From Bacteroidota bacterium (lineage in GTDB: Bacteria; Bacteroidota; Bacteroidia; AKYH767-A; OLB10): DNA of 64,000 bases. This document shows positions 1 through 64,000 of the stretch, piece after piece (the first letter of the stretch is position 1; every line of letters begins with the position of its first letter). The stretch spans positions 1-64,000 of the forward strand of contig JAGVTU010000017.1 of NCBI GenBank assembly GCA_019136655.1, written 5' to 3'. The notes beneath the pieces were generated by a model, which made no database searches, was not told where the DNA came from, and saw nothing but the letters and a program-made list of their open reading frames with translations. The position numbers and the translations under genes are program-made.

Positions 1-34
1 CTAAAGGGCGCTTGAGCGCGCTTGGAATTTGGTC

Positions 35-52
35 AAGGCTAAAGCCTTTTTT
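35..52 (+). terminator. Short intrinsic terminator of an upstream gene outside the window
   Basis: AAGGC (35-39) pairs with GCCTT (44-48) across a TAAA loop, and the stem runs into a T tract (47-52). This is a minimal rho-independent terminator for transcription entering from the left edge. The stem is only 5 bp, so confidence is moderate. Confidence 0.45.
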
Positions 53-67
53 GTTTGACGGTTTATT

Positions 68-87
68 CTCCGCCATAAATGGCGGAG
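68..87 (+). terminator. Perfect 8-bp hairpin, possible second terminator element
   Basis: CTCCGCCA (68-75) and TGGCGGAG (80-87) form a GC-rich perfect stem with a TAAA loop. The following bases (TTATGTTTT) are only partly T-rich, so it could be a back-up terminator or an RNA 3-prime-end stabiliser. A third small inverted repeat (ATATCA 166-171 / TGATAT 176-181) lies closer to gcvT. Confidence 0.35.
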
Positions 88-275
88 TTATGTTTTGAGG
101 AGATGTTGAAATGCTATCGCGCACCCGTAGCCCTATGAGAACGCTTGCGCACACGGCAGTTTTTGATATCAGCCCTGATATTTGAGGTGGAGAGGCGGAA
201 TGGATTAAGCTCACCGGCATATCCATCATGCAAATAAATATTAGCTTTGCCGCGCAATTTTTTATTGATAAAACG

Positions 276-1376
276 ATGGAAGAATCAACTAATTTGAAGC
301 ATACGGCACTAACGGCAGTGCACCAACAACTGGGCGCCAAGATGGTGCCTTTTGCAGGTTATCTGATGCCGGTGCAGTATAGCGGCATTAATGCAGAGCA
401 TGAAACCGTGCGCAATGCTGTTGGAATGTTTGACGTGTCGCACATGGGCGAGTTTATAGTGAAGGGCGATGGTGCTGTGGACTTGCTGCAACGCGTTACG
501 AGCAATGATGTTAGCAAACTGTCGGCCGGCAAGGCGCAGTACAGTTGCCTGCCCAATGAGCAGGGTGGCATTGTGGATGATTTGATAGTGTATTGCATAG
601 ATGAAAAAACATTTATGCTGGTGGTCAATGCTTCGAATATTGAGAAGGACTGGAACTGGATAAAGAAACACAACAGCTACGGTGCCGTGATGGAAAATGT
701 GTCGGACAGCATGTCGCTGCTGGCCATACAGGGACCTAAGGCAATGCAAACGCTGCAGAAGCTCACATCAGTGAAGCTGGATGAAATAGCGTATTATCAT
801 TTTGTGAAAGGTGAGTTTGACGGATGTGCTGATGTAATTATTTCGAATACGGGATATACCGGTGCAGGAGGTTTTGAGATTTATATGGACAATGCCCATG
901 CAGTGAAAATATGGAACGATGTGCTGAAGGCAGGAGAGGAGTTTGGCATAAAACCTATAGGCCTGGGGGCGCGCGATACGCTGAGGCTGGAGATGGGTTT
1001 TTGTCTGTATGGAAATGATATTGACGACACCACATCGCCTCTGGAAGCAGGCCTTGGGTGGATAACCAAATTTACGAAAGACTTTGTGAACTCGGCAGCG
1101 CTGAAAGCAGAGAAGGAGAGAGGCGTGGCACAAAAACTGTGCGGCTTCGAGATGATTGACAGAGGTATATCGCGCAAGGACTATGAAATATGCACTGCAC
1201 AGGGCGAAGTGATAGGCAGAGTGACTTCGGGCACACAATCGCCTACACTAGGAAAGGCCATAGGGCTGGGCTATGTGAAAAAAGAATATGCAGCCGAAGG
1301 CACTGAGATATATGTAAAGATAAGAGAGAAACTGCTGAAGGCAGTGACAGTGAAATTGCCGTTTTTGAAAAAATAA
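276..1376 (+). CDS. gcvT: Aminomethyltransferase, glycine cleavage system T protein
   Basis: T protein of the glycine cleavage system. It transfers the aminomethyl carbon from lipoylated H protein to tetrahydrofolate, releasing ammonia, in the cytoplasm. At 366 residues it has the usual bacterial length. Visible family blocks are [18 protein letters not shown] near residues 20-37, FDVSHMGEF (52-60), GGIVDD with the catalytic-type Asp near 101, and [11 protein letters not shown] in the folate-binding half. An upstream in-frame ATG at 228 would add 16 residues with no family similarity; the ATG at 276 matches where homologues begin. The other glycine cleavage genes (gcvH, gcvP) are not in the window. 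The stop codon abuts the next gene, comB, so the two are probably co-transcribed. Confidence 0.95.
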
Positions 1377-2132
1377 ATGATGGAAGCTGAGAAACCTTTT
1401 CTTGAGGTTTGCCTTACACCGGCATTGTTTTATCAGTATGACGTGTTGCAAAGCATAGTGGTGGTGATAGATGTGCTGCGTGCAACAAGCAGTATATGTG
1501 TGGCATTTCAGTATGGGGCACATTGCATAGTGCCGGTTACAACAACTGAAGAAAGTCTGGCCTATCGCGAAAAAGGATATCTGGTAGGAGCAGAGCGGCA
1601 AGGCTCTATGGTGGAAGGATTTGATTTTGGCAATTCGCCTTTCAGCTACATGGATGATAAAATAAGAGGAAAGAAAATTGCACTTACAACCACTAATGGC
1701 ACACGGGCAATAGATATAGCACGTAATGCAGCCATGGTGGTGGTAGGCTCGTTCCTGAACATAGACACACTTGCCGAGTGGCTGATAAAGCAACAGCAAA
1801 ATGTGGTGTGCCTCTGTGCTGGATGGAAAGACACTTTCAACTTGGAAGATGCACTTTTTGCAGGAGCATTAGCCGAAAAACTGCAGCCGCATTTCAGACT
1901 TACGCCACACCGCGATGCAGCACTGGCTGCCATGAGGCTGTATGACCTTGCAAGGAATGATATGTATGAGTTTTTGGCGCAGTCGTCACACCGCACACGG
2001 TTGGAAAAACTAAAGGTGGATGAAGATGTGCTATATTGCCTGACGCCCAATCAGACACAGGTGATACCGGTGCTGCGAGGAGGAGTGCTGTATAACCTGC
2101 GCGATATGCTGCAAAAGGATAAAGGTGAATGA
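1377..2132 (+). CDS. comB: 2-phosphosulfolactate phosphatase family protein (ComB)
   Basis: ComB family, 251 residues. In methanogens ComB dephosphorylates 2-phosphosulfolactate to sulfolactate in coenzyme M synthesis; in most bacteria the physiological substrate is unknown. The family signature is clear: DVLRATSS (32-39), GFDFGNSP (81-88), TTTNGTRA (104-111) and CAGW followed by FNLEDA (147-159). The gene starts directly after the gcvT stop (ATGATG, so Met1 or Met2 may be the start), which suggests translational coupling. No ComA, ComC or sulfopyruvate decarboxylase gene is nearby, so a coenzyme M role cannot be claimed. The family call is safe, the reaction is inferred. Confidence 0.88.
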   Translation: MMEAEKPFLEVCLTPALFYQYDVLQSIVVVIDVLRATSSICVAFQYGAHCIVPVTTTEESLAYREKGYLVGAERQGSMVEGFDFGNSPFSYMDDKIRGKKIALTTTNGTRAIDIARNAAMVVVGSFLNIDTLAEWLIKQQQNVVCLCAGWKDTFNLEDALFAGALAEKLQPHFRLTPHRDAALAAMRLYDLARNDMYEFLAQSSHRTRLEKLKVDEDVLYCLTPNQTQVIPVLRGGVLYNLRDMLQKDKGE

Positions 2133-2213
2133 AATCTGAAGCAGACTTTTATCATTTGCCATCAATTTAAAAAAGTCTATTTTAGCGCAAAATATTAATA
2201 AAGAAAAAAGGAT

Positions 2214-2576
2214 ATGAAAAAATTAATTGCCGCATTAGCAGTATTCAGTTTTATTGCTATACAGACAAACGCTCAGGAAGCAAAACCCGCTGCTGAAACT
2301 ACACAAACAACTATTACGGCTGCTCCCGCTGCAGATAACAATGCAGAAGTGAAAGCAGAAAAGCATGATGGAAAATGCGACATGAGCAAAAAAGAATGTA
2401 AGAAAGCTTGCAAGAAACATGGCAAAGCCATGAAAGGAAAAGATTGCTGTGCAGGAAAAGCAGAAGCATCAGCAGCTAAGCCACATTGCGCAGAGATGGG
2501 CAAGATGGAAGGCAAAAAAGGCGGATGCTGTGCCAATAAAAAAGCAGAAGCAAAACCTGAAGACACTGCTAAGTAA
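2214..2576 (+). CDS. Small secreted Cys/Lys/Ala-rich protein, possible metal binder
   Basis: Unrecognised 120-residue protein. Residues 1-20 form a signal peptide ending TNA before QEAK, so export to the periplasm or surface is expected. The mature part has an Ala/Thr/Pro linker (21-50), then a Lys-rich section with eight Cys (55, 62, 66, 78, 79, 92, 105, 106) and scattered Met and His, including CC pairs at 78-79 and 105-106. That composition resembles metal-binding peptides, but there is no named domain and function is inference. A purine-rich AAAAAGGAT precedes the ATG, and a strong terminator follows at 2606, so it is probably monocistronic. Confidence 0.7.
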   Translation: MKKLIAALAVFSFIAIQTNAQEAKPAAETTQTTITAAPAADNNAEVKAEKHDGKCDMSKKECKKACKKHGKAMKGKDCCAGKAEASAAKPHCAEMGKMEGKKGGCCANKKAEAKPEDTAK

Positions 2577-2605
2577 GTATTGAGAGGATTTAAGTGTTTA
2601 TATAA

Positions 2606-2636
2606 AACCGCTTCCATTAAAGGAGGCGGTTTTTTT
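2606..2636 (+). terminator. Strong intrinsic terminator
   Basis: AACCGCTTCC (2606-2615) pairs with GGAGGCGGTT (2622-2631) with one G-T wobble and an ATTAAA loop, followed by a run of T to 2636. It ends the transcript of the small Cys-rich gene. Confidence 0.9.
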
Positions 2637-2688
2637 ATGGAAAAAACTAAGAGAAAAAAGTATGTTTGACAGGTGTTGTGGTGCAAAA

Positions 2689-4338
2689 TTATTTCTGAGG
2701 TTTCTCAAAAACTTTAACGCCATTAATAAAGGTAGCTTCTACAGGTATGCTGAATAAAGTGGATTCGGGGGCTGTGAGCAAGTCAGATTTTAATATTACA
2801 AAATCGGCAGTTTTACCTGTTTCGAGAGAACCTTTTTCTTTTTCCTCGAACATACTGTAGGCAGCCCAGCGCGTCATGGCAAGCAAAGCCTGTTTGCGGG
2901 TGATGGCATTGTTTATTTCAAAACCATGAGGAGGAAAACCTTTTTGATCTTTGCGTGTGACGGCTGCATAATATCCGTAAAGCGGGTTGATGTCTTCCAC
3001 AGGGAAATCACTTCCGTTGACAACAATTCCTGCACTGTGGAGCAAGTCGTTGTTGGCATAAGCATCTTTAATACGCTGAGGCCCTAATCGGTCTTCGGCC
3101 CAGTACATATCGCTGGTGGCATGGGTAGGTTGCACACTGGGTATGATGCTGTATTGGCCAAACATAGTCTGGTCAGCATGGTTTACTACCTGGCAATGTT
3201 CAATGCGCCAGCGTCTGTCGTTTTTTGTCTTTAGCAAACCGGCATAAACATTTAGCATGAGTCTGTTGGCAGAGTCGCCAATGCAATGTGTGGCAAGTTG
3301 AAAACCATGGTCGTAAACTGCTTTGGCACGAGATTTTATTTCTTCAATGGGCGTAAGCAGAAAACCATAACGTTCCGGGCTGTCGGAGTAGTGTTGCAGC
3401 AGGCAGGCACCTCTGGAACCGAGTGCGCCATCGGCATACAACTTGAAGCACTGCACATGCAACCGGTCGGTTTTATATATGCCTTTGGCAAACCAGTAGT
3501 CCATACTTTGAGGAGTAAGTTCAGCCATGGCATAAATTTTCATTTGCAGTTGTCCTGATTTCTGCATAGAGTCGAGAAACTGAATTTCGGAAACTTTAAG
3601 TCCTGCATCAACCACAGAAGTGAGACCAACGGCAAAACAATTTTTTTGTCCCTGAAGCAAGCCGTCTTTTTTTAATTCGGAATTAAATTCGGGGATGATT
3701 TTTTTAACCACATCCACTGCATTATCTATAAGAATGCCTGTGGGTTCGTAGTTGTTGAGTACCACTTCGCCACCGTCAATTTTGGTACGAAAAGTAATAC
3801 CGGCAAGGTCAAGAGCTTTTTGATTGACTAAGGCTGCATGTCCATCAATACGCAACAGGAATACGGGCTTATCGGGAAAAAGACTGTCGAGAATATCTTT
3901 AGTGGGGAATTCTTTCACCGGCCAGTCGTTCTGGTCCCAGCCTCTGCCAAGAATCCAGTGAAAGTGATTGGTTTTTTCGTATTCAACCACTTTGCGAATC
4001 ACTTCGTCAAAGGAAGAAGTGCCAAACAGTGCACACTTTGGAAGGTCGGTGCTGTAGCCATAAAAATGACAATGAGCATCAATAAATCCGGGATAAACAA
4101 ACATGCCCTGCAAGTCGGTTTGATTGGAGCACCGGTATTTGGTGAGCAAATCATCACCTCCGGTAGCAATGATTTTTCCATCACTTATGGCCATTGCCGT
4201 GCAGGTGCTGAAAGCACTGTCGGCAGTATAGATGGTGCCATTATACACAATCAGGTCGGCTTGCGGGAGGCGGTTGCATGACATGATGAACAATGTTAAA
4301 ATTGAAAAAGCAGAAAGGAAGTTAAATCGGTTGGTCAT
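2689..4338 (-). CDS. Amidohydrolase family lipoprotein (YtcJ-like)
   Basis: 549-residue metal-dependent hydrolase of the amidohydrolase superfamily, YtcJ-like group. A lipoprotein signal is visible (LFIMSC, lipidated Cys21), so it is probably membrane-anchored and extracytoplasmic. The metal-binding DAHCH motif (His89, His91) follows the family phrase YPGFID, and a late NGSDFPVE block carries the expected metal Asp. The C-terminal section (GKTADFVILKSDLL) is the typical composite beta domain. The actual substrate (amide, formamide or similar) cannot be read from sequence. A near-consensus -7 box (GATATTTG, complement of 4355-4362) lies 17 bp before the ATG. It is convergent with the preceding gene. 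Confidence 0.88.
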   Translation of the reverse strand: MTNRFNFLSAFSILTLFIMSCNRLPQADLIVYNGTIYTADSAFSTCTAMAISDGKIIATGGDDLLTKYRCSNQTDLQGMFVYPGFIDAHCHFYGYSTDLPKCALFGTSSFDEVIRKVVEYEKTNHFHWILGRGWDQNDWPVKEFPTKDILDSLFPDKPVFLLRIDGHAALVNQKALDLAGITFRTKIDGGEVVLNNYEPTGILIDNAVDVVKKIIPEFNSELKKDGLLQGQKNCFAVGLTSVVDAGLKVSEIQFLDSMQKSGQLQMKIYAMAELTPQSMDYWFAKGIYKTDRLHVQCFKLYADGALGSRGACLLQHYSDSPERYGFLLTPIEEIKSRAKAVYDHGFQLATHCIGDSANRLMLNVYAGLLKTKNDRRWRIEHCQVVNHADQTMFGQYSIIPSVQPTHATSDMYWAEDRLGPQRIKDAYANNDLLHSAGIVVNGSDFPVEDINPLYGYYAAVTRKDQKGFPPHGFEINNAITRKQALLAMTRWAAYSMFEEKEKGSLETGKTADFVILKSDLLTAPESTLFSIPVEATFINGVKVFEKPQK

Positions 4339-4440
4339 AATATTTAGAGAGGGTCAAATATCCGAATTTTCAGAGATGAAAGTTGGAGGTTTTATGTGAT
4401 AATAACTGAAAGCAGTGAAAAAAAATTTTTAAATTACTTG

Positions 4441-4470
4441 TTGCATGATTAAAAACCTGCTGTATATTTA
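4441..4470 (+). promoter_or_regulatory. Bacteroidota-type promoter of the H1-like gene
   Basis: TTG at 4441-4443 (-33 element) and TATATTTA at 4463-4470 (-7 element, one mismatch from TAnnTTTG) are separated by exactly 19 bp, the spacing expected for Bacteroidota sigma-A. A start near 4475 would leave a leader of about 40 nt. Confidence 0.55.
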
Positions 4471-4514
4471 CACAAAAAATAAGTAATAACACTCACCATC
4501 AATCTTATTTACCT

Positions 4515-5054
4515 ATGGCAAAAGCAAAAAAAGCAAAAAAAGCAACTGCCAAAAAGAAGGCATCCAAGCCGGCACGTAAAGCCTCAGCAAAAAAAGTGGT
4601 AAAGAAAAAATCAGCCACAAAAAAGAAAGCTACTAAGAAAAAAGCTGCTCCAAAAAAGAAGGCTGCAACTAAAAAGAAAGCGGCACCGAAGAAAAAAGTA
4701 GCAACTAAGAAGAAGGCAACAAAGAAAAAAGCAGCAACTAAAAAGAAAGCAGCTCCAAAGAAAAAGGCAGCTACCAAAAAGAAAGCAGTTGCTAAGAAAC
4801 CTGCTGCACCAAAACCGGTTGCTAAAAAACCTGTAGCAAAGAAGCCTGCTGCTCCAAAGCCTGCTCCTGAACCTACACAAAGCAAACCGGAAAATTTTGT
4901 TTACGAAACTGAAATAGTAGAGATTATTCGGCCAATGCCGGTGGATATGGATGATGAGAAAATGCCTGATGAAAAGGACATCATGGATGATAACATGACA
5001 TTCAACGATGACTTATTCAGTGGTTCGTCAGGTGACGATGATGATGATTTTTAG
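4515..5054 (+). CDS. Histone H1-like Lys/Ala-rich protein with acidic C-terminal tail
   Basis: 179-residue protein with a sharply bipartite charge pattern. Residues 1-113 are almost only Lys, Ala, Thr and Pro and contain tandem hexads of the type KKKAAP/KKKAAT (41-91) followed by KKPAAPKPVA segments, like bacterial H1/Hc1-type nucleoid proteins and the C-terminal tail of eukaryotic H1. Residues 131-179 contain 19 Asp/Glu and end in five Asp before Phe, opposite in charge. The basic part is expected to bind DNA or RNA; the acidic tail is unusual and could be autoinhibitory or bind another basic protein. No globular domain is visible. It has its own promoter. The cognate DNA role is inferred from composition only. 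Confidence 0.8.
   Translation: MAKAKKAKKATAKKKASKPARKASAKKVVKKKSATKKKATKKKAAPKKKAATKKKAAPKKKVATKKKATKKKAATKKKAAPKKKAATKKKAVAKKPAAPKPVAKKPVAKKPAAPKPAPEPTQSKPENFVYETEIVEIIRPMPVDMDDEKMPDEKDIMDDNMTFNDDLFSGSSGDDDDDF
4635..4787 (+). repeat. In-frame 18-bp (hexapeptide) tandem repeats
   Basis: About nine imperfect units coding KKKAA[PT], one shortened to a pentad KKKAT, within the H1-like gene. Codons for Lys and Ala alternate between units (aaa/aag, gca/gcg/gct), so the repeat is older than its present base sequence or under protein-level selection. Confidence 0.85.
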
Positions 5055-5243
5055 GAAATACTGAAACCAAATCATATAACGAGGCTGCCTATATTTAAAC
5101 CTCGACCGGATAGAGAATAATTAATAATTATTTTCTTCCATGAAAATTATTTCAGGCAGCTTCGTTTTTTATTTTAAATACCCCGGTCAGTTAACAAATC
5201 GTTGTTTAGTTATCAACTACCAAAAACAACAAACAAAGGGTAA

Positions 5244-6752
<1,509 letters not shown>

Positions 6753-6770
6753 TTTTCAGAAAACAATTTT

Positions 6771-8165
6771 TTAGTAGCCAAGTATTTTCATCATAGACTT
6801 GGAAGTTTGCTCCTTGGCAAAAAGACGCATACTGAGTTCACCCTCTTCATTTCGGTCTATAAGTACATGCTTGGGTGCAGGCAACAGACAATGCTGCAGC
6901 CCACCATAACCACCCAGCGTATCCTGATAAGCACCTGTATGGAAAAATCCCAGATACAATGGGTCGTTACTTTCGAATCTCGGCATAAAGACTCTGTTTT
7001 TTACTGACTCCATGATGTAATAGTCTTCACCATCGCAAGTCATGCCTCCGAGGTTGACACGCGACTGTTCTCTGTCCCAATGATTGATGGCAAGAAGAAT
7101 AAACTTTTGTTTAATTCCCCACGTGTCGGGCAATGTGGTGATGAAGCTGCTGTCAATCATATACCAGAGCTCCTTGTCGTTTTGTTGTTTAACTCCCGAA
7201 ACAGAAAATAAAATGGCACCACTTTCGCCAACGGTAAAACTGCCAAACTCAGTGAACAAATGAGGTACTGGAACTTTGCGCTGGTCGCAGGCCGACTTTA
7301 TCTGAATCACAATTTCATCAGCCATATACTGATAATCGAAATTGAAATCGAGTTTGGTTTTTATTGGCATTCCACCTCCAATATCAAGGGCAGTAAGTTC
7401 AGGACAAATCTTTTTTAAGTCGGCATATAAACTGATGTTGCGTTGCAATTCATTCCAGTAATAGGCAGTATCGCGAATACCGGTATTGATGAAAAAGTGG
7501 AGGAGTTTTAACTCCACATTCGGATTTTTTTTGACAGTGTTTTTATAAAACTCAAGAATGTCGCGCTGCCTTATTCCAAGCCGCGAAGTATAAAACTCTG
7601 CATTAGGTTCTTCTTCAGATGCTATGCGAATACCAATTTTAAATTTCCTGTCGGGTAATGCTTTTTCATATTCTTTAAGCTCTTCAGTATTATCAAGAAT
7701 TGGGATTACATTGGTAAAACCATCTTTAATGAGATCAACAATAGCTTTAATGTAAGGCTCGCGTTTGAAACCGTTGCACAGGATGTAAATGTCTTTATTG
7801 ATTTTCTGTGATTGATAGAGTGAGCGAATGATTGGAATATCAAAAGCCGAGCTGGTTTCAATATGAATATCATTTTTCAAAGCTTCTTCCATAACAAATG
7901 AAAAATGAGAACTTTTTGTGCAATAACAGTAATAATAGCTGCCTTTATAGTCAACTTTGGCCATTGCCACCTTAAAAATACGCTTGGCTTTCTGAATTTG
8001 CGAACTTATTTTCGGGAGATACGTTATTTTAAGCGGAGTACCATACTGTTTGATAACATCCATAAGATTTATCCCGTTGAAATGCAGGCAATCATCAATT
8101 ACTTCAAAACCTTCTTGCGGAAAGTCGTAACTTTGTTGAATCAGGTCTATGTACCGGTTCTTCAT
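6771..8165 (-). CDS. speA: Arginine decarboxylase, Bacteroidota type (PLP-dependent)
   Basis: 464-residue PLP enzyme of the alanine-racemase-fold decarboxylases, in the short form that Bacteroidota use to make agmatine from arginine as the entry to polyamine synthesis. The PLP lysine is in YCYCTKSSHFSF (Lys84). Later blocks include LHFFINTGIRDTAYYW, a glycine-rich LDIGGGMPIKT and FTEFGSFTVGESGAIL, all characteristic of this group. Substrate is inferred from family; related diaminopimelate- or carboxynorspermidine-type decarboxylases are shorter. It is transcribed away from an arginase-family gene that would use the same substrate. Confidence 0.88.
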   Translation of the reverse strand: MKNRYIDLIQQSYDFPQEGFEVIDDCLHFNGINLMDVIKQYGTPLKITYLPKISSQIQKAKRIFKVAMAKVDYKGSYYYCYCTKSSHFSFVMEEALKNDIHIETSSAFDIPIIRSLYQSQKINKDIYILCNGFKREPYIKAIVDLIKDGFTNVIPILDNTEELKEYEKALPDRKFKIGIRIASEEEPNAEFYTSRLGIRQRDILEFYKNTVKKNPNVELKLLHFFINTGIRDTAYYWNELQRNISLYADLKKICPELTALDIGGGMPIKTKLDFNFDYQYMADEIVIQIKSACDQRKVPVPHLFTEFGSFTVGESGAILFSVSGVKQQNDKELWYMIDSSFITTLPDTWGIKQKFILLAINHWDREQSRVNLGGMTCDGEDYYIMESVKNRVFMPRFESNDPLYLGFFHTGAYQDTLGGYGGLQHCLLPAPKHVLIDRNEEGELSMRLFAKEQTSKSMMKILGY

Positions 8166-8185
8166 TTGCTTTGGCTATTGGTTTT

Positions 8186-8193
8186 TATTTTTG
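8186..8193 (+). promoter_or_regulatory. Candidate -7 element for the arginase gene
   Basis: TATTTTTG matches TAnnTTTG, 56 bp before the ATG at 8250. It lies next to the oppositely oriented element at 8201-8208, so the two transcripts would share a very compact divergent promoter. Confidence 0.35.
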
Positions 8194-8200
8194 CGCCATG

Positions 8201-8208
8201 CGAATGTA
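8201..8208 (-). promoter_or_regulatory. Candidate -7 element for speA
   Basis: On the minus strand TACATTCG differs from TAnnTTTG at one base. It is 35 bp before the speA ATG; a TTG lies 17 bp further upstream. Confidence 0.35.
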
Positions 8209-8249
8209 GATATATCTTGTAAAATCAAAATTGATTGTTTAAAAATATT

Positions 8250-9194
8250 ATGAGCAAAATAAAATTCATCGAAGTAAAGTCGGAAATAGGAGCGGGAACG
8301 CGGGGAGCAAGTATGGGTATTGATGCAATAAAAGTTGCAGCACTCGATTTCGGCAGCAACCTTTTTAACAAAGTTGACAGCATTGACATCCCGAATGAAA
8401 ACAAACTGCTTTTTGAAACTCAGGGCAGCCCTTACGCCAAACGGATCAAAGGAATTATCACCTTATATGAACGAATTGGCAAGGCTGTATGCGATACGCT
8501 GAAGGGTAAAACTTTTCCTATTGTTTTGGCAGGTGACCACAGCACAGCGGGAGGAACCATAGCCGGAATAAAAATGGCTTACCCAAAATCAAAACTCGGA
8601 GTAATTTGGATTGATGCACATGCTGATATTCACTCGCCATATACCACACCTACAGGCAACGTACATGGCATGCCGCTGGCAGCAACTCTTGCAGAGGACA
8701 ACCTTACCAACCGCATGAACAAACCTGATAAGGAAACTATTGACCTTTGGAATAAGTTGAAAAAAGTAGGAGGGATAGCTCCTAAAATAACCTACAAAGA
8801 TTTGGTGTACATCTGCGTGCGCGATGTGGAACCTGAAGAAACATATTTGCTGAAAAAGCATAAGGTGAAAATGTTTTCAACTTCTGACGTAAAAAGAAAA
8901 GGCGTGGAGAAGATTTCGAGAGATGCACTATCACATTTGTCGCACTGCTCTCATATTTATGTGTCGTTTGATGTGGATAGTATGGACAGTTCTATATCAA
9001 AGGGAACAGGAACACCTGTTCGAAACGGTATCACTGAAAAAGAAGCCGGAGGACTTTGTGTAAGACTGATACAGAATGAAAAAGTGTGTTGTTTTGAAAT
9101 GGCAGAAGTGAATCCAACATTAGATAAAGAAAATCAGATGGCGGAAAATGCTTTTGAAATTCTGCAACGGGTGGTAAGTCAGAAAATAAGTTAA
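8250..9194 (+). CDS. rocF: Arginase/ureohydrolase family protein
   Basis: Mn-dependent ureohydrolase of 314 residues. Metal ligands are all present: GDHS (His97), DAHADIH (Asp122, His124, Asp126) and SFDVDSMD (Asp241, Asp243). The phrase TTPTGNVHGMP following the second motif is typical of arginases (arginine to ornithine and urea) rather than agmatinases, so arginase is preferred. The alternative, agmatinase, would couple it directly to the divergent arginine decarboxylase. The ATG at 8250 is preferred over a TTG at 8235, because homologues start with MSKIKFIEV-like sequence. queE begins 3 nt after the stop, so the two may be co-transcribed. Confidence 0.85.
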   Translation: MSKIKFIEVKSEIGAGTRGASMGIDAIKVAALDFGSNLFNKVDSIDIPNENKLLFETQGSPYAKRIKGIITLYERIGKAVCDTLKGKTFPIVLAGDHSTAGGTIAGIKMAYPKSKLGVIWIDAHADIHSPYTTPTGNVHGMPLAATLAEDNLTNRMNKPDKETIDLWNKLKKVGGIAPKITYKDLVYICVRDVEPEETYLLKKHKVKMFSTSDVKRKGVEKISRDALSHLSHCSHIYVSFDVDSMDSSISKGTGTPVRNGITEKEAGGLCVRLIQNEKVCCFEMAEVNPTLDKENQMAENAFEILQRVVSQKIS

Positions 9195-9197
9195 ATA

Positions 9198-9848
9198 ATG
9201 ATTCAGCCACAGGCGATGTCAAAAGAAGCCGCCACTTCCGGTATTTTACTTAATCAGTATCCTGTGATGGAACATTTTTATACCATTCAGGGAGAGGGGA
9301 GTCATACAGGCAAAGCAGCTTATTTTATACGTTTGGCAGGTTGCGATGTGGGTTGTGTGTGGTGTGATGTAAAAGAATCGTGGGATGCAGAAAAACATTC
9401 AGTGCAAACAATTGATGAATTGGTGGAAGCCTGCAAAAATCATGGTGCTAAAAATGTTGTGATAACGGGAGGCGAGCCAACATTGTATCCGCTACAGAAC
9501 CTTACAAATGCATTGCATCAACAAAACATGCAGGTATGGCTTGAAACATCAGGTGCGCATCCCATAACCGGCAATTTCGACTGGATATGTCTTTCGCCAA
9601 AAAAGTTTAAAGCACCATTAGCGGAAAACCTTTCTCTTGCAGATGAACTGAAAGTAGTTATTTTTCATCCTTCCGATTTTGATTGGGCAGAACAATATGC
9701 ACAATTGGTAAAGCCGGAAGCCAAACTTTTTCTGCAGCCTGAGTTCAGCCGTTTTGAAAAGATGGTGCCAGTGATCGTGGATTATGTAAAGGCTCATCCT
9801 CAGTGGCAGTTTTCACTTCAGATGCATAAGGTCATCAATGTACCCTGA
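9198..9848 (+). CDS. queE: 7-carboxy-7-deazaguanine synthase
   Basis: Radical SAM enzyme converting 6-carboxytetrahydropterin to 7-carboxy-7-deazaguanine for queuosine. The 216 residues carry the short cluster motif CDVGCVWC (Cys49, Cys53, Cys56; CX3CX2C form), preceded by HFYTIQGEGSHTGKAAYFIRLAG, and VVITGGEPTLYP. The form with three residues between the first two Cys is normal for this family. The first residues before MEHFYTIQGEG (24 on) are variable and a start at Met7 (9216) is possible. It follows the arginase gene by 3 nt and precedes aroQ by 6 nt. queC, queD and queF are not in the window. Confidence 0.92.
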   Translation: MIQPQAMSKEAATSGILLNQYPVMEHFYTIQGEGSHTGKAAYFIRLAGCDVGCVWCDVKESWDAEKHSVQTIDELVEACKNHGAKNVVITGGEPTLYPLQNLTNALHQQNMQVWLETSGAHPITGNFDWICLSPKKFKAPLAENLSLADELKVVIFHPSDFDWAEQYAQLVKPEAKLFLQPEFSRFEKMVPVIVDYVKAHPQWQFSLQMHKVINVP

Positions 9849-9854
9849 TAAGCT

Positions 9855-10280
9855 ATGAAACCGCAACTCATCATTATCAACGGGCCGAATCTGAATTTGC
9901 TTGGCACACGCCAACCGGAAGTGTATGGCAACCGAACATTTGAAGAGTATTATCAGGAGTTGAAAAACCTGTTCCCACAATTCAGTATTGATTATTTTCA
10001 GAGTAACATTGAAGGTGAAATAATCAACAAACTGCATGAAACAGGATTTAGTTTTGCAGGAATAATTCTCAATGCGGGAGGATATACCCATACCAGCGTA
10101 GCCATAGCCGATGCCATTGCGTCAATACGAACACCGGTGGTTGAAGTACATATTTCCAACATTTATTCTCGCGAAGAATTCAGACAAAAAAGTCTGCTCG
10201 CTCCTTTTTGCAAAGGTGTGGTCGCAGGATTCGGATTGCAATCGTATGAGTTTGCTATAAGAAGCTTTTTGGAGCAATGA
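9855..10280 (+). CDS. aroQ: Type II 3-dehydroquinate dehydratase
   Basis: Converts 3-dehydroquinate to 3-dehydroshikimate, third step of the shikimate pathway. At 141 residues it has the family length. Visible motifs are INGPNLNLLGTR (8-19), the lid Tyr24 in EVYG, NAGGYTHTSVAIADA and VVEVHISN with the catalytic His. Its last four bases overlap the next start (ATGA), indicating translational coupling with the small downstream gene. Shikimate products would be needed for the aromatic starter of flexirubin-type lipids, but the link to the next operon is only positional. Confidence 0.95.
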   Translation: MKPQLIIINGPNLNLLGTRQPEVYGNRTFEEYYQELKNLFPQFSIDYFQSNIEGEIINKLHETGFSFAGIILNAGGYTHTSVAIADAIASIRTPVVEVHISNIYSREEFRQKSLLAPFCKGVVAGFGLQSYEFAIRSFLEQ

Positions 10281-10612
10281 ATAGTGCCACATTAAAACAG
10301 TTTGGAGAAAATGAAAAATACATCTTACAAACTGTAAAGCAACTAAACAAAGACCTCAGCGGAACCGGTTTTGAAATTCTGTGGAGCGGAAATGTGCAAA
10401 CAGCACAACAGGAAATTATACTTCGTTTGACTGAAATTATTCAGGTGATTCGTAAATCGCCTATATTGTTTAATGCCTGGATTTACAGAGTGGATATTCC
10501 TGAAAAATCAATGCGAAGGATTTTGCAGCAAACTGATGAAACACTGGCCATGGCACATGCTATTCTTGAACGTACATTTATAAAAATTATGTTCCGTAAT
10601 GCCAAAATATAG
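10277..10612 (+). CDS. Unrecognised 111-residue protein, translationally coupled to aroQ
   Basis: I do not recognise this protein. It has no signal peptide and no Cys. It is predicted mostly helical, with a middle stretch TAQQEIILRLTEIIQVIRKSP and a C-terminal helix AMAHAILERTFIKIMF. The ATGA overlap with aroQ supports translation. It ends before a promoter-like element at 10659, so it is probably the last gene of the arginase-queE-aroQ transcript. Confidence 0.6.
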   Translation: MNSATLKQFGENEKYILQTVKQLNKDLSGTGFEILWSGNVQTAQQEIILRLTEIIQVIRKSPILFNAWIYRVDIPEKSMRRILQQTDETLAMAHAILERTFIKIMFRNAKI

Positions 10613-10658
10613 GTGATGAAGGTTGGTGAATTTAAACTCTGATTAACATCTCTTTCTC

Positions 10659-10666
10659 TACATTTG
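10659..10666 (+). promoter_or_regulatory. -7 element opening the dialkylresorcinol operon
   Basis: TACATTTG is an exact TAnnTTTG match that ends only 5 nt before the ATG at 10672. Transcription from it would start at or next to the start codon, giving a leaderless or nearly leaderless mRNA. No TTG is at the expected -33 position. Confidence 0.5.
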
Positions 10667-10671
10667 CATAA

Positions 10672-11148
10672 ATGAAAAAATTGCTGATTATCGCATTCAT
10701 GATTTCTCAGGCAACTGCACTACATGCCTCTGATTCAGTTTTAAAAAATGTGTTTTCTACACTGATGTCTAACGATACTGCATTAATAAATTCCGGATTG
10801 AAAACGGTTTCTGAATTATCGCTATCAGAAAAAAATGCATTCACCGGAGCATTGCTTATGAAAAAAGCCGGACTTGTGACTCAACCTGCAGAGAAATTGA
10901 GATTGTTCAAACAAGGCCGTCAGTTACTTGAAGGAGAAATTAAAGCACATCCCGACAAAACTTTGTTTCGCTATCTCAGGCTTATGATACAGGAAAACAG
11001 CCCAGCAATGTTGGGATATAAGAAAAATATGCAGGAAGATGCAACGATGGTGCGTAATCATTATAAAAAATTAAGTGCAGTAGTCCGTGAATCAGTTACG
11101 GATTATGCAACGCATTCGCATTTACTAAAACCAACTGACTTTGAATAA
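10672..11148 (+). CDS. Secreted protein of unknown function at the head of the darAB operon
   Basis: Unrecognised 158-residue protein with a signal peptide (residues 1-19, ending LHA). The mature part is Lys/Leu-rich and helical (SELSLSEKNAFTGALLMKKAGLV, LLEGEIKAHPDKTLFRYLRLMIQENSP), reminiscent of small helical-repeat proteins. It has no Cys and no visible catalytic motif. Its final bases overlap the TTG start of darA by 8 nt, so it is the first gene of that operon and may act in the periplasm with the lipid product. That role is inferred from position. Confidence 0.65.
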   Translation: MKKLLIIAFMISQATALHASDSVLKNVFSTLMSNDTALINSGLKTVSELSLSEKNAFTGALLMKKAGLVTQPAEKLRLFKQGRQLLEGEIKAHPDKTLFRYLRLMIQENSPAMLGYKKNMQEDATMVRNHYKKLSAVVRESVTDYATHSHLLKPTDFE

Positions 11149-12049
11149 GCGTATTCTTATCATTTACTATTCTCAAACAGGGCAACTCAAACAAATAGTA
11201 AACAATTTTGCCCAACCGTTTGAATCGGCTATGCATGAGGTGGAGTATGTTACAATTGAACCGGAAAAGTCATTCCCTTTTCCATGGGACAACGAACGTT
11301 TTTTTGACGCAATGCCTGAATGTGTCACAGATAAACCAATAGCAATTAAGCCCATCACTGTGCGCCATGACAAATATGATTTAATTGTGTTTGCATGGCA
11401 ACCGTGGTTTCTTTCACCATCATTACCTGCCATTGCAGCCATGCATTCAGAAGTTATTTGTTCACTGATAAAAAACACTCCCGTTATCACAATTGCAGGA
11501 TCACGTAATATGTGGATTCAGGCACTGGAACGTATCAGACAATGGCTAAAGAAAAATCAGTCTATACACGTTGGTAATCTCGTACTAAAAGATAAAGCAC
11601 CCAATCTCATCAGTGCAGTAACTGTGCAGTACTGGATGCTTACAGGTAAGAAAGATAAAATGTGGGGCTTATTTCCAAAACCCGGAATTGCAGATGATGA
11701 TATTGCTTCTGCAGTTAATTACGGGTTGATGGCCTGTCAGGCACTTGAGGATGATAAACTTGAAGACCTTCATAAAAACTGGCTTCAAAAAGGAGCGGTG
11801 AAAGTAAATACCACACTCATGTTTATTGAAAGCCGTGCTATTATGCTTTTCCGTATCTGGGCAAAAATTATTCTGAGTAAGAAGAACCGAAATTTGTGGA
11901 TTAATATATTCCGCTACTACCTGCTTTTTGCGTTATTTATTATTTCACCTGTTGTGATAGTCCTCTTTACTCTCATTATCAGGCCTTTATTATATAAAAA
12001 ACTGGCTCAGCAGAAGTTATATGCCGAAGGTGTAAATTTGCGCGGTTAA
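11141..12049 (+). CDS. darA: Dialkylresorcinol condensing enzyme DarA
   Basis: DarA-type enzyme, 302 residues. With DarB it condenses two beta-oxo acyl chains to a cyclohexanedione that is aromatised to a 2,5-dialkylresorcinol. The N-terminus IIYYSQTGQLKQIV (7-20) resembles the phosphate loop of flavodoxins; EPEKSFPFPWDNERFFDAMPE follows, and VFAWQPWFLSPSLPA is a later conserved-looking block. About residues 252-285 form one long hydrophobic stretch ending in basic residues, so a membrane anchor is likely. The start is TTG within the end of the previous gene; the next gene begins 3 nt after the stop. Name rests on family memory and the adjacent darB. Confidence 0.82.
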   Translation: MNKRILIIYYSQTGQLKQIVNNFAQPFESAMHEVEYVTIEPEKSFPFPWDNERFFDAMPECVTDKPIAIKPITVRHDKYDLIVFAWQPWFLSPSLPAIAAMHSEVICSLIKNTPVITIAGSRNMWIQALERIRQWLKKNQSIHVGNLVLKDKAPNLISAVTVQYWMLTGKKDKMWGLFPKPGIADDDIASAVNYGLMACQALEDDKLEDLHKNWLQKGAVKVNTTLMFIESRAIMLFRIWAKIILSKKNRNLWINIFRYYLLFALFIISPVVIVLFTLIIRPLLYKKLAQQKLYAEGVNLRG

Positions 12050-12052
12050 AAT

Positions 12053-13198
12053 ATGAGTCAAGACGTTTACATAACACGACTGTCGGCCTTTCTGCCCAAT
12101 CAGCCTGTTTCAAATGATGAGATGGAGCAGTATATTGGTTTGATACACTCTCAATCATCCAAGACCAAAAACCTTGTACTGCGAAATAACGGAATCAAGT
12201 GTCGTTATTATGCCATGGATAAAAACGGGAAGGCAACACATACCAATGCACAGATGGCTGCCATTGCCGTTGAAAAACTTTTCGAAAATCATCCGGAAGA
12301 AATTAATGAAATGGATCTGCTTACTTGCGGTACATCATCACCCGATCAGTGGATGCCTTCGCATGCCGTTATGGTTCATGGATGGTTAAAAAATTCAAAA
12401 GCTATAGAGGTAACATCTCCTGCGGGCAACTGTTGTTCAGGAATGCATGCTTTGAAATATGCATGGATGGCTGTAAAAGCAGGACAGTCGAAGAAAGCTG
12501 TGGTTACAGGCTCGGAGCGTACTTCACGTATCATGAACAATCAGTCATTTGAAGTTGAAGCACAAAAACTGGCTGATGACGGAGAGAATCCATATATCAG
12601 TTTTGAAAAAGAATTTCTGAGATGGATGCTCAGTGACGGAGCAGCAGCTGCACTATTGCAAAATACACCTGCCAAAGAAGGTAACTCTTTGCGCATTGAC
12701 GCAATTGAAGGAGTTTCTTATGCACATCTTGCCGAACCTTGTATGTATTCTGCTGCTGAAAAATTATCAGATGGCACTTTTATAAGTTACATGGATATGG
12801 CTCCTGCAGAAATTATGGAAAAATCTGTACTGAGTATAAAACAGGATACCAAACTCCTGAGTAAATACATTGTTGACCTTGGCAGCGACAAACTGATTGA
12901 AATGTTGCAAACACATTATCTTCCTGCTTCAGAAATAGATTGGTTTTTGCCACATATTTCCAGTGAGTTTTTCAGAAGCAAAATGGATGAAGGTTTTCGT
13001 CAAAAAGGATTAGTGATACCACAGGAAAAATGGTTTACCAATTTGTCGCAGGTAGGTAATGTAGGTGCCGGCAGTGTATATCTGATGATGGAAGAGTTGA
13101 TGCGAAACAATAAACTTCAGAAGGGACAGCGCATTGTATTGGCAGTTCCTGAGAGTGCACGCTTTTCTTATGTTTTTGCTATCCTTACAGTAGTTTAA
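12053..13198 (+). CDS. darB: DarB, 3-oxoacyl-ACP synthase III-like
   Basis: Thiolase-fold enzyme of 381 residues related to FabH. In dialkylresorcinol synthesis DarB joins one beta-ketoacyl thioester to an unsaturated one before DarA closes the ring. Expected active-site parts are PAGNCCSGMHAL with nucleophile Cys128 in the usual CxG position, LPHISSEFF with the catalytic His, and SQVGNVGAGSVYLMMEE with the Asn. Longer than FabH (about 320) because of extra sequence between the Cys and His blocks, as in this subfamily. It starts 3 nt after darA; the next gene begins directly after its stop. Confidence 0.85.
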   Translation: MSQDVYITRLSAFLPNQPVSNDEMEQYIGLIHSQSSKTKNLVLRNNGIKCRYYAMDKNGKATHTNAQMAAIAVEKLFENHPEEINEMDLLTCGTSSPDQWMPSHAVMVHGWLKNSKAIEVTSPAGNCCSGMHALKYAWMAVKAGQSKKAVVTGSERTSRIMNNQSFEVEAQKLADDGENPYISFEKEFLRWMLSDGAAAALLQNTPAKEGNSLRIDAIEGVSYAHLAEPCMYSAAEKLSDGTFISYMDMAPAEIMEKSVLSIKQDTKLLSKYIVDLGSDKLIEMLQTHYLPASEIDWFLPHISSEFFRSKMDEGFRQKGLVIPQEKWFTNLSQVGNVGAGSVYLMMEELMRNNKLQKGQRIVLAVPESARFSYVFAILTVV

Positions 13199-13612
13199 AT
13201 GAACAAGAAAGATATCCCGCAGGATCATAGCGCACTGGTTAATTATATTCGTGAGCTTTGCTATGCTGTGGGCGAAGATGGAAATTACGAAACCGCAAAC
13301 AGCACCGGCTGGGAAGTGAAAACAACAGCATTGGATGTTGCATGGAAAGATATTGAAACCCGAATATTAGATGCGAAAGACAAAGTGCTGAGAGGAAAAG
13401 TGAGCCCGGTTTTGTTTTATATGGAATTGCGGTTGATGGATATTAAAATTCTTTCAGCCTATACAGGATTCTGGCAATGTACAATAAAAAGACATTTCAA
13501 ACCATCTGTATTTAATAAATTAAGTGAAGCTAAACTTAAAAAATACGCTGAAGTGTTTGATATAAGTTTGAAAGAACTAAAAATGGAGCATTTCAATGCA
13601 GATAAACTTTGA
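13199..13612 (+). CDS. 137-residue protein of dar operons, possible helix-turn-helix fold
   Basis: No named function known to me. It is soluble, without signal or Cys pairs apart from single Cys residues. Residues about 80-130 (ELRLMDIKILSAYTGFWQCTIKRHFKPSVF, then LSEAKLKKYAEVFDIS) look like a degenerate helix-turn-helix of the Xre type: a DIKILSAYTG helix, a turn, a KRHFKP second helix and an LKKYAEVFDIS ending. That resemblance is by eye and could equally mark a small adaptor protein. It starts directly after the darB stop and overlaps the BtrH-like gene by 17 nt, so it is tied to this pathway. Confidence 0.65.
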   Translation: MNKKDIPQDHSALVNYIRELCYAVGEDGNYETANSTGWEVKTTALDVAWKDIETRILDAKDKVLRGKVSPVLFYMELRLMDIKILSAYTGFWQCTIKRHFKPSVFNKLSEAKLKKYAEVFDISLKELKMEHFNADKL

Positions 13613-14603
13613 GCATCGTCAGGCAGCGCACTGCGAAAATGGGGTTACCACCAATCTGCTTCGTTTTTCAGGAATAGAAATTACAGAACCGCTTGCTTTC
13701 GGTATAGGGTCAGGATTGTTTTTTATTTACATTCCATTCTTAATGGTGAATAATGCTCCTGCATTTTCTTATCGCACCATGCCGGGATTGATTTTTAAAC
13801 GTACATGTAAGCGTTTAGGGATTGATGTAACAAGAAAAAAATTCTCATCACCTGACAGTGCACGCAAAGTACTTGACGATTGTTTGCTCAATAATCAACC
13901 GGTAGGTTGTCAGGTGGGCGTGTATTATCTCACTTATTTTCCTAAGGAATACCGTTTCCATTTCAATGCACATAATATTGTTGTTTATGGCAAGGAAGAC
14001 GATCGCTATCTTATCAGCGATCCGGTAATGGAAGACACAACATCATTGTCTGATTACAAGCTCAGCCGAGTGCGTTTTGCTAAAGGCCCACTGGCACCGC
14101 GCGGGCAGATTTATTTTCCGCATTTGGATGAAAAAGTTACCAAAGAAAAATTCGCAAAGGCGATTCGCAAAGGCATAAAACAAAATGTGAGAGATATGCT
14201 TTATATTCCGGGACCAGTTGCCGGAGTGAGCGGAATTAAATTTGTAGCCCGTAAAATTCTGAAATGGCACGACAAGTTAGGTAATCATAAAACAGGATTA
14301 TATCTTGCTCAGCTGGTACGTATGCAAGAAGAAATTGGTACAGGTGGAGGAGGATTCCGTTATATCTATGCAGCGTTTTTACAGCAGGCACATGATTATG
14401 TACCTGATGACAGATTGCTTGCTATCTCCGAAAAATTTACTGCTGCAGGTGACATGTGGCGTGATGCTGCCGTGCAGGCTGCAGGCATTTTCAAAGGAAG
14501 GCTTACGCAGCGTGATGATTTTGTGAACATGCACGACAGAATGTATCAGGTAGCTGAAGTTGAGAAGGAAGCATTCACTCAATTGTCTAAGTTGAAATTC
14601 TAA
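13596..14603 (+). CDS. BtrH N-terminal domain protein (C39-peptidase-like fold)
   Basis: 335 residues. The N-terminal half resembles the BtrH acyltransferase domain: RQAAHCENGVTTNLLRFSG (8-26) with Cys13 placed as the nucleophile, then AFGIGSGLFFIYIP (34-47) and an AHNIVVYGKEDDRYLISDP block with His. BtrH itself moves an acyl group from an acyl carrier protein to an amine in butirosin synthesis. The C-terminal half (about 180-335) fits the DUF4872-type partner domain. With an ACP three genes downstream, an ACP-dependent acyl transfer or acyl release is a reasonable inference. The substrate is unknown. Confidence 0.72.
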   Translation: MQINFEHRQAAHCENGVTTNLLRFSGIEITEPLAFGIGSGLFFIYIPFLMVNNAPAFSYRTMPGLIFKRTCKRLGIDVTRKKFSSPDSARKVLDDCLLNNQPVGCQVGVYYLTYFPKEYRFHFNAHNIVVYGKEDDRYLISDPVMEDTTSLSDYKLSRVRFAKGPLAPRGQIYFPHLDEKVTKEKFAKAIRKGIKQNVRDMLYIPGPVAGVSGIKFVARKILKWHDKLGNHKTGLYLAQLVRMQEEIGTGGGGFRYIYAAFLQQAHDYVPDDRLLAISEKFTAAGDMWRDAAVQAAGIFKGRLTQRDDFVNMHDRMYQVAEVEKEAFTQLSKLKF

Positions 14604-14614
14604 AAAGCTAAACC

Positions 14615-15352
14615 ATGACTGCTCTTTCATTAAGTCAGGTTAGTTATCAATATCCGGATACAAATTTTCCAGTTGTAAAAGATGTGACTTTGCAAATAAG
14701 CAGTGGTATGCGCTTTGGCTTATTCGGACCAAATGGTGCAGGAAAAACCACACTCATGTCGTTGATGACAGGAATACTTACACCGCAAAAAGGTGAGATA
14801 AAAATTAATGATGTCACGCCATCTGACACAATGGAATACAGGAGGCAGTTTGGTTATGTTCCTCAGGATTTTGCATTCTACCCTGAATTAACTCCTGTAG
14901 AAAACCTTGAGTTTTTTGGTGCATGGTTAGGTCTTAATGATAAACAAATAAAGCAAAACACACATCAGTTACTTAGCAGATTTGGATTATGGGACGTACG
15001 CAATAAAGCTGTGAACAAATTTTCAGGTGGAATGAAACGCAGAGTAAATATTGCCATTGGCGTAATGAATAATCCTTCTGTACTTTTTCTTGATGAGCCT
15101 ACAACAGGAGTAGATGTTCAGTCACGCATCGCAATCACTGAATTCTTAATGGAATTAAACCTTCAGGGAACTACTCTGATATATACATCACATCAACTGA
15201 AAGAAGCTGAAGCGCTTTGTAATTATATTGCACTAATAGATGATGGAAAAATTATTGCATGCAATACACTAACCCATCTTCTGGAAAAAGACCATGTTGC
15301 AACACTGGAAGATTTGTTTTTGAAATTAACAGGTAAAGATTACAGAGACTGA
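14615..15352 (+). CDS. ABC transporter ATP-binding protein of the dar operon
   Basis: 245-residue ATPase with Walker A GPNGAGKTT (38-46), Q-loop YVPQDFAFYPELTPVENLEF, signature KFSGGMKRR (135-143), Walker B LFLDEPTTG (157-165) and the switch His in TSHQ. It resembles CcmA/NodI-type ATPases that pair with ABC-2 membrane proteins. It overlaps the permease gene by one base (TGATG), so the two subunits are co-translated. The probable cargo is the resorcinol lipid or an acyl intermediate, inferred from operon content. Confidence 0.9.
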   Translation: MTALSLSQVSYQYPDTNFPVVKDVTLQISSGMRFGLFGPNGAGKTTLMSLMTGILTPQKGEIKINDVTPSDTMEYRRQFGYVPQDFAFYPELTPVENLEFFGAWLGLNDKQIKQNTHQLLSRFGLWDVRNKAVNKFSGGMKRRVNIAIGVMNNPSVLFLDEPTTGVDVQSRIAITEFLMELNLQGTTLIYTSHQLKEAEALCNYIALIDDGKIIACNTLTHLLEKDHVATLEDLFLKLTGKDYRD

Positions 15353-16626
15353 TGTACTTGTTTTGTATAAGCATAAAAAAGGAATTCATACAGCTGTCAC
15401 GCGACAGGGTAGGATTGCTGCTTATGTTTGTCATGCCTGTATTGCTTGCCGTGGTGATGACTGCATTGCAAAACAGTGTTTACAGAATGGTGAATGAAAA
15501 CCGTATAAATATGTTGGTGTGCAATAACGACACATCGGTACAAACATTAACTTTTGTTGATGCATTGAAAAACAGCGGTATGTTCAGCATTCAAGTTGCA
15601 AAAAATAAATCTGCTGCTGAAACAGAAAAGATAGCTGATGATAATGATGCATTGGTGATACTTACAATTCCACAAGGATTTTTTTATAACCTACAGAAGC
15701 AGGTAACTCAGCGATCGGCAATTGCTTTGCAAGGTTTTGGGTTAAAGGAACAGGACAGCGCCAAAATCACAATAGACAGTCTGCAACTGCAACTGATATT
15801 TAATCCGGTACTTCAGGAAACTTATCGCTATTCTATAAAAGCTTCTGTAAATGGAGTAATGCAGGTAATACAGAATAAGATGATGATTGATCAGTTGTAC
15901 AGAAGCATCAATGGAGAGGAAATACCTGCAGATATGGCTCAAAAACTTATGCCCGAAGCAATAGCAATTAACGAATCCACAATGCATGCCGGTAGTATTC
16001 CCAATCCAAATTCAACACAGCATAATATTCCTGCCTGGACTTTATTTGCCATGTTTTTTTCGGTGATTTCTTTAGGCAGTAATATGGTAAGAGAAAAAGT
16101 AAGCGGAAGTTTTTTACGACTCAAAATAATGCCTTCCTCACTCAGTGTTTTAATTCTTTCTAAGCAGGTTTTATTTCTGGCAGTAACTTTATTTCAGACA
16201 GTTCTGATTTTTTCAATAGGGCGATGGGTTTTCCCGTTGCTGCATCTTCCGGCATTAAGTTTACCGTCATCCTACTTGTCATTATTTGTGATTTCATTTT
16301 TCAGCGGATGGTGTGCAATAAGCTATGCTTTGTGTGTAGGAATTATTGCACAAACACAGGAACAGGCTAATGGATTTGGTGCTGCTTCCATCATCATACT
16401 TGCAGCTTTGGGTGGAGTATTTGTTCCAGGCTTTGCCATGCCTGAATTGTTCAAACAGATTTCATATATATCCCCATTCAAATGGGCGCTGGATGGCTTC
16501 TACAATGTTTTTCTGCTTGACCACTCACTTCCGCATATCTTCTTAAATATTTTACCTTTGCTCGCTCTAATAATATTATTTCAAATAATTATTTACCTGA
16601 CATTAAAACGAAAGAATTTAATCTGA
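15352..16626 (+). CDS. ABC-2 type transporter permease of the dar operon
   Basis: 424 residues with the ABC-2/YhgE-like layout: one N-terminal transmembrane helix (about 18-38), a large extracytoplasmic region (about 45-220, containing the phrase NALVILTIPQGF-like YNLQKQVTQ), then a block of five helices from about 225 to 415. No ATPase motif. It is co-translated with the ATPase upstream and overlaps the ACP start by one base, so it belongs to the same unit. Direction of transport is presumably export. Confidence 0.88.
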   Translation: MYLFCISIKKEFIQLSRDRVGLLLMFVMPVLLAVVMTALQNSVYRMVNENRINMLVCNNDTSVQTLTFVDALKNSGMFSIQVAKNKSAAETEKIADDNDALVILTIPQGFFYNLQKQVTQRSAIALQGFGLKEQDSAKITIDSLQLQLIFNPVLQETYRYSIKASVNGVMQVIQNKMMIDQLYRSINGEEIPADMAQKLMPEAIAINESTMHAGSIPNPNSTQHNIPAWTLFAMFFSVISLGSNMVREKVSGSFLRLKIMPSSLSVLILSKQVLFLAVTLFQTVLIFSIGRWVFPLLHLPALSLPSSYLSLFVISFFSGWCAISYALCVGIIAQTQEQANGFGAASIIILAALGGVFVPGFAMPELFKQISYISPFKWALDGFYNVFLLDHSLPHIFLNILPLLALIILFQIIIYLTLKRKNLI

Positions 16627-16895
16627 TGGATAAGGAACAACTTAAGAAAGAACTTAAAAGTCATATCATAAAATATCTCAACCTTCTGGAGATGACTCCT
16701 GAAAGTATTGGCGACAGCCAACCTTTTTTTGGCGAGGGAGGCCTTGGTCTTGACTCCATAGATTCTATAGAACTGATTGTTCTGCTCGAGAGAGAATATG
16801 GTATCAAAATTACCGACCCTAAAGAAGGACGAAAAATTTTGATTGATGTGAATACGATGGCAGATTATATTTTGCAACATTCTCCTAAGACTTAA
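16626..16895 (+). CDS. Acyl carrier protein of the dar operon
   Basis: 89-residue acyl carrier protein. The phosphopantetheine site is Ser44 in GLGLDSIDSIEL, with the following recognition helix VLLEREYGIKI. Length and acidic character are normal for a type II ACP. Its position between the transporter and the ketosynthase marks it as the dedicated carrier of this pathway; the primary fatty-acid ACP should be elsewhere. It overlaps the permease stop by one base and is followed 4 nt later by the ketosynthase. Confidence 0.92.
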   Translation: MDKEQLKKELKSHIIKYLNLLEMTPESIGDSQPFFGEGGLGLDSIDSIELIVLLEREYGIKITDPKEGRKILIDVNTMADYILQHSPKT

Positions 16896-16899
16896 AGCA

Positions 16900-18093
16900 G
16901 TGTCAGCAATTGTTGTTACAGGTATTGGAGTAATATCTTCGCTGGGCAACAATGTTCAGGAAAACTTTAGTGTATTAAAAAAAGGTGACACAGGTATTGG
17001 AAAGGCTGTGTATGTTAACAGTCGTTATGCCGATATGATGCCATTTGCCGAAGTAAAAGTAAGTACAGAAGACTTAAGAACGAGGCTTGAGATTAACGAT
17101 CATTCGATTACACGCACACAACTTCTCGCATTACATGCTATTAAAGAAGTAATCAGTCACCGTGGTTTAACATCTGAAGAAGTATCAGACAGAACAACAG
17201 CACTAATTGTAGCAAGTACGGTTGGTGGAATGTATCTCACGGATGAACTTTATCATGATGCAAACCAGGCTACTGAGAGTTCAGTGTATATTTCGAATTA
17301 CGATTGTGCTTCAGTTGCTTTATTTCTTCAGGAATATTTAGGACTGCATGGATTTTCAAATACTATCAATACTGCCTGTTCGTCAGGGGCCAATGCTGTT
17401 CAGTTTGGGTTGCGTTTGATTAAACATAATATAGTTAAGCGTGCAATAGTGGGTGGAGTTGACTGTTTGTCGAAGTTTACTATTAACGGATTTAATGCAC
17501 TCAATATTCTTTCGGACGAATCATGTCGTCCATTCGACAACAACCGCAAAGGACTCAACCTGGGTGAGGGCGCAGGTTTTTTAATTTTAGAGAGATTGGA
17601 AGATGCACCTAAAGAAAAAATCCTGGCCGTTATAAGTGGATATTCAAATTCCAATGATGCATTTCATCCATCGGCATTAAGCGATGAAGGTATTGGCCCT
17701 GTAAAATGTATGGAACAGGCATTGCAAATGGCACAACTCAAACCACAAGCAATTGATTACATCAATACGCATGGCACCGGAACCATGAATAACGACAGAG
17801 TAGAGGGAATGTCAATGAAAAAAATATTTGGTGAACATATACCTTTATTTATTTCAGCAAAATCAATTATTGGACATACCCTTGGCGCAGCTTCGGCAGT
17901 GGAGAGTGTTTTCACAGTATTGGCAATACAGAATCAAATGGCATTTGCAAGCAGGAATTTTCATTTGGCGGATGAAGTTGCAGGACTGATACCTAACACA
18001 CAGGTTAAGGAACACACTATTAACCACGCTCTATTGAATTCATTTGGATTTGGTGGCAATTGCAGTTCACTAATCTTTTCAGCGTATCAGTAA
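16900..18093 (+). CDS. Beta-ketoacyl-ACP synthase (FabF-like) of the dar operon
   Basis: 397-residue KAS I/II-type condensing enzyme that extends ACP-bound chains. The Cys-His-His triad is complete: NTACSSGANAV (Cys160), NTHGTGTMNND (His291) and SIIGHTLGAAS (His326). The start is GTG 4 nt after the ACP stop. The start MSAIVVTGIGVISSLG is typical. No second chain-length-factor subunit is adjacent, unlike aryl polyene clusters, so either this enzyme works alone or its partner is elsewhere. It is the last gene of the operon; obg begins 42 nt later. Confidence 0.92.
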   Translation: MSAIVVTGIGVISSLGNNVQENFSVLKKGDTGIGKAVYVNSRYADMMPFAEVKVSTEDLRTRLEINDHSITRTQLLALHAIKEVISHRGLTSEEVSDRTTALIVASTVGGMYLTDELYHDANQATESSVYISNYDCASVALFLQEYLGLHGFSNTINTACSSGANAVQFGLRLIKHNIVKRAIVGGVDCLSKFTINGFNALNILSDESCRPFDNNRKGLNLGEGAGFLILERLEDAPKEKILAVISGYSNSNDAFHPSALSDEGIGPVKCMEQALQMAQLKPQAIDYINTHGTGTMNNDRVEGMSMKKIFGEHIPLFISAKSIIGHTLGAASAVESVFTVLAIQNQMAFASRNFHLADEVAGLIPNTQVKEHTINHALLNSFGFGGNCSSLIFSAYQ

Positions 18094-18135
18094 TAAATCA
18101 TAGAGGTATTTTACCGAAATTTGCAGCTTCAGATT

Positions 18136-19146
18136 ATGGAGAAAAATTTTGTTGACTACGTTAAAATCTGCTGTCGCTCAGGTGCAGGTGGTCCGGGATA
18201 TGTTCATTTTCATCGCGATAAAAAAACTGCTAAGGGCGGACCTGATGGAGGTAACGGGGGGCGTGGTGGTCATATTATTTTACGTGGCAATAAACAGTTG
18301 TGGACGTTATTGCATCTGAAATACAGAAAACATGTAATTGCTGAGCCGGGTGAACGTGGAGGTAATGCTTTGCGTACAGGTGCTGATGGTAAAGATGAAA
18401 TACTTGAAGTTCCATTGGGAACAATAGCACGTGATTTTGATACCAACAAATTTCTTTTTGAAATTGAAGAGGATGGTCAGGAAGTTATTCTTGTAAAAGG
18501 TGGGCGAGGAGGTAAGGGCAATAATTTTTTTAAATCAGCTACCTTACAAACCCCTCGACATGCACAGCCTGGCGAAGAAGGGTTGGAAGAATGGAAAATT
18601 TTAGAGCTAAAATTGATGGCTGATGTGGGATTGGTTGGATTCCCCAATGCCGGAAAATCAACTTTACTTTCAGTAGTATCTGCTGCCAAACCTGAAATTG
18701 CCGATTATCCATTTACCACACTGGTACCTAATCTTGGAATGGTAAAATATCGTGACGACCGTTCGTTTATTATGGCCGATATTCCCGGAATTATTGAAGG
18801 TGCTCATGCAGGAAAAGGATTAGGTCTTCGGTTTTTACGACATATAGAACGAAATTCGTTACTGCTGTTTATGATACCTGCCGACAGCAAAAATATTCGT
18901 GACGATTATAAAATTCTGAAGAATGAATTGAAATTGCATAATCCGGAATTGCTGGATAAGAGAAGAATCATTGCAATAACAAAATGTGATTTGCTGGACG
19001 AGGAACTGATAAAGGAAATGAAAAAGGAAGCGCCATCAGACAAAAATCCCGGTGGCACAAAAGTTCCTGTAGTATTTATTTCATCTGTAAGTCAGTTGAA
19101 TATTGATAAACTGAAAGACGTAATCTGGAAGGAACTGAATGCATGA
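18136..19146 (+). CDS. obgE: GTPase Obg
   Basis: Essential ribosome-associated GTPase. 336 residues contain the glycine-rich Obg domain ([41 protein letters not shown]; about 1-158) then the G domain with G1 [10 protein letters not shown]3 DIPGII and G4 TKCD. The C-terminal OCT extension found in Bacillus is absent, as in many Bacteroidota. ATG at 18136 is preferred over the TTG at 18121; an AAATTTG near-match to the -7 element sits about 8 bp before it. It overlaps the PAP2 gene by 4 nt (ATGA). Confidence 0.96.
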
Positions 19147-19712
19147 TTGAAGCGATTAAGAAAATAGATACAGAGTGGTTCTTGTTTCTAAACGGATTGC
19201 ATAACAGTTTTTTTGATTCATTTTTTTATTACACTACCGTAACTGTTTTTTGGATTCCGCTTTTTGCTTATTTGATTTATCTGTCAGTAAAAAAGTATGG
19301 CGCAAATACATGGAAATATCTACTGATTATTGCATTGTTAATTTTGCTAAGTGATCAGATTTCTGTTTTTATCAAGAATGAAATTATGCGTTATCGTCCC
19401 AGTCATAACCTTGAATTGAAATCAATCGTGCATTTGGTGAATAATAAACATGGAGGGTTGTATAGTTTTGTGTCATCGCATGCAACAAATACCATGGCGC
19501 TGACTGTATTTTTAGTGCTAACTTTATTGCGGAATAATAGGACAATGTATGCAATAATGGTACTTTATGTATTAATTGCGTCTTATAGCCGAATTTACCT
19601 CGGGTTGCATTATCCGTTAGATATTTTAGCCGGATGGATTACCGGTTTTGTAATAGCAATTATTTTATACGTTGTGTTTAAGAATCGCATTATTAATTTC
19701 GAAAAAAGGTAA
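19143..19712 (+). CDS. PAP2-family membrane phosphatase
   Basis: 189-residue integral membrane protein with about five helices and the three PAP2 motifs: KNEIMRYRP (KX6RP form, about 76-84), SSHAT in place of PSGH (about 110-114), and [12 protein letters not shown] (SRX5HX3D, about 145-156). Catalytic His, Arg and Asp residues are present. Likely substrates are lipid phosphates such as undecaprenyl diphosphate or phosphatidylglycerol phosphate; sequence cannot decide. Coupled to obg by an ATGA overlap and convergent with the LysE-type gene, leaving only 11 bp between. Confidence 0.88.
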
Positions 19713-19723
19713 GTAGAGTTTTC

Positions 19724-20359
19724 TCAGGAAGTAAACCCACTCCACAAGGCATTAAAGAGTGTATAAATGCCAAAGGCAATTAATGCAAAACCTGAAATTC
19801 TGTTGAGCCAGATTAACACTTTTACAGTGAGAATAGATTTTAGTTTATGTGCAATATATGCCTTAAGCAAATCGGTGCAAAAAATAGTTGAGAGAATTGA
19901 ACCATAAAAAATCAATAAGTGATTTACAGTATAATTTTCTTTAACTGAAACTGTACCTGCAATGCCTAACCAGAAAAAAAGTACTGAAGGATTCATACAG
20001 TTTAGCATAAACCCCTTTAAGATATACATTCCTTTTGAATTGTTTTTTTCCTGAACAGTGATGGCTTCTGCCGGAATATCAGCATGTTTAAGTGCTAATG
20101 CAATTCCAAATGCAATGAGCAAAATTCCTGAGATAATTCCTGCAAGAAAACGATGGTTGTTGAGTAATAAAACAAAATTACTTCCGAAGTAAGCAATAAA
20201 AATAAACAGGGCATCACTCAACATTACTCCCAGTGCAACCCGTGTTGCATAGTTGAAACCTTTTCGGAGACTAACATTCATAATCAGAAAAAATACAGGA
20301 CCTGCGAGTATAGCTACTACGCATCCTAATAATATTCCGCTTATGATTGGTTCTATCAA
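19724..20359 (-). CDS. LysE/RhtB-family exporter
   Basis: 211-residue membrane protein with six predicted helices and the family start GILLGCVVAILAGPVFFLIMNVSLRKGF (8-35), which contains the conserved GP. This family exports amino acids and derivatives. The start appears to be TTG; no better codon precedes the conserved GILLG block. It follows the GH3-type gene by 13 nt on the same strand, suggesting co-transcription. Confidence 0.85.
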   Translation of the reverse strand: MIEPIISGILLGCVVAILAGPVFFLIMNVSLRKGFNYATRVALGVMLSDALFIFIAYFGSNFVLLLNNHRFLAGIISGILLIAFGIALALKHADIPAEAITVQEKNNSKGMYILKGFMLNCMNPSVLFFWLGIAGTVSVKENYTVNHLLIFYGSILSTIFCTDLLKAYIAHKLKSILTVKVLIWLNRISGFALIAFGIYTLFNALWSGFTS

Positions 20360-20372
20360 CGTTCAGATTTTC

Positions 20373-21920
20373 TTAAGCCAATGAACTTTGTTCTTTTCTT
20401 TGTATATCCACAAATTCCTGCCATTCGTTAAAAAGTTTATTTTTCATGACACGGGGGAATTTATTTTGAGCTCCTATTTTACCCTTACTTTCCATCCATT
20501 TGTAAAACCACATGGTAGGAATTACTTCAACCAATACCTCTTTTAAAGCACTCTGTCTTTCTACACGATAATCATCATTAAGAATTTTCAGTTTCTCGTC
20601 TATAAGCTTTTTGAGCAAATCAGCATCCAAAGTATCATCACATCCAATAAACCATTTATGTGCAAACAAGCTACCATAAGGAATACCTGCAACTGTAAAT
20701 TCCTGTATAACTGTGTTCAGTTCGTCAGAAACCAACTCAATTGCTTTGTTCATGTTGTCAACTGACAAATGCTCTCCGCATAAGCTTAAGAAATGTTTGG
20801 TGCGTCCTACAATTTGTATTTCACATTTTTCAACGCTGGTAAAAGTTATAACATCACCAATCAGATATCGCCATGCACCTGCACAAGTGCTTAATAGCAG
20901 GGCATAAGGTTCGCCTTGTTTTACTTCATTAATGAATAAAGATTTTGGTTTCCGTTTTAATTCACCATCAGAGTCAAAGTTGTCTTCGTTGAAAGGAATA
21001 AACTCATAAAAAATACCATTGTTTAATAGCAGTCGCATGCTCCTGTTGTTTGGTTCATGCTGATAGGCAATGAACCCTTCTGAAGCAAGATATGTTTCAA
21101 TATAATATATCGGCTTTCCTAATAACTTTTCAAAGCCTTTCCTGTAAGGTTCAAAGGATACTCCGCCATGTACATATATTGCAAGGTTTGGCCAAAGCTC
21201 ATGAATGTTACTTATATTATAATGATTCAGTATTTTTTCAATCAGCAGTTGCACCCATGCAGGTACTCCTACAATAATTCCAATATCCCAGTCTTTCGCT
21301 TTTAAGGTAATATCATCAAGTTTGGCATTCCAGTCTTTCTCACGGGCAATTTTTCGCCCTGGTTTATAAAAATGCTGAAACCAAAACGGTATCTGACTGG
21401 CAGTAATACCACTTAAGTCGCCTTCAAAATATCTGCCTTGCTGATGAAGGTGAGTACTTCCGCCTAACATCAGAATTCCTTTTTCGAAAGTTGATACAGG
21501 CAGGTCATATTTTGACAAAGACAATATTTGTTTAAGACTTGCTTTTTGTATAGCAACTGACATATCCTTGGTTACAGGAATATGCTTACTTGATGAACCT
21601 GATGTTCCTGAACTTAAAGCAAAATATTTTACTTTTCCAGGCCAACATACATTTTCTTCGTCATGCAGGCACTTATTCCACCAGTTGGAAAAAATAGAAT
21701 TATAATCATGAACAGGCACTACAGCTCTGAATTTATTCATGAAATTCTTATTTCCTAAAATGCTCTGAAAGTTATAAGCCTCGCCAAACAATGTAAATTG
21801 CGATTTACGGATGAGTTTCTTAAGAACACGCTTTTGATTCTTAAGAGGAGTAAATGGTTTTAATTCTATTTTACCTCTTAACTCAATACTTGTTTTAATT
21901 ATTCGTCCCAGCAATGTCAT
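20373..21920 (-). CDS. GH3 auxin-responsive-promoter family adenylate-forming enzyme
   Basis: 515 residues of the GH3 family. Plant GH3 enzymes adenylate an acyl acid and couple it to an amino acid; the bacterial members are largely uncharacterised. The ATP-binding motif is visible as ALSSGTSGSSSKHIPVT (about 104-120), with later YLASEGFIAY and IGDVITFTSVEKCEIQIVGRTKHFLSLCGEHLS blocks. The downstream LysE-type exporter in the same apparent operon would fit export of an amino-acid conjugate; that is inference. A near-consensus -7 (TATTTTTA, complement of 21940-21947) lies upstream. Confidence 0.85.
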   Translation of the reverse strand: MTLLGRIIKTSIELRGKIELKPFTPLKNQKRVLKKLIRKSQFTLFGEAYNFQSILGNKNFMNKFRAVVPVHDYNSIFSNWWNKCLHDEENVCWPGKVKYFALSSGTSGSSSKHIPVTKDMSVAIQKASLKQILSLSKYDLPVSTFEKGILMLGGSTHLHQQGRYFEGDLSGITASQIPFWFQHFYKPGRKIAREKDWNAKLDDITLKAKDWDIGIIVGVPAWVQLLIEKILNHYNISNIHELWPNLAIYVHGGVSFEPYRKGFEKLLGKPIYYIETYLASEGFIAYQHEPNNRSMRLLLNNGIFYEFIPFNEDNFDSDGELKRKPKSLFINEVKQGEPYALLLSTCAGAWRYLIGDVITFTSVEKCEIQIVGRTKHFLSLCGEHLSVDNMNKAIELVSDELNTVIQEFTVAGIPYGSLFAHKWFIGCDDTLDADLLKKLIDEKLKILNDDYRVERQSALKEVLVEVIPTMWFYKWMESKGKIGAQNKFPRVMKNKLFNEWQEFVDIQRKEQSSLA

Positions 21921-21973
21921 ATATACGGAATTGCAAGGCTAAAAATAGTAAAAAGGCATAAAACCAATACAAA

Positions 21974-22000
21974 TAAAAAAAACCGGCATTTAGCCGGTTT
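21974..22000 (-). terminator. Intrinsic terminator of the T9SS cargo gene
   Basis: AAACCGGC (21980-21987) and GCCGGTTT (21993-22000) form an 8-bp stem with a 5-nt loop. On the minus strand the hairpin is followed by a T tract (A run at 21975-21982), so it ends transcription of the 4.3-kb gene whose stop is at 22024. Confidence 0.85.
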
Positions 22001-22023
22001 AATTTTATGCAAAACTTATATTT

Positions 22024-25000
22024 TTAATTGACAATAAACTTTTTACCATTTATATTATCATCAGATCCTTTCAGTTGTAAATAATAGATTCCAGTTGCCA
22101 GTGAGGAAGGAATTTTTACAGTTGTAATTCCTGAAGAAAGGTTGGCAGAACTCTTGCTCACAATTTTTCCGTTAAAATCTATAATTGATATTTCAACAGA
22201 CTGTTCGCTTGGACTGCTTACTACTGTATTAATAAGTTCTCTGTTTTGACTTACAGAAATCAATTCTAACTTATCAGTATAACATGATACGGCATAGATG
22301 GTTTTGAGCTCTTTGGAGTCACCATTAAAATCAACCTGACTCAGGCGATAATAACTACCAATATTAGTAGTATTATCATCGTCTATTTCGTAATTAGAAA
22401 TAGTAGAGGTAGTGCCATTTCCTGATACTTTTCTAAAGAAGTTAAAATCAGATCCATTAATACTCTTTTCAACTTTAAAGAAATCATTATTTAATTCTGA
22501 AGCAGTGGTCCAACTCAATATTCGTTTATTATCTTGACAATTAGCAGTAAATGACAGCAGTTCAACAGGCAGTGGATTGTTCTGGTTCACCAATACCCAC
22601 CAATCATTGTAATTGGTAATTCCTACTGCAGTTACAGTACGAATGGCACCGGCACTATTATAAGTCTGAGCACCCTGAAATGGGTTATCCCAAATTCCAC
22701 CTGCATAATTATAATGCTGCGCCTTGTATGGACCTACTACAGCAGGAAACTCCGCTACAGGAGCTGAAAATGTGACTGTAAATGTAGCACTCAAGCTATC
22801 ACTGTGAATCTTCCAGAAACGATCTACACAATCTCCACTCGCATCAGTTCCGGAGATAGAAGAATTAACGTGTCCAACTGCAGGAGGATATGGAATATTG
22901 GCTGCATTTGTTTTATAGGTTGACATTGCCACAAACCCTGCATTGCCACTTGTACAAGTCAGTGTTAATGGGATATAGGTAGTTGCATCAATACCGAAAG
23001 GTATAATTCTTGGCGATGTGTTATTTGCAATTCTCCAAATAACCAAACTCGCTCCATCATGTGTTTCTGCTCTGATATAACCATTTGTTCTGGTTATTCC
23101 TGAAGGTAGTATTCTTTCAATGGTTATTGAACGTCCTCCTGATACAGGATTGTTGTCATCATCCAGACGAAGTTGCCCAGAGGTCAATCTTAATTCAGTT
23201 CGAACATATACTGTACCGTTATTAGTAGGGTAAACATACTCAGTTGCAGGATCACCACCAAAATTAATTTCTAAAATAGCATATTTCTGCCCGCTGGATA
23301 ATGCAGTACCCATGCCTATACCGGTTATAATCTGATTGTCATCACCAAAATATTCTATAATACTTTGAGAATACAAATAGTACAACATATCACCATCAGA
23401 TTTTATAGCAGCATTAGAAAACCCGCTATATAGTCCATTTGTATGCTGCAATCTTATTCTTCCATCATTGTTTACATTCATATAACATTTTGGATTCAAC
23501 CCATTCGAATAAACAGAACTGTTATTACGTAGAGTTAATGTGCCATATGATTTTATATCAAGCATTGTTTGGTTTGGGAACATGATATCCACTATATAGG
23601 AGGATAATTGCATGTCGCCTGAAATAACCTCAACTGTTGTGCCTCCATTTATAAATTGTCTCATATTATTGACAGAATGACCTGCAATTCTTGTAAACAA
23701 GGTAGTTCCAGTACGGGAGAAGTTTATAAATCCCATATTCTCAACCAATGCGCTTCCAGCATGCAGTATAGTTCCACCCGGACCAATAGTATAGTTAGGA
23801 CTTTTTATTTCTAAAATCATTGGTGATGGGTTGAGTGTATTGTTCAATACGTTTATGGTACCACCGGATTGAATAAAATCACCATTATTGTCATCATCGC
23901 TATTGACATGAACTTCGGTTTGTACCGGTGCAATAGTAGAATTATTATGGAAGTAAAATGTTCCATTGCTTTGTGAGTACCCACCTTTAATATTGAATAT
24001 AACAGGATTAAATGCTGAATTACCTTTGAGAGAAATGGTTCCACCACTAACAACCATGTTTCCATCAACACTGGCAGTTAAATCACCTCGGCCACATGAT
24101 AAATAGTTGATTCCATTTGCCGAAGTAAGATTTCCTCCAATTGTAATAGCAACATCATGTGTAGAGTTAATAATTGCACTTGGAAAAAGATTAAAACTAT
24201 TATTACCATTATTAAATGTCAGATTATTGGTAATAGTAATAACTTCATTACCTTGTGATACACTTGAGTAAAATGTACCATTTGCTCCGTCAAAAGTCAT
24301 TGAGCCATTGACCACCAATTTTAATGGAGAAGAATTACTATAAACGGCATGACTATATGGTATAAAGCTTACAAGGTTTGAAACTGCTGCATAATTCACA
24401 TTGAAATTACCATTTACAACACAAACTACACTGTCGTTTGCAGCGTTGTACTGGATAAAATTTCCCCCTGTAAAATTGAAGGAACCTAATGTAAACTTAG
24501 ATTTTCCGGCTGTAATTATATTCGTTGCATGTGTGCCTTTGAAGTATCCACCTGACTGGTTGAATGCACCATTAACTACAAAGGTGTTTAATCCGGTACC
24601 ATCCTGTATTCCATAAAAAGCACCATTGGTAATTGTAAAATTACCTCCGGTAAAGAAATCGAAACTTCCATTATTCAGATAGTTTCCACAAACGCCCTGA
24701 GCAGTACCAGTTCCTGAATTGGTGAGAGTAAAGTCACCGGTAATATGCATAATTGTGTTGCCTGCGCCTGAATTGGCTCTGAAATAATTAGTTGCCAATG
24801 CCGAATTAAATACAAAATTTTGTTGCACAATTATCGAGTCAATAGCATTGGAACTGACATTAGATTGAATATCTACATTTCCACCATTTAAATTCAAATC
24901 ACGTCCTACCATTAAAGTAGCAGGGCCGATGCTCTTCGCAAGATTAAATATAGAAGTAAAACTGGATGAATTAAAATCTCTGCCTACAACCACTCTGAAC

Positions 25001-26304
25001 CGATTAACATTGGCAGTAGATAATACACCTGTGGTGTTAGAGTTGCCTGAAATTGAAAAATCAGATAACACATTTATTTGCCCAACACCGGTTGGAAGCG
25101 GAAACAACGGTAAACCTCCGACATCAAGATATTCATTTCCTCCAAGAAATACATTCTTAGTTCCTGCAGTTATGGTCAGTGTATTTGTTGTAAAATTGAG
25201 TACTCCATTTCCGGAATCAATAAATCGCACATAGGAAGGAAGCCCACGGATAACAGTTGAGTCTGTAACGGTTAATGTCAGAGGGGCATTCACCTGACGG
25301 CAGAAATCAAATTTATTGTTTATGCCCTGAATTAAGAGTTTTCCATTGATAGTAATGTTTGCATTTGCACTTCTGATTGGAAAGGTAGAATCATTTATAG
25401 CAATAAAGTCATGTCGTGTGATGAAGTTACCATTTACCGTGCAGTTTAGTGTTCCTAAAGATCCGTTCATAATGATAGATGGTTGCCCAACCAATGTACT
25501 GCTATCTGTGAACGATTGCATCGTTAAAGTTAAACTTCTGTTGTTTCCTTCCTGAAAAATAATTGCTGAATTACCTCTGAGAATTAGGTTGTTTAGAGTA
25601 AGAGTAGTGGTCATTCCGCTTCCATCATCCATTCTTACAACACCATCTGTTATTGTAAAGTCTCCCTTAATTTTGTCTGGTGAAAATCGTCCGCGTTGTT
25701 CCCATGTTGTTCCTGTTACAGAAGTTATCAAATTACCAATATTGCCACCACCACCATTTACTCGTGTTGGATCAATTAATGGCAGAGAAGTACTTGCCCA
25801 CTTACGAATAATAAGCGTACTTGCCGGGTCAAAGTTTTCAGTTCCGTTTTCAAACATTGTTTCATCCGCAGCAATATTTGCTCTTGGATTATGATCATAA
25901 ACTGCACCACTACCCAATATGAAAGTTGCCGGATTCACCATCTCTACCCGCCCATTATTAATCAGTGTACCATAAACTTTTAAATCTCCACCAAAGTTCA
26001 GACTGGCTGTAGCAGCATTTAGTACTGTTAATGTTGCTCCGGCTTGAACTGTTACATCACCTAATATTGGAGTGTTCACACTTACAAGCGTTAAAGTAAC
26101 TCCTGTTTGAACAATAATTGTATCACCTACAGCAGGAATACTTCCCTTATCCCATACTGAAGGAACCAAATAAGTTCCACTTGTAATTGCTGTTAGTACG
26201 TCAGCACTTACAGGATTCTTGGCAGAAATAAACAGTACTAAAAGAAATGATAAAAAACTCTTGAAGTAAAATTTTATGCCTTTGAAAGTAAATCTATTAC
26301 CCAT
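22024..26304 (-). CDS. Giant secreted protein with T9SS type A sorting domain
   Basis: 1426 residues. A signal peptide (about 1-34) is followed by a G8-like opening (SGTYLVPSVWDKGSIPAVGDTIIV in two parts, about 42-66), then roughly 1000 residues of short Asn/Gly/Thr-rich strands with recurrent VNGNF, GGNF and NGSMTFDG phrases, as expected for a parallel beta-helix. Near 1250 comes the familiar LPVELLSFTA segment with WTTASELNNDFFKVEKS, then the C-terminal beta-sandwich ending GIYYLQLKG and KFIVN, the type IX export and surface-attachment signal. Function unknown; adhesin or matrix component is a guess. Upstream TATATTTA (complement of 26345-26352) is a candidate -7 box. Confidence 0.88.
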   Translation of the reverse strand: MGNRFTFKGIKFYFKSFLSFLLVLFISAKNPVSADVLTAITSGTYLVPSVWDKGSIPAVGDTIIVQTGVTLTLVSVNTPILGDVTVQAGATLTVLNAATASLNFGGDLKVYGTLINNGRVEMVNPATFILGSGAVYDHNPRANIAADETMFENGTENFDPASTLIIRKWASTSLPLIDPTRVNGGGGNIGNLITSVTGTTWEQRGRFSPDKIKGDFTITDGVVRMDDGSGMTTTLTLNNLILRGNSAIIFQEGNNRSLTLTMQSFTDSSTLVGQPSIIMNGSLGTLNCTVNGNFITRHDFIAINDSTFPIRSANANITINGKLLIQGINNKFDFCRQVNAPLTLTVTDSTVIRGLPSYVRFIDSGNGVLNFTTNTLTITAGTKNVFLGGNEYLDVGGLPLFPLPTGVGQINVLSDFSISGNSNTTGVLSTANVNRFRVVVGRDFNSSSFTSIFNLAKSIGPATLMVGRDLNLNGGNVDIQSNVSSNAIDSIIVQQNFVFNSALATNYFRANSGAGNTIMHITGDFTLTNSGTGTAQGVCGNYLNNGSFDFFTGGNFTITNGAFYGIQDGTGLNTFVVNGAFNQSGGYFKGTHATNIITAGKSKFTLGSFNFTGGNFIQYNAANDSVVCVVNGNFNVNYAAVSNLVSFIPYSHAVYSNSSPLKLVVNGSMTFDGANGTFYSSVSQGNEVITITNNLTFNNGNNSFNLFPSAIINSTHDVAITIGGNLTSANGINYLSCGRGDLTASVDGNMVVSGGTISLKGNSAFNPVIFNIKGGYSQSNGTFYFHNNSTIAPVQTEVHVNSDDDNNGDFIQSGGTINVLNNTLNPSPMILEIKSPNYTIGPGGTILHAGSALVENMGFINFSRTGTTLFTRIAGHSVNNMRQFINGGTTVEVISGDMQLSSYIVDIMFPNQTMLDIKSYGTLTLRNNSSVYSNGLNPKCYMNVNNDGRIRLQHTNGLYSGFSNAAIKSDGDMLYYLYSQSIIEYFGDDNQIITGIGMGTALSSGQKYAILEINFGGDPATEYVYPTNNGTVYVRTELRLTSGQLRLDDDNNPVSGGRSITIERILPSGITRTNGYIRAETHDGASLVIWRIANNTSPRIIPFGIDATTYIPLTLTCTSGNAGFVAMSTYKTNAANIPYPPAVGHVNSSISGTDASGDCVDRFWKIHSDSLSATFTVTFSAPVAEFPAVVGPYKAQHYNYAGGIWDNPFQGAQTYNSAGAIRTVTAVGITNYNDWWVLVNQNNPLPVELLSFTANCQDNKRILSWTTASELNNDFFKVEKSINGSDFNFFRKVSGNGTTSTISNYEIDDDNTTNIGSYYRLSQVDFNGDSKELKTIYAVSCYTDKLELISVSQNRELINTVVSSPSEQSVEISIIDFNGKIVSKSSANLSSGITTVKIPSSLATGIYYLQLKGSDDNINGKKFIVN

Positions 26305-26623
26305 CCTTAAAGGTATTAATAATGATATTAATTTTATTAATCGGTAAATATATTAAAAAGTTAACTTAAAAAGCAATAACCTTACCACTTTTATAAAACT
26401 CAAAATGTTCATTTCTTCCTCAATTACCCAAAGAGGTTATAATGTAATTGGCTGATTATTAATATTATGTATAAGATAAATAATTCATATATGCACTCAT
26501 CTTCAAGAGCTTGTCAGAAGAAAAAAATATGTTTCAAACCTTTGATTACAGTCAAAATCATCATTTTGAGCCCTTCTTGCAATACTCTTAACTGACAGAT
26601 TATTTATTCAATAGTCTTTGGAG
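26305..26623. other. 319-bp intergenic region between mutL and the T9SS gene
   Basis: Very AT-rich. It contains the candidate promoter of the T9SS cargo gene: TATATTTA on the minus strand (26352 to 26345), with a TTG 21 bp further upstream (26376 to 26374), and a leader rich in ATTAAT. From 26410 to 26620 I see no open reading frame, no tRNA and no convincing terminator for mutL. Confidence 0.5.
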
Positions 26624-28444
26624 TTACTTCAAAAATTTTCTGTCAATTTCGTTTTTTTCAAGTTTAAAAATGATGGGTTTGCCACTTCGGCTATAGAAAG
26701 GAATTTCACAATTCATCAATTCAGAAAATAAACTTCGCATTTCCTTTTCGTCAAGTGTTTTTCCACTTTTAATGCATGTACTTCGTGCTATTGCTGCAGC
26801 AGTCTTTTCTTCCGGAGAAAAGGATGCAACTTCACCCGAAAGGAATTCTTCAATCAATGTTTCCAAAACATTTTTTTCTTGCCCTTTTTCGAGGTAGGAC
26901 GGAATAGAATTCAAAACAAAGGTGTTCTTACCGAAAGGTTGCAAATCAAATCCTGACTTGTTTAAATCACCTAAAAATTCATTGATGGCTGTTGCCTGTC
27001 TGGCATCAAATTCAAATTGCAACGGGAACAAAGATTGTTGAGCAGCAGCTGGTGCCCCTTTTAGCATTTGAAGATTTCGTTCAAAAAGAATACGCTCATG
27101 TGCCAGCTGCTGATCTACAAGCCATAATTCTTCTGCTAAACCAACAGCTATATAATTCTTAAACAGTTGCATAAAACTCGCATGCTCCTGATGATTACCA
27201 GGTTCAATCGGCAATTCACCTTGTTGAGGTGCAGGTATATTGCTTTCAGACTCATTCTGCCGGGCAATAGCATACAGTTTTTCCCAGTCGCGTTGCACCT
27301 TAATTTCATTGGCAGGTGCAGGATTGGGTTGAACAGTTTTAAAAGGATTGTATTCTCTGTTTATTTTTATCTGAGGTTGCAGAGGTGGCTGATTCAATTT
27401 TGAAAGAGGAACATTTATTGCCTGCTCCTGATCAAAATCCAGAGTAGGGGCAATGCTGTATTTTCCCAAAGCTCTTTTGATGGAAGATCTTAAGATTGCA
27501 TAGACTGATTTTTCATCCTCCATTTTTATTTCAGTTTTTGTAGGATGAATGTTTACATCAATACGTGCCGGGTCTATTGTGAAAAATAAAAAATAAGAAG
27601 GATAAGTTCCCTGAGGCAATAATTCTTCAAAAGCTGATGAAACAGCATGATTGAGATAGGCATCTTTGATAAATCTTTTATTGATAAAGAAGAATTGTTC
27701 ACCTCTCACTTTTTTGGCATAATCGGGTTTTCCCACAAAACCACTAATGCCTAAGATAGAGGTATTCTCATCAACGGGCACTAACCTCTCATTATAATTC
27801 GACCCAAATATATGACAGATGCGTTGTCGCTGATGGGTGACAGGAAGGTTATAAATTTCAATTCCATTATGATGCAGGCTAAACGAAATTTCAGGACGTG
27901 GAATGGCTACGCGAAGAAACTCGTCCATAACATGCCGTGTTTCAACAGGTGTTGATTTTAAAAAATTTCGTCTGGCAGGAACGTTAAAAAAAATATTTTT
28001 TACAGAGATAGAAGTCCCATTTGGAGTTACGCAGGATTCCTGACTTTTAAATTCAGTACCTTCTATAATGATGCAACTGCCTGTCTCATCTTCTTTTCTC
28101 TTGGTTTTAAGTTCTACCTGTGCAACTGCTGCTACAGAGGCCATTGCTTCACCACGAAAACCCATTGTGCGTATGGCATATAAGTCCTCCGGTTTGCGCA
28201 GTTTCGAAGTAGCATACCTTTCAAAACAAAGTCTGGCATCCGTTTCGCTCATCCCGCAACCATTGTCAATGATACGGATGAGATTTTTTCCTCCATCAGA
28301 AATCAGTACCTGAATTTGAGTAGCACCTGCATCTACAGCATTTTCCATCAACTCTTTGATGACAGATGAAGGTCTTAAAATAACTTCGCCTGCAGCAATC
28401 TGATTTGCTACTGAATCGGGCAGAAGTTGAATAACATCGGACAT
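26624..28444 (-). CDS. mutL: DNA mismatch repair protein MutL
   Basis: 606-residue MutL. The GHKL ATPase part shows ELMENAVDAGATQI (ATP/Mg Asn), DNGCGM, YATSKL and FRGEAM-type blocks, followed by the transducer domain with DVNIHPTKTE. The C-terminal dimerisation domain starts about 420 after a Pro/Gln-rich linker. The segment ACIKSGKTL-like ARSTCIKSGKTLDEKEM is the usual distal motif; the endonuclease DQHAxxERI motif appears as DQQLAHERILFERN, so His in the second half is kept but the second residue pattern differs. The ATG is only 4 nt after a -7 box. Gene order with the flavoprotein upstream is same-strand. Confidence 0.95.
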   Translation of the reverse strand: MSDVIQLLPDSVANQIAAGEVILRPSSVIKELMENAVDAGATQIQVLISDGGKNLIRIIDNGCGMSETDARLCFERYATSKLRKPEDLYAIRTMGFRGEAMASVAAVAQVELKTKRKEDETGSCIIIEGTEFKSQESCVTPNGTSISVKNIFFNVPARRNFLKSTPVETRHVMDEFLRVAIPRPEISFSLHHNGIEIYNLPVTHQRQRICHIFGSNYNERLVPVDENTSILGISGFVGKPDYAKKVRGEQFFFINKRFIKDAYLNHAVSSAFEELLPQGTYPSYFLFFTIDPARIDVNIHPTKTEIKMEDEKSVYAILRSSIKRALGKYSIAPTLDFDQEQAINVPLSKLNQPPLQPQIKINREYNPFKTVQPNPAPANEIKVQRDWEKLYAIARQNESESNIPAPQQGELPIEPGNHQEHASFMQLFKNYIAVGLAEELWLVDQQLAHERILFERNLQMLKGAPAAAQQSLFPLQFEFDARQATAINEFLGDLNKSGFDLQPFGKNTFVLNSIPSYLEKGQEKNVLETLIEEFLSGEVASFSPEEKTAAAIARSTCIKSGKTLDEKEMRSLFSELMNCEIPFYSRSGKPIIFKLEKNEIDRKFLK

Positions 28445-28448
28445 GCTG

Positions 28449-28456
28449 CAAAAATA
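28449..28456 (-). promoter_or_regulatory. -7 element directly abutting the mutL start
   Basis: On the minus strand TATTTTTG is an exact TAnnTTTG match, followed by CAGC and the mutL ATG. Initiation about 5 nt downstream of the box would fall on the start codon, implying a leaderless mRNA. Confidence 0.5.
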
Positions 28457-28501
28457 AACAAAGTGGGGCAGTTGTGATTCTAACTGAGAATGAAAAAAGA
28501 G

Positions 28502-29767
28502 TTAACCAAAAAGTAATCGGAAATAGAAGGAAGGTTTTTTAAGTTTCTTTCTTAAATCCATATCATCAAACATACAACTGATGGTTTGTCGGAAGGTTTC
28601 ATTTCTAGAAGCTTTGTTCACCACAAAGTTGAATAAAGATGGATAGTTACACAGTTTCTGCAGGGTATGGCTCAGTTTAAGTTCTGTCCACATTCGGTTA
28701 TAGACCAAATCATAATATTGTTTCAGATAATCACCTGTGAATTTATTTTCCTGAATTGCTTTTTGAGCAACCTCAGCAGCACGCATACCACAATACATGG
28801 CATTGCTTATCCCCTCGCCACTGAATGGATCTATCATACTTGCCGCATCACCACAGAGTAATAAATTGGAAGCAGAAATTTTCCGCTTCTTAGATCCGAG
28901 AGGTAATCCCCAACCATCAATTTTTCCGATCAATTCTGCGCCATCAAAACGATTCTTAAGAGAAGGGTTGTTTTGTATTGCATTCAGCATAGCTGCTTTA
29001 AGATTAACTTTTTTGCTGCTGATACTTGCAGTAAGCATTCCTGCACCAACATTTGCAAGTCCGCCCGGCAATGGAAATATCCAAAAATATCCGGGCAGTA
29101 ATTCCTTTAAGAAATGTAATTCAATATAATTTTCAGGATGCATATTTTTTACATTCCTGTAATAAGCCCTTATACCTCCGCAATAATGTTTTGGATTAAG
29201 TTTATGTTCTTCTCCTAATAGTTTGTTGGTGACACTATGTGCGCCATCGCATCCGAGTAGTATTTTGCACTCTGAGATTTCTTCTTTATCATCTTGATGT
29301 CTGACTTTAACTCTGATGCCATTATCAGAATATTCTACGTGATCAACCTCACTTCCCTGAATGAATTTGCAATATTCAGGGTTTAATTTTTGAATCAGTG
29401 AGTAATCAAAATGAATTCGTTTGCTTACAAATCCCGGGTCGTGATGGATTACACTATTTACAGCTCTGAACGGAACGTCAAGAGTTTTGCCATTTGGTGC
29501 GCCAAATACAATTCCTTTACTTCCAGTGCAGTTTTCATTTTTTGTCAGCAGTTCATGTATTAAATCGGGGTTAAGTTTTTTTAATACCGGCAAAACTTTA
29601 CCGCTCAATGCATCGCCACATATTTTGTCTCTTGGAAAAATTGCTTTGTCAATTAATGTATGTCTGATGCCTGATGCTGACAGAAACAGGGAAGCAGTTG
29701 CACCTGCAGGACCTGCACCCACAATCACAATATCTGAAAATGAACTGGTAACTCTATTGCTATTCAC
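28502..29767 (-). CDS. Geranylgeranyl-reductase-family FAD oxidoreductase
   Basis: 421-residue flavoprotein. The FAD dinucleotide motif VGAGPAGATAS (16-26) is followed by FPRDKICGDALSGKVLP (44-60), a GCDGAHS block, and GDAASMIDPFSGEGI near residue 290 that places the flavin. These are features of the geranylgeranyl-reductase/halogenase-type p-hydroxybenzoate hydroxylase fold. Members reduce isoprenoid double bonds or act in lipid and pigment pathways; flexirubin-type clusters of other Bacteroidota often carry one, so a link to the dar operon 10 kb away is possible but unproven. Start appears to be GTG. Confidence 0.82.
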   Translation of the reverse strand: MNSNRVTSSFSDIVIVGAGPAGATASLFLSASGIRHTLIDKAIFPRDKICGDALSGKVLPVLKKLNPDLIHELLTKNENCTGSKGIVFGAPNGKTLDVPFRAVNSVIHHDPGFVSKRIHFDYSLIQKLNPEYCKFIQGSEVDHVEYSDNGIRVKVRHQDDKEEISECKILLGCDGAHSVTNKLLGEEHKLNPKHYCGGIRAYYRNVKNMHPENYIELHFLKELLPGYFWIFPLPGGLANVGAGMLTASISSKKVNLKAAMLNAIQNNPSLKNRFDGAELIGKIDGWGLPLGSKKRKISASNLLLCGDAASMIDPFSGEGISNAMYCGMRAAEVAQKAIQENKFTGDYLKQYYDLVYNRMWTELKLSHTLQKLCNYPSLFNFVVNKASRNETFRQTISCMFDDMDLRKKLKKPSFYFRLLFG

Positions 29768-29890
29768 TCTAAAAATACTTTTTGTGCTATCCGTCAGTAT
29801 TAAATTCTAAAAATTTATTGTTGAAAATTAATTTGAGTTGCAAAGGAATATAAAATAGAAGAATGTGAAGCTAACCTATTAAAATTACTT

Positions 29891-29898
29891 TAGCTTTG
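29891..29898 (+). promoter_or_regulatory. -7 promoter element of the outer-membrane protein gene
   Basis: TAGCTTTG is an exact TAnnTTTG match 17 bp before the ATG at 29916. No TTG at the -33 position. Confidence 0.55.
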
Positions 29899-29915
29899 CG
29901 CCATTTTAAATTAAT

Positions 29916-30743
29916 ATGCTAAACAGGATTGTTGTTGTAGCCTTATTATTTTCTGTAAATCTGTTACCTGTAAAAAGTGCAATGTCACAGGAAGTTTCAG
30001 AATGTAAATGCGGTTCGGTTTTTAAATCTGGTAAAGGTTCATTCTATATTACATGGGGATATAATTTGGATTGGTTTTCGAAGAGTAATCTGCATTTTAA
30101 AGGGGATGATTTTGGAGGTTATGATTTTACACTTTATAAAGTTAAAGCGCATGACAATCCCGGATTAGGATATATTTTTAATTCAGACCTTTCAATTCCT
30201 CAGTACGTTTATCGGGTTGGTTATTATTTCAATAATAAAAATCTTACGGGAGTTGAAATTGCATTTGACCATACCAAGTACATTATGACTCAAAATCAAA
30301 AAGTTCGTGTCAAAGGTACAATTCAGGGAGAGGTAATAGACAAAGACACTATAGTTGGACGAGATTTCTTAATGTTTGAGCATACTAATGGGGCGAATTT
30401 TCTGATGGCAAATTTTATTAAGCGTTATTGCCTTTATACTACTGAAAATATAAAGCACCGCCTTCAGTTAGTAATGAAGGCAGGTGCCGGTATAGTGATT
30501 CCAAAAACAGACGTTACACTTTTTGGACAAAGATTGAATAATCGTTTTCATGTGGCAGGATATGTTGCAGGTCTCGATGTCGGTTTAAGGTATGATTTAT
30601 TCAGGTACATGTTTGTGGAAACCTCGCTTAAAGGAGTATTTGCCAATTATACGAATGTACTTACGGTAGGCGATGGCCGCGCTCATCATCATTTTTTTGC
30701 AGGTGAATATATTTTTGCAGCAGGTTTTCAGATTGGTATCTAA
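29916..30743 (+). CDS. Probable outer-membrane beta-barrel protein
   Basis: 275 residues without a named family known to me. A signal peptide (1-25, ending AMSQ) is followed by alternating aromatic/polar strands (KGSFYITWGYNLDWFSK, QYVYRVGYYFNNKNLTGVEIAFDHT, HRLQLVMKAGAGIVIP, GYVAGLDVGLRYDLF) ending in FAAGFQIGI, consistent with an eight- to twelve-stranded barrel. A CKC pair near residue 34 may form a short disulfide loop. It precedes an RND-type transporter that has its own -7 box. Confidence 0.65.
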   Translation: MLNRIVVVALLFSVNLLPVKSAMSQEVSECKCGSVFKSGKGSFYITWGYNLDWFSKSNLHFKGDDFGGYDFTLYKVKAHDNPGLGYIFNSDLSIPQYVYRVGYYFNNKNLTGVEIAFDHTKYIMTQNQKVRVKGTIQGEVIDKDTIVGRDFLMFEHTNGANFLMANFIKRYCLYTTENIKHRLQLVMKAGAGIVIPKTDVTLFGQRLNNRFHVAGYVAGLDVGLRYDLFRYMFVETSLKGVFANYTNVLTVGDGRAHHHFFAGEYIFAAGFQIGI

Positions 30744-30772
30744 AGAGCATTTAGCAGTATTTTCAGAATAGT

Positions 30773-30780
30773 TACTTTTG
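30773..30780 (+). promoter_or_regulatory. -7 promoter element of the RND transporter gene
   Basis: TACTTTTG is an exact TAnnTTTG match 20 bp before the ATG at 30801. Confidence 0.5.
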
Positions 30781-30800
30781 TTTGAATTGATTTAAGATTA

Positions 30801-33161
30801 ATGTGGAAGTTTTTAGCCAATAAGGTATTACGAAACAGACTTGCTTTTCTTATTGCACTGGCAGTGATTACGGTTTTTATGGGATATAAAGCATCCCAAA
30901 TTAAATTGAGCTACAACTTTGCCAGTTTATTACCAGCTACCGATTCGTCATTTATTCAGTATGAGCGTTTCAAGCAACTGTTTGGCGAAGATGGAAGCGT
31001 GATGGTAATAGGGCTTGCTGATAGCTCTATTTTCCGGATTGAAAAGTTCAATGACTGGTATTTGCTTTCAAAAAAGATAAATAAAATTGATGGTATTCAG
31101 AATGTTCTTTCAATAGGTGACGTTTATGATTTGGTTCGTAACGACAGTTTGAGGAAGTTTGATTTTTTGCCTCTTGTAAAATCACTGCCACAGCAACAGT
31201 CTGAGATTGACAGCATAAGAAAACGAATTGATGAGTTGCCTTTTTATGATGGATTGGTCCTGAATAAAGAAACCAATGCCACATTAATGGCAATTACATT
31301 TAAAAAGAAAGATCTCGATTCAAAACACAGAATCGAAATTGTCAATGAAATTAAAAAAGAGGCGGATGCATTCAGTCGTTTGCACAATATCGAATTGCAT
31401 TTTTCGGGGATGCCCTATATACGTACTGCAGTAATGGAAAAAGTTTCGCATGAGCTTAAACTGTTTCTACTACTGGCAGTCATTATGACTATCATCATTT
31501 TAGGAGCATTTTTCAAGTCATTTTCCTCAGTGATCATTTCAGTTGTTGTAGTGGCTATAGGAGTTCTATGGAGTATCGGAAGCATTGAGTTGCTGAATTA
31601 CAAAATCACCATGCTTACTGCACTGATACCACCATTGATAATGGTAATTGGTGTACCTAATTGCATATTCCTTATCAATAAATATCATTCAGAATATGCT
31701 CATCATGGGAATAAAGTAAAAGCTTTGGCAAGAATGATTACAACCATAGGTGTGTCATTATTCCTTGCTAATGTCACTACTGCCATCGGATTTGGCGTAT
31801 TGGTGTTTACCAAGAGTTCGTTTCTGGCTCAGTTTGGAGTGATAGCAGCTATCAATGTAATGGCAACTTATTTCATTACACTTATTTTAATTCCTGTCAT
31901 TCTAAGTTATATGTCACCACCATCGGTTAAGCATATGCGTCATTTGGAAGGAAAACGAATTCGCAGAGTGCTTGAGTGGGTTGATTTTATTGTTCATAAT
32001 AAGCGTAATTCTATTTATATAGTCATTACATTGGTTACATTGCTCTGTGTTTATGGAATGAGCAAAATTGATGTTACTGGTTATGTTGTTGACGATTTAC
32101 CTAAGAATAATCCTGTATATAACGATATGCATTTTTTTGAAAAGAATTTCAAAGGAGTGCTGCCATTTGAAGTGTTCATAGATACCAAGAAGCCTGATGG
32201 CGTTCTTGCTGATAATGCACGGGTTTTGTATAAAATGAAAAACCTTGAGAAGATTTTAGAACAGTATCCTGAGCTTTCCAGAGGTATTTCTATAGTTGAT
32301 GCATTAAAGTTTTCATATCAGGCATACAGGGGGGGCGAGCCTAAATATTATGTATTGCCCGGCATAAGTGAACTGAAGAATCTTAATGATTATGCCACAA
32401 CTGTAAGAGGAAATGAAAACAGGCTAAAATCTTTTATTGATTCTACTAAGCAATACACACGCATAAGTATGCAAATGGCTGATGTGGGATCAAAAAAAAT
32501 AAAAAAACTGCTTGGTGAAATTCAACCCCGAGTAGATTCAATTTTCAATAAAGACGAATATGATGTTAAACTCACCGGGCATAGCCTGATGTTTTTGAAA
32601 GGGAATGATTACCTGCTGTATAATTTGTACGAAAGTTTAATTATTGAAATTGTATTAATTGCACTGGTTGGAATGGCATTGTTTCGTGAAGTAAGAATCA
32701 TTTTATTGAGCAAGTTACCCTGTCTCATTCCGCTCATTATCACTGCCGGAATTATGGGTTTTCTTGATATACGTTTTAAGCCATCAACTATTTTAATTTT
32801 CAGTATAGCATTTGGTATTTCAAGTGACGGCACAGTTTATTTTTTGGCCAAATATAAACGTGAACTCAAATATTCGAAGCGAAGCATCAGCGAAGCAATA
32901 TCTGCAACTATCATGGATACAGGATTTTCAATGATATATACTGCCATCATTTTGTTTTTTGGCTTCAGCATATTTGCAGCATCTGATTTTGGAGGAACAG
33001 TTGCTTTGGGTGTACTTATTTCTATTACTTTGTTGGTGGCAATGATAACCAATCTTGTTTTGCTGCCTTCTTTGTTATTGTCCATAGACAAATGGGTGAG
33101 CCGCAAACAAATCATTGGCGAATCACTCATTGAACTGGATGATGAAGACGATGAGGATTAA
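30801..33161 (+). CDS. RND/MMPL-family transporter
   Basis: 786 residues with the duplicated RND plan: TM1 (about 14-32), a periplasmic domain with the opening SYNFASLLPATDSSF, a block of helices (about 217-370), TM7 (about 405-425), a second periplasmic domain beginning DVTGYVVDDLPKNNPVY, and a last helix block (about 625-770). It is shorter than drug-efflux RND pumps (about 1040) and fits the MMPL/hopanoid-exporter-like group. The tail is acidic (ELDDEDDED). Lipid or hydrophobic cargo is usual for this group. It could serve the flexirubin-type lipid system, but adjacency does not show that. Confidence 0.85.
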   Translation: MWKFLANKVLRNRLAFLIALAVITVFMGYKASQIKLSYNFASLLPATDSSFIQYERFKQLFGEDGSVMVIGLADSSIFRIEKFNDWYLLSKKINKIDGIQNVLSIGDVYDLVRNDSLRKFDFLPLVKSLPQQQSEIDSIRKRIDELPFYDGLVLNKETNATLMAITFKKKDLDSKHRIEIVNEIKKEADAFSRLHNIELHFSGMPYIRTAVMEKVSHELKLFLLLAVIMTIIILGAFFKSFSSVIISVVVVAIGVLWSIGSIELLNYKITMLTALIPPLIMVIGVPNCIFLINKYHSEYAHHGNKVKALARMITTIGVSLFLANVTTAIGFGVLVFTKSSFLAQFGVIAAINVMATYFITLILIPVILSYMSPPSVKHMRHLEGKRIRRVLEWVDFIVHNKRNSIYIVITLVTLLCVYGMSKIDVTGYVVDDLPKNNPVYNDMHFFEKNFKGVLPFEVFIDTKKPDGVLADNARVLYKMKNLEKILEQYPELSRGISIVDALKFSYQAYRGGEPKYYVLPGISELKNLNDYATTVRGNENRLKSFIDSTKQYTRISMQMADVGSKKIKKLLGEIQPRVDSIFNKDEYDVKLTGHSLMFLKGNDYLLYNLYESLIIEIVLIALVGMALFREVRIILLSKLPCLIPLIITAGIMGFLDIRFKPSTILIFSIAFGISSDGTVYFLAKYKRELKYSKRSISEAISATIMDTGFSMIYTAIILFFGFSIFAASDFGGTVALGVLISITLLVAMITNLVLLPSLLLSIDKWVSRKQIIGESLIELDDEDDED

Positions 33162-33200
33162 TTTTTAACATTCCTGCGAGGATAACTTACTGTTTTATTG

Positions 33201-33236
33201 CACCTCTGCTGATTTTATTTACAGAAGTTTGAGGTG
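33201..33236 (+). promoter_or_regulatory. Hairpin in the leader of the sugar-transporter gene
   Basis: CACCTC (33201-33206) pairs with GAGGTG (33231-33236), with an inner TCTG/CAGA pairing possible. It lies just before the ATG at 33251 and lacks a downstream T tract on the plus strand. It could be a regulatory leader structure, or an operator as DNA. Role not shown. Confidence 0.3.
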
Positions 33237-33250
33237 TAAAAAATTATTGT

Positions 33251-34663
33251 ATGAAATCATCCACTAATTCAGGAGCGTTGGCTGCTATGGTCACTGTATT
33301 TTTTTTCTGGGGCTTCGTGGCTGCCTCTAATGGCATATTTATTCCATTTTGTAAATCACATTTTAATCTGAGTCAGTTTCAGTCACAGCTAATTGATACT
33401 GCCTTCTATGCTGCTTACTTTATTGGTTCGCTGATGTTGTGGTTATTTTCACAATCCTTGCGTATTGACATTCTGAACAGAGTAGGATATAAGAATGCAG
33501 TTATTTATGGATTACTGATATCAGTACTTGGGGCAGTATTGATGATTCCTGCCGTAGGTTCAGGCTCGTTTGCATTTATTTTAGGTGCTTTCTTTGTTAT
33601 TGCTTTAGGATTTTCATTACAACAAACAGCAGCGCAACCTTTTGTAACATCTCTTGGTACACAAGAAACTGGAGCACACCGTTTAAATCTTGCCGGTGGT
33701 GTAAATTCTTTCGGCACCTTGTTAGGTCCTATACTCGTAAGTTTGGTTTTGTTTGGAAACCTGAGCCCTGAAGCTGCGAATAATGCCACAGTTGCTTCTG
33801 TTGACACTGTCTATTATATACTGATGGGAGTATTTTTATTGGTTGCGATATTTTTATTTGTAATGAAACTCCCCGAAGTGCACAGTAAAGAAACTACAGA
33901 GCCGGGACTTGGGGCATTAAAATTTTCGCAGTTGCGATGGGGTATGCTCGCTATTTTTGTGTATGTAGGTGTTGAAGTCACCATACAAAGTAACCTGGGA
34001 GCATTACTTGCATTACCTGAGTATGGAGGACTTAATGCATCACAAATTTCGCCTTATATTTCATTATACTGGGGCAGTCTGATGATTGGCCGTTGGACGG
34101 GAGCTATAAGTGCTTTTAAAATTAGTAATCAGTCAAGGCGCTGGATGATGGTGTTAGTTCCACTGATTGCTTATGTGATTATATTATATGCAAATCATCT
34201 TCGGGGAAATGATTATCATTTGTTGTTGCCCTATAGCTGGTGTGTGGTAGTATTGATTGCAGGAAGTTTTCTGGCACAGGAAAAACCTGCCAAGATGTTA
34301 CTGATATTTTCATTGGCTGGAGCACTGGCAATGATTGTAGGTCTGTTTACGACAGGCACAGTTTCTATGTTTGCTTTTATAAGCGGGGGCTTATGTTGCA
34401 GCATAGGCTGGCCATGCATTTTTGCATTAAGCATTACAGGTCTTGGAAAATATACCGGTCAGGGCTCGGCATTTCTCATCATGATGATTTTGGGCGGAGC
34501 AATAATTCCTCCCATTCAAGGTTATATTGCTGATATTACTGATATACACAGTAGCTATTGGGTGGCTGTTGTATGTTTTTTATTCCTCTCATGGTTTTCA
34601 TTAAAAGTGAAAAATATTCTTCAGAAGCAAGGTATTAAAGTGGATGCAGCGGCATCACATTAA
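33251..34663 (+). CDS. FucP-like sugar MFS transporter
   Basis: 470-residue major facilitator protein with twelve predicted helices. The start AAMVTVFFFWGFVAASNGIFIP (10-31) and the following FYAAYFIGSL match the glucose/galactose/fucose permease group (FucP/GluP), which symport sugar with H+. Substrate not determinable here. A stretch of 32 to 90 bp upstream holds a hairpin but no clear -7 box. It is followed 52 bp later by the OPT gene on the same strand. Confidence 0.88.
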   Translation: MKSSTNSGALAAMVTVFFFWGFVAASNGIFIPFCKSHFNLSQFQSQLIDTAFYAAYFIGSLMLWLFSQSLRIDILNRVGYKNAVIYGLLISVLGAVLMIPAVGSGSFAFILGAFFVIALGFSLQQTAAQPFVTSLGTQETGAHRLNLAGGVNSFGTLLGPILVSLVLFGNLSPEAANNATVASVDTVYYILMGVFLLVAIFLFVMKLPEVHSKETTEPGLGALKFSQLRWGMLAIFVYVGVEVTIQSNLGALLALPEYGGLNASQISPYISLYWGSLMIGRWTGAISAFKISNQSRRWMMVLVPLIAYVIILYANHLRGNDYHLLLPYSWCVVVLIAGSFLAQEKPAKMLLIFSLAGALAMIVGLFTTGTVSMFAFISGGLCCSIGWPCIFALSITGLGKYTGQGSAFLIMMILGGAIIPPIQGYIADITDIHSSYWVAVVCFLFLSWFSLKVKNILQKQGIKVDAAASH

Positions 34664-34715
34664 CCGGCTGTTTGGTTTAATTTTTAAACTACATTAGCAC
34701 ACTCAACTGAAATTT

Positions 34716-36770
34716 ATGCAGCAACAAAAAGAGTTCAAGCCTTATATCTCAGCATCAGATACCATGGCTGAGTTTACCTTAAAATCCATTTTACTTGGTA
34801 TAATGTTCGGCATCATCTTCGGTGCTTCTACGGTTTATCTTGCTCTCAAAGCCGGGCTGACGGTTTCAGCATCCATACCTATTGCTGTACTTGCCATATC
34901 AATAGGCAGAAAGTTTTTTAAAACTACTATTCTCGAAAACAATATTATTCAAACTACAGGCTCAGCGGGAGAGTCCATTGCATCAGGAGTAGTTTTTACC
35001 TTGCCTGCTTTCCTGTTTTTATCGGTGAATGAAAATGGGGTTAGCAATGGAATGCAGTATTTTGAATACTGGACCATTTTTACGCTTGCTGTGTTAGGAG
35101 GAATGTTAGGTACGCTGATGATGATTCCCTTGCGCAGAAGTCTGATTGTAAAGGAGCATGAGACTTTGCCATATCCTGAAGGCACTGCCTGTGCACAGGT
35201 ATTGATTGCAGGTGAGAAAGGAGGCGATTTTGCACGTACTGCTTATCTCGGTTTAGGTGCATCACTGCTCTATGCAATTTTTCAAAAAGTTTTTCATCTA
35301 ATATCTGAGGTTCCTGCTTTTGTTACCAAACAAACCAACAAATATCTTCCTTCGGCAACAGTAAGTGGCGAAATTACACCTGAGTATCTTGGTGTAGGAT
35401 ATATTATCGGCCCACGAATTGGAGGAGTGCTCGTTGCAGGTGGTGTGCTTGCATGGCTTGGATTAATTCCACTTCTTGCAACACTTGTGCCTGCTGATGT
35501 TATAGCTGTACAACTGGTTAAACTTGGTTACATGACTGATTTGGCTACAGCAGGCGGCCCTGCAGGATGGAATCCCGAAACTCACACCTTTACCGATACA
35601 GCCTCTGCAGTTTACCGTGCCTATGTCAGACAAATTGGAGCAGGAGCAGTGGCAGCGGGCGGTTTTATGACATTGATGAAAACTATTCCAACCATTATTG
35701 CTTCATTCAAGGAAAGTGTGAGCTCTCTGAAAAACGGTAACGACAAGCAACAGGTATCGCGTACTGAAAATGATCTTTCATTCAAAACGGTAGTTTTTGG
35801 ATCAATTGCGTTAATCATTATCATGGCATTATTGCCTATGGTTCCAGGACATTCTTTCTTCAGCAAGTTGTTAATTGGATTGCTCATTGTAGTGTTTGGT
35901 TTTTTCTTCGTTACCGTATCAAGCCGCATTGTTGGTATTATAGGTAGCAGCAACAATCCAATTTCGGGAATGACTATTGCCACCATCATGGGAACAGCTT
36001 TAATATTTATTGCCATTGGCTGGACAGGAAAAGTTTTTGAACCAATGGCACTGGTTGTTGGAGGTCTTGTTTGTATTGCAGCTGCCAATGCAGGTGCAAC
36101 CTCTCAGGATTTGAAAACAGGATATATTGTTGGTGCAACACCACGCAATCAGCAACTGGCATTGTTTATAGGAGCAATAGTTTCTTCAATTGTAATTGGA
36201 TTTACTGTAAGATATCTCGATACACCAACAGCAGATCTTACTGCCAAAGGAATAGAACATGCCATTGGCGAGAAGTATGCAGCACCACAGGCTACGCTGA
36301 TGGCAACTTTAATTAAAGGATTGTTGTCATTCAACCTCGACTGGCAGTATGTGCTGGTTGGAGTTTTTATTGCCATCACTGTTGAGTTATGTGGAGTTAA
36401 TGCATTGTCATTTGCAGTAGGTGCTTATCTGCCATTGAGCACAACGCTACCTATTTTTGCAGGAAGCCTTGTAAAAGGAGCTGTGAACTGGCGTTCAAAA
36501 AGAATGAATAAAAAAGCAGAAGGTGATGATGAATTGGGAAAAGGAAATCTTTACGCTACGGGATTAGTTGCAGGAGGCGCACTTGCAGGAGTAGTTATTG
36601 CTTTGCTCTCGGTAAATGAGGGTTTTTACAATAGTCTTCAGAAAATAAATCTGGAACCGGGGCTTACTTCTATGCTCGGAGAATCAGGCTATATGCTTTT
36701 AGGAACAGGATTCTTTGCTCTTATGGCATTTATCCTTTATCGTATTGCAATAAAGCCGGATAAAAATTAA
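34716..36770 (+). CDS. OPT family oligopeptide transporter
   Basis: 684-residue membrane protein with about sixteen hydrophobic segments. It opens with AEFTLKSILLGIMFGIIFGASTVYLALKAGLTVSASIPIAV in two parts (18-58), then NIIQTTGSAGESIASG and PYPEGTACAQVL, all OPT-family landmarks (bacterial YifK-like OPT/VIT group). Members import oligopeptides or metal-chelator conjugates. The lipoprotein thioredoxin gene starts 21 bp downstream, so they may be co-transcribed. Confidence 0.9.
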   Translation: MQQQKEFKPYISASDTMAEFTLKSILLGIMFGIIFGASTVYLALKAGLTVSASIPIAVLAISIGRKFFKTTILENNIIQTTGSAGESIASGVVFTLPAFLFLSVNENGVSNGMQYFEYWTIFTLAVLGGMLGTLMMIPLRRSLIVKEHETLPYPEGTACAQVLIAGEKGGDFARTAYLGLGASLLYAIFQKVFHLISEVPAFVTKQTNKYLPSATVSGEITPEYLGVGYIIGPRIGGVLVAGGVLAWLGLIPLLATLVPADVIAVQLVKLGYMTDLATAGGPAGWNPETHTFTDTASAVYRAYVRQIGAGAVAAGGFMTLMKTIPTIIASFKESVSSLKNGNDKQQVSRTENDLSFKTVVFGSIALIIIMALLPMVPGHSFFSKLLIGLLIVVFGFFFVTVSSRIVGIIGSSNNPISGMTIATIMGTALIFIAIGWTGKVFEPMALVVGGLVCIAAANAGATSQDLKTGYIVGATPRNQQLALFIGAIVSSIVIGFTVRYLDTPTADLTAKGIEHAIGEKYAAPQATLMATLIKGLLSFNLDWQYVLVGVFIAITVELCGVNALSFAVGAYLPLSTTLPIFAGSLVKGAVNWRSKRMNKKAEGDDELGKGNLYATGLVAGGALAGVVIALLSVNEGFYNSLQKINLEPGLTSMLGESGYMLLGTGFFALMAFILYRIAIKPDKN

Positions 36771-36791
36771 CAGAATAAAAATTTAAATACC

Positions 36792-37322
36792 ATGTATAAA
36801 AAATTAGCGATTACACTATCATTTGCTCTTGTAACTGTATTTCTGTTTGTGCAATGCACCCATCGCGAGACAACAGCAAAAATAAAATGGATGGATTTTG
36901 AAAGTGCCGTAGCAGCATCACAAAAAAATCCAAAGAAGATGTTTATTGATGTTTACACCAACTGGTGTGGCTGGTGTAAGAAGATGGATGCAACAACTTT
37001 TATGAATGACAGTGTTGCAGAATATATCAATACTCATTTTTATCCTGTAAAGTTTAATGCTGAGAGCCACGATACTGTTAATTTTAAAGGGACAAAGTTT
37101 GTTTTCGTGCCCGAATATAAAAGTCACGAACTTGCAATTTCCTTACTCAACAGACAGATGGGATACCCTTCCTATGTTTTTCTGGACGAAAATGTGAACA
37201 TGATTAAAGTGGTACCCGGTTATATGCCTCCTGAAGTTTTTATGCCCATAACTGAATTTGTTGCCAATGATAAATATAAATCGCAGTCAATGGATGAATT
37301 TCTGAAATCACTGGGAGAGTAA
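36792..37322 (+). CDS. Thioredoxin-fold lipoprotein
   Basis: 176 residues. A lipoprotein signal with lipobox LFVQC (Cys22) places it in the cell envelope. The thioredoxin fold carries the active-site CGWC (Cys59, Cys62) in FIDVYTNWCGWCKKMD, and a cis-Pro in GYPSYVF. It has an inserted segment between the active site and the cis-Pro helix (NFKGTKFVFVPEYKSHELAISLLNRQ). CGWC sequences of this kind occur in DsbD-gamma-like and disulfide-handling proteins. Redox partner unknown. Confidence 0.85.
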   Translation: MYKKLAITLSFALVTVFLFVQCTHRETTAKIKWMDFESAVAASQKNPKKMFIDVYTNWCGWCKKMDATTFMNDSVAEYINTHFYPVKFNAESHDTVNFKGTKFVFVPEYKSHELAISLLNRQMGYPSYVFLDENVNMIKVVPGYMPPEVFMPITEFVANDKYKSQSMDEFLKSLGE

Positions 37323-37354
37323 GAAAGTTATTATTGAGTTACGATAGTAAACAA

Positions 37355-38455
37355 CTACGCAGGTAACACTTCTCCGTTTTCTACTTTAAAGAGAGTTAAA
37401 GGCTCCTTTATATCATCAAAAATCTGCTGTAGCCGTTGTGGGTGTGTATCAGTAATAAAAATTTGTCCAAACGTATGCTGACTTACTAATTGCATCAGAC
37501 GTTTGACACGAAAGTCATCCAGTTTATCAAAAATATCATCCAGCAGCAGGATAGGTTTGGTTTTTTTATATTGATAGAGGTAATCGAACTGTGCAAGTTT
37601 AAGGGAGGTAAGAAATGTTTTTTGCTGACCTTGTGATGCAATGCGTTTCAGAGGATGTTCTCCCAGTTTAAAAACCAAATCATCTTTGTGAATACCTGTT
37701 GTTGTATATTGAAACGAAAGATCTTTATCAAGAGATTGTTTTAGCAAAATGCTGAAATCACCTGAAGTGAGCTGTGACTGGTATTCCAGTGAAACTTCTT
37801 CGGCCAGTTGCGACAGAAAAGCATAAGACTTATTGAACAACGGAATAAACTGTTCCATAAATTCTTTTCTTACTGTATGAATGGCATTGCCAAGATTTAT
37901 CAGTTGTTCATCCCACACTTCAAGCATAGTTAAATCAACGGCTCTTCCTGATACCTGTTTCAGATAAGCATTTCGTTGTGTAAGTGCTTTGTTGTAGCTG
38001 ATTAAGTTGTCGAGGTAAGTATGATTTACCTGCGAAATGATGCTGTCAATAAAACGTCTGCGTTCATCACTGCCTTCAGTAATCAGAATATGATCAACAG
38101 GTGCTACCATTACCACAGGCAACAATCCGATATGGTCGCTGAAACGTTCGTATTCCTGATTGTTACGTTTGATCTGTTTCTTATTTCCCGATTTTACTCC
38201 GCAGAAAATATCTTCTTTATGGTCGTTCAGTACAAATGTTCCCTGAATAACAAACATCTGTTCCTGATGCTTTATGTTTTGTGTATCGGAAGTGGTGAAA
38301 TAACTTTTCGTGAAAGAAAGATAATAAACAGCATCAATGAGATTGGTTTTTCCACTGCCATTACTGCCGGTGAAGCAATTTACACCCTGACTGAACTGTA
38401 GTGAAGCTTCACTGTAGTTCTTAAAATTAATCAGGGTTAAAGAGGCAAGATACAC
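37355..38455 (-). CDS. recF: DNA replication and repair protein RecF
   Basis: 366-residue SMC-like ATPase that loads RecA at gaps. Walker A is GSNGSGKTN (30-38) directly after a typical start MYLASLTLINFKNY; a signature GQQKTFLTSLKLAQF and a Walker B ILLLDDIFDKLD are present. The start is GTG. It lies 23 bp after the DoxX-type gene stop on the same strand, so the two are likely one transcript. Confidence 0.96.
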   Translation of the reverse strand: MYLASLTLINFKNYSEASLQFSQGVNCFTGSNGSGKTNLIDAVYYLSFTKSYFTTSDTQNIKHQEQMFVIQGTFVLNDHKEDIFCGVKSGNKKQIKRNNQEYERFSDHIGLLPVVMVAPVDHILITEGSDERRRFIDSIISQVNHTYLDNLISYNKALTQRNAYLKQVSGRAVDLTMLEVWDEQLINLGNAIHTVRKEFMEQFIPLFNKSYAFLSQLAEEVSLEYQSQLTSGDFSILLKQSLDKDLSFQYTTTGIHKDDLVFKLGEHPLKRIASQGQQKTFLTSLKLAQFDYLYQYKKTKPILLLDDIFDKLDDFRVKRLMQLVSQHTFGQIFITDTHPQRLQQIFDDIKEPLTLFKVENGEVLPA

Positions 38456-38478
38456 TTATCGAAGAAAAATTTAATTTG

Positions 38479-39603
38479 TTACTTCTTGATGTATTTGGAA
38501 TTTACCTCATCCCATGATGGTAAATCATTATAGTGCCACATATCAATCACCACTCCGTTTTTAAGTAATACCAGTCCCGGATTGGAGCGAATAATTGTTT
38601 TAAGTGCTGTGCCATCACAGAAATAATATTCAAACATATTCTGATATTCGTGTCTGAATAAGTCAGTTTCAGCAGGTATGGTTGAAGTAAGGCCAAAAAA
38701 CTGAATTTGATTTTTTTCGCATGCATTAGCCAGTTCATTCACCTTAGGCTGAATCTTTCTGTTAGACTTGCTCAAATCATAAGCGACAAGCATAAATGAA
38801 TACTCAGGATTATTCAAAAACTCTTCTGTATGATTTGTGCCTTCTGCGTCAACAATGCTGAAGTCATGAATTTTGGCTTTATCACCTTCTCTGATGACTT
38901 TGTCAACACGGTCAACAAATTCATAATTTTCGAGATCTTCCGGAAGGTTATTCATCCCAAACTCTTTTATGCTCCCGTCTTTTGCTTTGTATTTAAAAAC
39001 AATTTCAATACTGTCAGGTTTTGCATTTGGAGGTGGCAACATTCCTATTTTAATGTTATTTCCAATTGCATAAGGCCTGAAATCAATGTAAGGAAGATGG
39101 GCATAGGTGTAATAAGTAAATAAACAACTGATGACAACTGAAAATATAACCGTCCAGCGTGCTGTACGCAAACTGAATAATGGTTTTATTTTATGTCGCC
39201 ACATAAATATTATCAGAATCCATATCAAAAGCACTATGTCCTTGCCAAACGATTGCCATGGAGAAAGCTTCATTGCATCGCCAAAACATCCACAGTCTTT
39301 TACAACCCCGAAATATGCAGAGTAAAAAGTAAGAAACGTAAAGAACACAATTAACAGCAGTAATAGCCACGAAACTAAATTCATTCGCCATCCTACGAGC
39401 GTGGCAACACCCAGAACAATTTCAGCAACACAAATAAACTGTGCCAGTGCTACTGATATCGCACTCAGAAACGGCATATTAAATACCAGAAAATACTCAT
39501 CCAGCTTGTAACTGAATCCTAAGGTGTCATTGGCTTTAATAAACCCTGAGATAATAAATAAAACGCCAACCAAAATCCGGCAAAGACCAACAAGATACTT
39601 CAT
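38479..39603 (-). CDS. BT_3928-type protein: DoxX/MauE membrane domain plus thioredoxin-like domain
   Basis: 374 residues. The N-terminal half has four helices (1-130) of the DoxX/MauE kind, with a DCGCFGDAMKLSPW motif (103-116) at a membrane edge. About residues 200-374 form a soluble domain with a thioredoxin-like pattern (AKIHDFSIVDAEGTNH, FMLVAYDLSK, PGLVLLKNGVVIDMWHYNDLP) but no CxxC. The family is common in Bacteroidota and its function is unproven; a role in envelope redox chemistry is plausible. It is upstream of recF on the same strand. Confidence 0.8.
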   Translation of the reverse strand: MKYLVGLCRILVGVLFIISGFIKANDTLGFSYKLDEYFLVFNMPFLSAISVALAQFICVAEIVLGVATLVGWRMNLVSWLLLLLIVFFTFLTFYSAYFGVVKDCGCFGDAMKLSPWQSFGKDIVLLIWILIIFMWRHKIKPLFSLRTARWTVIFSVVISCLFTYYTYAHLPYIDFRPYAIGNNIKIGMLPPPNAKPDSIEIVFKYKAKDGSIKEFGMNNLPEDLENYEFVDRVDKVIREGDKAKIHDFSIVDAEGTNHTEEFLNNPEYSFMLVAYDLSKSNRKIQPKVNELANACEKNQIQFFGLTSTIPAETDLFRHEYQNMFEYYFCDGTALKTIIRSNPGLVLLKNGVVIDMWHYNDLPSWDEVNSKYIKK

Positions 39604-39709
39604 ATTCGTGTAGTTATTTTTCCCTTATATTTTAATTACAAATAATGAAATTTTAAACATTCTGTTCTGCATACATTGAAAAAACTTTTTCACACCTGAT
39701 GTCAAATTC

Positions 39710-39717
39710 TACCTTTG
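39710..39717 (+). promoter_or_regulatory. -7 promoter element of folP
   Basis: TACCTTTG is an exact TAnnTTTG match. A transcript starting about 39722 begins after the in-frame ATG at 39699, which supports the ATG at 39735 as the real folP start. Confidence 0.55.
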
Positions 39718-39734
39718 CTAAGTTTTTGTTTTTT

Positions 39735-40574
39735 ATGGATAACCAGTCAACACTCATTCAATGCAAAGGCAAACTTATTGACCTTTCAAGTCCAAAGGTG
39801 ATGGGTATATTGAATATTACACCCGATTCCTTTTATGACGGAGGTCGTTATGGTGATGAAAATGCAATTTTACGACAAGTAGAATTAATGCTTAATGAAG
39901 GTGCAACTTTCATTGATATCGGCTCTGTTTCCACTCGTCCGGGAGCCGAAATCCCTGACACTGAAACAGAGTGGAACAGAATGGAAAAATATTTGAAAGC
40001 AATAGTTAAGCAGTTTCCTGAAGCAATTATTTCAATAGATACTACGCGTGCTCAAATTGCTCAGCGAGCTATTCAGGAAGGTGCAGCTTTGGTCAATGAT
40101 ATTTCGGCAGGTGAGTGGGATGAACAAATGTTGCCGATGGTGGCTTCGCTCAGAGTTCCTTATGTGATGATGCACAGGCAAGGAATTCCTCAAACCATGC
40201 AGGTTAATCCGCAATATAAAAATGTTACCCTCGAAGTGCTCCAATATTTCGGCAATCGTATAGCGCTATGCAGAGAAATGGGAATTAAAGACCTGATTAT
40301 AGATCCTGGTTTTGGATTTGGAAAAAATACAGAGCATAATTTTACATTGTTACGCGAGTTAAAATCTTTGTCGGTTGCAGGGTGTCCTGTATTGGCAGGC
40401 CTGTCTAGAAAAAGTATGATTTGGAGAACACTGGGAGTAACTCCTGAGAATGCATTAAACGGTACTACAGCTTTAAATATGGTAGCTCTCATCAATGGTG
40501 CAAGTATTTTAAGAGTACATGATGTGAAAGAAGCCATGCAAACTGTTGCATTATTCAGAGAATTACATCCCTAA
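39735..40574 (+). CDS. folP: Dihydropteroate synthase
   Basis: Joins 7,8-dihydropterin pyrophosphate to p-aminobenzoate in folate synthesis. 279 residues from this start. The TIM barrel shows MGILNITPDSFYDGG (23-37), DIGSVSTRPGA, NDISAGEW, and GFGFGKNTEHNF with GLSRKSMIWR. The alternative start at 39699 would add 12 residues but precedes the promoter -7 box. A terminator-like hairpin follows the stop. Confidence 0.96.
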   Translation: MDNQSTLIQCKGKLIDLSSPKVMGILNITPDSFYDGGRYGDENAILRQVELMLNEGATFIDIGSVSTRPGAEIPDTETEWNRMEKYLKAIVKQFPEAIISIDTTRAQIAQRAIQEGAALVNDISAGEWDEQMLPMVASLRVPYVMMHRQGIPQTMQVNPQYKNVTLEVLQYFGNRIALCREMGIKDLIIDPGFGFGKNTEHNFTLLRELKSLSVAGCPVLAGLSRKSMIWRTLGVTPENALNGTTALNMVALINGASILRVHDVKEAMQTVALFRELHP

Positions 40575-40587
40575 TGCTATGAGCAAT

Positions 40588-40608
40588 ATCTGAAGTTTTT
40601 TTTCAGAT
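40588..40608 (+). terminator. Possible terminator of folP
   Basis: ATCTGAA (40588-40594) pairs with TTCAGAT (40602-40608) around a T-rich 7-nt loop. The following TGTTAATTTT is only partly T-rich, so termination may be incomplete. Confidence 0.4.
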
Positions 40609-40666
40609 TGTTAATTTTCATTTGTTGAGAAAAGTGTAGCATGAAAAAAATGCTTTACAATTAATT

Positions 40667-40674
40667 TAATTTTG
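40667..40674 (+). promoter_or_regulatory. -7 promoter element of the ABC-F gene
   Basis: TAATTTTG is an exact TAnnTTTG match 20 bp before the GTG start at 40695, leaving room for a short leader with an AGGA motif (40690-40693). Confidence 0.5.
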
Positions 40675-40694
40675 CAGTTTATCAGAAACAGGAC

Positions 40695-42506
40695 GTGAAT
40701 TATTTATCAGTAGAGAATATCAGCAAATCGTTTGGCTACAGAATTTTGTTTAAAGATATTTCCTTTGGAATTTCCAAAGGGCAGAAGGTAGCGCTTGTTG
40801 CACGAAACGGAACAGGAAAGACATCGTTGCTTAGAATGCTTGCAGAACTTGAACCACCTGATGAAGGGAGTATCACATATCGCAATCAACTGAAGGTATC
40901 TTATCTTCCACAGGAATCTAATTTGTCTGCATCATCAACAGTGGCCGATTGTCTTACTTCCAATAATCATATTGCAGATGCATTACTCAATGAAAAACCG
41001 CATTATGAACTCACTGAAGAAGAACAAACTCTTTTGGGTAAAATTAAATCTGTTGCAGGTAAACTGAATGTTGATTTTTTTCATCAGCAGGTTGGTGTGC
41101 TTTCAGGCGGACAGCATAAACGACTCGCATTGGCCAAGGTTTTATTGGACGAAGCAGACTTTGTAATAATGGACGAGCCTACCAATCACCTCGACCTTGA
41201 TATGATTGAATGGCTTGAATCTTTTCTGACAACAGCAAATATGACCATGCTTCTGGTGACTCACGACCGTTATTTTCTGGATGAGATTTGTGATGAGATT
41301 CTTGAACTCGACAACGGAACTTTGTACAGACATAAAGGTAATTACTCATATTATTTAGAAAAAAAAGCCGAAAGGCTGGATAATGAGCAGGCATCTACTG
41401 CTCGTGCAAAAAATATTTATCGGACAGAACTGGAGTGGATGCGCAAACAGCCAAGAGCAAGGGGCACAAAATCAAAATCGCGTATTGATGCATTTTATGA
41501 AACAGAAGAAAAAGCCAAAAAGAAAACAGAGCAGAGCAATGTTCAGCTCGACATTAATATTTCGCGAATAGGAAGTAAAATTTTAGAAATACATCGTGTA
41601 AGCAAGTCGTATGAGAATCTGAAACTGATAGAAAATTTTGACTATTCACTTCGCAAGGGAGAAAAAATTGGAATAGTTGGAAATAACGGTGCCGGCAAGA
41701 GCACATTGCTCAACATCATTACAGGGAAAACAAAACCTGATAAGGGAAAAGTGGTTATGGGTGAAACAATTGTTCCGGGTTATTTTGAACAGCAGGTTGA
41801 TGAATTGTCAGGGCAAAAGCGTGTAATTGAAGTGGTGCGTGATATTGCAGAATTTATTCCTATGAGTGGAGGAAGAAAAATATCGGCAGCGCAATTGCTC
41901 GAAAGATTTTTGTTTGAACCTTCCATGCATTTTCAGTATGTGGAAAAACTGAGTGGTGGCGAAAAGCGCAGACTTTATCTGCTTACTGTGCTGATGAAAA
42001 ATCCGAATCTGCTTATTCTTGACGAGCCAACGAACGACCTCGACATTGAAACGCTGAGTGTGCTCGAAGATTATCTGGCTTCTTTTGAAGGTTGTGTTAT
42101 CATCGTTACTCACGACAGATTTTTTATGGATAAAGTAGTGGATCATATTTGGGTATTTGAAGGTGATGGGGAAATCAAGGTTATCAATGGTAATTACAAT
42201 GATTATCGCCTGCAGCGAAAAGCATTAAAGCGCGAACAAAAGAAAGAAGAAAGAAACTCAGAGCCTGTTAAACCTAAAGCAGAATCACCAAAGAAAAAAC
42301 TGACTTTCAAGGAGCGACAGGAATATGAATTGCTTGAGAAAGAAATACAGTTGCTGGAAGAGGAAAAATCAATGCTTGAAAAACAACTATCTGATGAAGG
42401 AGTTAACCATGAGCAGTTGCATGAGAAAGCAAATCGCATCCGTGAAATTATGCTGACAATAGATGAAAAAACTCTGCGCTGGATGGAATTGGCTGAGTTC
42501 GCCTGA
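40695..42506 (+). CDS. uup: ABC-F family ATPase, Uup-like
   Basis: 603-residue soluble protein with two ABC ATPase domains: Walker A ARNGTGKTS and GNNGAGKST; signatures LSGGQHKRLALAK and LSGGEKRRLYL; Walker B with DEPTNHLDL and DEPTNDLDIE. The inter-domain linker and a C-terminal coiled coil (about 525-590, LLEKEIQLLEEEKSMLEKQL) give the Uup/EttA layout. ABC-F proteins act on the ribosome or DNA; Uup prevents some transposon excision and affects ribosomes in E. coli. Start is GTG, preceded by AGGA. Confidence 0.9.
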   Translation: MNYLSVENISKSFGYRILFKDISFGISKGQKVALVARNGTGKTSLLRMLAELEPPDEGSITYRNQLKVSYLPQESNLSASSTVADCLTSNNHIADALLNEKPHYELTEEEQTLLGKIKSVAGKLNVDFFHQQVGVLSGGQHKRLALAKVLLDEADFVIMDEPTNHLDLDMIEWLESFLTTANMTMLLVTHDRYFLDEICDEILELDNGTLYRHKGNYSYYLEKKAERLDNEQASTARAKNIYRTELEWMRKQPRARGTKSKSRIDAFYETEEKAKKKTEQSNVQLDINISRIGSKILEIHRVSKSYENLKLIENFDYSLRKGEKIGIVGNNGAGKSTLLNIITGKTKPDKGKVVMGETIVPGYFEQQVDELSGQKRVIEVVRDIAEFIPMSGGRKISAAQLLERFLFEPSMHFQYVEKLSGGEKRRLYLLTVLMKNPNLLILDEPTNDLDIETLSVLEDYLASFEGCVIIVTHDRFFMDKVVDHIWVFEGDGEIKVINGNYNDYRLQRKALKREQKKEERNSEPVKPKAESPKKKLTFKERQEYELLEKEIQLLEEEKSMLEKQLSDEGVNHEQLHEKANRIREIMLTIDEKTLRWMELAEFA

Positions 42507-42570
42507 AATCCTGAAATACTTATTATTTTGTTAAATGTAAACCATTCCTTACTTTTTAATGGAATGTTAG

Positions 42571-42578
42571 TACTTTCG
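42571..42578 (+). promoter_or_regulatory. Near-consensus -7 element of the M13 peptidase gene
   Basis: TACTTTCG differs from TAnnTTTG at one base and is 21 bp before the ATG at 42600. A CATTCC/GGAATG inverted repeat (42543-42548, 42561-42566) precedes it. Confidence 0.35.
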
Positions 42579-42599
42579 TCACCTCAAAAAAATGTTTCT

Positions 42600-44633
42600 A
42601 TGAATAAACTGATTTGTATTGCAGCAGCAGCAACTCTTTTATCTGCCTGCACTACTCAAAACCAAACGCCTGTTGCACCTGATGAACTTGTTCAGCATAT
42701 TGACAGCAGTGTAAAACCTGGTGATGACTTTTTTATGTTTGCCAATGGCAAATGGTTTGCTACACATCCAATACCTGAAAGTGAGCGAAGCAATGGTATA
42801 TTCAGGACAATTACAGATACCATCAATTCGAGCATATTGCAGATTTGCGAAAATGCAACTTCTGCTTATGCAGCAAAAGGAAGTAATGAACAAAAAATTG
42901 GTGATTATTACTTCAGTGGCATGGATACGACCACAATTGAAAAAGAAGGTATCGAACCATTAAAAGAAGAATTTACTGCCATTGATAATCTGAAAGATTT
43001 TAATGATGTGGTGCGTTATGCAGGACATCTGCATATTATATGTGGTTCACCTATGTTGAGCATGTATGTCAATTCTGATGATAAAATCAGCTCTAAGAAT
43101 GCCATCTTTTTATGGCAGGGAGGATTAGGACTTCCTGACAGAGATTATTATTTCAATACTGATGAGCGAACTAAAAAAATCAGAGAAGAATATCCCAATC
43201 ACCTGAAAAAAATGTTTGCTCTCATAGGTAATGATGAGGCTAAAGCTGCTGCAGCTGCTGACGATGTTTATAAAATTGAATTAGCATTGGCTAAGGTGAG
43301 CAGAAAAATTGAAGACCTCCGTGATCCATTTAAGAATTATAACAAGTATGATGTAAAAACTTTCGAAACGCGTATTTCAAATGTTCCTTTAAACACTTTT
43401 CTGGAAGCAGTTAACTTAGGCAATGCCGACACCGTTATAGTTGGACAACCAGAGTTTTTCGACTATCTGAATAAAGCTTCAAAAGAGTTCAGTCTTGACC
43501 AGTGGAAGAATTATCTGAGATGGAACCTCATTCATGGACTTGCAAAATATTTGAATTCAGCTATTGAACTTGAGAATTTTCGTTTTTATGGTACTGTTCT
43601 CAATGGGACAAAAGAGCAACGCCCTCGCTGGAAACGTGTGGTTGAAGACACCAATGGCCAGCTTGGTGAGTTGATAGGACAAGTGTATGTTGAGAAATAT
43701 CTGCCGAAAGGAACAAAGGAAAAGTTGATGGAAATCGGTAATGCCATCAAAGCGGTTTACAAAGACCGAATCATGAAACTCGACTGGATGAGTGATGTGA
43801 CAAAACAAAAAGCAGTGAAGAAACTTGATGCCATCATTATGAAAGTTGGATATCCTGATAAATGGAAGGACTTATCTGCAATGGAAATTGACCGTTCATC
43901 TTATGTAGCAAATGTTATCAGATCCAATCAGTGGCATACCAACTACATGATTAGCCAATACGGCAAGCCTGTTGACCGTACAATTTGGCATATGACTCCT
44001 CAAACCTACAATGCCTATTATAATCCATCCAACAATGAGATTGTAGTGCCCGCATGTAACATTATTGTTCCGGGGTATGAAAAAACAATGGCTGATGATG
44101 CAATACTCTACAGCATCATTGGTGGTTCTACATTTGGTCATGAGTTCACTCATGGTTTTGATGATCAGGGAAGCAAATACGATGAATTCGGAAATCTGAA
44201 CAACTGGTGGACTCCTGAAGACAGTGCACGTTTTTATGCTAAAACAGGAGCAGTAGTAAATCAATACAACCAATATGTAGTTGTGGACAGTCTTCGCATT
44301 AATGGCAGCCAAACACAGGGAGAAAATATTGCTGATATCGGTGGCATTGCTATGGGGCTTGAGGCATTTAAGAAAACAGCGCAGTACAAGGAGAACAAAA
44401 TGATTGCGGGGCTTACACCTTCACAGCGATTCTTCTTGGGATATGCCTATGCATGGATGGTGAATATGCGTCCTGAAGCATTGGCAACAAGAGTACTTAC
44501 AGATGTTCACTCTCCTGCCAAATACAGAGTGATTGGTCCGTTGGTGAACATGCCCGAGTTTTATGAAACATTCGGAATTAAAGAAGGAGATAAAATATTT
44601 CTGCCTGAGAGTCAGCGTGTGCATATATGGTAA
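42600..44633 (+). CDS. M13-family metallopeptidase lipoprotein
   Basis: 677-residue PepO/neprilysin-type peptidase. The N-terminus MNKLICIAAAATLLSAC gives a lipobox ending at Cys17, so it is membrane-tethered. The zinc motif is GHEFTHGFDDQG (HExxH) with the downstream Glu in GENIADIGG. N-terminal landmark PGDDFFMFANGKW is typical for M13. M13 enzymes cleave short peptides; the envelope location suggests peptide processing or scavenging. A TTG-initiated extension from 42528 has no similarity and would abolish the signal peptide. Confidence 0.92.
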   Translation: MNKLICIAAAATLLSACTTQNQTPVAPDELVQHIDSSVKPGDDFFMFANGKWFATHPIPESERSNGIFRTITDTINSSILQICENATSAYAAKGSNEQKIGDYYFSGMDTTTIEKEGIEPLKEEFTAIDNLKDFNDVVRYAGHLHIICGSPMLSMYVNSDDKISSKNAIFLWQGGLGLPDRDYYFNTDERTKKIREEYPNHLKKMFALIGNDEAKAAAAADDVYKIELALAKVSRKIEDLRDPFKNYNKYDVKTFETRISNVPLNTFLEAVNLGNADTVIVGQPEFFDYLNKASKEFSLDQWKNYLRWNLIHGLAKYLNSAIELENFRFYGTVLNGTKEQRPRWKRVVEDTNGQLGELIGQVYVEKYLPKGTKEKLMEIGNAIKAVYKDRIMKLDWMSDVTKQKAVKKLDAIIMKVGYPDKWKDLSAMEIDRSSYVANVIRSNQWHTNYMISQYGKPVDRTIWHMTPQTYNAYYNPSNNEIVVPACNIIVPGYEKTMADDAILYSIIGGSTFGHEFTHGFDDQGSKYDEFGNLNNWWTPEDSARFYAKTGAVVNQYNQYVVVDSLRINGSQTQGENIADIGGIAMGLEAFKKTAQYKENKMIAGLTPSQRFFLGYAYAWMVNMRPEALATRVLTDVHSPAKYRVIGPLVNMPEFYETFGIKEGDKIFLPESQRVHIW

Positions 44634-44646
44634 GCGGCTGATTGCT

Positions 44647-44654
44647 TATCTTTG
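44647..44654 (+). promoter_or_regulatory. -7 promoter element of the esterase gene
   Basis: TATCTTTG is an exact TAnnTTTG match. An in-frame TTG at 44652 lies inside it, so translation most likely begins at the ATG at 44673. Confidence 0.5.
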
Positions 44655-44672
44655 AATTTTAGAACATTAGTT

Positions 44673-45392
44673 ATGAAAGAAGAATCTATCCGTTATTATT
44701 CACCCATTATTGGCCGTGATTTTGATATGTTGATATTTGGTGATGGTGGAATTCCTGTGATTGCATTTCCAACCAGCATGGGAAGGCATTATCAAAACCG
44801 CGATTTCAAACTTATTGAAAGTGTAGCCGGTTTTGTTGACAGTGGATTTATTAAAATCTATTGCCCTGACAGCATTGACGAACTAAGTTGGTATAATACA
44901 CATATTCATCCTTCGGAGCGGGTTAAGAATCATATTATCTACGATCAGATGATTTTGGAGGAAGTGGTAAGCCGTGCACAAAAAGAAACCGGACACTCGC
45001 GCGTAGTTACTGCCGGTTGCAGCTTCGGTGGCTATCAGGCAGTAAACTTTGCATTCCGCCATACTGAAGTGGTTGCTCATACCTTCAGTATGGGTGGTGC
45101 GTTCGATATCAAAATGCATCTTGACGGATATTATGATGACAATGTTTATTTCAATAATCCTCCTGACTATTTACCCGATCTACAGAACGAAAATCTGTTC
45201 AAAATGGGTGTGGTGCTTGGAGTAGGAGAGTATGACTTCTGTTTGCAGCAGAATAAACGATTGTCGGAAATACTTACTAAAAAAGGAATTGCTCACTGGC
45301 TTGATATAAGACCGGGAGCCAATCACGACTGGCCGGTTTGGCGCGAGATGTTTCCTGCATACATTGCAGCACTTCAGACTGAAAAAGTGTAA
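44673..45392 (+). CDS. Esterase-family alpha/beta hydrolase
   Basis: 239 residues of the esterase/enterobactin-esterase-like family. The nucleophile elbow is GCSFGGY (Ser117), the acid is probably Asp in GVGEYDFCLQQ, and the catalytic His is in GANHDWPVW near residue 222. No signal peptide. Substrate unknown; polyester, acyl or esterase activity is typical. It follows the M13 gene by 39 bp but has its own -7 box. A TTG start would add seven residues that overlap the promoter. Confidence 0.85.
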   Translation: MKEESIRYYSPIIGRDFDMLIFGDGGIPVIAFPTSMGRHYQNRDFKLIESVAGFVDSGFIKIYCPDSIDELSWYNTHIHPSERVKNHIIYDQMILEEVVSRAQKETGHSRVVTAGCSFGGYQAVNFAFRHTEVVAHTFSMGGAFDIKMHLDGYYDDNVYFNNPPDYLPDLQNENLFKMGVVLGVGEYDFCLQQNKRLSEILTKKGIAHWLDIRPGANHDWPVWREMFPAYIAALQTEKV

Positions 45393-45440
45393 TTGAACTT
45401 ATTCTTTCAAATTTTATGTGAGTTGGAAATTGCTTCTCAC

Positions 45441-45467
45441 TGGGAAGTAATTGCAATTAAATTCCCA
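45441..45467. repeat. Nested inverted repeat between convergent genes
   Basis: TGGGAA (45441-45446) and TTCCCA (45462-45467) flank the perfect 12-bp palindrome TAATTGCAATTA (45448-45459). It sits between the converging esterase and holA genes. It lacks a T tract, so it is not a standard terminator; it could still form a weak bidirectional one or a DNA-binding site. Confidence 0.4.
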
Positions 45468-45487
45468 ATCAAAGAAAAGGATTGTTT

Positions 45488-46552
45488 TTAGTGAAGTATT
45501 TTAAATACGAGTTCTTTCATCAGGTCGCCTTCGCTTACCTGATCGCTTGAACCTACACCTTTTGATTTTAAATCATATTCACGCAGCCAGCCGATAATCT
45601 GTTCGAGTTTGGCAGCAGGATAATTTCTTGCAGCCTGCACATATTCTTTCACAACATATGGGTTGATGCCTGTAGCAGCGGCAAGACTACCCGGTGATTT
45701 ATCCTGAGTGAAATGGATGATGAGCAGTTTGTTGAAATAGGCAAACAAACTTGCTATCAACAGGGGGAAAGGATTGCTTTTAGGATTCGCTTCAAAATAG
45801 TTGATAATCTGATTGGCCTTCAAAACATTTTTTATTCCCAGTGCATTTTGCAATTCAAATACATTGTATTCCTTGCTGATGCCAATATGTTCCTGAATAT
45901 TATTTGTGGTAATAACAGATTTGTCAGTCAGGTTAATCAGCATTTTGTTTATTTCATTACTGATTTTCGATAAATCATTTCCCAGATACTGTGCCAGTAA
46001 CTCAGTTGCACTATCATCAGCAGTAATTTTTTTCTCTTTTAAAAATGATTTTATCCATCCTGCAATCTGGTTGTCGTAAAGTTTCTTTGTTTCGAGAAAC
46101 TGTGCTTTTTCTTTTAACAGTTTACCAATTTTGGTTCGTGAATCTACTTTTTTATACTTATAACAAAATACAAGCAGCGTAGTTGCTGTCGGGTTTTGCA
46201 GATAAAGCATCATTGGGTCTTCTTTCTCCTTGCTTTTCTCCTTAGAGCCTTCATCATCCTTACCTCTGGATGAGAACCATCTCAAATCCTGTGCTTCTTT
46301 AACTATTACCACCTGATAATTGGACATCATCGGAAATCGCCTTGCCGCACTTACAATCGTCATTATATCTGTATCGCGTCCGTAAAGCACAGTCTGATTA
46401 AATTCCTTCTCCATATCGTTCAGCACATTTTCTTCCATAAAATCACTTATGGCATCAATGTAAAAAGGTTCATCGCCCTGCAAAAAGTACACAGGATGGT
46501 AAACCTTATTCTTCAGGTCTTTAATAATTTCTTCGTACTTACGTTCAGGCAT
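45488..46552 (-). CDS. holA: DNA polymerase III subunit delta
   Basis: Clamp-loader delta subunit, 354 residues. Family opening PVYFLQGDEPFYIDAISDFMEENVL, PMMSNYQVVIVKEAQDLR and LLAQYLGNDLSKISNEINKM are all present, with no Walker A (delta is ATPase-inactive). It starts 6 nt after the AMP nucleosidase stop, so both are probably in one operon. Confidence 0.93.
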   Translation of the reverse strand: MPERKYEEIIKDLKNKVYHPVYFLQGDEPFYIDAISDFMEENVLNDMEKEFNQTVLYGRDTDIMTIVSAARRFPMMSNYQVVIVKEAQDLRWFSSRGKDDEGSKEKSKEKEDPMMLYLQNPTATTLLVFCYKYKKVDSRTKIGKLLKEKAQFLETKKLYDNQIAGWIKSFLKEKKITADDSATELLAQYLGNDLSKISNEINKMLINLTDKSVITTNNIQEHIGISKEYNVFELQNALGIKNVLKANQIINYFEANPKSNPFPLLIASLFAYFNKLLIIHFTQDKSPGSLAAATGINPYVVKEYVQAARNYPAAKLEQIIGWLREYDLKSKGVGSSDQVSEGDLMKELVFKILH

Positions 46553-46558
46553 GTAAAA

Positions 46559-47329
46559 TCAGAAACGCAGATGTTTTACAGTAAGTCCTTTATTCTTGAG
46601 CTGATTGAGAGAGTCAATGCCAATCTTGATATGATTGGTGACAAACTCATTGGTCACCTTCTGATCACTTTTTTCAGTTTTAACACCTTCGGGAACCATA
46701 GGCTGATCACTCACCAGCAGCAATGCTCCCGAGGGAATTTTATTGATAAAGCCTGCAATAAACACAGTTGCAGTTTCCATATCAATGGCCATACATCTGA
46801 GTTTGCGCAAGTATTGTTTGAACTCACTGTCATGTTCCCATACGCGCCTGTTGGTAGTATAAACAGTTCCTGTCCAGTAATCTCTATTGTATTCACGGAT
46901 GGTAGTTGAAACAGCTTTTTGCAAACTAAATGCCGGCAGAGCAGGAACTTCCGGAGGCATATAATCATTGCTTGTACCTTCACCCCTTATTGCAGCAATC
47001 GGAAGAATTAAATCTCCCAGTTGATTTTTCTTTTTCAATCCGCCACATTTTCCTAAGAAGAGGCACGCCTGTGGTTTTACTGCTGACAATAAATCCATAA
47101 CGGTAGCGGCATTTGCGCTGCCCATACCAAAATTGATGATGGTAATTCCGTTGGCAGTTGCATTAGGCATCGGACGGTTTTTACCGTTGATTTCAACTTT
47201 ATGGATTTTTGCAAATAACTCTACATAATTCTTAAAATTGGTCAGCAAAATATATTTCCCAAAACTTTCAAGTTCACTTCCGGTATATCTCGGTAGCCAG
47301 TCTTTTACTATTTCGTCTTTCGTTATCAT
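46559..47329 (-). CDS. amn: AMP nucleosidase
   Basis: 256-residue nucleoside-phosphorylase-fold enzyme that cleaves AMP to adenine and ribose 5-phosphate. The short Bacteroidota form lacks the N-terminal regulatory domain of E. coli Amn (about 480 residues). Motifs are IINFGMGSANAATVMDLL, LGKCGGLKKK and the MAIDMETATVF block that binds the purine. It is the first gene of an apparent operon with holA, divergent from the HSDR_N gene. Confidence 0.9.
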   Translation of the reverse strand: MITKDEIVKDWLPRYTGSELESFGKYILLTNFKNYVELFAKIHKVEINGKNRPMPNATANGITIINFGMGSANAATVMDLLSAVKPQACLFLGKCGGLKKKNQLGDLILPIAAIRGEGTSNDYMPPEVPALPAFSLQKAVSTTIREYNRDYWTGTVYTTNRRVWEHDSEFKQYLRKLRCMAIDMETATVFIAGFINKIPSGALLLVSDQPMVPEGVKTEKSDQKVTNEFVTNHIKIGIDSLNQLKNKGLTVKHLRF

Positions 47330-47376
47330 ATTTAATTTAATGTTTCTGCGAATCTTTTAATACTGATTGTTTTGCT

Positions 47377-47384
47377 TATTTTCG
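47377..47384 (+). promoter_or_regulatory. Near-consensus -7 element abutting the HSDR_N gene start
   Basis: TATTTTCG differs from TAnnTTTG at one base and ends 4 nt before the ATG at 47389, the same geometry as at mutL and pyrD. Confidence 0.4.
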
Positions 47385-47388
47385 TTCA

Positions 47389-47829
47389 ATGTTTGAATTG
47401 AATCTTCCTTCCTTTGATTTTAAAATAAAAACTGAAGGGCAAAGTAAACAAATTTTTGACCACGTAAGAAAGAAGTATGTGGAGCTTACTCCCGAAGAAT
47501 GGGTGAGGCAGCATTTTATTATGTATCTTGTTGTTGTGAAGAATTATCCTGATGCATTGTTTGCAGTGGAAAAGGAACACGTATTTAATGATCTTACCAT
47601 GCGTGCCGATCTTGTAATTTATACACGCGACCTCAAACCCTGGATGATATGCGAGTTTAAAGCTGCTGATGTGCCGGTAGGACAGGAAGCATTTTATCAG
47701 ATTGGCAGATATAATCTTACCTATGATGTTCCTTATCTGGTAGTAAGCAATGGTATGGAGCATTACTGTATGAAAAGAGTGAATGATAATTTTGAGTTTT
47801 TAGATGACTTACCTGAATACGAACAATGA
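47389..47829 (+). CDS. Small HSDR_N-type nuclease-fold protein
   Basis: 146 residues matching the N-terminal domain of type I restriction R subunits (HSDR_N_2). The PD-(D/E)xK-type core is complete: Asp74 in MRADLVIY, Glu89-x-Lys91 in CEFKA, then QEAFYQIGRYN as the QxxxY-like element. No helicase or specificity part follows, and no restriction genes are nearby, so it acts alone or with unlinked partners. Such lone proteins are frequent in Bacteroidota beside holA/AMP nucleosidase genes. The next gene starts 10 nt later. Confidence 0.85.
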   Translation: MFELNLPSFDFKIKTEGQSKQIFDHVRKKYVELTPEEWVRQHFIMYLVVVKNYPDALFAVEKEHVFNDLTMRADLVIYTRDLKPWMICEFKAADVPVGQEAFYQIGRYNLTYDVPYLVVSNGMEHYCMKRVNDNFEFLDDLPEYEQ

Positions 47830-47839
47830 TTACTGAGAT

Positions 47840-50269
47840 ATGAAAGCACTAAAGTGGATTTTAATTGTTTTGTTTTTCTTGATTCTATTATCAGGCATTG
47901 GTGTCTTGTTTTGGTTGCATTATCTGCTTCCTGACTACAACGGTAAGATAAATTCGAATTTGCTGAGTAAGGACGTGGATGTGTATTATGATAATTATGC
48001 GATTCCCCATATTTATGCGCAGAATGAGAATGATGCATGGTTTGCATTGGGCTATGTACATGCTCAGGAAAGACTTTTTCAGATGGAAATGTTGCGCAGA
48101 GTAGGAGCAGGGAGACTTTCAGAAATTTTCGGAGCAGATTTGATTAATATTGATAAACTTTTCAGGGCACTTGACATTAGTGGCATTGCTCACAGGTCAG
48201 CCGAAAAATATTTTTCAGGATCGGATTCAGCTTATCAGCAACTTACATTATCGTATCTTAAAGGAATTAACAGTTACATTGATAAAGGTAAAACCCCTGT
48301 TGAGTTTACATTGCTCGGTATCCCTAAAACAAAGTTTACTGTGGAAGATGTTTATCTCATATCAGGTTATATGGGATTCAGTTTCACAGAAGCATTACGG
48401 AGTGATCCCGTTACAGATTTCATTGCAACGCATTGGGGATTGCCGTACTACAATGATTTAGCGCATCATTACACATCCGATTTGGGTGCTCGTATTCCTG
48501 TGAGCAATCAGCGCGATACAATTATTCATTCTGCCATTGTTGCCATGTCGAAGTTGCTGAAAGAGAAACTGCCGGTGAGCATTTGGAGTGGCAGCAACAG
48601 CTGGGTAGTAGCTCCCTGGCGATCATCATCAGGGAAGGTATTGTTTGAAAACGATACACATATCGGACATGCTTCTCCTTCGGTGTGGTATGAAGCACAT
48701 ATTGAATGTCCTGGATTAAGTTTGTATGGAAATTTCCTTGCAGGATTTCCGTTTCCGCTGATAGGACATACACAGGAGCGTGCCTGGGGTATGACCATGC
48801 TCGAAAATGATGATTTTAATTTTTATAAAGAGAAACCTAACCCTGCTAATGAAAATCAGTATTGGCACAATGGTGAATGGAAAGATTACACACAGCGGCA
48901 GGAAATTATTAAGGTGAAAGGTCAGCAAGATGTTGTATATACAGTAAAAAACAGTGTTCACGGACCTGTAATATTCGACAATCAACTGCATGGACCGGTG
49001 AAGCAAATGGATAGCACACTCACAGTTCCTGTAACGGCATGGTGGGTTTATTCTCAACAGGAAGCACGCACGGTTCAGGCAGCCTACAGGCTTTGTCATT
49101 CTCATAATTTGAATGAAATGGCAGAAGCTGCTGCTATGATAGATGCTCCTGGTATAAACCTGATGTATGGAGATAAAGAAGGTAATATTGCCTGGTGGGC
49201 AACAGGAAGACTTTATAAACTTCCTGAAGGTACTGATGAGCGACTATTGCTTGATGGCAGTAATGGAAAAGATGACAGCATCACATGGTTGCCTTTTTCA
49301 GAAAATCCGAAGTGCGTAAATCCCGTTACCGGTTTCATCTATACAGCCAACAATCAGCCCGACAGTGTAAATGGTTTCTTATTGCCGGGTTACTATGCTC
49401 CCAATGACAGAGCTGAGCGTATCCTTCAGCTTTTGCAACGTAAACCATTATTGAATATTGATGATATGCGGCTTATGGCCTTGGATGATACAAGTATTCT
49501 TAAAGTGGAGCTGAAGAATGTGATTTGTAATATTCTGGAACCTGTGAGAAAAGATTCATTTGAAACGTCAGTATTTAATATTCTGAAAAACTGGAAAGGC
49601 TCTCATAGTTTGGATGACAACGGTCCTGTGGTTTTTTACAACTTCTTAGCTGAGTTGTTTCAGAATACGATGGAGGATGAACTGGGCTATGAAAGATATC
49701 ATGAGTTTATCAACGGACATACCATGAAGAACTCATATTTACGTTTGTGTCTTAATGATTCATCGTTGTGGTGGGACAATGTGCTTACACGAGACAGACG
49801 TGAAACAAGAAGTGAAATAATGGAAAAGTCTTTTCACAGTTGTGTGCAACTGATTAAAAACAAATATGGCAGTGATGCTGCAAAGTGGCACTGGGGAAAT
49901 GTGCATACATTGCAGTGCGCTCACATACTCGGCAGACAAAAGCCTCTCGATAAAATTTTTTATGCCCCTAAAGTTGCAATTGCCGGTGGTAATGAAACTA
50001 TCAACAGTCAAGGGTTTGCGCTCGACACTACAGGATTTTTCCCTGTTATATATGGACCGGCTATGCGTGTTACACTTGATTTTGCTGACATCGGAAATGC
50101 CACAAGCGTGCTTCCCGGAGGACAGAGTGGGTATTTCTACTCACCCCATTATCACGATCAGCTAAAACTTTATGCTGCAGGAAAATATCGCCCAATGCTG
50201 ATGAACCGCAAAGAAATTGAACGCTTATCCAAGAAGCATTTTCTTTTCAAAAGTCAGAAAAGCGAATGA
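47840..50269 (+). CDS. Penicillin acylase family Ntn-hydrolase
   Basis: 809 residues. An N-terminal hydrophobic segment (5-25) anchors or exports it. The self-cleavage site is SGSNSWVV (about 250-257): cleavage before Ser252 would create the N-terminal catalytic Ser. VLFENDTHIGHASPSVW carries the following Asn/His region, and TANNQP the later one. Family members cleave amides such as penicillins, acyl-homoserine lactones or N-acyl amino acids; the substrate here is unknown, and quorum-signal degradation is only one option. The stop directly faces the response-regulator stop (50269/50270). Confidence 0.9.
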   Translation: MKALKWILIVLFFLILLSGIGVLFWLHYLLPDYNGKINSNLLSKDVDVYYDNYAIPHIYAQNENDAWFALGYVHAQERLFQMEMLRRVGAGRLSEIFGADLINIDKLFRALDISGIAHRSAEKYFSGSDSAYQQLTLSYLKGINSYIDKGKTPVEFTLLGIPKTKFTVEDVYLISGYMGFSFTEALRSDPVTDFIATHWGLPYYNDLAHHYTSDLGARIPVSNQRDTIIHSAIVAMSKLLKEKLPVSIWSGSNSWVVAPWRSSSGKVLFENDTHIGHASPSVWYEAHIECPGLSLYGNFLAGFPFPLIGHTQERAWGMTMLENDDFNFYKEKPNPANENQYWHNGEWKDYTQRQEIIKVKGQQDVVYTVKNSVHGPVIFDNQLHGPVKQMDSTLTVPVTAWWVYSQQEARTVQAAYRLCHSHNLNEMAEAAAMIDAPGINLMYGDKEGNIAWWATGRLYKLPEGTDERLLLDGSNGKDDSITWLPFSENPKCVNPVTGFIYTANNQPDSVNGFLLPGYYAPNDRAERILQLLQRKPLLNIDDMRLMALDDTSILKVELKNVICNILEPVRKDSFETSVFNILKNWKGSHSLDDNGPVVFYNFLAELFQNTMEDELGYERYHEFINGHTMKNSYLRLCLNDSSLWWDNVLTRDRRETRSEIMEKSFHSCVQLIKNKYGSDAAKWHWGNVHTLQCAHILGRQKPLDKIFYAPKVAIAGGNETINSQGFALDTTGFFPVIYGPAMRVTLDFADIGNATSVLPGGQSGYFYSPHYHDQLKLYAAGKYRPMLMNRKEIERLSKKHFLFKSQKSE

Positions 50270-51019
50270 TTATTCAATGTTTCCTTTAAAGCGATACCCT
50301 TCACCATATACAGCCTTTATGTAGTTGATGGCAGAATGAATGGCTAGTTTTCTTTTTAAATTTTTGATGTGACTATACAAAAAATCAAATGGTAAGTCAT
50401 CATCAGTGTTGTGCTTAAGTACTTGTGTAGCCAATACTTCGTGAGGTATAATCTGATTAGGATTAGACATAAAATATTTCAGCAGTTCAAACTCAGCACG
50501 GGTAAGATGCAATTGTTTCTTGTTTACCCAAACACGATATTCTTCCTGGCTTATTTCAATATCTCCAAACCTTTGTCTGTGACTGTAATTAATATTATTC
50601 CTTTTGTTATACAGGTTTTTCAAACGTGCACTTATCAATGCAAGACTATATGGTTTTACAAAAACATCATCAGAGCCTTTTAAGAGTGCATTTACAACTT
50701 CACTCTCTATTGATTTTTCCAACAGCATGATGATATTGCCGCTAAACATAATTTCACTTGCTTTATCTATCAGCTGACATGATTCATCATATTGTAATGC
50801 ATCACCCAAAATAATAAAGTCAAATGCTTCATTCTGTAACTTGCTTATTGCATGAGATGCATTTGAAGTAATGTGACATTCAAAATGATCAGTAGATAAA
50901 TATTCCTGCAATTGCACGATGTATTCAGTGCGGTTATTTATTACAAGTACGCTTATAGGTTTGCCAGCTGTTGTAGCCATCGGTAGTGGAATTGTTAATG
51001 TATCAGATCGTAATCTCAT
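50270..51019 (-). CDS. Orphan OmpR-type regulator with degenerate receiver domain
   Basis: 249 residues. The receiver-like part (about 22-140) lacks the conserved acidic pair (Asn28, Asn29 in VINNR) and the phospho-acceptor Asp: in FDFIILGDALQ the expected position is Gly72, with an Asp one residue later. The conserved Lys122 in VFVKPY remains; the switch Thr/Ser before it (MLLEKS region) is not obvious. The C-terminal winged helix (about 150-248, LTRAEFELLKYFMSNPNQIIPHEVL, SHIKNLKRKL, VYGEGYRF) looks intact. No histidine kinase is adjacent. Phosphorylation-independent regulation is inferred. Met14 (50980) is an alternative start. Confidence 0.85.
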   Translation of the reverse strand: MRLRSDTLTIPLPMATTAGKPISVLVINNRTEYIVQLQEYLSTDHFECHITSNASHAISKLQNEAFDFIILGDALQYDESCQLIDKASEIMFSGNIIMLLEKSIESEVVNALLKGSDDVFVKPYSLALISARLKNLYNKRNNINYSHRQRFGDIEISQEEYRVWVNKKQLHLTRAEFELLKYFMSNPNQIIPHEVLATQVLKHNTDDDLPFDFLYSHIKNLKRKLAIHSAINYIKAVYGEGYRFKGNIE

Positions 51020-51068
51020 TGTTTGACAATTAAGCGCTCTCTAACTCAATTTCCGCCTGTCTTTTATT

Positions 51069-51122
51069 GTTCACACAACAAATATATACGTTCACCTAAA
51101 TATTTAAACAGTTCGCCTAAAT
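51069..51122 (-). promoter_or_regulatory. Three 21-bp-spaced GTTCRC repeats over the regulator promoter
   Basis: GTTCAC at 51069-51074 and 51090-51095 and GTTCGC at 51111-51116 recur at exactly 21 bp; the last two extend to GTTCRCCTAAAT (51090-51101, 51111-51122). Read on the minus strand they are TTTAGGYGAAC direct repeats, one on each side of a -7 box. The regulator starts about 50 bp downstream, so autoregulation by its winged helix is likely but unshown. Confidence 0.55.
51079..51086 (-). promoter_or_regulatory. -7 promoter element of the orphan regulator
   Basis: On the minus strand TATATTTG is an exact TAnnTTTG match. It lies within the 21-bp repeat array, 60 bp before the ATG at 51019. 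Confidence 0.5.
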
Positions 51123-51298
51123 TAGTTATTAACAATTTATATGTTGTTTTAACGACTTATTTATTAAAATCAGAAAAATTGACGGACAGATAGAGCATTT
51201 TGCTGTGATGACGCTCCATCGTTATAATGATTTTGAATTCTATTCCTCCTAGTATGAGATAAATTAATTCCCACAATAGCAGTGAATGGAAGATTACA

Positions 51299-51760
51299 TC
51301 AGTGACGTTTCATAGCTCTTGCTACTTCCCGTTTTGCTTCCTGTTCTTTCTGAGATTCACGTTTGTCAAACATTTTCTTACCGCGGGCAAGTGCAATCTC
51401 AAGTTTGGCATATCCTTTCTCATTGAAATAAATGCGTGTAGGAATGATGGTAACACCTTTGTTTTTTACTTTACTCAAAAGTTTCAGTAATTCTTTTTTA
51501 TGCAGAAGTAATTTGCGGTCAGACTTTGCAATGTGGTTGGCATATCCTCCCTGTTTATATTCGGCAATATGAATGTTTTTAACCCAAAGTTCTCCATCCT
51601 TAAACACACAATAGGCATCAGTAAGATTAACCTGACCGGTACGCAATGATTTTACTTCAGTTCCGGTAAGCACAATACCTGCCTCGAACTTCTGTTCAAA
51701 GAAATAGTCGAACGAAGCTTTCTTATTTACAACTTCAGGAGCAAAATCTTTTTTAGCCAT
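51299..51760 (-). CDS. smpB: SsrA-binding protein SmpB
   Basis: Binds tmRNA and delivers it to stalled ribosomes for trans-translation. 153 residues with the OB-fold start NKKASFDYFFEQKFEAGIVLTGTEVKSLR, NLTDAYCVFKDGELWV and the basic C-terminal tail ending EVARAMKRH. tmRNA (ssrA) is not in this window. It is 20 nt after mntH on the same strand, so it shares the mntR-mntH transcript or has an internal promoter. Confidence 0.96.
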   Translation of the reverse strand: MAKKDFAPEVVNKKASFDYFFEQKFEAGIVLTGTEVKSLRTGQVNLTDAYCVFKDGELWVKNIHIAEYKQGGYANHIAKSDRKLLLHKKELLKLLSKVKNKGVTIIPTRIYFNEKGYAKLEIALARGKKMFDKRESQKEQEAKREVARAMKRH

Positions 51761-51780
51761 AATTGAAAAAGCAAAGAAAG

Positions 51781-53673
51781 TTAAACAACCAATACGGCTG
51801 TTTTCACTCGGTGTCTTACCGTATTAATCGTGGTGCCAAATACAAAGTCTTTAATCCCTCGGTGTCCATGTGCACCCATAACCAGCAAATCTGCATCAAA
51901 AGAATTAACCATACTTGGTATTACCCTTTTGGGATTGCCGAAGCCAATGGCGTTTTCAACTTTATATCCCATTTCAAGGAGTTGTTGTGTGTAATTCTCC
52001 AAAATTATTTTGTCTGACTGACTTTCTTTATCTTCAATTTCATGACCAAAAGCAAGAGCTCCCGCTGACTCTACTACGTGAATAAGAAGATAAGATGGCT
52101 CTTTCCCGCCAATGTTGAGTGCATGATTTAATGCTGTAGTATCACTCTTGCTGAAATCAAGTGCAATCACGATCCGTTTATAGGAATGAGCTTCAATTTT
52201 GTTGATATCAGTAGGTTGTTTATGCATTTGCTGGTCGTGAAATCTTCTGCGCAAAATCAATGGATATAAAGTAACAACAATAAGTAATACAATAGCAGCC
52301 AGACTGACAAGAGCAACAGGTATTTTTAGAAACAGTGAGGATTCTCCTGTTAAGAATTCAGTAATAAAGTCAAAAACCAATTTAATGTTCAGTGCAACAA
52401 TGATGGTGGCACACAGCCAGGCAAAGATTTTTGTAATGGTGTTGATTGCAAACACACCCATTTTGTCTTTGTCGCTCACAAAATGAATAAGTGGAATAAT
52501 GGCAAACCCCAACTGAAGGCTCAGTATAACCTGACTCAGCACCAATAAATCTCCACTGCTGCGTTCGCCAAAAAAGTGTACAGTAATAAGAGCAGGAATG
52601 ATAGCAATTAAACGGGTGAGCAACCTCCTAATCCATGGAGCAATTCGTATATTGATGTATCCTTCCATCACAATTTGTCCGGAGAGCGTTCCGGTTACTG
52701 TGGAGCTTTGACCTGCGGCTATCAAGGCAACAGCAAAAAGTATAGGCGCAAGTTTGTTTCCCAACATTGGCTCCAGCAGTTTATGAGCGTCCTGAATTTC
52801 GGCCACATCGAACATGCCCGACTTATGAAATACTGCTGCTGCAAGAATGAGAATGGCTGCATTAACAAAAAAAGCCATGTTCAATGCAATGGCACTGTCG
52901 GCAATATTGAAACGGATTGCTTTGCGAATGGCTCTGTCAGTACGTTCAATTTTTCTTGTTTGAACAAGAGATGAGTGAAGGTAAAGGTTGTGAGGCATTA
53001 CAGTGGCTCCAATGATTCCGATGGCAATATAGAGTGCTTCATTGCTCAGTGCAGTTGGAATAAGCCCTGTCATAATTTCACTCACATCAGGTTTTGCAAA
53101 AAATATTTCTGCAAAGAATGACATACCAATAATTCCTACCAGTGAAATGATGAACATCTCCATTTTACGCATGCCAAGGTTCATCAGAAATAGCAACAGT
53201 ATGGTGTCGAGTACTGTAATTAATACTCCGGTAGTCAGAGAAATGCCGAACAACAATTGCAAACCGATGGCCATACCAAGAACTTCAGCAAGGTCGGTAG
53301 CAGCAATGGCTATCTCCGCTAGAATATATAGGCTAATGTTGATGTATTTAGGATAGGTTTCGCGCGAAGCTTGTGCTAAGTCTCTGTTGCGCACTACTCC
53401 TAATCTTGCACTTAAGCTCTGAAGCAACAGTGCTATAATATTGCTCATCAGCAATACCCATAGCAACTGATAGCCAAACTGACTGCCACCTGCTATATCA
53501 GTTGCCCAGTTGCCCGGATCCATATATCCGACACTCACCAAATAAGCCGGACCAAAAAATGCCAGCAACCTCCGGAATTTCGTCTTTGGCGTCTGTGTAT
53601 TGATGGAAGCGTTTACCTCATTCAGTGAAGGGGTAAAGGTATGCCTGTCGTTTATTTTATTTTTGCTACCCAT
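51781..53673 (-). CDS. mntH: NRAMP divalent metal transporter fused to a universal stress protein domain
   Basis: 630 residues. Residues about 30-470 are an NRAMP (MntH) transporter with the metal-site helix GYMDPGNWATD (49-59) and ATVMPHNLYLHSS carrying the second site (Met and His), giving Mn2+/Fe2+ symport with H+. About 500-630 is a UspA-type domain with an ATP-loop-like GAHGHRGIKDFVFGTT near 605. The fusion suggests that transport is sensed or gated through the Usp domain. It overlaps the end of mntR by 22 bp and precedes smpB. Confidence 0.92.
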   Translation of the reverse strand: MGSKNKINDRHTFTPSLNEVNASINTQTPKTKFRRLLAFFGPAYLVSVGYMDPGNWATDIAGGSQFGYQLLWVLLMSNIIALLLQSLSARLGVVRNRDLAQASRETYPKYINISLYILAEIAIAATDLAEVLGMAIGLQLLFGISLTTGVLITVLDTILLLFLMNLGMRKMEMFIISLVGIIGMSFFAEIFFAKPDVSEIMTGLIPTALSNEALYIAIGIIGATVMPHNLYLHSSLVQTRKIERTDRAIRKAIRFNIADSAIALNMAFFVNAAILILAAAVFHKSGMFDVAEIQDAHKLLEPMLGNKLAPILFAVALIAAGQSSTVTGTLSGQIVMEGYINIRIAPWIRRLLTRLIAIIPALITVHFFGERSSGDLLVLSQVILSLQLGFAIIPLIHFVSDKDKMGVFAINTITKIFAWLCATIIVALNIKLVFDFITEFLTGESSLFLKIPVALVSLAAIVLLIVVTLYPLILRRRFHDQQMHKQPTDINKIEAHSYKRIVIALDFSKSDTTALNHALNIGGKEPSYLLIHVVESAGALAFGHEIEDKESQSDKIILENYTQQLLEMGYKVENAIGFGNPKRVIPSMVNSFDADLLVMGAHGHRGIKDFVFGTTINTVRHRVKTAVLVV

Positions 53674-54326
53674 AAATGTGATGATGCTTCTTTGCTGAGG
53701 TGTAATGAGTGCTTGTTATTGATGATGATGTCAATGGAGTCATCAAAATCGTTATATTGTTGTATGCAGAGATTCACTCCGGGAATCAGGTTGTTTTTTT
53801 GTAAGTATTGAAGATAGGAGGGAGTTTCATCACTTATTCTTTTCAGTTCGACTTCTACATTTGGTCTGATGGTATTAAGTGAAAATAATTTTGCTTTTTC
53901 CAGTTCACCTTTTTTGTTAGGAATGGGTTCGCCATGAGGATCAGTTTTTGGATTTCCCAAAAACCGTTCAAGTCTGTCGCTAAGTTCGTCACTTGTGGCA
54001 TGTTCCAGTTCTTCCGCCATTTCATGCACTTCATCCCAGCCAAATCCCAGTTTTTCGGTTAAAAATACTTCCCACAGTCTGTGTTTGCGGACAATATTCA
54101 GTGCTGCCGATTTTCCTTTTTCTGTGAGCCGAACACCATAATACTTCTCATACTCTACAAGTTTTTTGTCGGCAAGTTTTCCCAGCATGTCAGTAGCTGA
54201 TGCAGAACGTATGTTAACTGCATTGGCTATGTCGGAAGTGAGAATATTGGAATTGTTGTTTACTGACAGTTCATAGATCACTTTGATGTAGTTCTGCTCA
54301 GTTAGGCTAAGTCCTTTTTGCGACAT
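53652..54326 (-). CDS. mntR: MntR/DtxR-family metal-dependent repressor
   Basis: 224-residue DtxR-family regulator. The winged helix is at about 1-75 (TEQNYIKVIYELSVNN, SASATDMLGKLADKKLVEYEKYYGVRLTEKG). The dimerisation and metal part has EMAEELEHATSDELSDRLERFLG with HGEPIP, and a FeoA/SH3-like end follows (about 150-222). Its gene precedes the NRAMP transporter with an overlap of 22 bp, which fits Mn or Fe homeostasis control. A candidate operator lies upstream at 54365-54380. Confidence 0.92.
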   Translation of the reverse strand: MSQKGLSLTEQNYIKVIYELSVNNNSNILTSDIANAVNIRSASATDMLGKLADKKLVEYEKYYGVRLTEKGKSAALNIVRKHRLWEVFLTEKLGFGWDEVHEMAEELEHATSDELSDRLERFLGNPKTDPHGEPIPNKKGELEKAKLFSLNTIRPNVEVELKRISDETPSYLQYLQKNNLIPGVNLCIQQYNDFDDSIDIIINNKHSLHLSKEASSHLWVAKIK

Positions 54327-54348
54327 AAATCTTTAAAATAAATTTCGG

Positions 54349-54356
54349 CAAATATA
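54349..54356 (-). promoter_or_regulatory. -7 promoter element of mntR
   Basis: On the minus strand TATATTTG is an exact TAnnTTTG match, 22 bp before the ATG at 54326. Confidence 0.55.
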
Positions 54357-54364
54357 TTAAAAAG

Positions 54365-54380
54365 TTTAGACAAGCCTAAA
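54365..54380 (-). promoter_or_regulatory. Candidate MntR operator
   Basis: TTTAGACAAGCCTAAA is an imperfect 16-bp palindrome (seven of eight pairs), TTTAG and CTAAA arms. Its minus-strand form TTTAGGCTTGTCTAAA resembles DtxR-type sites. It sits just upstream of the mntR -7 box, where a bound repressor would block the polymerase. Confidence 0.5.
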
Positions 54381-54429
54381 AATTAAAATAAATGTTTTCA
54401 ACATCAGGCCGGTGGCTGCAAACAAAGGG

Positions 54430-54437
54430 TAATTTTG
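54430..54437 (+). promoter_or_regulatory. -7 element abutting the pyrD start
   Basis: TAATTTTG, then CCGC, then the pyrD ATG at 54442. The box ends 4 nt before the start codon, implying a leaderless transcript. Confidence 0.5.
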
Positions 54438-54441
54438 CCGC

Positions 54442-55488
54442 ATGTACAGGTTCCTTATCAAACCGTTGCTGTTTCTTATTCCACCTGAAAAGGCACACCA
54501 TTTCACCTTTGCATTGCTAAAGTTTGTTCTCAATATTCCTTTTGTAAAATATTTATACAGAGCTGTTTTTTGCATTAACGATAAGTTTTTGTCATGTAAG
54601 GTAGGAGGTATCACCTTTCCAGGTCCGGTGGGGCTTGCAGCAGGTTTTGACAAGAATGCGCTTTTGACAGATGAGCTTTCAGTATTCGGCTTTGGATTTA
54701 TTGAAATTGGAACAGTAACACCACGACCGCAGCCCGGCAATCCTCAGCCACGGCTTTTCCGCTTACCCGCTGATGAGGCATTGCTGAACAGAATGGGATT
54801 TAACAATGATGGAATGGAGGCTGTTGCTAACAGACTGCAACAACGAAAATCAAAAATTATCATTGGTGGCAACATCGGGAAAAACAAAGACACTCCGAAT
54901 GAAAACGCTCTTGATGACTACAAACTTTGTTTTAACAGCCTTTTTAATCATGTTGATTATTTCGTTGTCAATGTAAGCTCACCGAACACACCCGGGCTTA
55001 GGGAGTTACAGGATCGTGAACCACTTACTGAATTATTAATGGGTGTGCAGCAATTGAACAACAGCAAACCTGTGCCTAAACCGGTATTCCTAAAAATCGC
55101 TCCTGATCTTAGCTACAGTCAGGTTGATGAGATTATAGAAATAGTTAAACTAACACATCTTACAGGATTGATTATCAGTAATACTACAATAAGCAGAGAG
55201 GGTTTAAAATCCAATCAGCAGAAAATTCAGGAAATGGGTGCAGGAGGAATTAGCGGTCGTCCTGTAAGGCAACGCTCAACGGAGTTGATTCACTATGTGT
55301 GTAAAGAGAAAAATGCACCATTTGATGTCATTGGTGTTGGTGGAATTCACTCTGCTGAAGATGCCATTGAGAAACTGGAAGCCGGAGCTAAACTTGTTCA
55401 GGTATTCACAGGTTTTATTTACGAAGGGCCGTTTTTAATTAAGAAAATCAACAAAAGAATACTCGCACAAAGAAGGTTAGGTGGTTAA
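54442..55488 (+). CDS. pyrD: Quinone-dependent dihydroorotate dehydrogenase
   Basis: Class 2, membrane-associated enzyme oxidising dihydroorotate to orotate with quinone in pyrimidine synthesis. 348 residues with an amphipathic N-terminus (MYRFLIKPLLFLIPPEKAHHFTFALLKF in two parts), then FPGPVGLAAGFDKNA, GFIEIGTVTPRPQPGN, NVSSPNTPG with the catalytic Ser, and the FMN phosphate block IGVGGIHSAEDA. It is divergent from mntR. Confidence 0.96.
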   Translation: MYRFLIKPLLFLIPPEKAHHFTFALLKFVLNIPFVKYLYRAVFCINDKFLSCKVGGITFPGPVGLAAGFDKNALLTDELSVFGFGFIEIGTVTPRPQPGNPQPRLFRLPADEALLNRMGFNNDGMEAVANRLQQRKSKIIIGGNIGKNKDTPNENALDDYKLCFNSLFNHVDYFVVNVSSPNTPGLRELQDREPLTELLMGVQQLNNSKPVPKPVFLKIAPDLSYSQVDEIIEIVKLTHLTGLIISNTTISREGLKSNQQKIQEMGAGGISGRPVRQRSTELIHYVCKEKNAPFDVIGVGGIHSAEDAIEKLEAGAKLVQVFTGFIYEGPFLIKKINKRILAQRRLGG

Positions 55489-55530
55489 ATACTTAATCTG
55501 CTTTTCAAAAAAATATGTTGTTTAGTTCGT

Positions 55531-55538
55531 TAATTTTG
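55531..55538 (+). promoter_or_regulatory. -7 promoter element of the HMG-CoA-lyase-like gene
   Basis: TAATTTTG is an exact TAnnTTTG match, 18 bp before the TTG start at 55556. Confidence 0.45.
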
Positions 55539-55555
55539 AAACCATTCATCAACCA

Positions 55556-56431
55556 TTGAATTCATTGCAGAAAAATATTAAACTAATAGAATGTCCGCGT
55601 GATGCCATGCAGGGTTTGCATGATTTTATTCCAACTCAACTGAAGGCAGAGTACATCAACATGCTTCTTAGAGTAGGATTCGACACTTTAGATTTTGGGA
55701 GCTTTGTTTCACCCAAAGCCATACCTCAAATGAAGGATACTGCAGAGGTGCTGAGTATGCTTGATTTGTCGTCCTCACAAACAAAACTCTTAGCCATCAT
55801 AGCCAATCAGCGTGGTGCCGAAGATGCTGTTCAGCATGCGGCAATATCTTACCTGGGTTTTCCGTTTTCTGTTTCAGAAACTTTTCAGTTGCGCAATACC
55901 AACAGCACCATAGCACAATCCTTCGACACTGTGAAACGAATTCAGGAACTCTGCTCAAAGAACGGGAAGACACTGGTTATTTACATTTCAATGGGATTTG
56001 GCAATCCGTATGGTGATCCCTGGAATACAGAAATAGTAGGCCAATGGACAGAAAAGATGATTCAGGAAGGAATTCACATCATTTCGCTTGCCGACACTGT
56101 GGGTATGGCTAAAAAAGAAGATATTTCTTATTTATTTTCAGAGCTTATTCCTGCTTATCCGGGTATTGAGTTTGGGGCACATCTTCATGTTACGCCACAA
56201 GCTTGGGAGGAGAAACTGAATGCCGCTGCTGAGCATGGTTGCAGCCGTTTTGACATGGCAATTAGAGGTTTTGGAGGGTGCCCGATGGCAGAAGATCGCT
56301 TAACCGGAAACCTTGCAACCGAAAATGCAGTAAAATACTTTTTAAAGAATAACTACCATTTAACAATTGATAGAGAAAAACTTAATGAATGCATTTTATT
56401 TTCAAACCGCATCTTTTATGTTGCTGATTAA
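55556..56431 (+). CDS. Hydroxymethylglutaryl-CoA lyase-like protein
   Basis: 291-residue TIM-barrel enzyme of the DRE-TIM family. HMG-CoA lyase splits HMG-CoA into acetyl-CoA and acetoacetate (leucine degradation). Motifs are IECPRDAMQG (10-19, with the catalytic Arg-Asp pair), the metal-binding His pair in HLHV and RGFGGCPMAEDRLTGN with the catalytic-loop Cys. The usual VGPRDGLQ is altered to ECPRDAMQ. The only start before the conserved block is TTG at 55556. A closely related homoaldolase specificity cannot be excluded. The next gene starts 4 bp after its stop. Confidence 0.82.
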   Translation: MNSLQKNIKLIECPRDAMQGLHDFIPTQLKAEYINMLLRVGFDTLDFGSFVSPKAIPQMKDTAEVLSMLDLSSSQTKLLAIIANQRGAEDAVQHAAISYLGFPFSVSETFQLRNTNSTIAQSFDTVKRIQELCSKNGKTLVIYISMGFGNPYGDPWNTEIVGQWTEKMIQEGIHIISLADTVGMAKKEDISYLFSELIPAYPGIEFGAHLHVTPQAWEEKLNAAAEHGCSRFDMAIRGFGGCPMAEDRLTGNLATENAVKYFLKNNYHLTIDREKLNECILFSNRIFYVAD

Positions 56432-56435
56432 AAAA

Positions 56436-58589
56436 ATGAAACTTAAAGGATTACGCAATCTGTTCTTAACAACGGCATTGGTCCTATTTATTGCGCCTGC
56501 TTTGTTTGCACAGAATGGAAGTCTTGAGTTATTAGGCAATGTTAAGCAAAACGGAAAAGGCCTTGAGGGTGCCGAGATTAAGGTCATGAAAGGCAATGAA
56601 CAAGTGGATAATATACTTTCCGGCAACAACGGTAAGTTTATAATTAATCTCGACCTTGATGCAGTTTATACATTGCTGTTTACCAAGAGTGGTTGTGTTA
56701 CCAAATCCATCATTTTTGATACACGTGTACCTGAACCTATCAAAAATCAACTTCTATCCAACAGAAAATTCGGTATAGAATTGTTTAAGATACCTGAAGG
56801 AGTTGAGCAACCAAAGGAACTCGACAAACCTGTTGCAAAGTGGAGTTGGAATGATTCGTATGACGACTTTGATTATGACTTGGAATATTCAAATGCACGT
56901 AAGCAGGAGAATGAGCAGATTAAAAAGGTGTTAGAGGAACAGGCTATAGCACAGGAAAAGCAACGAAAAGACTCTTTGGCACATGCACGACTTGACTCCA
57001 TAAACAAAGCAAAAGCAGCAGAACAAGCACGTTTGGCTGAATTAGCAATGAAAAAGAAAGAAGAAGAGCAGCAGAAAAAACTGGAAGCAGAACGTCAGGC
57101 AGCATTTGCAGCAGCAAAAAAGCGAGAAGAAGACAGTCTGAGAGCAGAACAACTGAAAGCTGATGCACTTGAAAGGGCCAGACTTGCAGAGTTGGAAAAA
57201 GCCCGTAAAGACAGTATTGAAAAGGCTAAGGCATTGGCTGAACAACTTGCAAAAGAAAAAGCCGCTGAAGAAAAACGGTTAGCCGCTCTTGAGAAAGCAC
57301 GTCAGGATAGTATTGCAAAGGCAGATGCTGCTGAAAGAGCCAGACTTGCAGCACTCGAAAAAGCTCGGCAAGATAGTTTGGCAAGGGTAAAGGCCGAAGA
57401 GGACCGATTGGCAAGGGAAGCAGCGAAAGAACAAGCTCGGCTGGCTGCACTGGAAAAGGCGCGACAGGACAGTTTAGCTAAAGCACAAGCAGCAGAAGAA
57501 AGACGTCTGGCAGCATTGGAAAAAGCTCGTCAGGACAGTATAGCAAAGGCTGAAGCAGCTGCTAAAGCAGCAGAAGCAGCCAGATTAGCTGCTCTTGAAA
57601 AAGCCCGCAAAGACAGTTTGGAAAAAGCAGAAGCTGTAGCAAAAGAAAACGAACGATTACGTCTGGCAGCATTGGAAAAAGCACGACAGGATAGTATAGC
57701 TAAAGCCGAAGCAGCCGCTAAAGTAGCCGAAGCAGCTCGTTTGGCTGCTCTCGAGAAAGCAAGAAAAGACAGCATTGCCCGTGCAGAGGCAGAAGCAAAA
57801 GAACAGGAACGATTACGTCTTGCAGCACTGGAAAAAGCCCGTCAGGATTCTATAGCAAATGCAAAAGCTTTAGCTGAACAAAAAGCTAAAGAAGAGGCAC
57901 TTGAAAAGGCCCGTTTGGCGGCATTGGAAAAAGCCCGTCAGGATAGTATTGCAAAAGCAGAAGCATTAGCAAAAGAGCAGGAACGTTTAAGACAGTTAGC
58001 ATTAGAGAAAGCCCGTCAGGATTCAATAGCCAATGCCAAAGCATTAGCAGAAAAGAAAGCAAAAGAAGAGGCATTGGAGAAAGCCCGTTTGGCAGCATTG
58101 GAAAAAGCTCGTCAGGATAGCATATCAAAAGCCGAGGCTGCAGCCAGAGCCAAAGCTGAGGCTGATGCCAAAGCACGTGCTGCTGCCGAAGCAAGAGCAA
58201 AATTCGTAGCCGACAGCACAGCCAGAGCTGAAGCAGCAGCTGCCAAAAAACGTCAGCAGGAAGAAGCTGAGGCAAGGCGATTGCGGGAACTGGAAGAGCA
58301 GAAACAGGCTTTAGCCAAGGCGAATGAAAAATCAGAATCAAAGCAAACGACTGCTTCGTTACCTGTATTTGAAGACACCAACTATGCTGAAGGTCTTACT
58401 GAAGAGACCATCAACGAATCGAACAGGAAGATATTCAGAACGATTATCAAAAAATCGAATACAACTGATGTGTTTTCAAAAGTGGTGTACAACTGGGGAG
58501 GTATTTATTACTTCAAAAACACAACCAGTATGTCAGAAGCAAATTACAACAATGAGTTGAAAAAATATAAAGATCAGTTAGGAAAATAA
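56436..58589 (+). CDS. Secreted coiled-coil repeat protein with LEKARxDS repeats
   Basis: 717 residues from this ATG. A signal peptide (about 1-27, ending LFAQ) is followed by a carboxypeptidase-regulatory-type beta-sandwich (NGSLELLGNVKQNGKGLEG, FIINLDLDAVYTLLFTKSGC). The middle is a long Ala/Lys/Glu/Arg-rich coiled coil with twelve copies of LEKAR[QK]DS at spacings of about 22, 26 or 32 residues. About the last 70 residues are non-repetitive (EDTNYAEGLTEETI, VVYNWGGIYYFKNTTSM). No function is known to me; a periplasmic linker or structural filament is inferred. The upstream ORF start at 56367 lies inside the lyase gene and would hide the signal peptide. Confidence 0.82.
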   Translation: MKLKGLRNLFLTTALVLFIAPALFAQNGSLELLGNVKQNGKGLEGAEIKVMKGNEQVDNILSGNNGKFIINLDLDAVYTLLFTKSGCVTKSIIFDTRVPEPIKNQLLSNRKFGIELFKIPEGVEQPKELDKPVAKWSWNDSYDDFDYDLEYSNARKQENEQIKKVLEEQAIAQEKQRKDSLAHARLDSINKAKAAEQARLAELAMKKKEEEQQKKLEAERQAAFAAAKKREEDSLRAEQLKADALERARLAELEKARKDSIEKAKALAEQLAKEKAAEEKRLAALEKARQDSIAKADAAERARLAALEKARQDSLARVKAEEDRLAREAAKEQARLAALEKARQDSLAKAQAAEERRLAALEKARQDSIAKAEAAAKAAEAARLAALEKARKDSLEKAEAVAKENERLRLAALEKARQDSIAKAEAAAKVAEAARLAALEKARKDSIARAEAEAKEQERLRLAALEKARQDSIANAKALAEQKAKEEALEKARLAALEKARQDSIAKAEALAKEQERLRQLALEKARQDSIANAKALAEKKAKEEALEKARLAALEKARQDSISKAEAAARAKAEADAKARAAAEARAKFVADSTARAEAAAAKKRQQEEAEARRLRELEEQKQALAKANEKSESKQTTASLPVFEDTNYAEGLTEETINESNRKIFRTIIKKSNTTDVFSKVVYNWGGIYYFKNTTSMSEANYNNELKKYKDQLGK
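57192..58128 (+). repeat. Twelve LEKAR[QK]DS repeat units
   Basis: The protein-level motif LEKAR[QK]DS followed by [ILS]-A-K/R recurs twelve times. Adjacent spacings include 22, 22, 32, 26 and 32 residues. The spacing of 22 is twice 11, which suggests hendecad coiled-coil periodicity. Confidence 0.85.
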
Positions 58590-58609
58590 AACCGGAACGA
58601 TAAAACAAA

Positions 58610-58643
58610 AAGAGGAACTGAATATCAGCTCCTCTTTTTTTTT
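58610..58643 (+). terminator. Strong intrinsic terminator
   Basis: AAGAGGA (58610-58616) pairs with TCCTCTT (58630-58636), extended by CTGA/TCAG, followed by nine Ts. It ends the coiled-coil gene transcript. Confidence 0.9.
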
Positions 58644-59036
58644 GGACTTATTGCAATTTCTTTAAGGTCGGATTTTGCGGTTTTTGTTTTTCTGTTTTTG
58701 GTGTTAAAGGCCTATCTGTATAAGTCACTTACTGACTTCAAAAAAATAGTGATATCTGTTTTTTTTCGAGCGAACCCTTGTGCAAATGAACACCACAATT
58801 GCTACAAGATTGAATAGTGTAAATAGTAATAACATGACTCAAAAGTAAGATGCGTTTTACCCCTGTGTTTAATAATTTTGGTCAAATGACTTTTTTGCAG
58901 GGTAGATGGAATTTATTTTAGGTTGAGGTCTAAGCTACACTGAATATATGAGTGTTTTTATGTTATGAGTGGCTTTAAAATAGGTATAACTGAAAAGGAT
59001 TGCATCCTGATATGGGAAACAGACAGAATAGAATTC
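58644..59036. other. Non-coding gap, possible small RNA
   Basis: A gene-free stretch of about 390 bp; with flanks, the coiled-coil gene and pckA are 504 bp apart. No ORF of useful length. TAATTTTG (58873-58880) is an exact -7 match on the plus strand. A small hairpin AGGAT/ATCCT (58996-59008) and the strong terminator at 59041 lie downstream, so a transcript of about 190 nt would be possible. There is no -33 TTG and no known RNA family was recognised. Confidence 0.3.
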
Positions 59037-59072
59037 AAAAAAAATCCTCCATAAAAAGGATGGAGGATTTTT
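59037..59072 (-). terminator. Terminator of pckA (bidirectional)
   Basis: AAAATCCTCCA (59041-59051) and TGGAGGATTTT (59061-59071) form an 11-bp stem. An A run (59037-59044) becomes a T tract on the minus strand, ending pckA; T residues at 59068-59072 allow termination on the plus strand as well. Confidence 0.85.
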
Positions 59073-59093
59073 ATAATCTGACAATTCTTAAAA

Positions 59094-60710
59094 TCAGGCT
59101 ACAACAGGCACCTTGGGTGCAGCAGCCATTATTTCGTTATTAGCTTTTGAAGCATATTGTTCAAAGTTTTTTACAAACTTAGAGGCAAGATCCGCTATTT
59201 TAGTATCGTAAGATGTCTTATCTGCCCAGGTTGATTTCGGATTCAAAATCTCAGCCGGTACATTAGGACATGATGTTGGGAAATTCAATCCAAACACAGG
59301 AAGTGTCTCATAATCAACCTTGTCAAGCTCTCCGTTTAAAGCAGCAGTGATCATTGCACGGGTATAAGAAAGTTTCATTCTTGAACCAACACCGTATGAT
59401 CCTCCGCTCCAGCCGGTATTTACCAACCATACTCTAATATTCTTATTCTCATCCAGTTTCTTACCGAGCAACTCAGCATATTTTGTTGGGTGCAGTGGCA
59501 AAAATGCCTTTCCGAAACATGCTGAAAAAGTGGTTACGGGTTCAGTAATTCCAACTTCAGTACCTGCAACTTTGGCTGTATATCCACTTATAAAGTGATA
59601 CATTGCCTGTCCTGTTGTAAGTCTTGAAATAGGAGGCAACACTCCAAAGGCATCACAGGTAAGGAAGAAAATATTCTTAGGAACTCCTGCAACAGAAGGT
59701 TCTACGGCATTATCAATAAAGTTAATTGGATATGCCACACGGGTATTTTCTGTCTTAGAAATATTGTCGAAATCAACCTTTGTAGTTCCTTCGTAGAATT
59801 CAATATTTTCCAATAGAGAACCAAAACGGATGGCGTTGTAAATCTGAGGTTCTTTTTCAGCGCTCAGGTTAACGCACTTGGCATAACATCCGCCTTCAAA
59901 GTTAAACACTGTATTATCACTCCAGCCATGCTCATCATCACCAATAAGCCCACGGTTTGGATCGGCACTCAATGTTGTTTTACCGGTACCTGACAGTCCG
60001 AAGAAAATGGCAGTATCACCGTCTTTGCCAATGTTGGCAGAACAGTGCATGCTCAATACATTCTTATGATGTGGCAGTACATAATTCAACACTGAGAAGA
60101 TACCTTTTTTAATTTCACCGGTATAACCTGTGCCACCAATAAGAATAATTTTCTTGGTGAAGTTAACGATAGCAAAATTATGCTGACGTGTTCCGTCTAT
60201 TGCAGGATCGGCATAAAATCCTGATGCTGCTACAATAGTCCAGTCTTTTTCGGCCTTTGTAATCTCCTCAGGAGTAGGTCTTAAAAATAAATTATTGGCA
60301 AAAATACTCTGATAAGGAGAGTCGGTTACCACTCGTATATTCAGTCTGTAACGTGGGTCGGCACAGGCATAACAATCTCTTACATAAATTTCTTTACCTG
60401 AGAGATAGGCAGTAACTCTGTTGTACAGGGCATCAAATTTTGCTGAATCGAATTTGAAATTTACATCCCCCCACCAAACAGAATTTTCTGTTTCACTGTC
60501 GCACACCACAAATTTGTCTTTTGGAGAGCGGCCTTTGAATTCACCTGTGTCAACCACCAGTGCTCCAAAGTCTGAAAGTTCACCTTCTCCTTTCAGAATG
60601 GCTTCTTCTACAAGTTCAGCTACGCTAAGGTTCCAATATGCAGCCGATACATTTTTTAATCCTAAATCGGCTACCGAGAAATTCGGGTTTCTTAAACCGT
60701 ATTCGTTCAT
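59094..60710 (-). CDS. pckA: Phosphoenolpyruvate carboxykinase (ATP)
   Basis: Converts oxaloacetate and ATP to PEP, entry to gluconeogenesis or, in Bacteroidota, PEP carboxylation. 538 residues from this start. Key blocks are GRSPKDKF, GLSGTGKTTLSAD (P loop), RGLIGDDEHGW (kinase 2) and TRVAYPINFI. The ATG at 60710 is preferred: an in-frame TTG at 60740 lies inside the promoter -7 box. Confidence 0.96.
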   Translation of the reverse strand: MNEYGLRNPNFSVADLGLKNVSAAYWNLSVAELVEEAILKGEGELSDFGALVVDTGEFKGRSPKDKFVVCDSETENSVWWGDVNFKFDSAKFDALYNRVTAYLSGKEIYVRDCYACADPRYRLNIRVVTDSPYQSIFANNLFLRPTPEEITKAEKDWTIVAASGFYADPAIDGTRQHNFAIVNFTKKIILIGGTGYTGEIKKGIFSVLNYVLPHHKNVLSMHCSANIGKDGDTAIFFGLSGTGKTTLSADPNRGLIGDDEHGWSDNTVFNFEGGCYAKCVNLSAEKEPQIYNAIRFGSLLENIEFYEGTTKVDFDNISKTENTRVAYPINFIDNAVEPSVAGVPKNIFFLTCDAFGVLPPISRLTTGQAMYHFISGYTAKVAGTEVGITEPVTTFSACFGKAFLPLHPTKYAELLGKKLDENKNIRVWLVNTGWSGGSYGVGSRMKLSYTRAMITAALNGELDKVDYETLPVFGLNFPTSCPNVPAEILNPKSTWADKTSYDTKIADLASKFVKNFEQYASKANNEIMAAAPKVPVVA

Positions 60711-60737
60711 AATATTTAATATGTTTTTTTGAGACTG

Positions 60738-60768
60738 CAAAGTAATGAAAAAAATACGCGTTCCACAA
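60738..60768 (-). promoter_or_regulatory. Promoter of pckA
   Basis: On the minus strand TTG (complement of 60766-60768) and TTACTTTG (complement of 60738-60745; one mismatch to TAnnTTTG) are 20 bp apart, a good -33/-7 pair. The transcript would start about 24 nt before the ATG. Confidence 0.5.
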
Positions 60769-60854
60769 TCGTATTTTTGGTGAATTGCCTTGTTTTATCA
60801 ACCAAATATTACATTCGGCATATTCATATGAACTTAAATGCACCAAATTCCTTT

Positions 60855-60862
60855 TAATTTTG
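60855..60862 (+). promoter_or_regulatory. -7 promoter element of accC
   Basis: TAATTTTG is an exact TAnnTTTG match, 20 bp before the ATG at 60882. Confidence 0.55.
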
Positions 60863-60881
60863 CACACTTAGCTAAAAAAAT

Positions 60882-62366
60882 ATGTTTTCTAAAATATTAA
60901 TAGCCAACCGTGGCGAAATTGCTTTGCGCGTCATGCGTACTGCCCGCGACATGGGAATCAGGACAGTAGCAGTTTACAGTGATGCCGATCGCCATGCTCC
61001 ACATGTTTATTATGCTGATGAAGCAGTGCATATAGGACCATCACCGTCTTCGCAATCTTATCTTGTAGTTGAAAAAATTATTGACGCAGCACGCAAAACA
61101 GGTGCACAGGCTGTTCATCCCGGATATGGATTTCTTTCTGAAAATGCCGATGCTGCTCAGGCTATAATTGATGCCGGATTGGTATTTATTGGTCCATCGC
61201 CTCATGCCATGCGCATGATGGGTAGCAAACTGGGTGCAAAAGAAGCGGCAAAAAAGTTTAATGTTCCCATGGTGCCGGGTACAGACTATGCCATAAAAGA
61301 TATTGATAAAGCCAGAAAAATAGCAGTTGAAACAGGTTTCCCTGTGCTGATAAAAGCAAGTGCCGGAGGCGGAGGCAAGGGCATGAGAATTGTTGAAAAT
61401 GAACAATCATTTGACGAAGCTGTAAAAACTGCCATGAACGAAGCACTCTCAGCTTTTGGCGATGGCAGTGTGTTTATAGAAAAATATGTTGCATCACCCC
61501 GCCATATCGAAATTCAGATTATGGGTGATAATTATGGCAATATTGTTTATCTTTTTGAACGGGAATGTTCGGTGCAACGGAGGCATCAGAAGGTAATAGA
61601 AGAAGCTCCATCAGGAATACTGAATGAAAAAATCCGCAAACAAATGGGCGAATGTGCAGTGATGGTAGCCAAAGCATGCAACTACACAGGAGCAGGCACG
61701 GTAGAGTTTCTGATGGATGATAAAATGAATTTTTATTTTCTTGAAATGAATACACGGTTGCAGGTTGAACATCCGGTTACCGAAATGATAACAGGTCTCG
61801 ATTTGGTGCGTGAACAGATTTTGGTAGCTGCAGGTGAAAAACTAAGTTTCAGACAGGAAGATCTCAAAATTCACGGGCATGCCATGGAGGTAAGAGTTTA
61901 TGCCGAAGATGCTGCCAACAATTTTTTACCCAATGTTGGAACGCTTTCAGTTTATCAGCCACCAAGGGGAGTAGGAGTGAGAGTAGATGACGGATATGAG
62001 CAAGGCATGGAAATTCCAATCTATTACGACTCCATGATTGCAAAACTGATTACCTATGGCCGCAACCGCGAGGAAGCTATTCAGCGAATGATACGGGCAA
62101 TTGACGAATATAAAATTACCGGCTGCGAAACTACCTTGCCATTCTGCCGTTTTGTAATGAAACATCCTGCATTTGTAAAAGCACAGTTTGATACCAATTT
62201 TGTAAAAAACTATTTCAAACCCGAATATCTGCATCATGAGAATGAAAAGGAAGAAGAAATGGCAGCACTTGCGGCTGAATTATTTTTTGAAGCTACAAAT
62301 TCCGCAAGCAAGGTGAAGCCATCTGAGAGTAAGGTCTCACTTTGGCGGAATAACAGGTTGAATTAG
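60882..62366 (+). CDS. accC: Biotin carboxylase subunit of acetyl-CoA (or related) carboxylase
   Basis: 494-residue ATP-grasp biotin carboxylase that carboxylates biotin on its carrier. Start FSKILIANRGEIALRVMR is diagnostic; GGGGKGMRIVE is the ATP loop; EMNTRLQVEHPVTE, AGTVEFL and the Glu/Arg residues of the active site are present. accB (biotin carrier) is not adjacent, so the partner (acetyl-CoA, propionyl-CoA or pyruvate carboxylase) is not settled. The C-terminal 40 residues are a Ser/Lys-rich tail longer than E. coli AccC (449). Confidence 0.9.
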   Translation: MFSKILIANRGEIALRVMRTARDMGIRTVAVYSDADRHAPHVYYADEAVHIGPSPSSQSYLVVEKIIDAARKTGAQAVHPGYGFLSENADAAQAIIDAGLVFIGPSPHAMRMMGSKLGAKEAAKKFNVPMVPGTDYAIKDIDKARKIAVETGFPVLIKASAGGGGKGMRIVENEQSFDEAVKTAMNEALSAFGDGSVFIEKYVASPRHIEIQIMGDNYGNIVYLFERECSVQRRHQKVIEEAPSGILNEKIRKQMGECAVMVAKACNYTGAGTVEFLMDDKMNFYFLEMNTRLQVEHPVTEMITGLDLVREQILVAAGEKLSFRQEDLKIHGHAMEVRVYAEDAANNFLPNVGTLSVYQPPRGVGVRVDDGYEQGMEIPIYYDSMIAKLITYGRNREEAIQRMIRAIDEYKITGCETTLPFCRFVMKHPAFVKAQFDTNFVKNYFKPEYLHHENEKEEEMAALAAELFFEATNSASKVKPSESKVSLWRNNRLN

Positions 62367-62444
62367 CCGGCAAATAAATTAATTGCAGATGAAATCAACA
62401 TACACAATAACAGGGTTGGCAGGCAGTTTGAATAACTCAGGAAA

Positions 62445-63032
62445 GTGAAATACATTGTTGCCATAGTTTTCTTTTGTTGCCTTGGTTTTAATGCTTTGGC
62501 ACAAACACCTGTCAGCTCGGCTACTGCAATCTTTAATGGTGATACAATTCCTTATTATACATTGCAGGTGGTAGATATTGTGGCTTTTCTGCCTGAAACC
62601 GCAACTGAAGATGCCCGCAAATATTTAAAGTTGAGACGGGATGTTCTTAAGGCATATCCTTATGCTAAGATTGCATCGGCAGAGTTGAGTTATATCAACG
62701 AAACAGTGGCAACGATGAAAACAGAACGTGAAAAGAAAAAGTTTATCAAGGAGCAGGAAAAAGTCATGAAAGCACAATTTGAAAAAGACTTGCGTAATCT
62801 GACTTATACCCAAGGAAAAATTCTCATTAAACTAATCAATCGGGAAACAGGAAACACTTCGTATGAGCTTGTGAAAGAATTGAGAGGCTCTTTGCAGGCA
62901 TTCTTCTGGCAAAGTATAGCGCGACTTTTTACTGCCAATCTCAAATCACAATACGACCCTCAGGGCGAAGATAAAATGATTGAGAAGATAGTTCAGTCTA
63001 TCGAGCGTGGAGAACTGCAGGTGCGTAATTAA
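62445..63032 (+). CDS. Secreted DUF4294 protein
   Basis: 195 residues. A signal peptide (about 1-19, ending ALAQ) and the DUF4294 core (TIPYYTLQVVDIVAF, RKYLKLRRDVLKAYPYAKIAS, KFIKEQEKVMKAQFEKDLRNLTYTQGKILIKLINRETG in parts). The family is nearly confined to Bacteroidota and has no known function. The start is GTG, with AGGAAA at its ribosome-binding position, 78 bp after accC. Confidence 0.82.
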   Translation: MKYIVAIVFFCCLGFNALAQTPVSSATAIFNGDTIPYYTLQVVDIVAFLPETATEDARKYLKLRRDVLKAYPYAKIASAELSYINETVATMKTEREKKKFIKEQEKVMKAQFEKDLRNLTYTQGKILIKLINRETGNTSYELVKELRGSLQAFFWQSIARLFTANLKSQYDPQGEDKMIEKIVQSIERGELQVRN

Positions 63033-63051
63033 AAAATAAAACTGACAGCTA

Positions 63052-63420
63052 TTAATTCTCTTTAGCTTTATCGTGCTTAACATCCTCTTTCAGCAACTTG
63101 AAATAACTTGCTTTAAAACGACCGTTTACTACTTCACCCTGAACTTCGGCATGACGGATTGCAACACAAAATCCATTTTTATCGTGAGGATGACCAAATT
63201 CATAGATTCCAACACCATCAACATAATAAGTGCTGTCTTTAATTTTTACGGCAAGGTCACAGTCATTACCCGGCATACCATAGCTGCACTCGCCACAGGA
63301 TGCTTCTACAAGCATTAGTTCTTTAGTAGCGTCAGGCTTTTTATCTAATGATTTTGCAACCTGACTGTAACTACTTGAAACAAACAATAAAAATACTACA
63401 GTTGACAACAGAGATTTCAT
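63052..63420 (-). CDS. Secreted DUF6370 protein
   Basis: 122 residues. A signal peptide (1-19) is followed by VEASCGECSYGMPGNDCDLAVKI, with four Cys in total (including FCVAIRHAEVQG) that could form two disulfides or bind a metal. GHPHDKNGF supplies His residues. The family is common in Bacteroidota and unassigned. A -7 box lies 22 bp upstream. Confidence 0.8.
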   Translation of the reverse strand: MKSLLSTVVFLLFVSSSYSQVAKSLDKKPDATKELMLVEASCGECSYGMPGNDCDLAVKIKDSTYYVDGVGIYEFGHPHDKNGFCVAIRHAEVQGEVVNGRFKASYFKLLKEDVKHDKAKEN

Positions 63421-63442
63421 AATACTTTATTTAATATTTTGG

Positions 63443-63450
63443 CAAATATA
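63443..63450 (-). promoter_or_regulatory. -7 promoter element of the DUF6370 gene
   Basis: On the minus strand TATATTTG is an exact TAnnTTTG match, 22 bp before the ATG at 63420. Confidence 0.55.
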
Positions 63451-63612
63451 GCTGATACCATTTTCAATTATTAGAATTCAAAAAGTGTTTGCAATAAGTT
63501 TGTAATAACTCATAGTGCTTTGGCTACAATTAATTTCAATAACCAATTTTAACAACATTCTTAAAATACAGATGTTGGAACTAATGCGCTTAAACCTTTT
63601 AAGTAAGCATGA

Positions 63613-64000
63613 TTATTCAATACCTGCCGTTTGAAGTTTATCATCTTTTAAGATCACAAATGTTCCATCTCCTTTGCTAAGAGCAACGTTTTTAATCTCT
63701 AATTTTTTGTCGGGGAAAGCAGTTTCAGTTAGCAACACATCTACATGGTCAGCTTCTATATTCAGTTGTGCATAGATAAACATAGCTATATCCTGACGCA
63801 TTCCTCGCGGTGTAAATTCTTTTTCGAACAACAATGCATGACTTGATGAAGCGTAAACAGATAATTTAACCGGACTCCTCTTTTTTACTACAGGATTAAG
63901 TGCCCTCATGTGTGCAGCTCCCGTATTCACCTGCTCATATTCTTCTGGAGTAGAGATGTATTTAAAATTAACTATCAGAGTTTTCTCTTCAGGGTTGAAA
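63613..64000 (-). CDS. C-terminal part of an unrecognised gene cut by the window edge
   Basis: The reading frame stays open from the stop at 63613 to base 64000 on the minus strand, giving at least 129 residues; the beginning lies outside the window. A GTG at 63930 is in frame but does not have to be the start. The visible part is rich in Val/Leu/Lys strands (SPVKLSVYASSSHALLFEKEFTPRG, FIYAQLNIEADHVDVLLTE). I recognise no family. Partial and hypothetical. Confidence 0.5.
   Translation of the reverse strand, partial: FNPEEKTLIVNFKYISTPEEYEQVNTGAAHMRALNPVVKKRSPVKLSVYASSSHALLFEKEFTPRGMRQDIAMFIYAQLNIEADHVDVLLTETAFPDKKLEIKNVALSKGDGTFVILKDDKLQTAGIE

Follow-up and report, generated by a model that had tools for sequence, protein, structure and literature searches.

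A receiver without a phosphorylation site in an orphan OmpR/PhoB-type regulator from Bacteroidota, and a model for its phosphorylation-independent activity

Can a response regulator act when its receiver domain has lost the phosphorylation site, and what would then set its activity? The question is raised by a gene in a 64,000-nt stretch of contig JAGVTU010000017.1 (Bacteroidota bacterium; this whole stretch is called the window), for which a first-pass annotation had proposed a receiver that cannot be phosphorylated joined to an intact OmpR-type DNA-binding half. The features discussed below are listed in Table 1.

Table 1. Features of the regulator locus, with window coordinates.
Feature	Coordinates	Strand	Basis
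Pseudo-receiver OmpR/PhoB-type transcription factor gene	50270..51019	-	ORF of 249 aa as called, frame intact
Degenerate receiver domain, residues 22-140	50600..50956	-	Alignments and AlphaFold2 model
alpha4-beta5-alpha5 dimerisation face, residues 107-140	50600..50701	-	Alignment; interface pairs from PMC4511772
Winged-helix DNA-binding domain, residues 150-246	50282..50572	-	PF00486, alignment, AlphaFold2 model
Three direct repeats in 21-bp phase, candidate operator, LytTR-like spacing	51069..51122	+	Repeat search, shuffles
TATATTTG, promoter-element match within the repeat array	51079..51086	-	TAnnTTTG consensus; putative role

The true start of the gene is probably M14 (position 50980, so that the gene would span 50270-50980), because the ortholog described below starts there and residues 1-20 have low confidence in the AlphaFold2 model. 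The C-terminal winged helix of the OmpR/PhoB subfamily (Trans_reg_C, PF00486) is matched by residues 168-244 (4.3e-15; 56 bits compared to a cut-off of 26.2), and the DNA-binding half is apparently intact, as annotated. Residues 24-133 match the receiver domain PF00072 with 27.1 bits (E 4.8e-6), which is under the curated cut-off of 30.2. None of the named NCBIfam equivalogs (e.g., PhoB, RprY) was reached (best score 99.7 bits with a cut-off of 296.2; RprY, 57.5 bits with a cut-off of 370), there was no Rfam match, and a scan of named genomes returned distant regulators only. The neighbouring genes bear out that no histidine kinase gene adjoins the regulator, which is thus an orphan.

The regulator was aligned with 26 other OmpR-type regulators from related genomes, one of which ends short of the acidic pair. 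The acidic-pair columns are occupied by N28 and N29, and the acceptor column holds G72, where 26 of the 26 other rows have Asp. L100 stands in the switch Thr/Ser column, E101 in that of the small T+1 residue, V119 in the switch Tyr column, and Q76 and S80 in the columns of the gamma-turn Pro and Gly. This leaves K122 as the sole active-site residue of the window protein, while the acceptor Asp, the Thr/Ser, and the Lys are present in every other aligned regulator. An Asp follows directly upon G72; the alignment places this Asp73 at D+1 (it is Asn in the ortholog), so that the reading which would have contradicted the first-pass annotation, with Asp73 as the acceptor, does not occur. Among the 41 receivers of the own genome, the regulator is the only one devoid of the acceptor Asp, which is present in 40 of the 40 others; the acidic pair is present in 39 of these 40, the exception (L258) having Glu-Lys. 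As judged from sequence, it is close to certain that the receiver cannot be phosphorylated on Asp.

A 242-aa ortholog with 40-41% identity is encoded in the congener genome G002. Both species share the gene order holA, AMP nucleosidase, a gene for 146-148 aa, and then the regulator. The flanking proteins are 72-82% identical between the window and G002, which indicates that the regulator evolves fast. At positions 28, 29, and 72, the comparison with homologues that the first-pass annotation had called for gave Asn, Asn, and Gly in the window protein and Lys, His, and Glu in the ortholog, in which the switch Thr/Ser is replaced by Ala and the equivalent of K122 by Thr. Since the ortholog in a second species is degenerate as well, with different residues, we consider the pseudo-receiver to be inherited. 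Active-site loss is found in both syntenic orthologs (two being known) and in no other compared regulator. The annotated lack of a phosphorylation site is thus upheld, with N28-N29 and G72 in place of the acidic residues, K122 kept, and a syntenic ortholog that is also degenerate. In the other two species of the genus, the gene was not found in genome G001, where two contigs end about this region (window about 42.7-58.0 kb), and a homologous stretch of the region was not found in genome G003; neither absence therefore bears on whether these species have the gene.

The surroundings of the gene show some further peculiarities. A penicillin-acylase-like gene with a weak PvdQ match (47840-50269) separates the 146-aa gene from the regulator; it is missing at the equivalent place of G002, and none of the three further species of the genus that were searched gave a match to it. 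The genes lying upstream of the ortholog (L083, 11454-13995) are unlike the smpB and Nramp-type genes of the window and resemble, by eye, a DNA-modification or restriction cluster; smpB of G002 is on another contig. Elsewhere in the window, positions 4515-5054 code for a Lys/Ala-rich protein (179 aa) in which AAPKKKAATKKK-like units recur and which, by eye, resembles histone H1, and positions 56367-58589 for a 740-aa protein whose long run of LAALEKARQDSIAKAEA-like repeats probably forms a coiled coil.

The receiver fold is recognisable (PF00072, AlphaFold2, Foldseek), the acceptor Asp is missing, and further catalytic residues are gone (N28, N29, L100). The regulator is a further case, of Bacteroidota type, of an already described class, the aspartate-less receivers (ALRs) or pseudo-receivers (PsRs). 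The AlphaFold2 model (pLDDT 89) keeps the alternating beta/alpha receiver fold, and Foldseek matched the receiver with TMt about 0.9, RitR being the top match with many OmpR-family entries scoring alike; the nearest folds are solved OmpR-family structures, RitR and HP1043 among them. With the ALR/PsR regulators (Maule 2015, PMC4395418; Bourret 2025, PMC12632262) the window protein has in common the receiver fold, the OmpR/PhoB output, the orphan gene, and the loss of the phospho-Asp and of the second acidic residue. About 45% of ALRs keep both the switch Thr/Ser and the Tyr, whereas the window protein has lost these too. Its acceptor substitute, Gly, occurs in 11% of ALRs and was without a solved structure in the 2015 survey (PMC4395418). 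Precedent for phosphorylation-independent action comes from ChxR (Chlamydia trachomatis) and HP1043 (Helicobacter pylori), two atypical OmpR/PhoB regulators whose dimerisation and DNA binding need no phosphorylation (PMC12632262, PMC3960148). These are from other lineages and we do not claim orthology from the likeness; dimerisation of the window protein is proposed here from conservation.

The two orthologs differ very unevenly along their length. Residues 22-106, which comprise the old active site, are 20% identical, compared to 56% for residues 107-140 (alpha4-beta5-alpha5) and 57% for the DNA-binding domain. In canonical pairs whose DNA-binding domains show comparable identity, the two receiver parts reach 49±7% and 70±7%. 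The excess of the dimerisation face over the rest of the receiver is 36 points here and 21±7 in canonical regulators; its retention is only moderately unusual, because canonical regulators also conserve this face better. Differences at the three codon positions amount to 62/40/66% in the first half of the receiver and to 30/25/59%, mostly third positions, in the DNA-binding domain. OmpR/PhoB interface contacts include Lys87-Glu107 and Asp97-Arg111 in RegX3 numbering (PMC4511772), which we transferred by counting from the active-site Lys. The second pair is kept as D118-R132. The first, a K/R-Glu pair, corresponds to V108-L128 here and to Ile-Leu in the ortholog, so that a salt bridge has given way to a hydrophobic pair in both; such residues might, on the other hand, make dimerisation weaker. 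Conservation is thus lowest in the old pocket half and the dimer face and DNA-binding domain are kept, which favours constitutive dimerisation over a conserved ligand pocket.

The origin of the pair was addressed with a maximum-likelihood tree. Canonical regulators make up the clade in which the two orthologs nest (98/96 support), and the branch of the pair is long, with a long-branch warning. The canonical members (L003-L012) come nearly all from the same order, from Bacteroidota genomes related to the own one; their DNA-binding domains are 36-43% identical to that of the window protein and they keep the full active site. Where flanks were read, a histidine kinase adjoins the regulator, both in the same clade (L009) and in a neighbouring one (L021). 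On this basis, the ancestor of the pair would have been a canonical kinase-linked regulator which lost the kinase and the phosphorylation chemistry.

What was computed here, namely the loss of the pocket, its inheritance in a second species, the selective retention of dimer face and DNA-binding domain, and a repeat array upstream, can be joined in one model. We consider it fairly likely that this orphan aspartate-less OmpR/PhoB factor is a constitutive, phosphorylation-independent DNA-binding dimer whose activity is set by the amount made. It would dimerise via the retained alpha4-beta5-alpha5 face and bind constitutively to tandem DNA sites, and its amount would probably be controlled via the operator of 21-bp-phased direct repeats in its own promoter.

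Several other explanations have to be weighed. The receiver might sense a small molecule or a redox state instead of phosphate, as is known for other pseudo-receivers (end products for JadR1 and RedZ, cysteine redox for RitR and Hp1021; PMC12632262). C48 lies 19 residues past the second acidic-pair position, as reported for the redox cysteine of Hp1021 (DD+19), but a Cys at this place is common among canonical relatives, and the ortholog has Tyr there. RitR of Streptococcus pneumoniae is likewise an Asp-less OmpR-type regulator, but its redox control depends on a single linker cysteine, and the window protein has cysteines at 48 and 81 only, none in the linker. As the pocket half varies more than any other part of the protein (20% identity between the orthologs), the proposal of the first-pass annotation that the altered receiver senses an internal state found no support. 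A conserved ligand pocket appears disfavoured, and we regard sensing by ligand or redox control, the main rival of the constitutive dimer, as unlikely as far as sequence can tell.

The strong conservation of residues 107-140 in both orthologs, including G-S-D-D-V-F and A-R-L-K-x-L-Y, would also fit a partner protein that holds or releases the receiver via its changed surfaces, the dimer face then being a surface for hetero-interaction; Rem, which is bound by MirA, is a precedent (PMC12632262). We judge this to be distinctly improbable, as no candidate partner is adjacent in the congener or in the window, where the neighbours are housekeeping genes and the penicillin-acylase-like gene. Even less probable, to a degree that we hardly expect it to hold, is decay of a former response regulator towards a pseudogene. 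The first half of the receiver diverges fast, as the codon-position differences given above illustrate, and the ortholog has lost all catalytic residues, but the frame is intact in both species, the DNA-binding domain differs mostly at third codon positions, and the dimer face and the 21-bp operator spacing are conserved. We thus prefer the constitutive dimer.

If activity depends on amount, the promoter gains importance. Between the gene and smpB are three repeat units, GTTCACACAACA at 51069, GTTCACCTAAAT at 51090, and GTTCGCCTAAAT at 51111, with 11/12 matches at 21-bp spacing. Of 1000 shuffles, none gave as good a repeat when spacings were limited to 20-22, and 6% did when any spacing of 10-59 was allowed. 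The element TAnnTTTG, which we take to be the Bacteroidota -7 promoter element, is matched within the array (Table 1). The region upstream of the ortholog contains a pair that is likewise spaced by 21 bp (L083, 11224 and 11245; p = 0.0045). LytTR-type operators consist of direct repeats, each about 9 nt long and separated by 11-13 nt (PMC4847170), and the array fits this geometry, with 9-nt units set 12 nt apart (21 bp from start to start); the repeat core resembles the AlgR site CCGTTCGTC (PMC4064291). LytTR proteins are encoded in 24 of 24 family genomes. From its sequence, the array may be predicted to be the binding site of a LytTR-type regulator, an OmpR-type protein being also conceivable. 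As repeats of this LytTR-like spacing precede the ortholog also, activity may be set by transcription.

Allowing one mismatch, the triple motif has about 40 forward matches in the 24 family genomes, some of them coding, compared to 5 for the reversed control; several genomes carry it upstream of genes for large secreted proteins. Autoregulation via the repeats is not claimed, because the motif is family-wide and occurs also in genomes without a detected ortholog; the motif probably marks the site of another regulator. Genome-wide enrichment of the paired motif was likewise discarded: four of the eight matches in the own genome are inside genes (rpoC, recA, sppA, and an outer-membrane-type ORF, as judged from the ORFs), where Gly-Glu codons produce the motif. 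The intergenic ones are confined to the regulator's promoter, C24:39159/39180, and C2:98586. Separately, each of the four species of the genus has three TTCRCC repeats in 21-bp phase in the gap upstream of a gene whose large, LamG-like product is secreted (L134, 2660-2706, on C24 of the own genome G000; L139, 2515-2562, in G002; L144; L147). The arrangement also precedes an apparent ortholog of this gene in another genus (L167).

A two-tier cascade, in which a LytTR response regulator acting via the 21-bp operator determines how much is made of a pseudo-receiver regulator that is a constitutive dimer, is a tentative extension that we find rather doubtful. If true, the operator would be shared with genes for large secreted cell-surface proteins in related genomes, and the second-tier regulator would have a dimer face in which a salt bridge is swapped for a hydrophobic contact.

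In one survey, pseudo-receivers made up about 6% of bacterial receivers, and in another aspartate-less ones made up about 4% (PMC12632262). The regulator is thus one more example from a common class. The on/off switching of bacterial pseudo-receivers has been called a mystery (PMC12632262), and the ortholog pair provides a case from Bacteroidota that allows a pseudo-receiver to be set against its kinase-linked relatives. The model predicts that such a regulator would dimerise by a rebuilt hydrophobic contact and be controlled by its synthesis, which is cheap to test.
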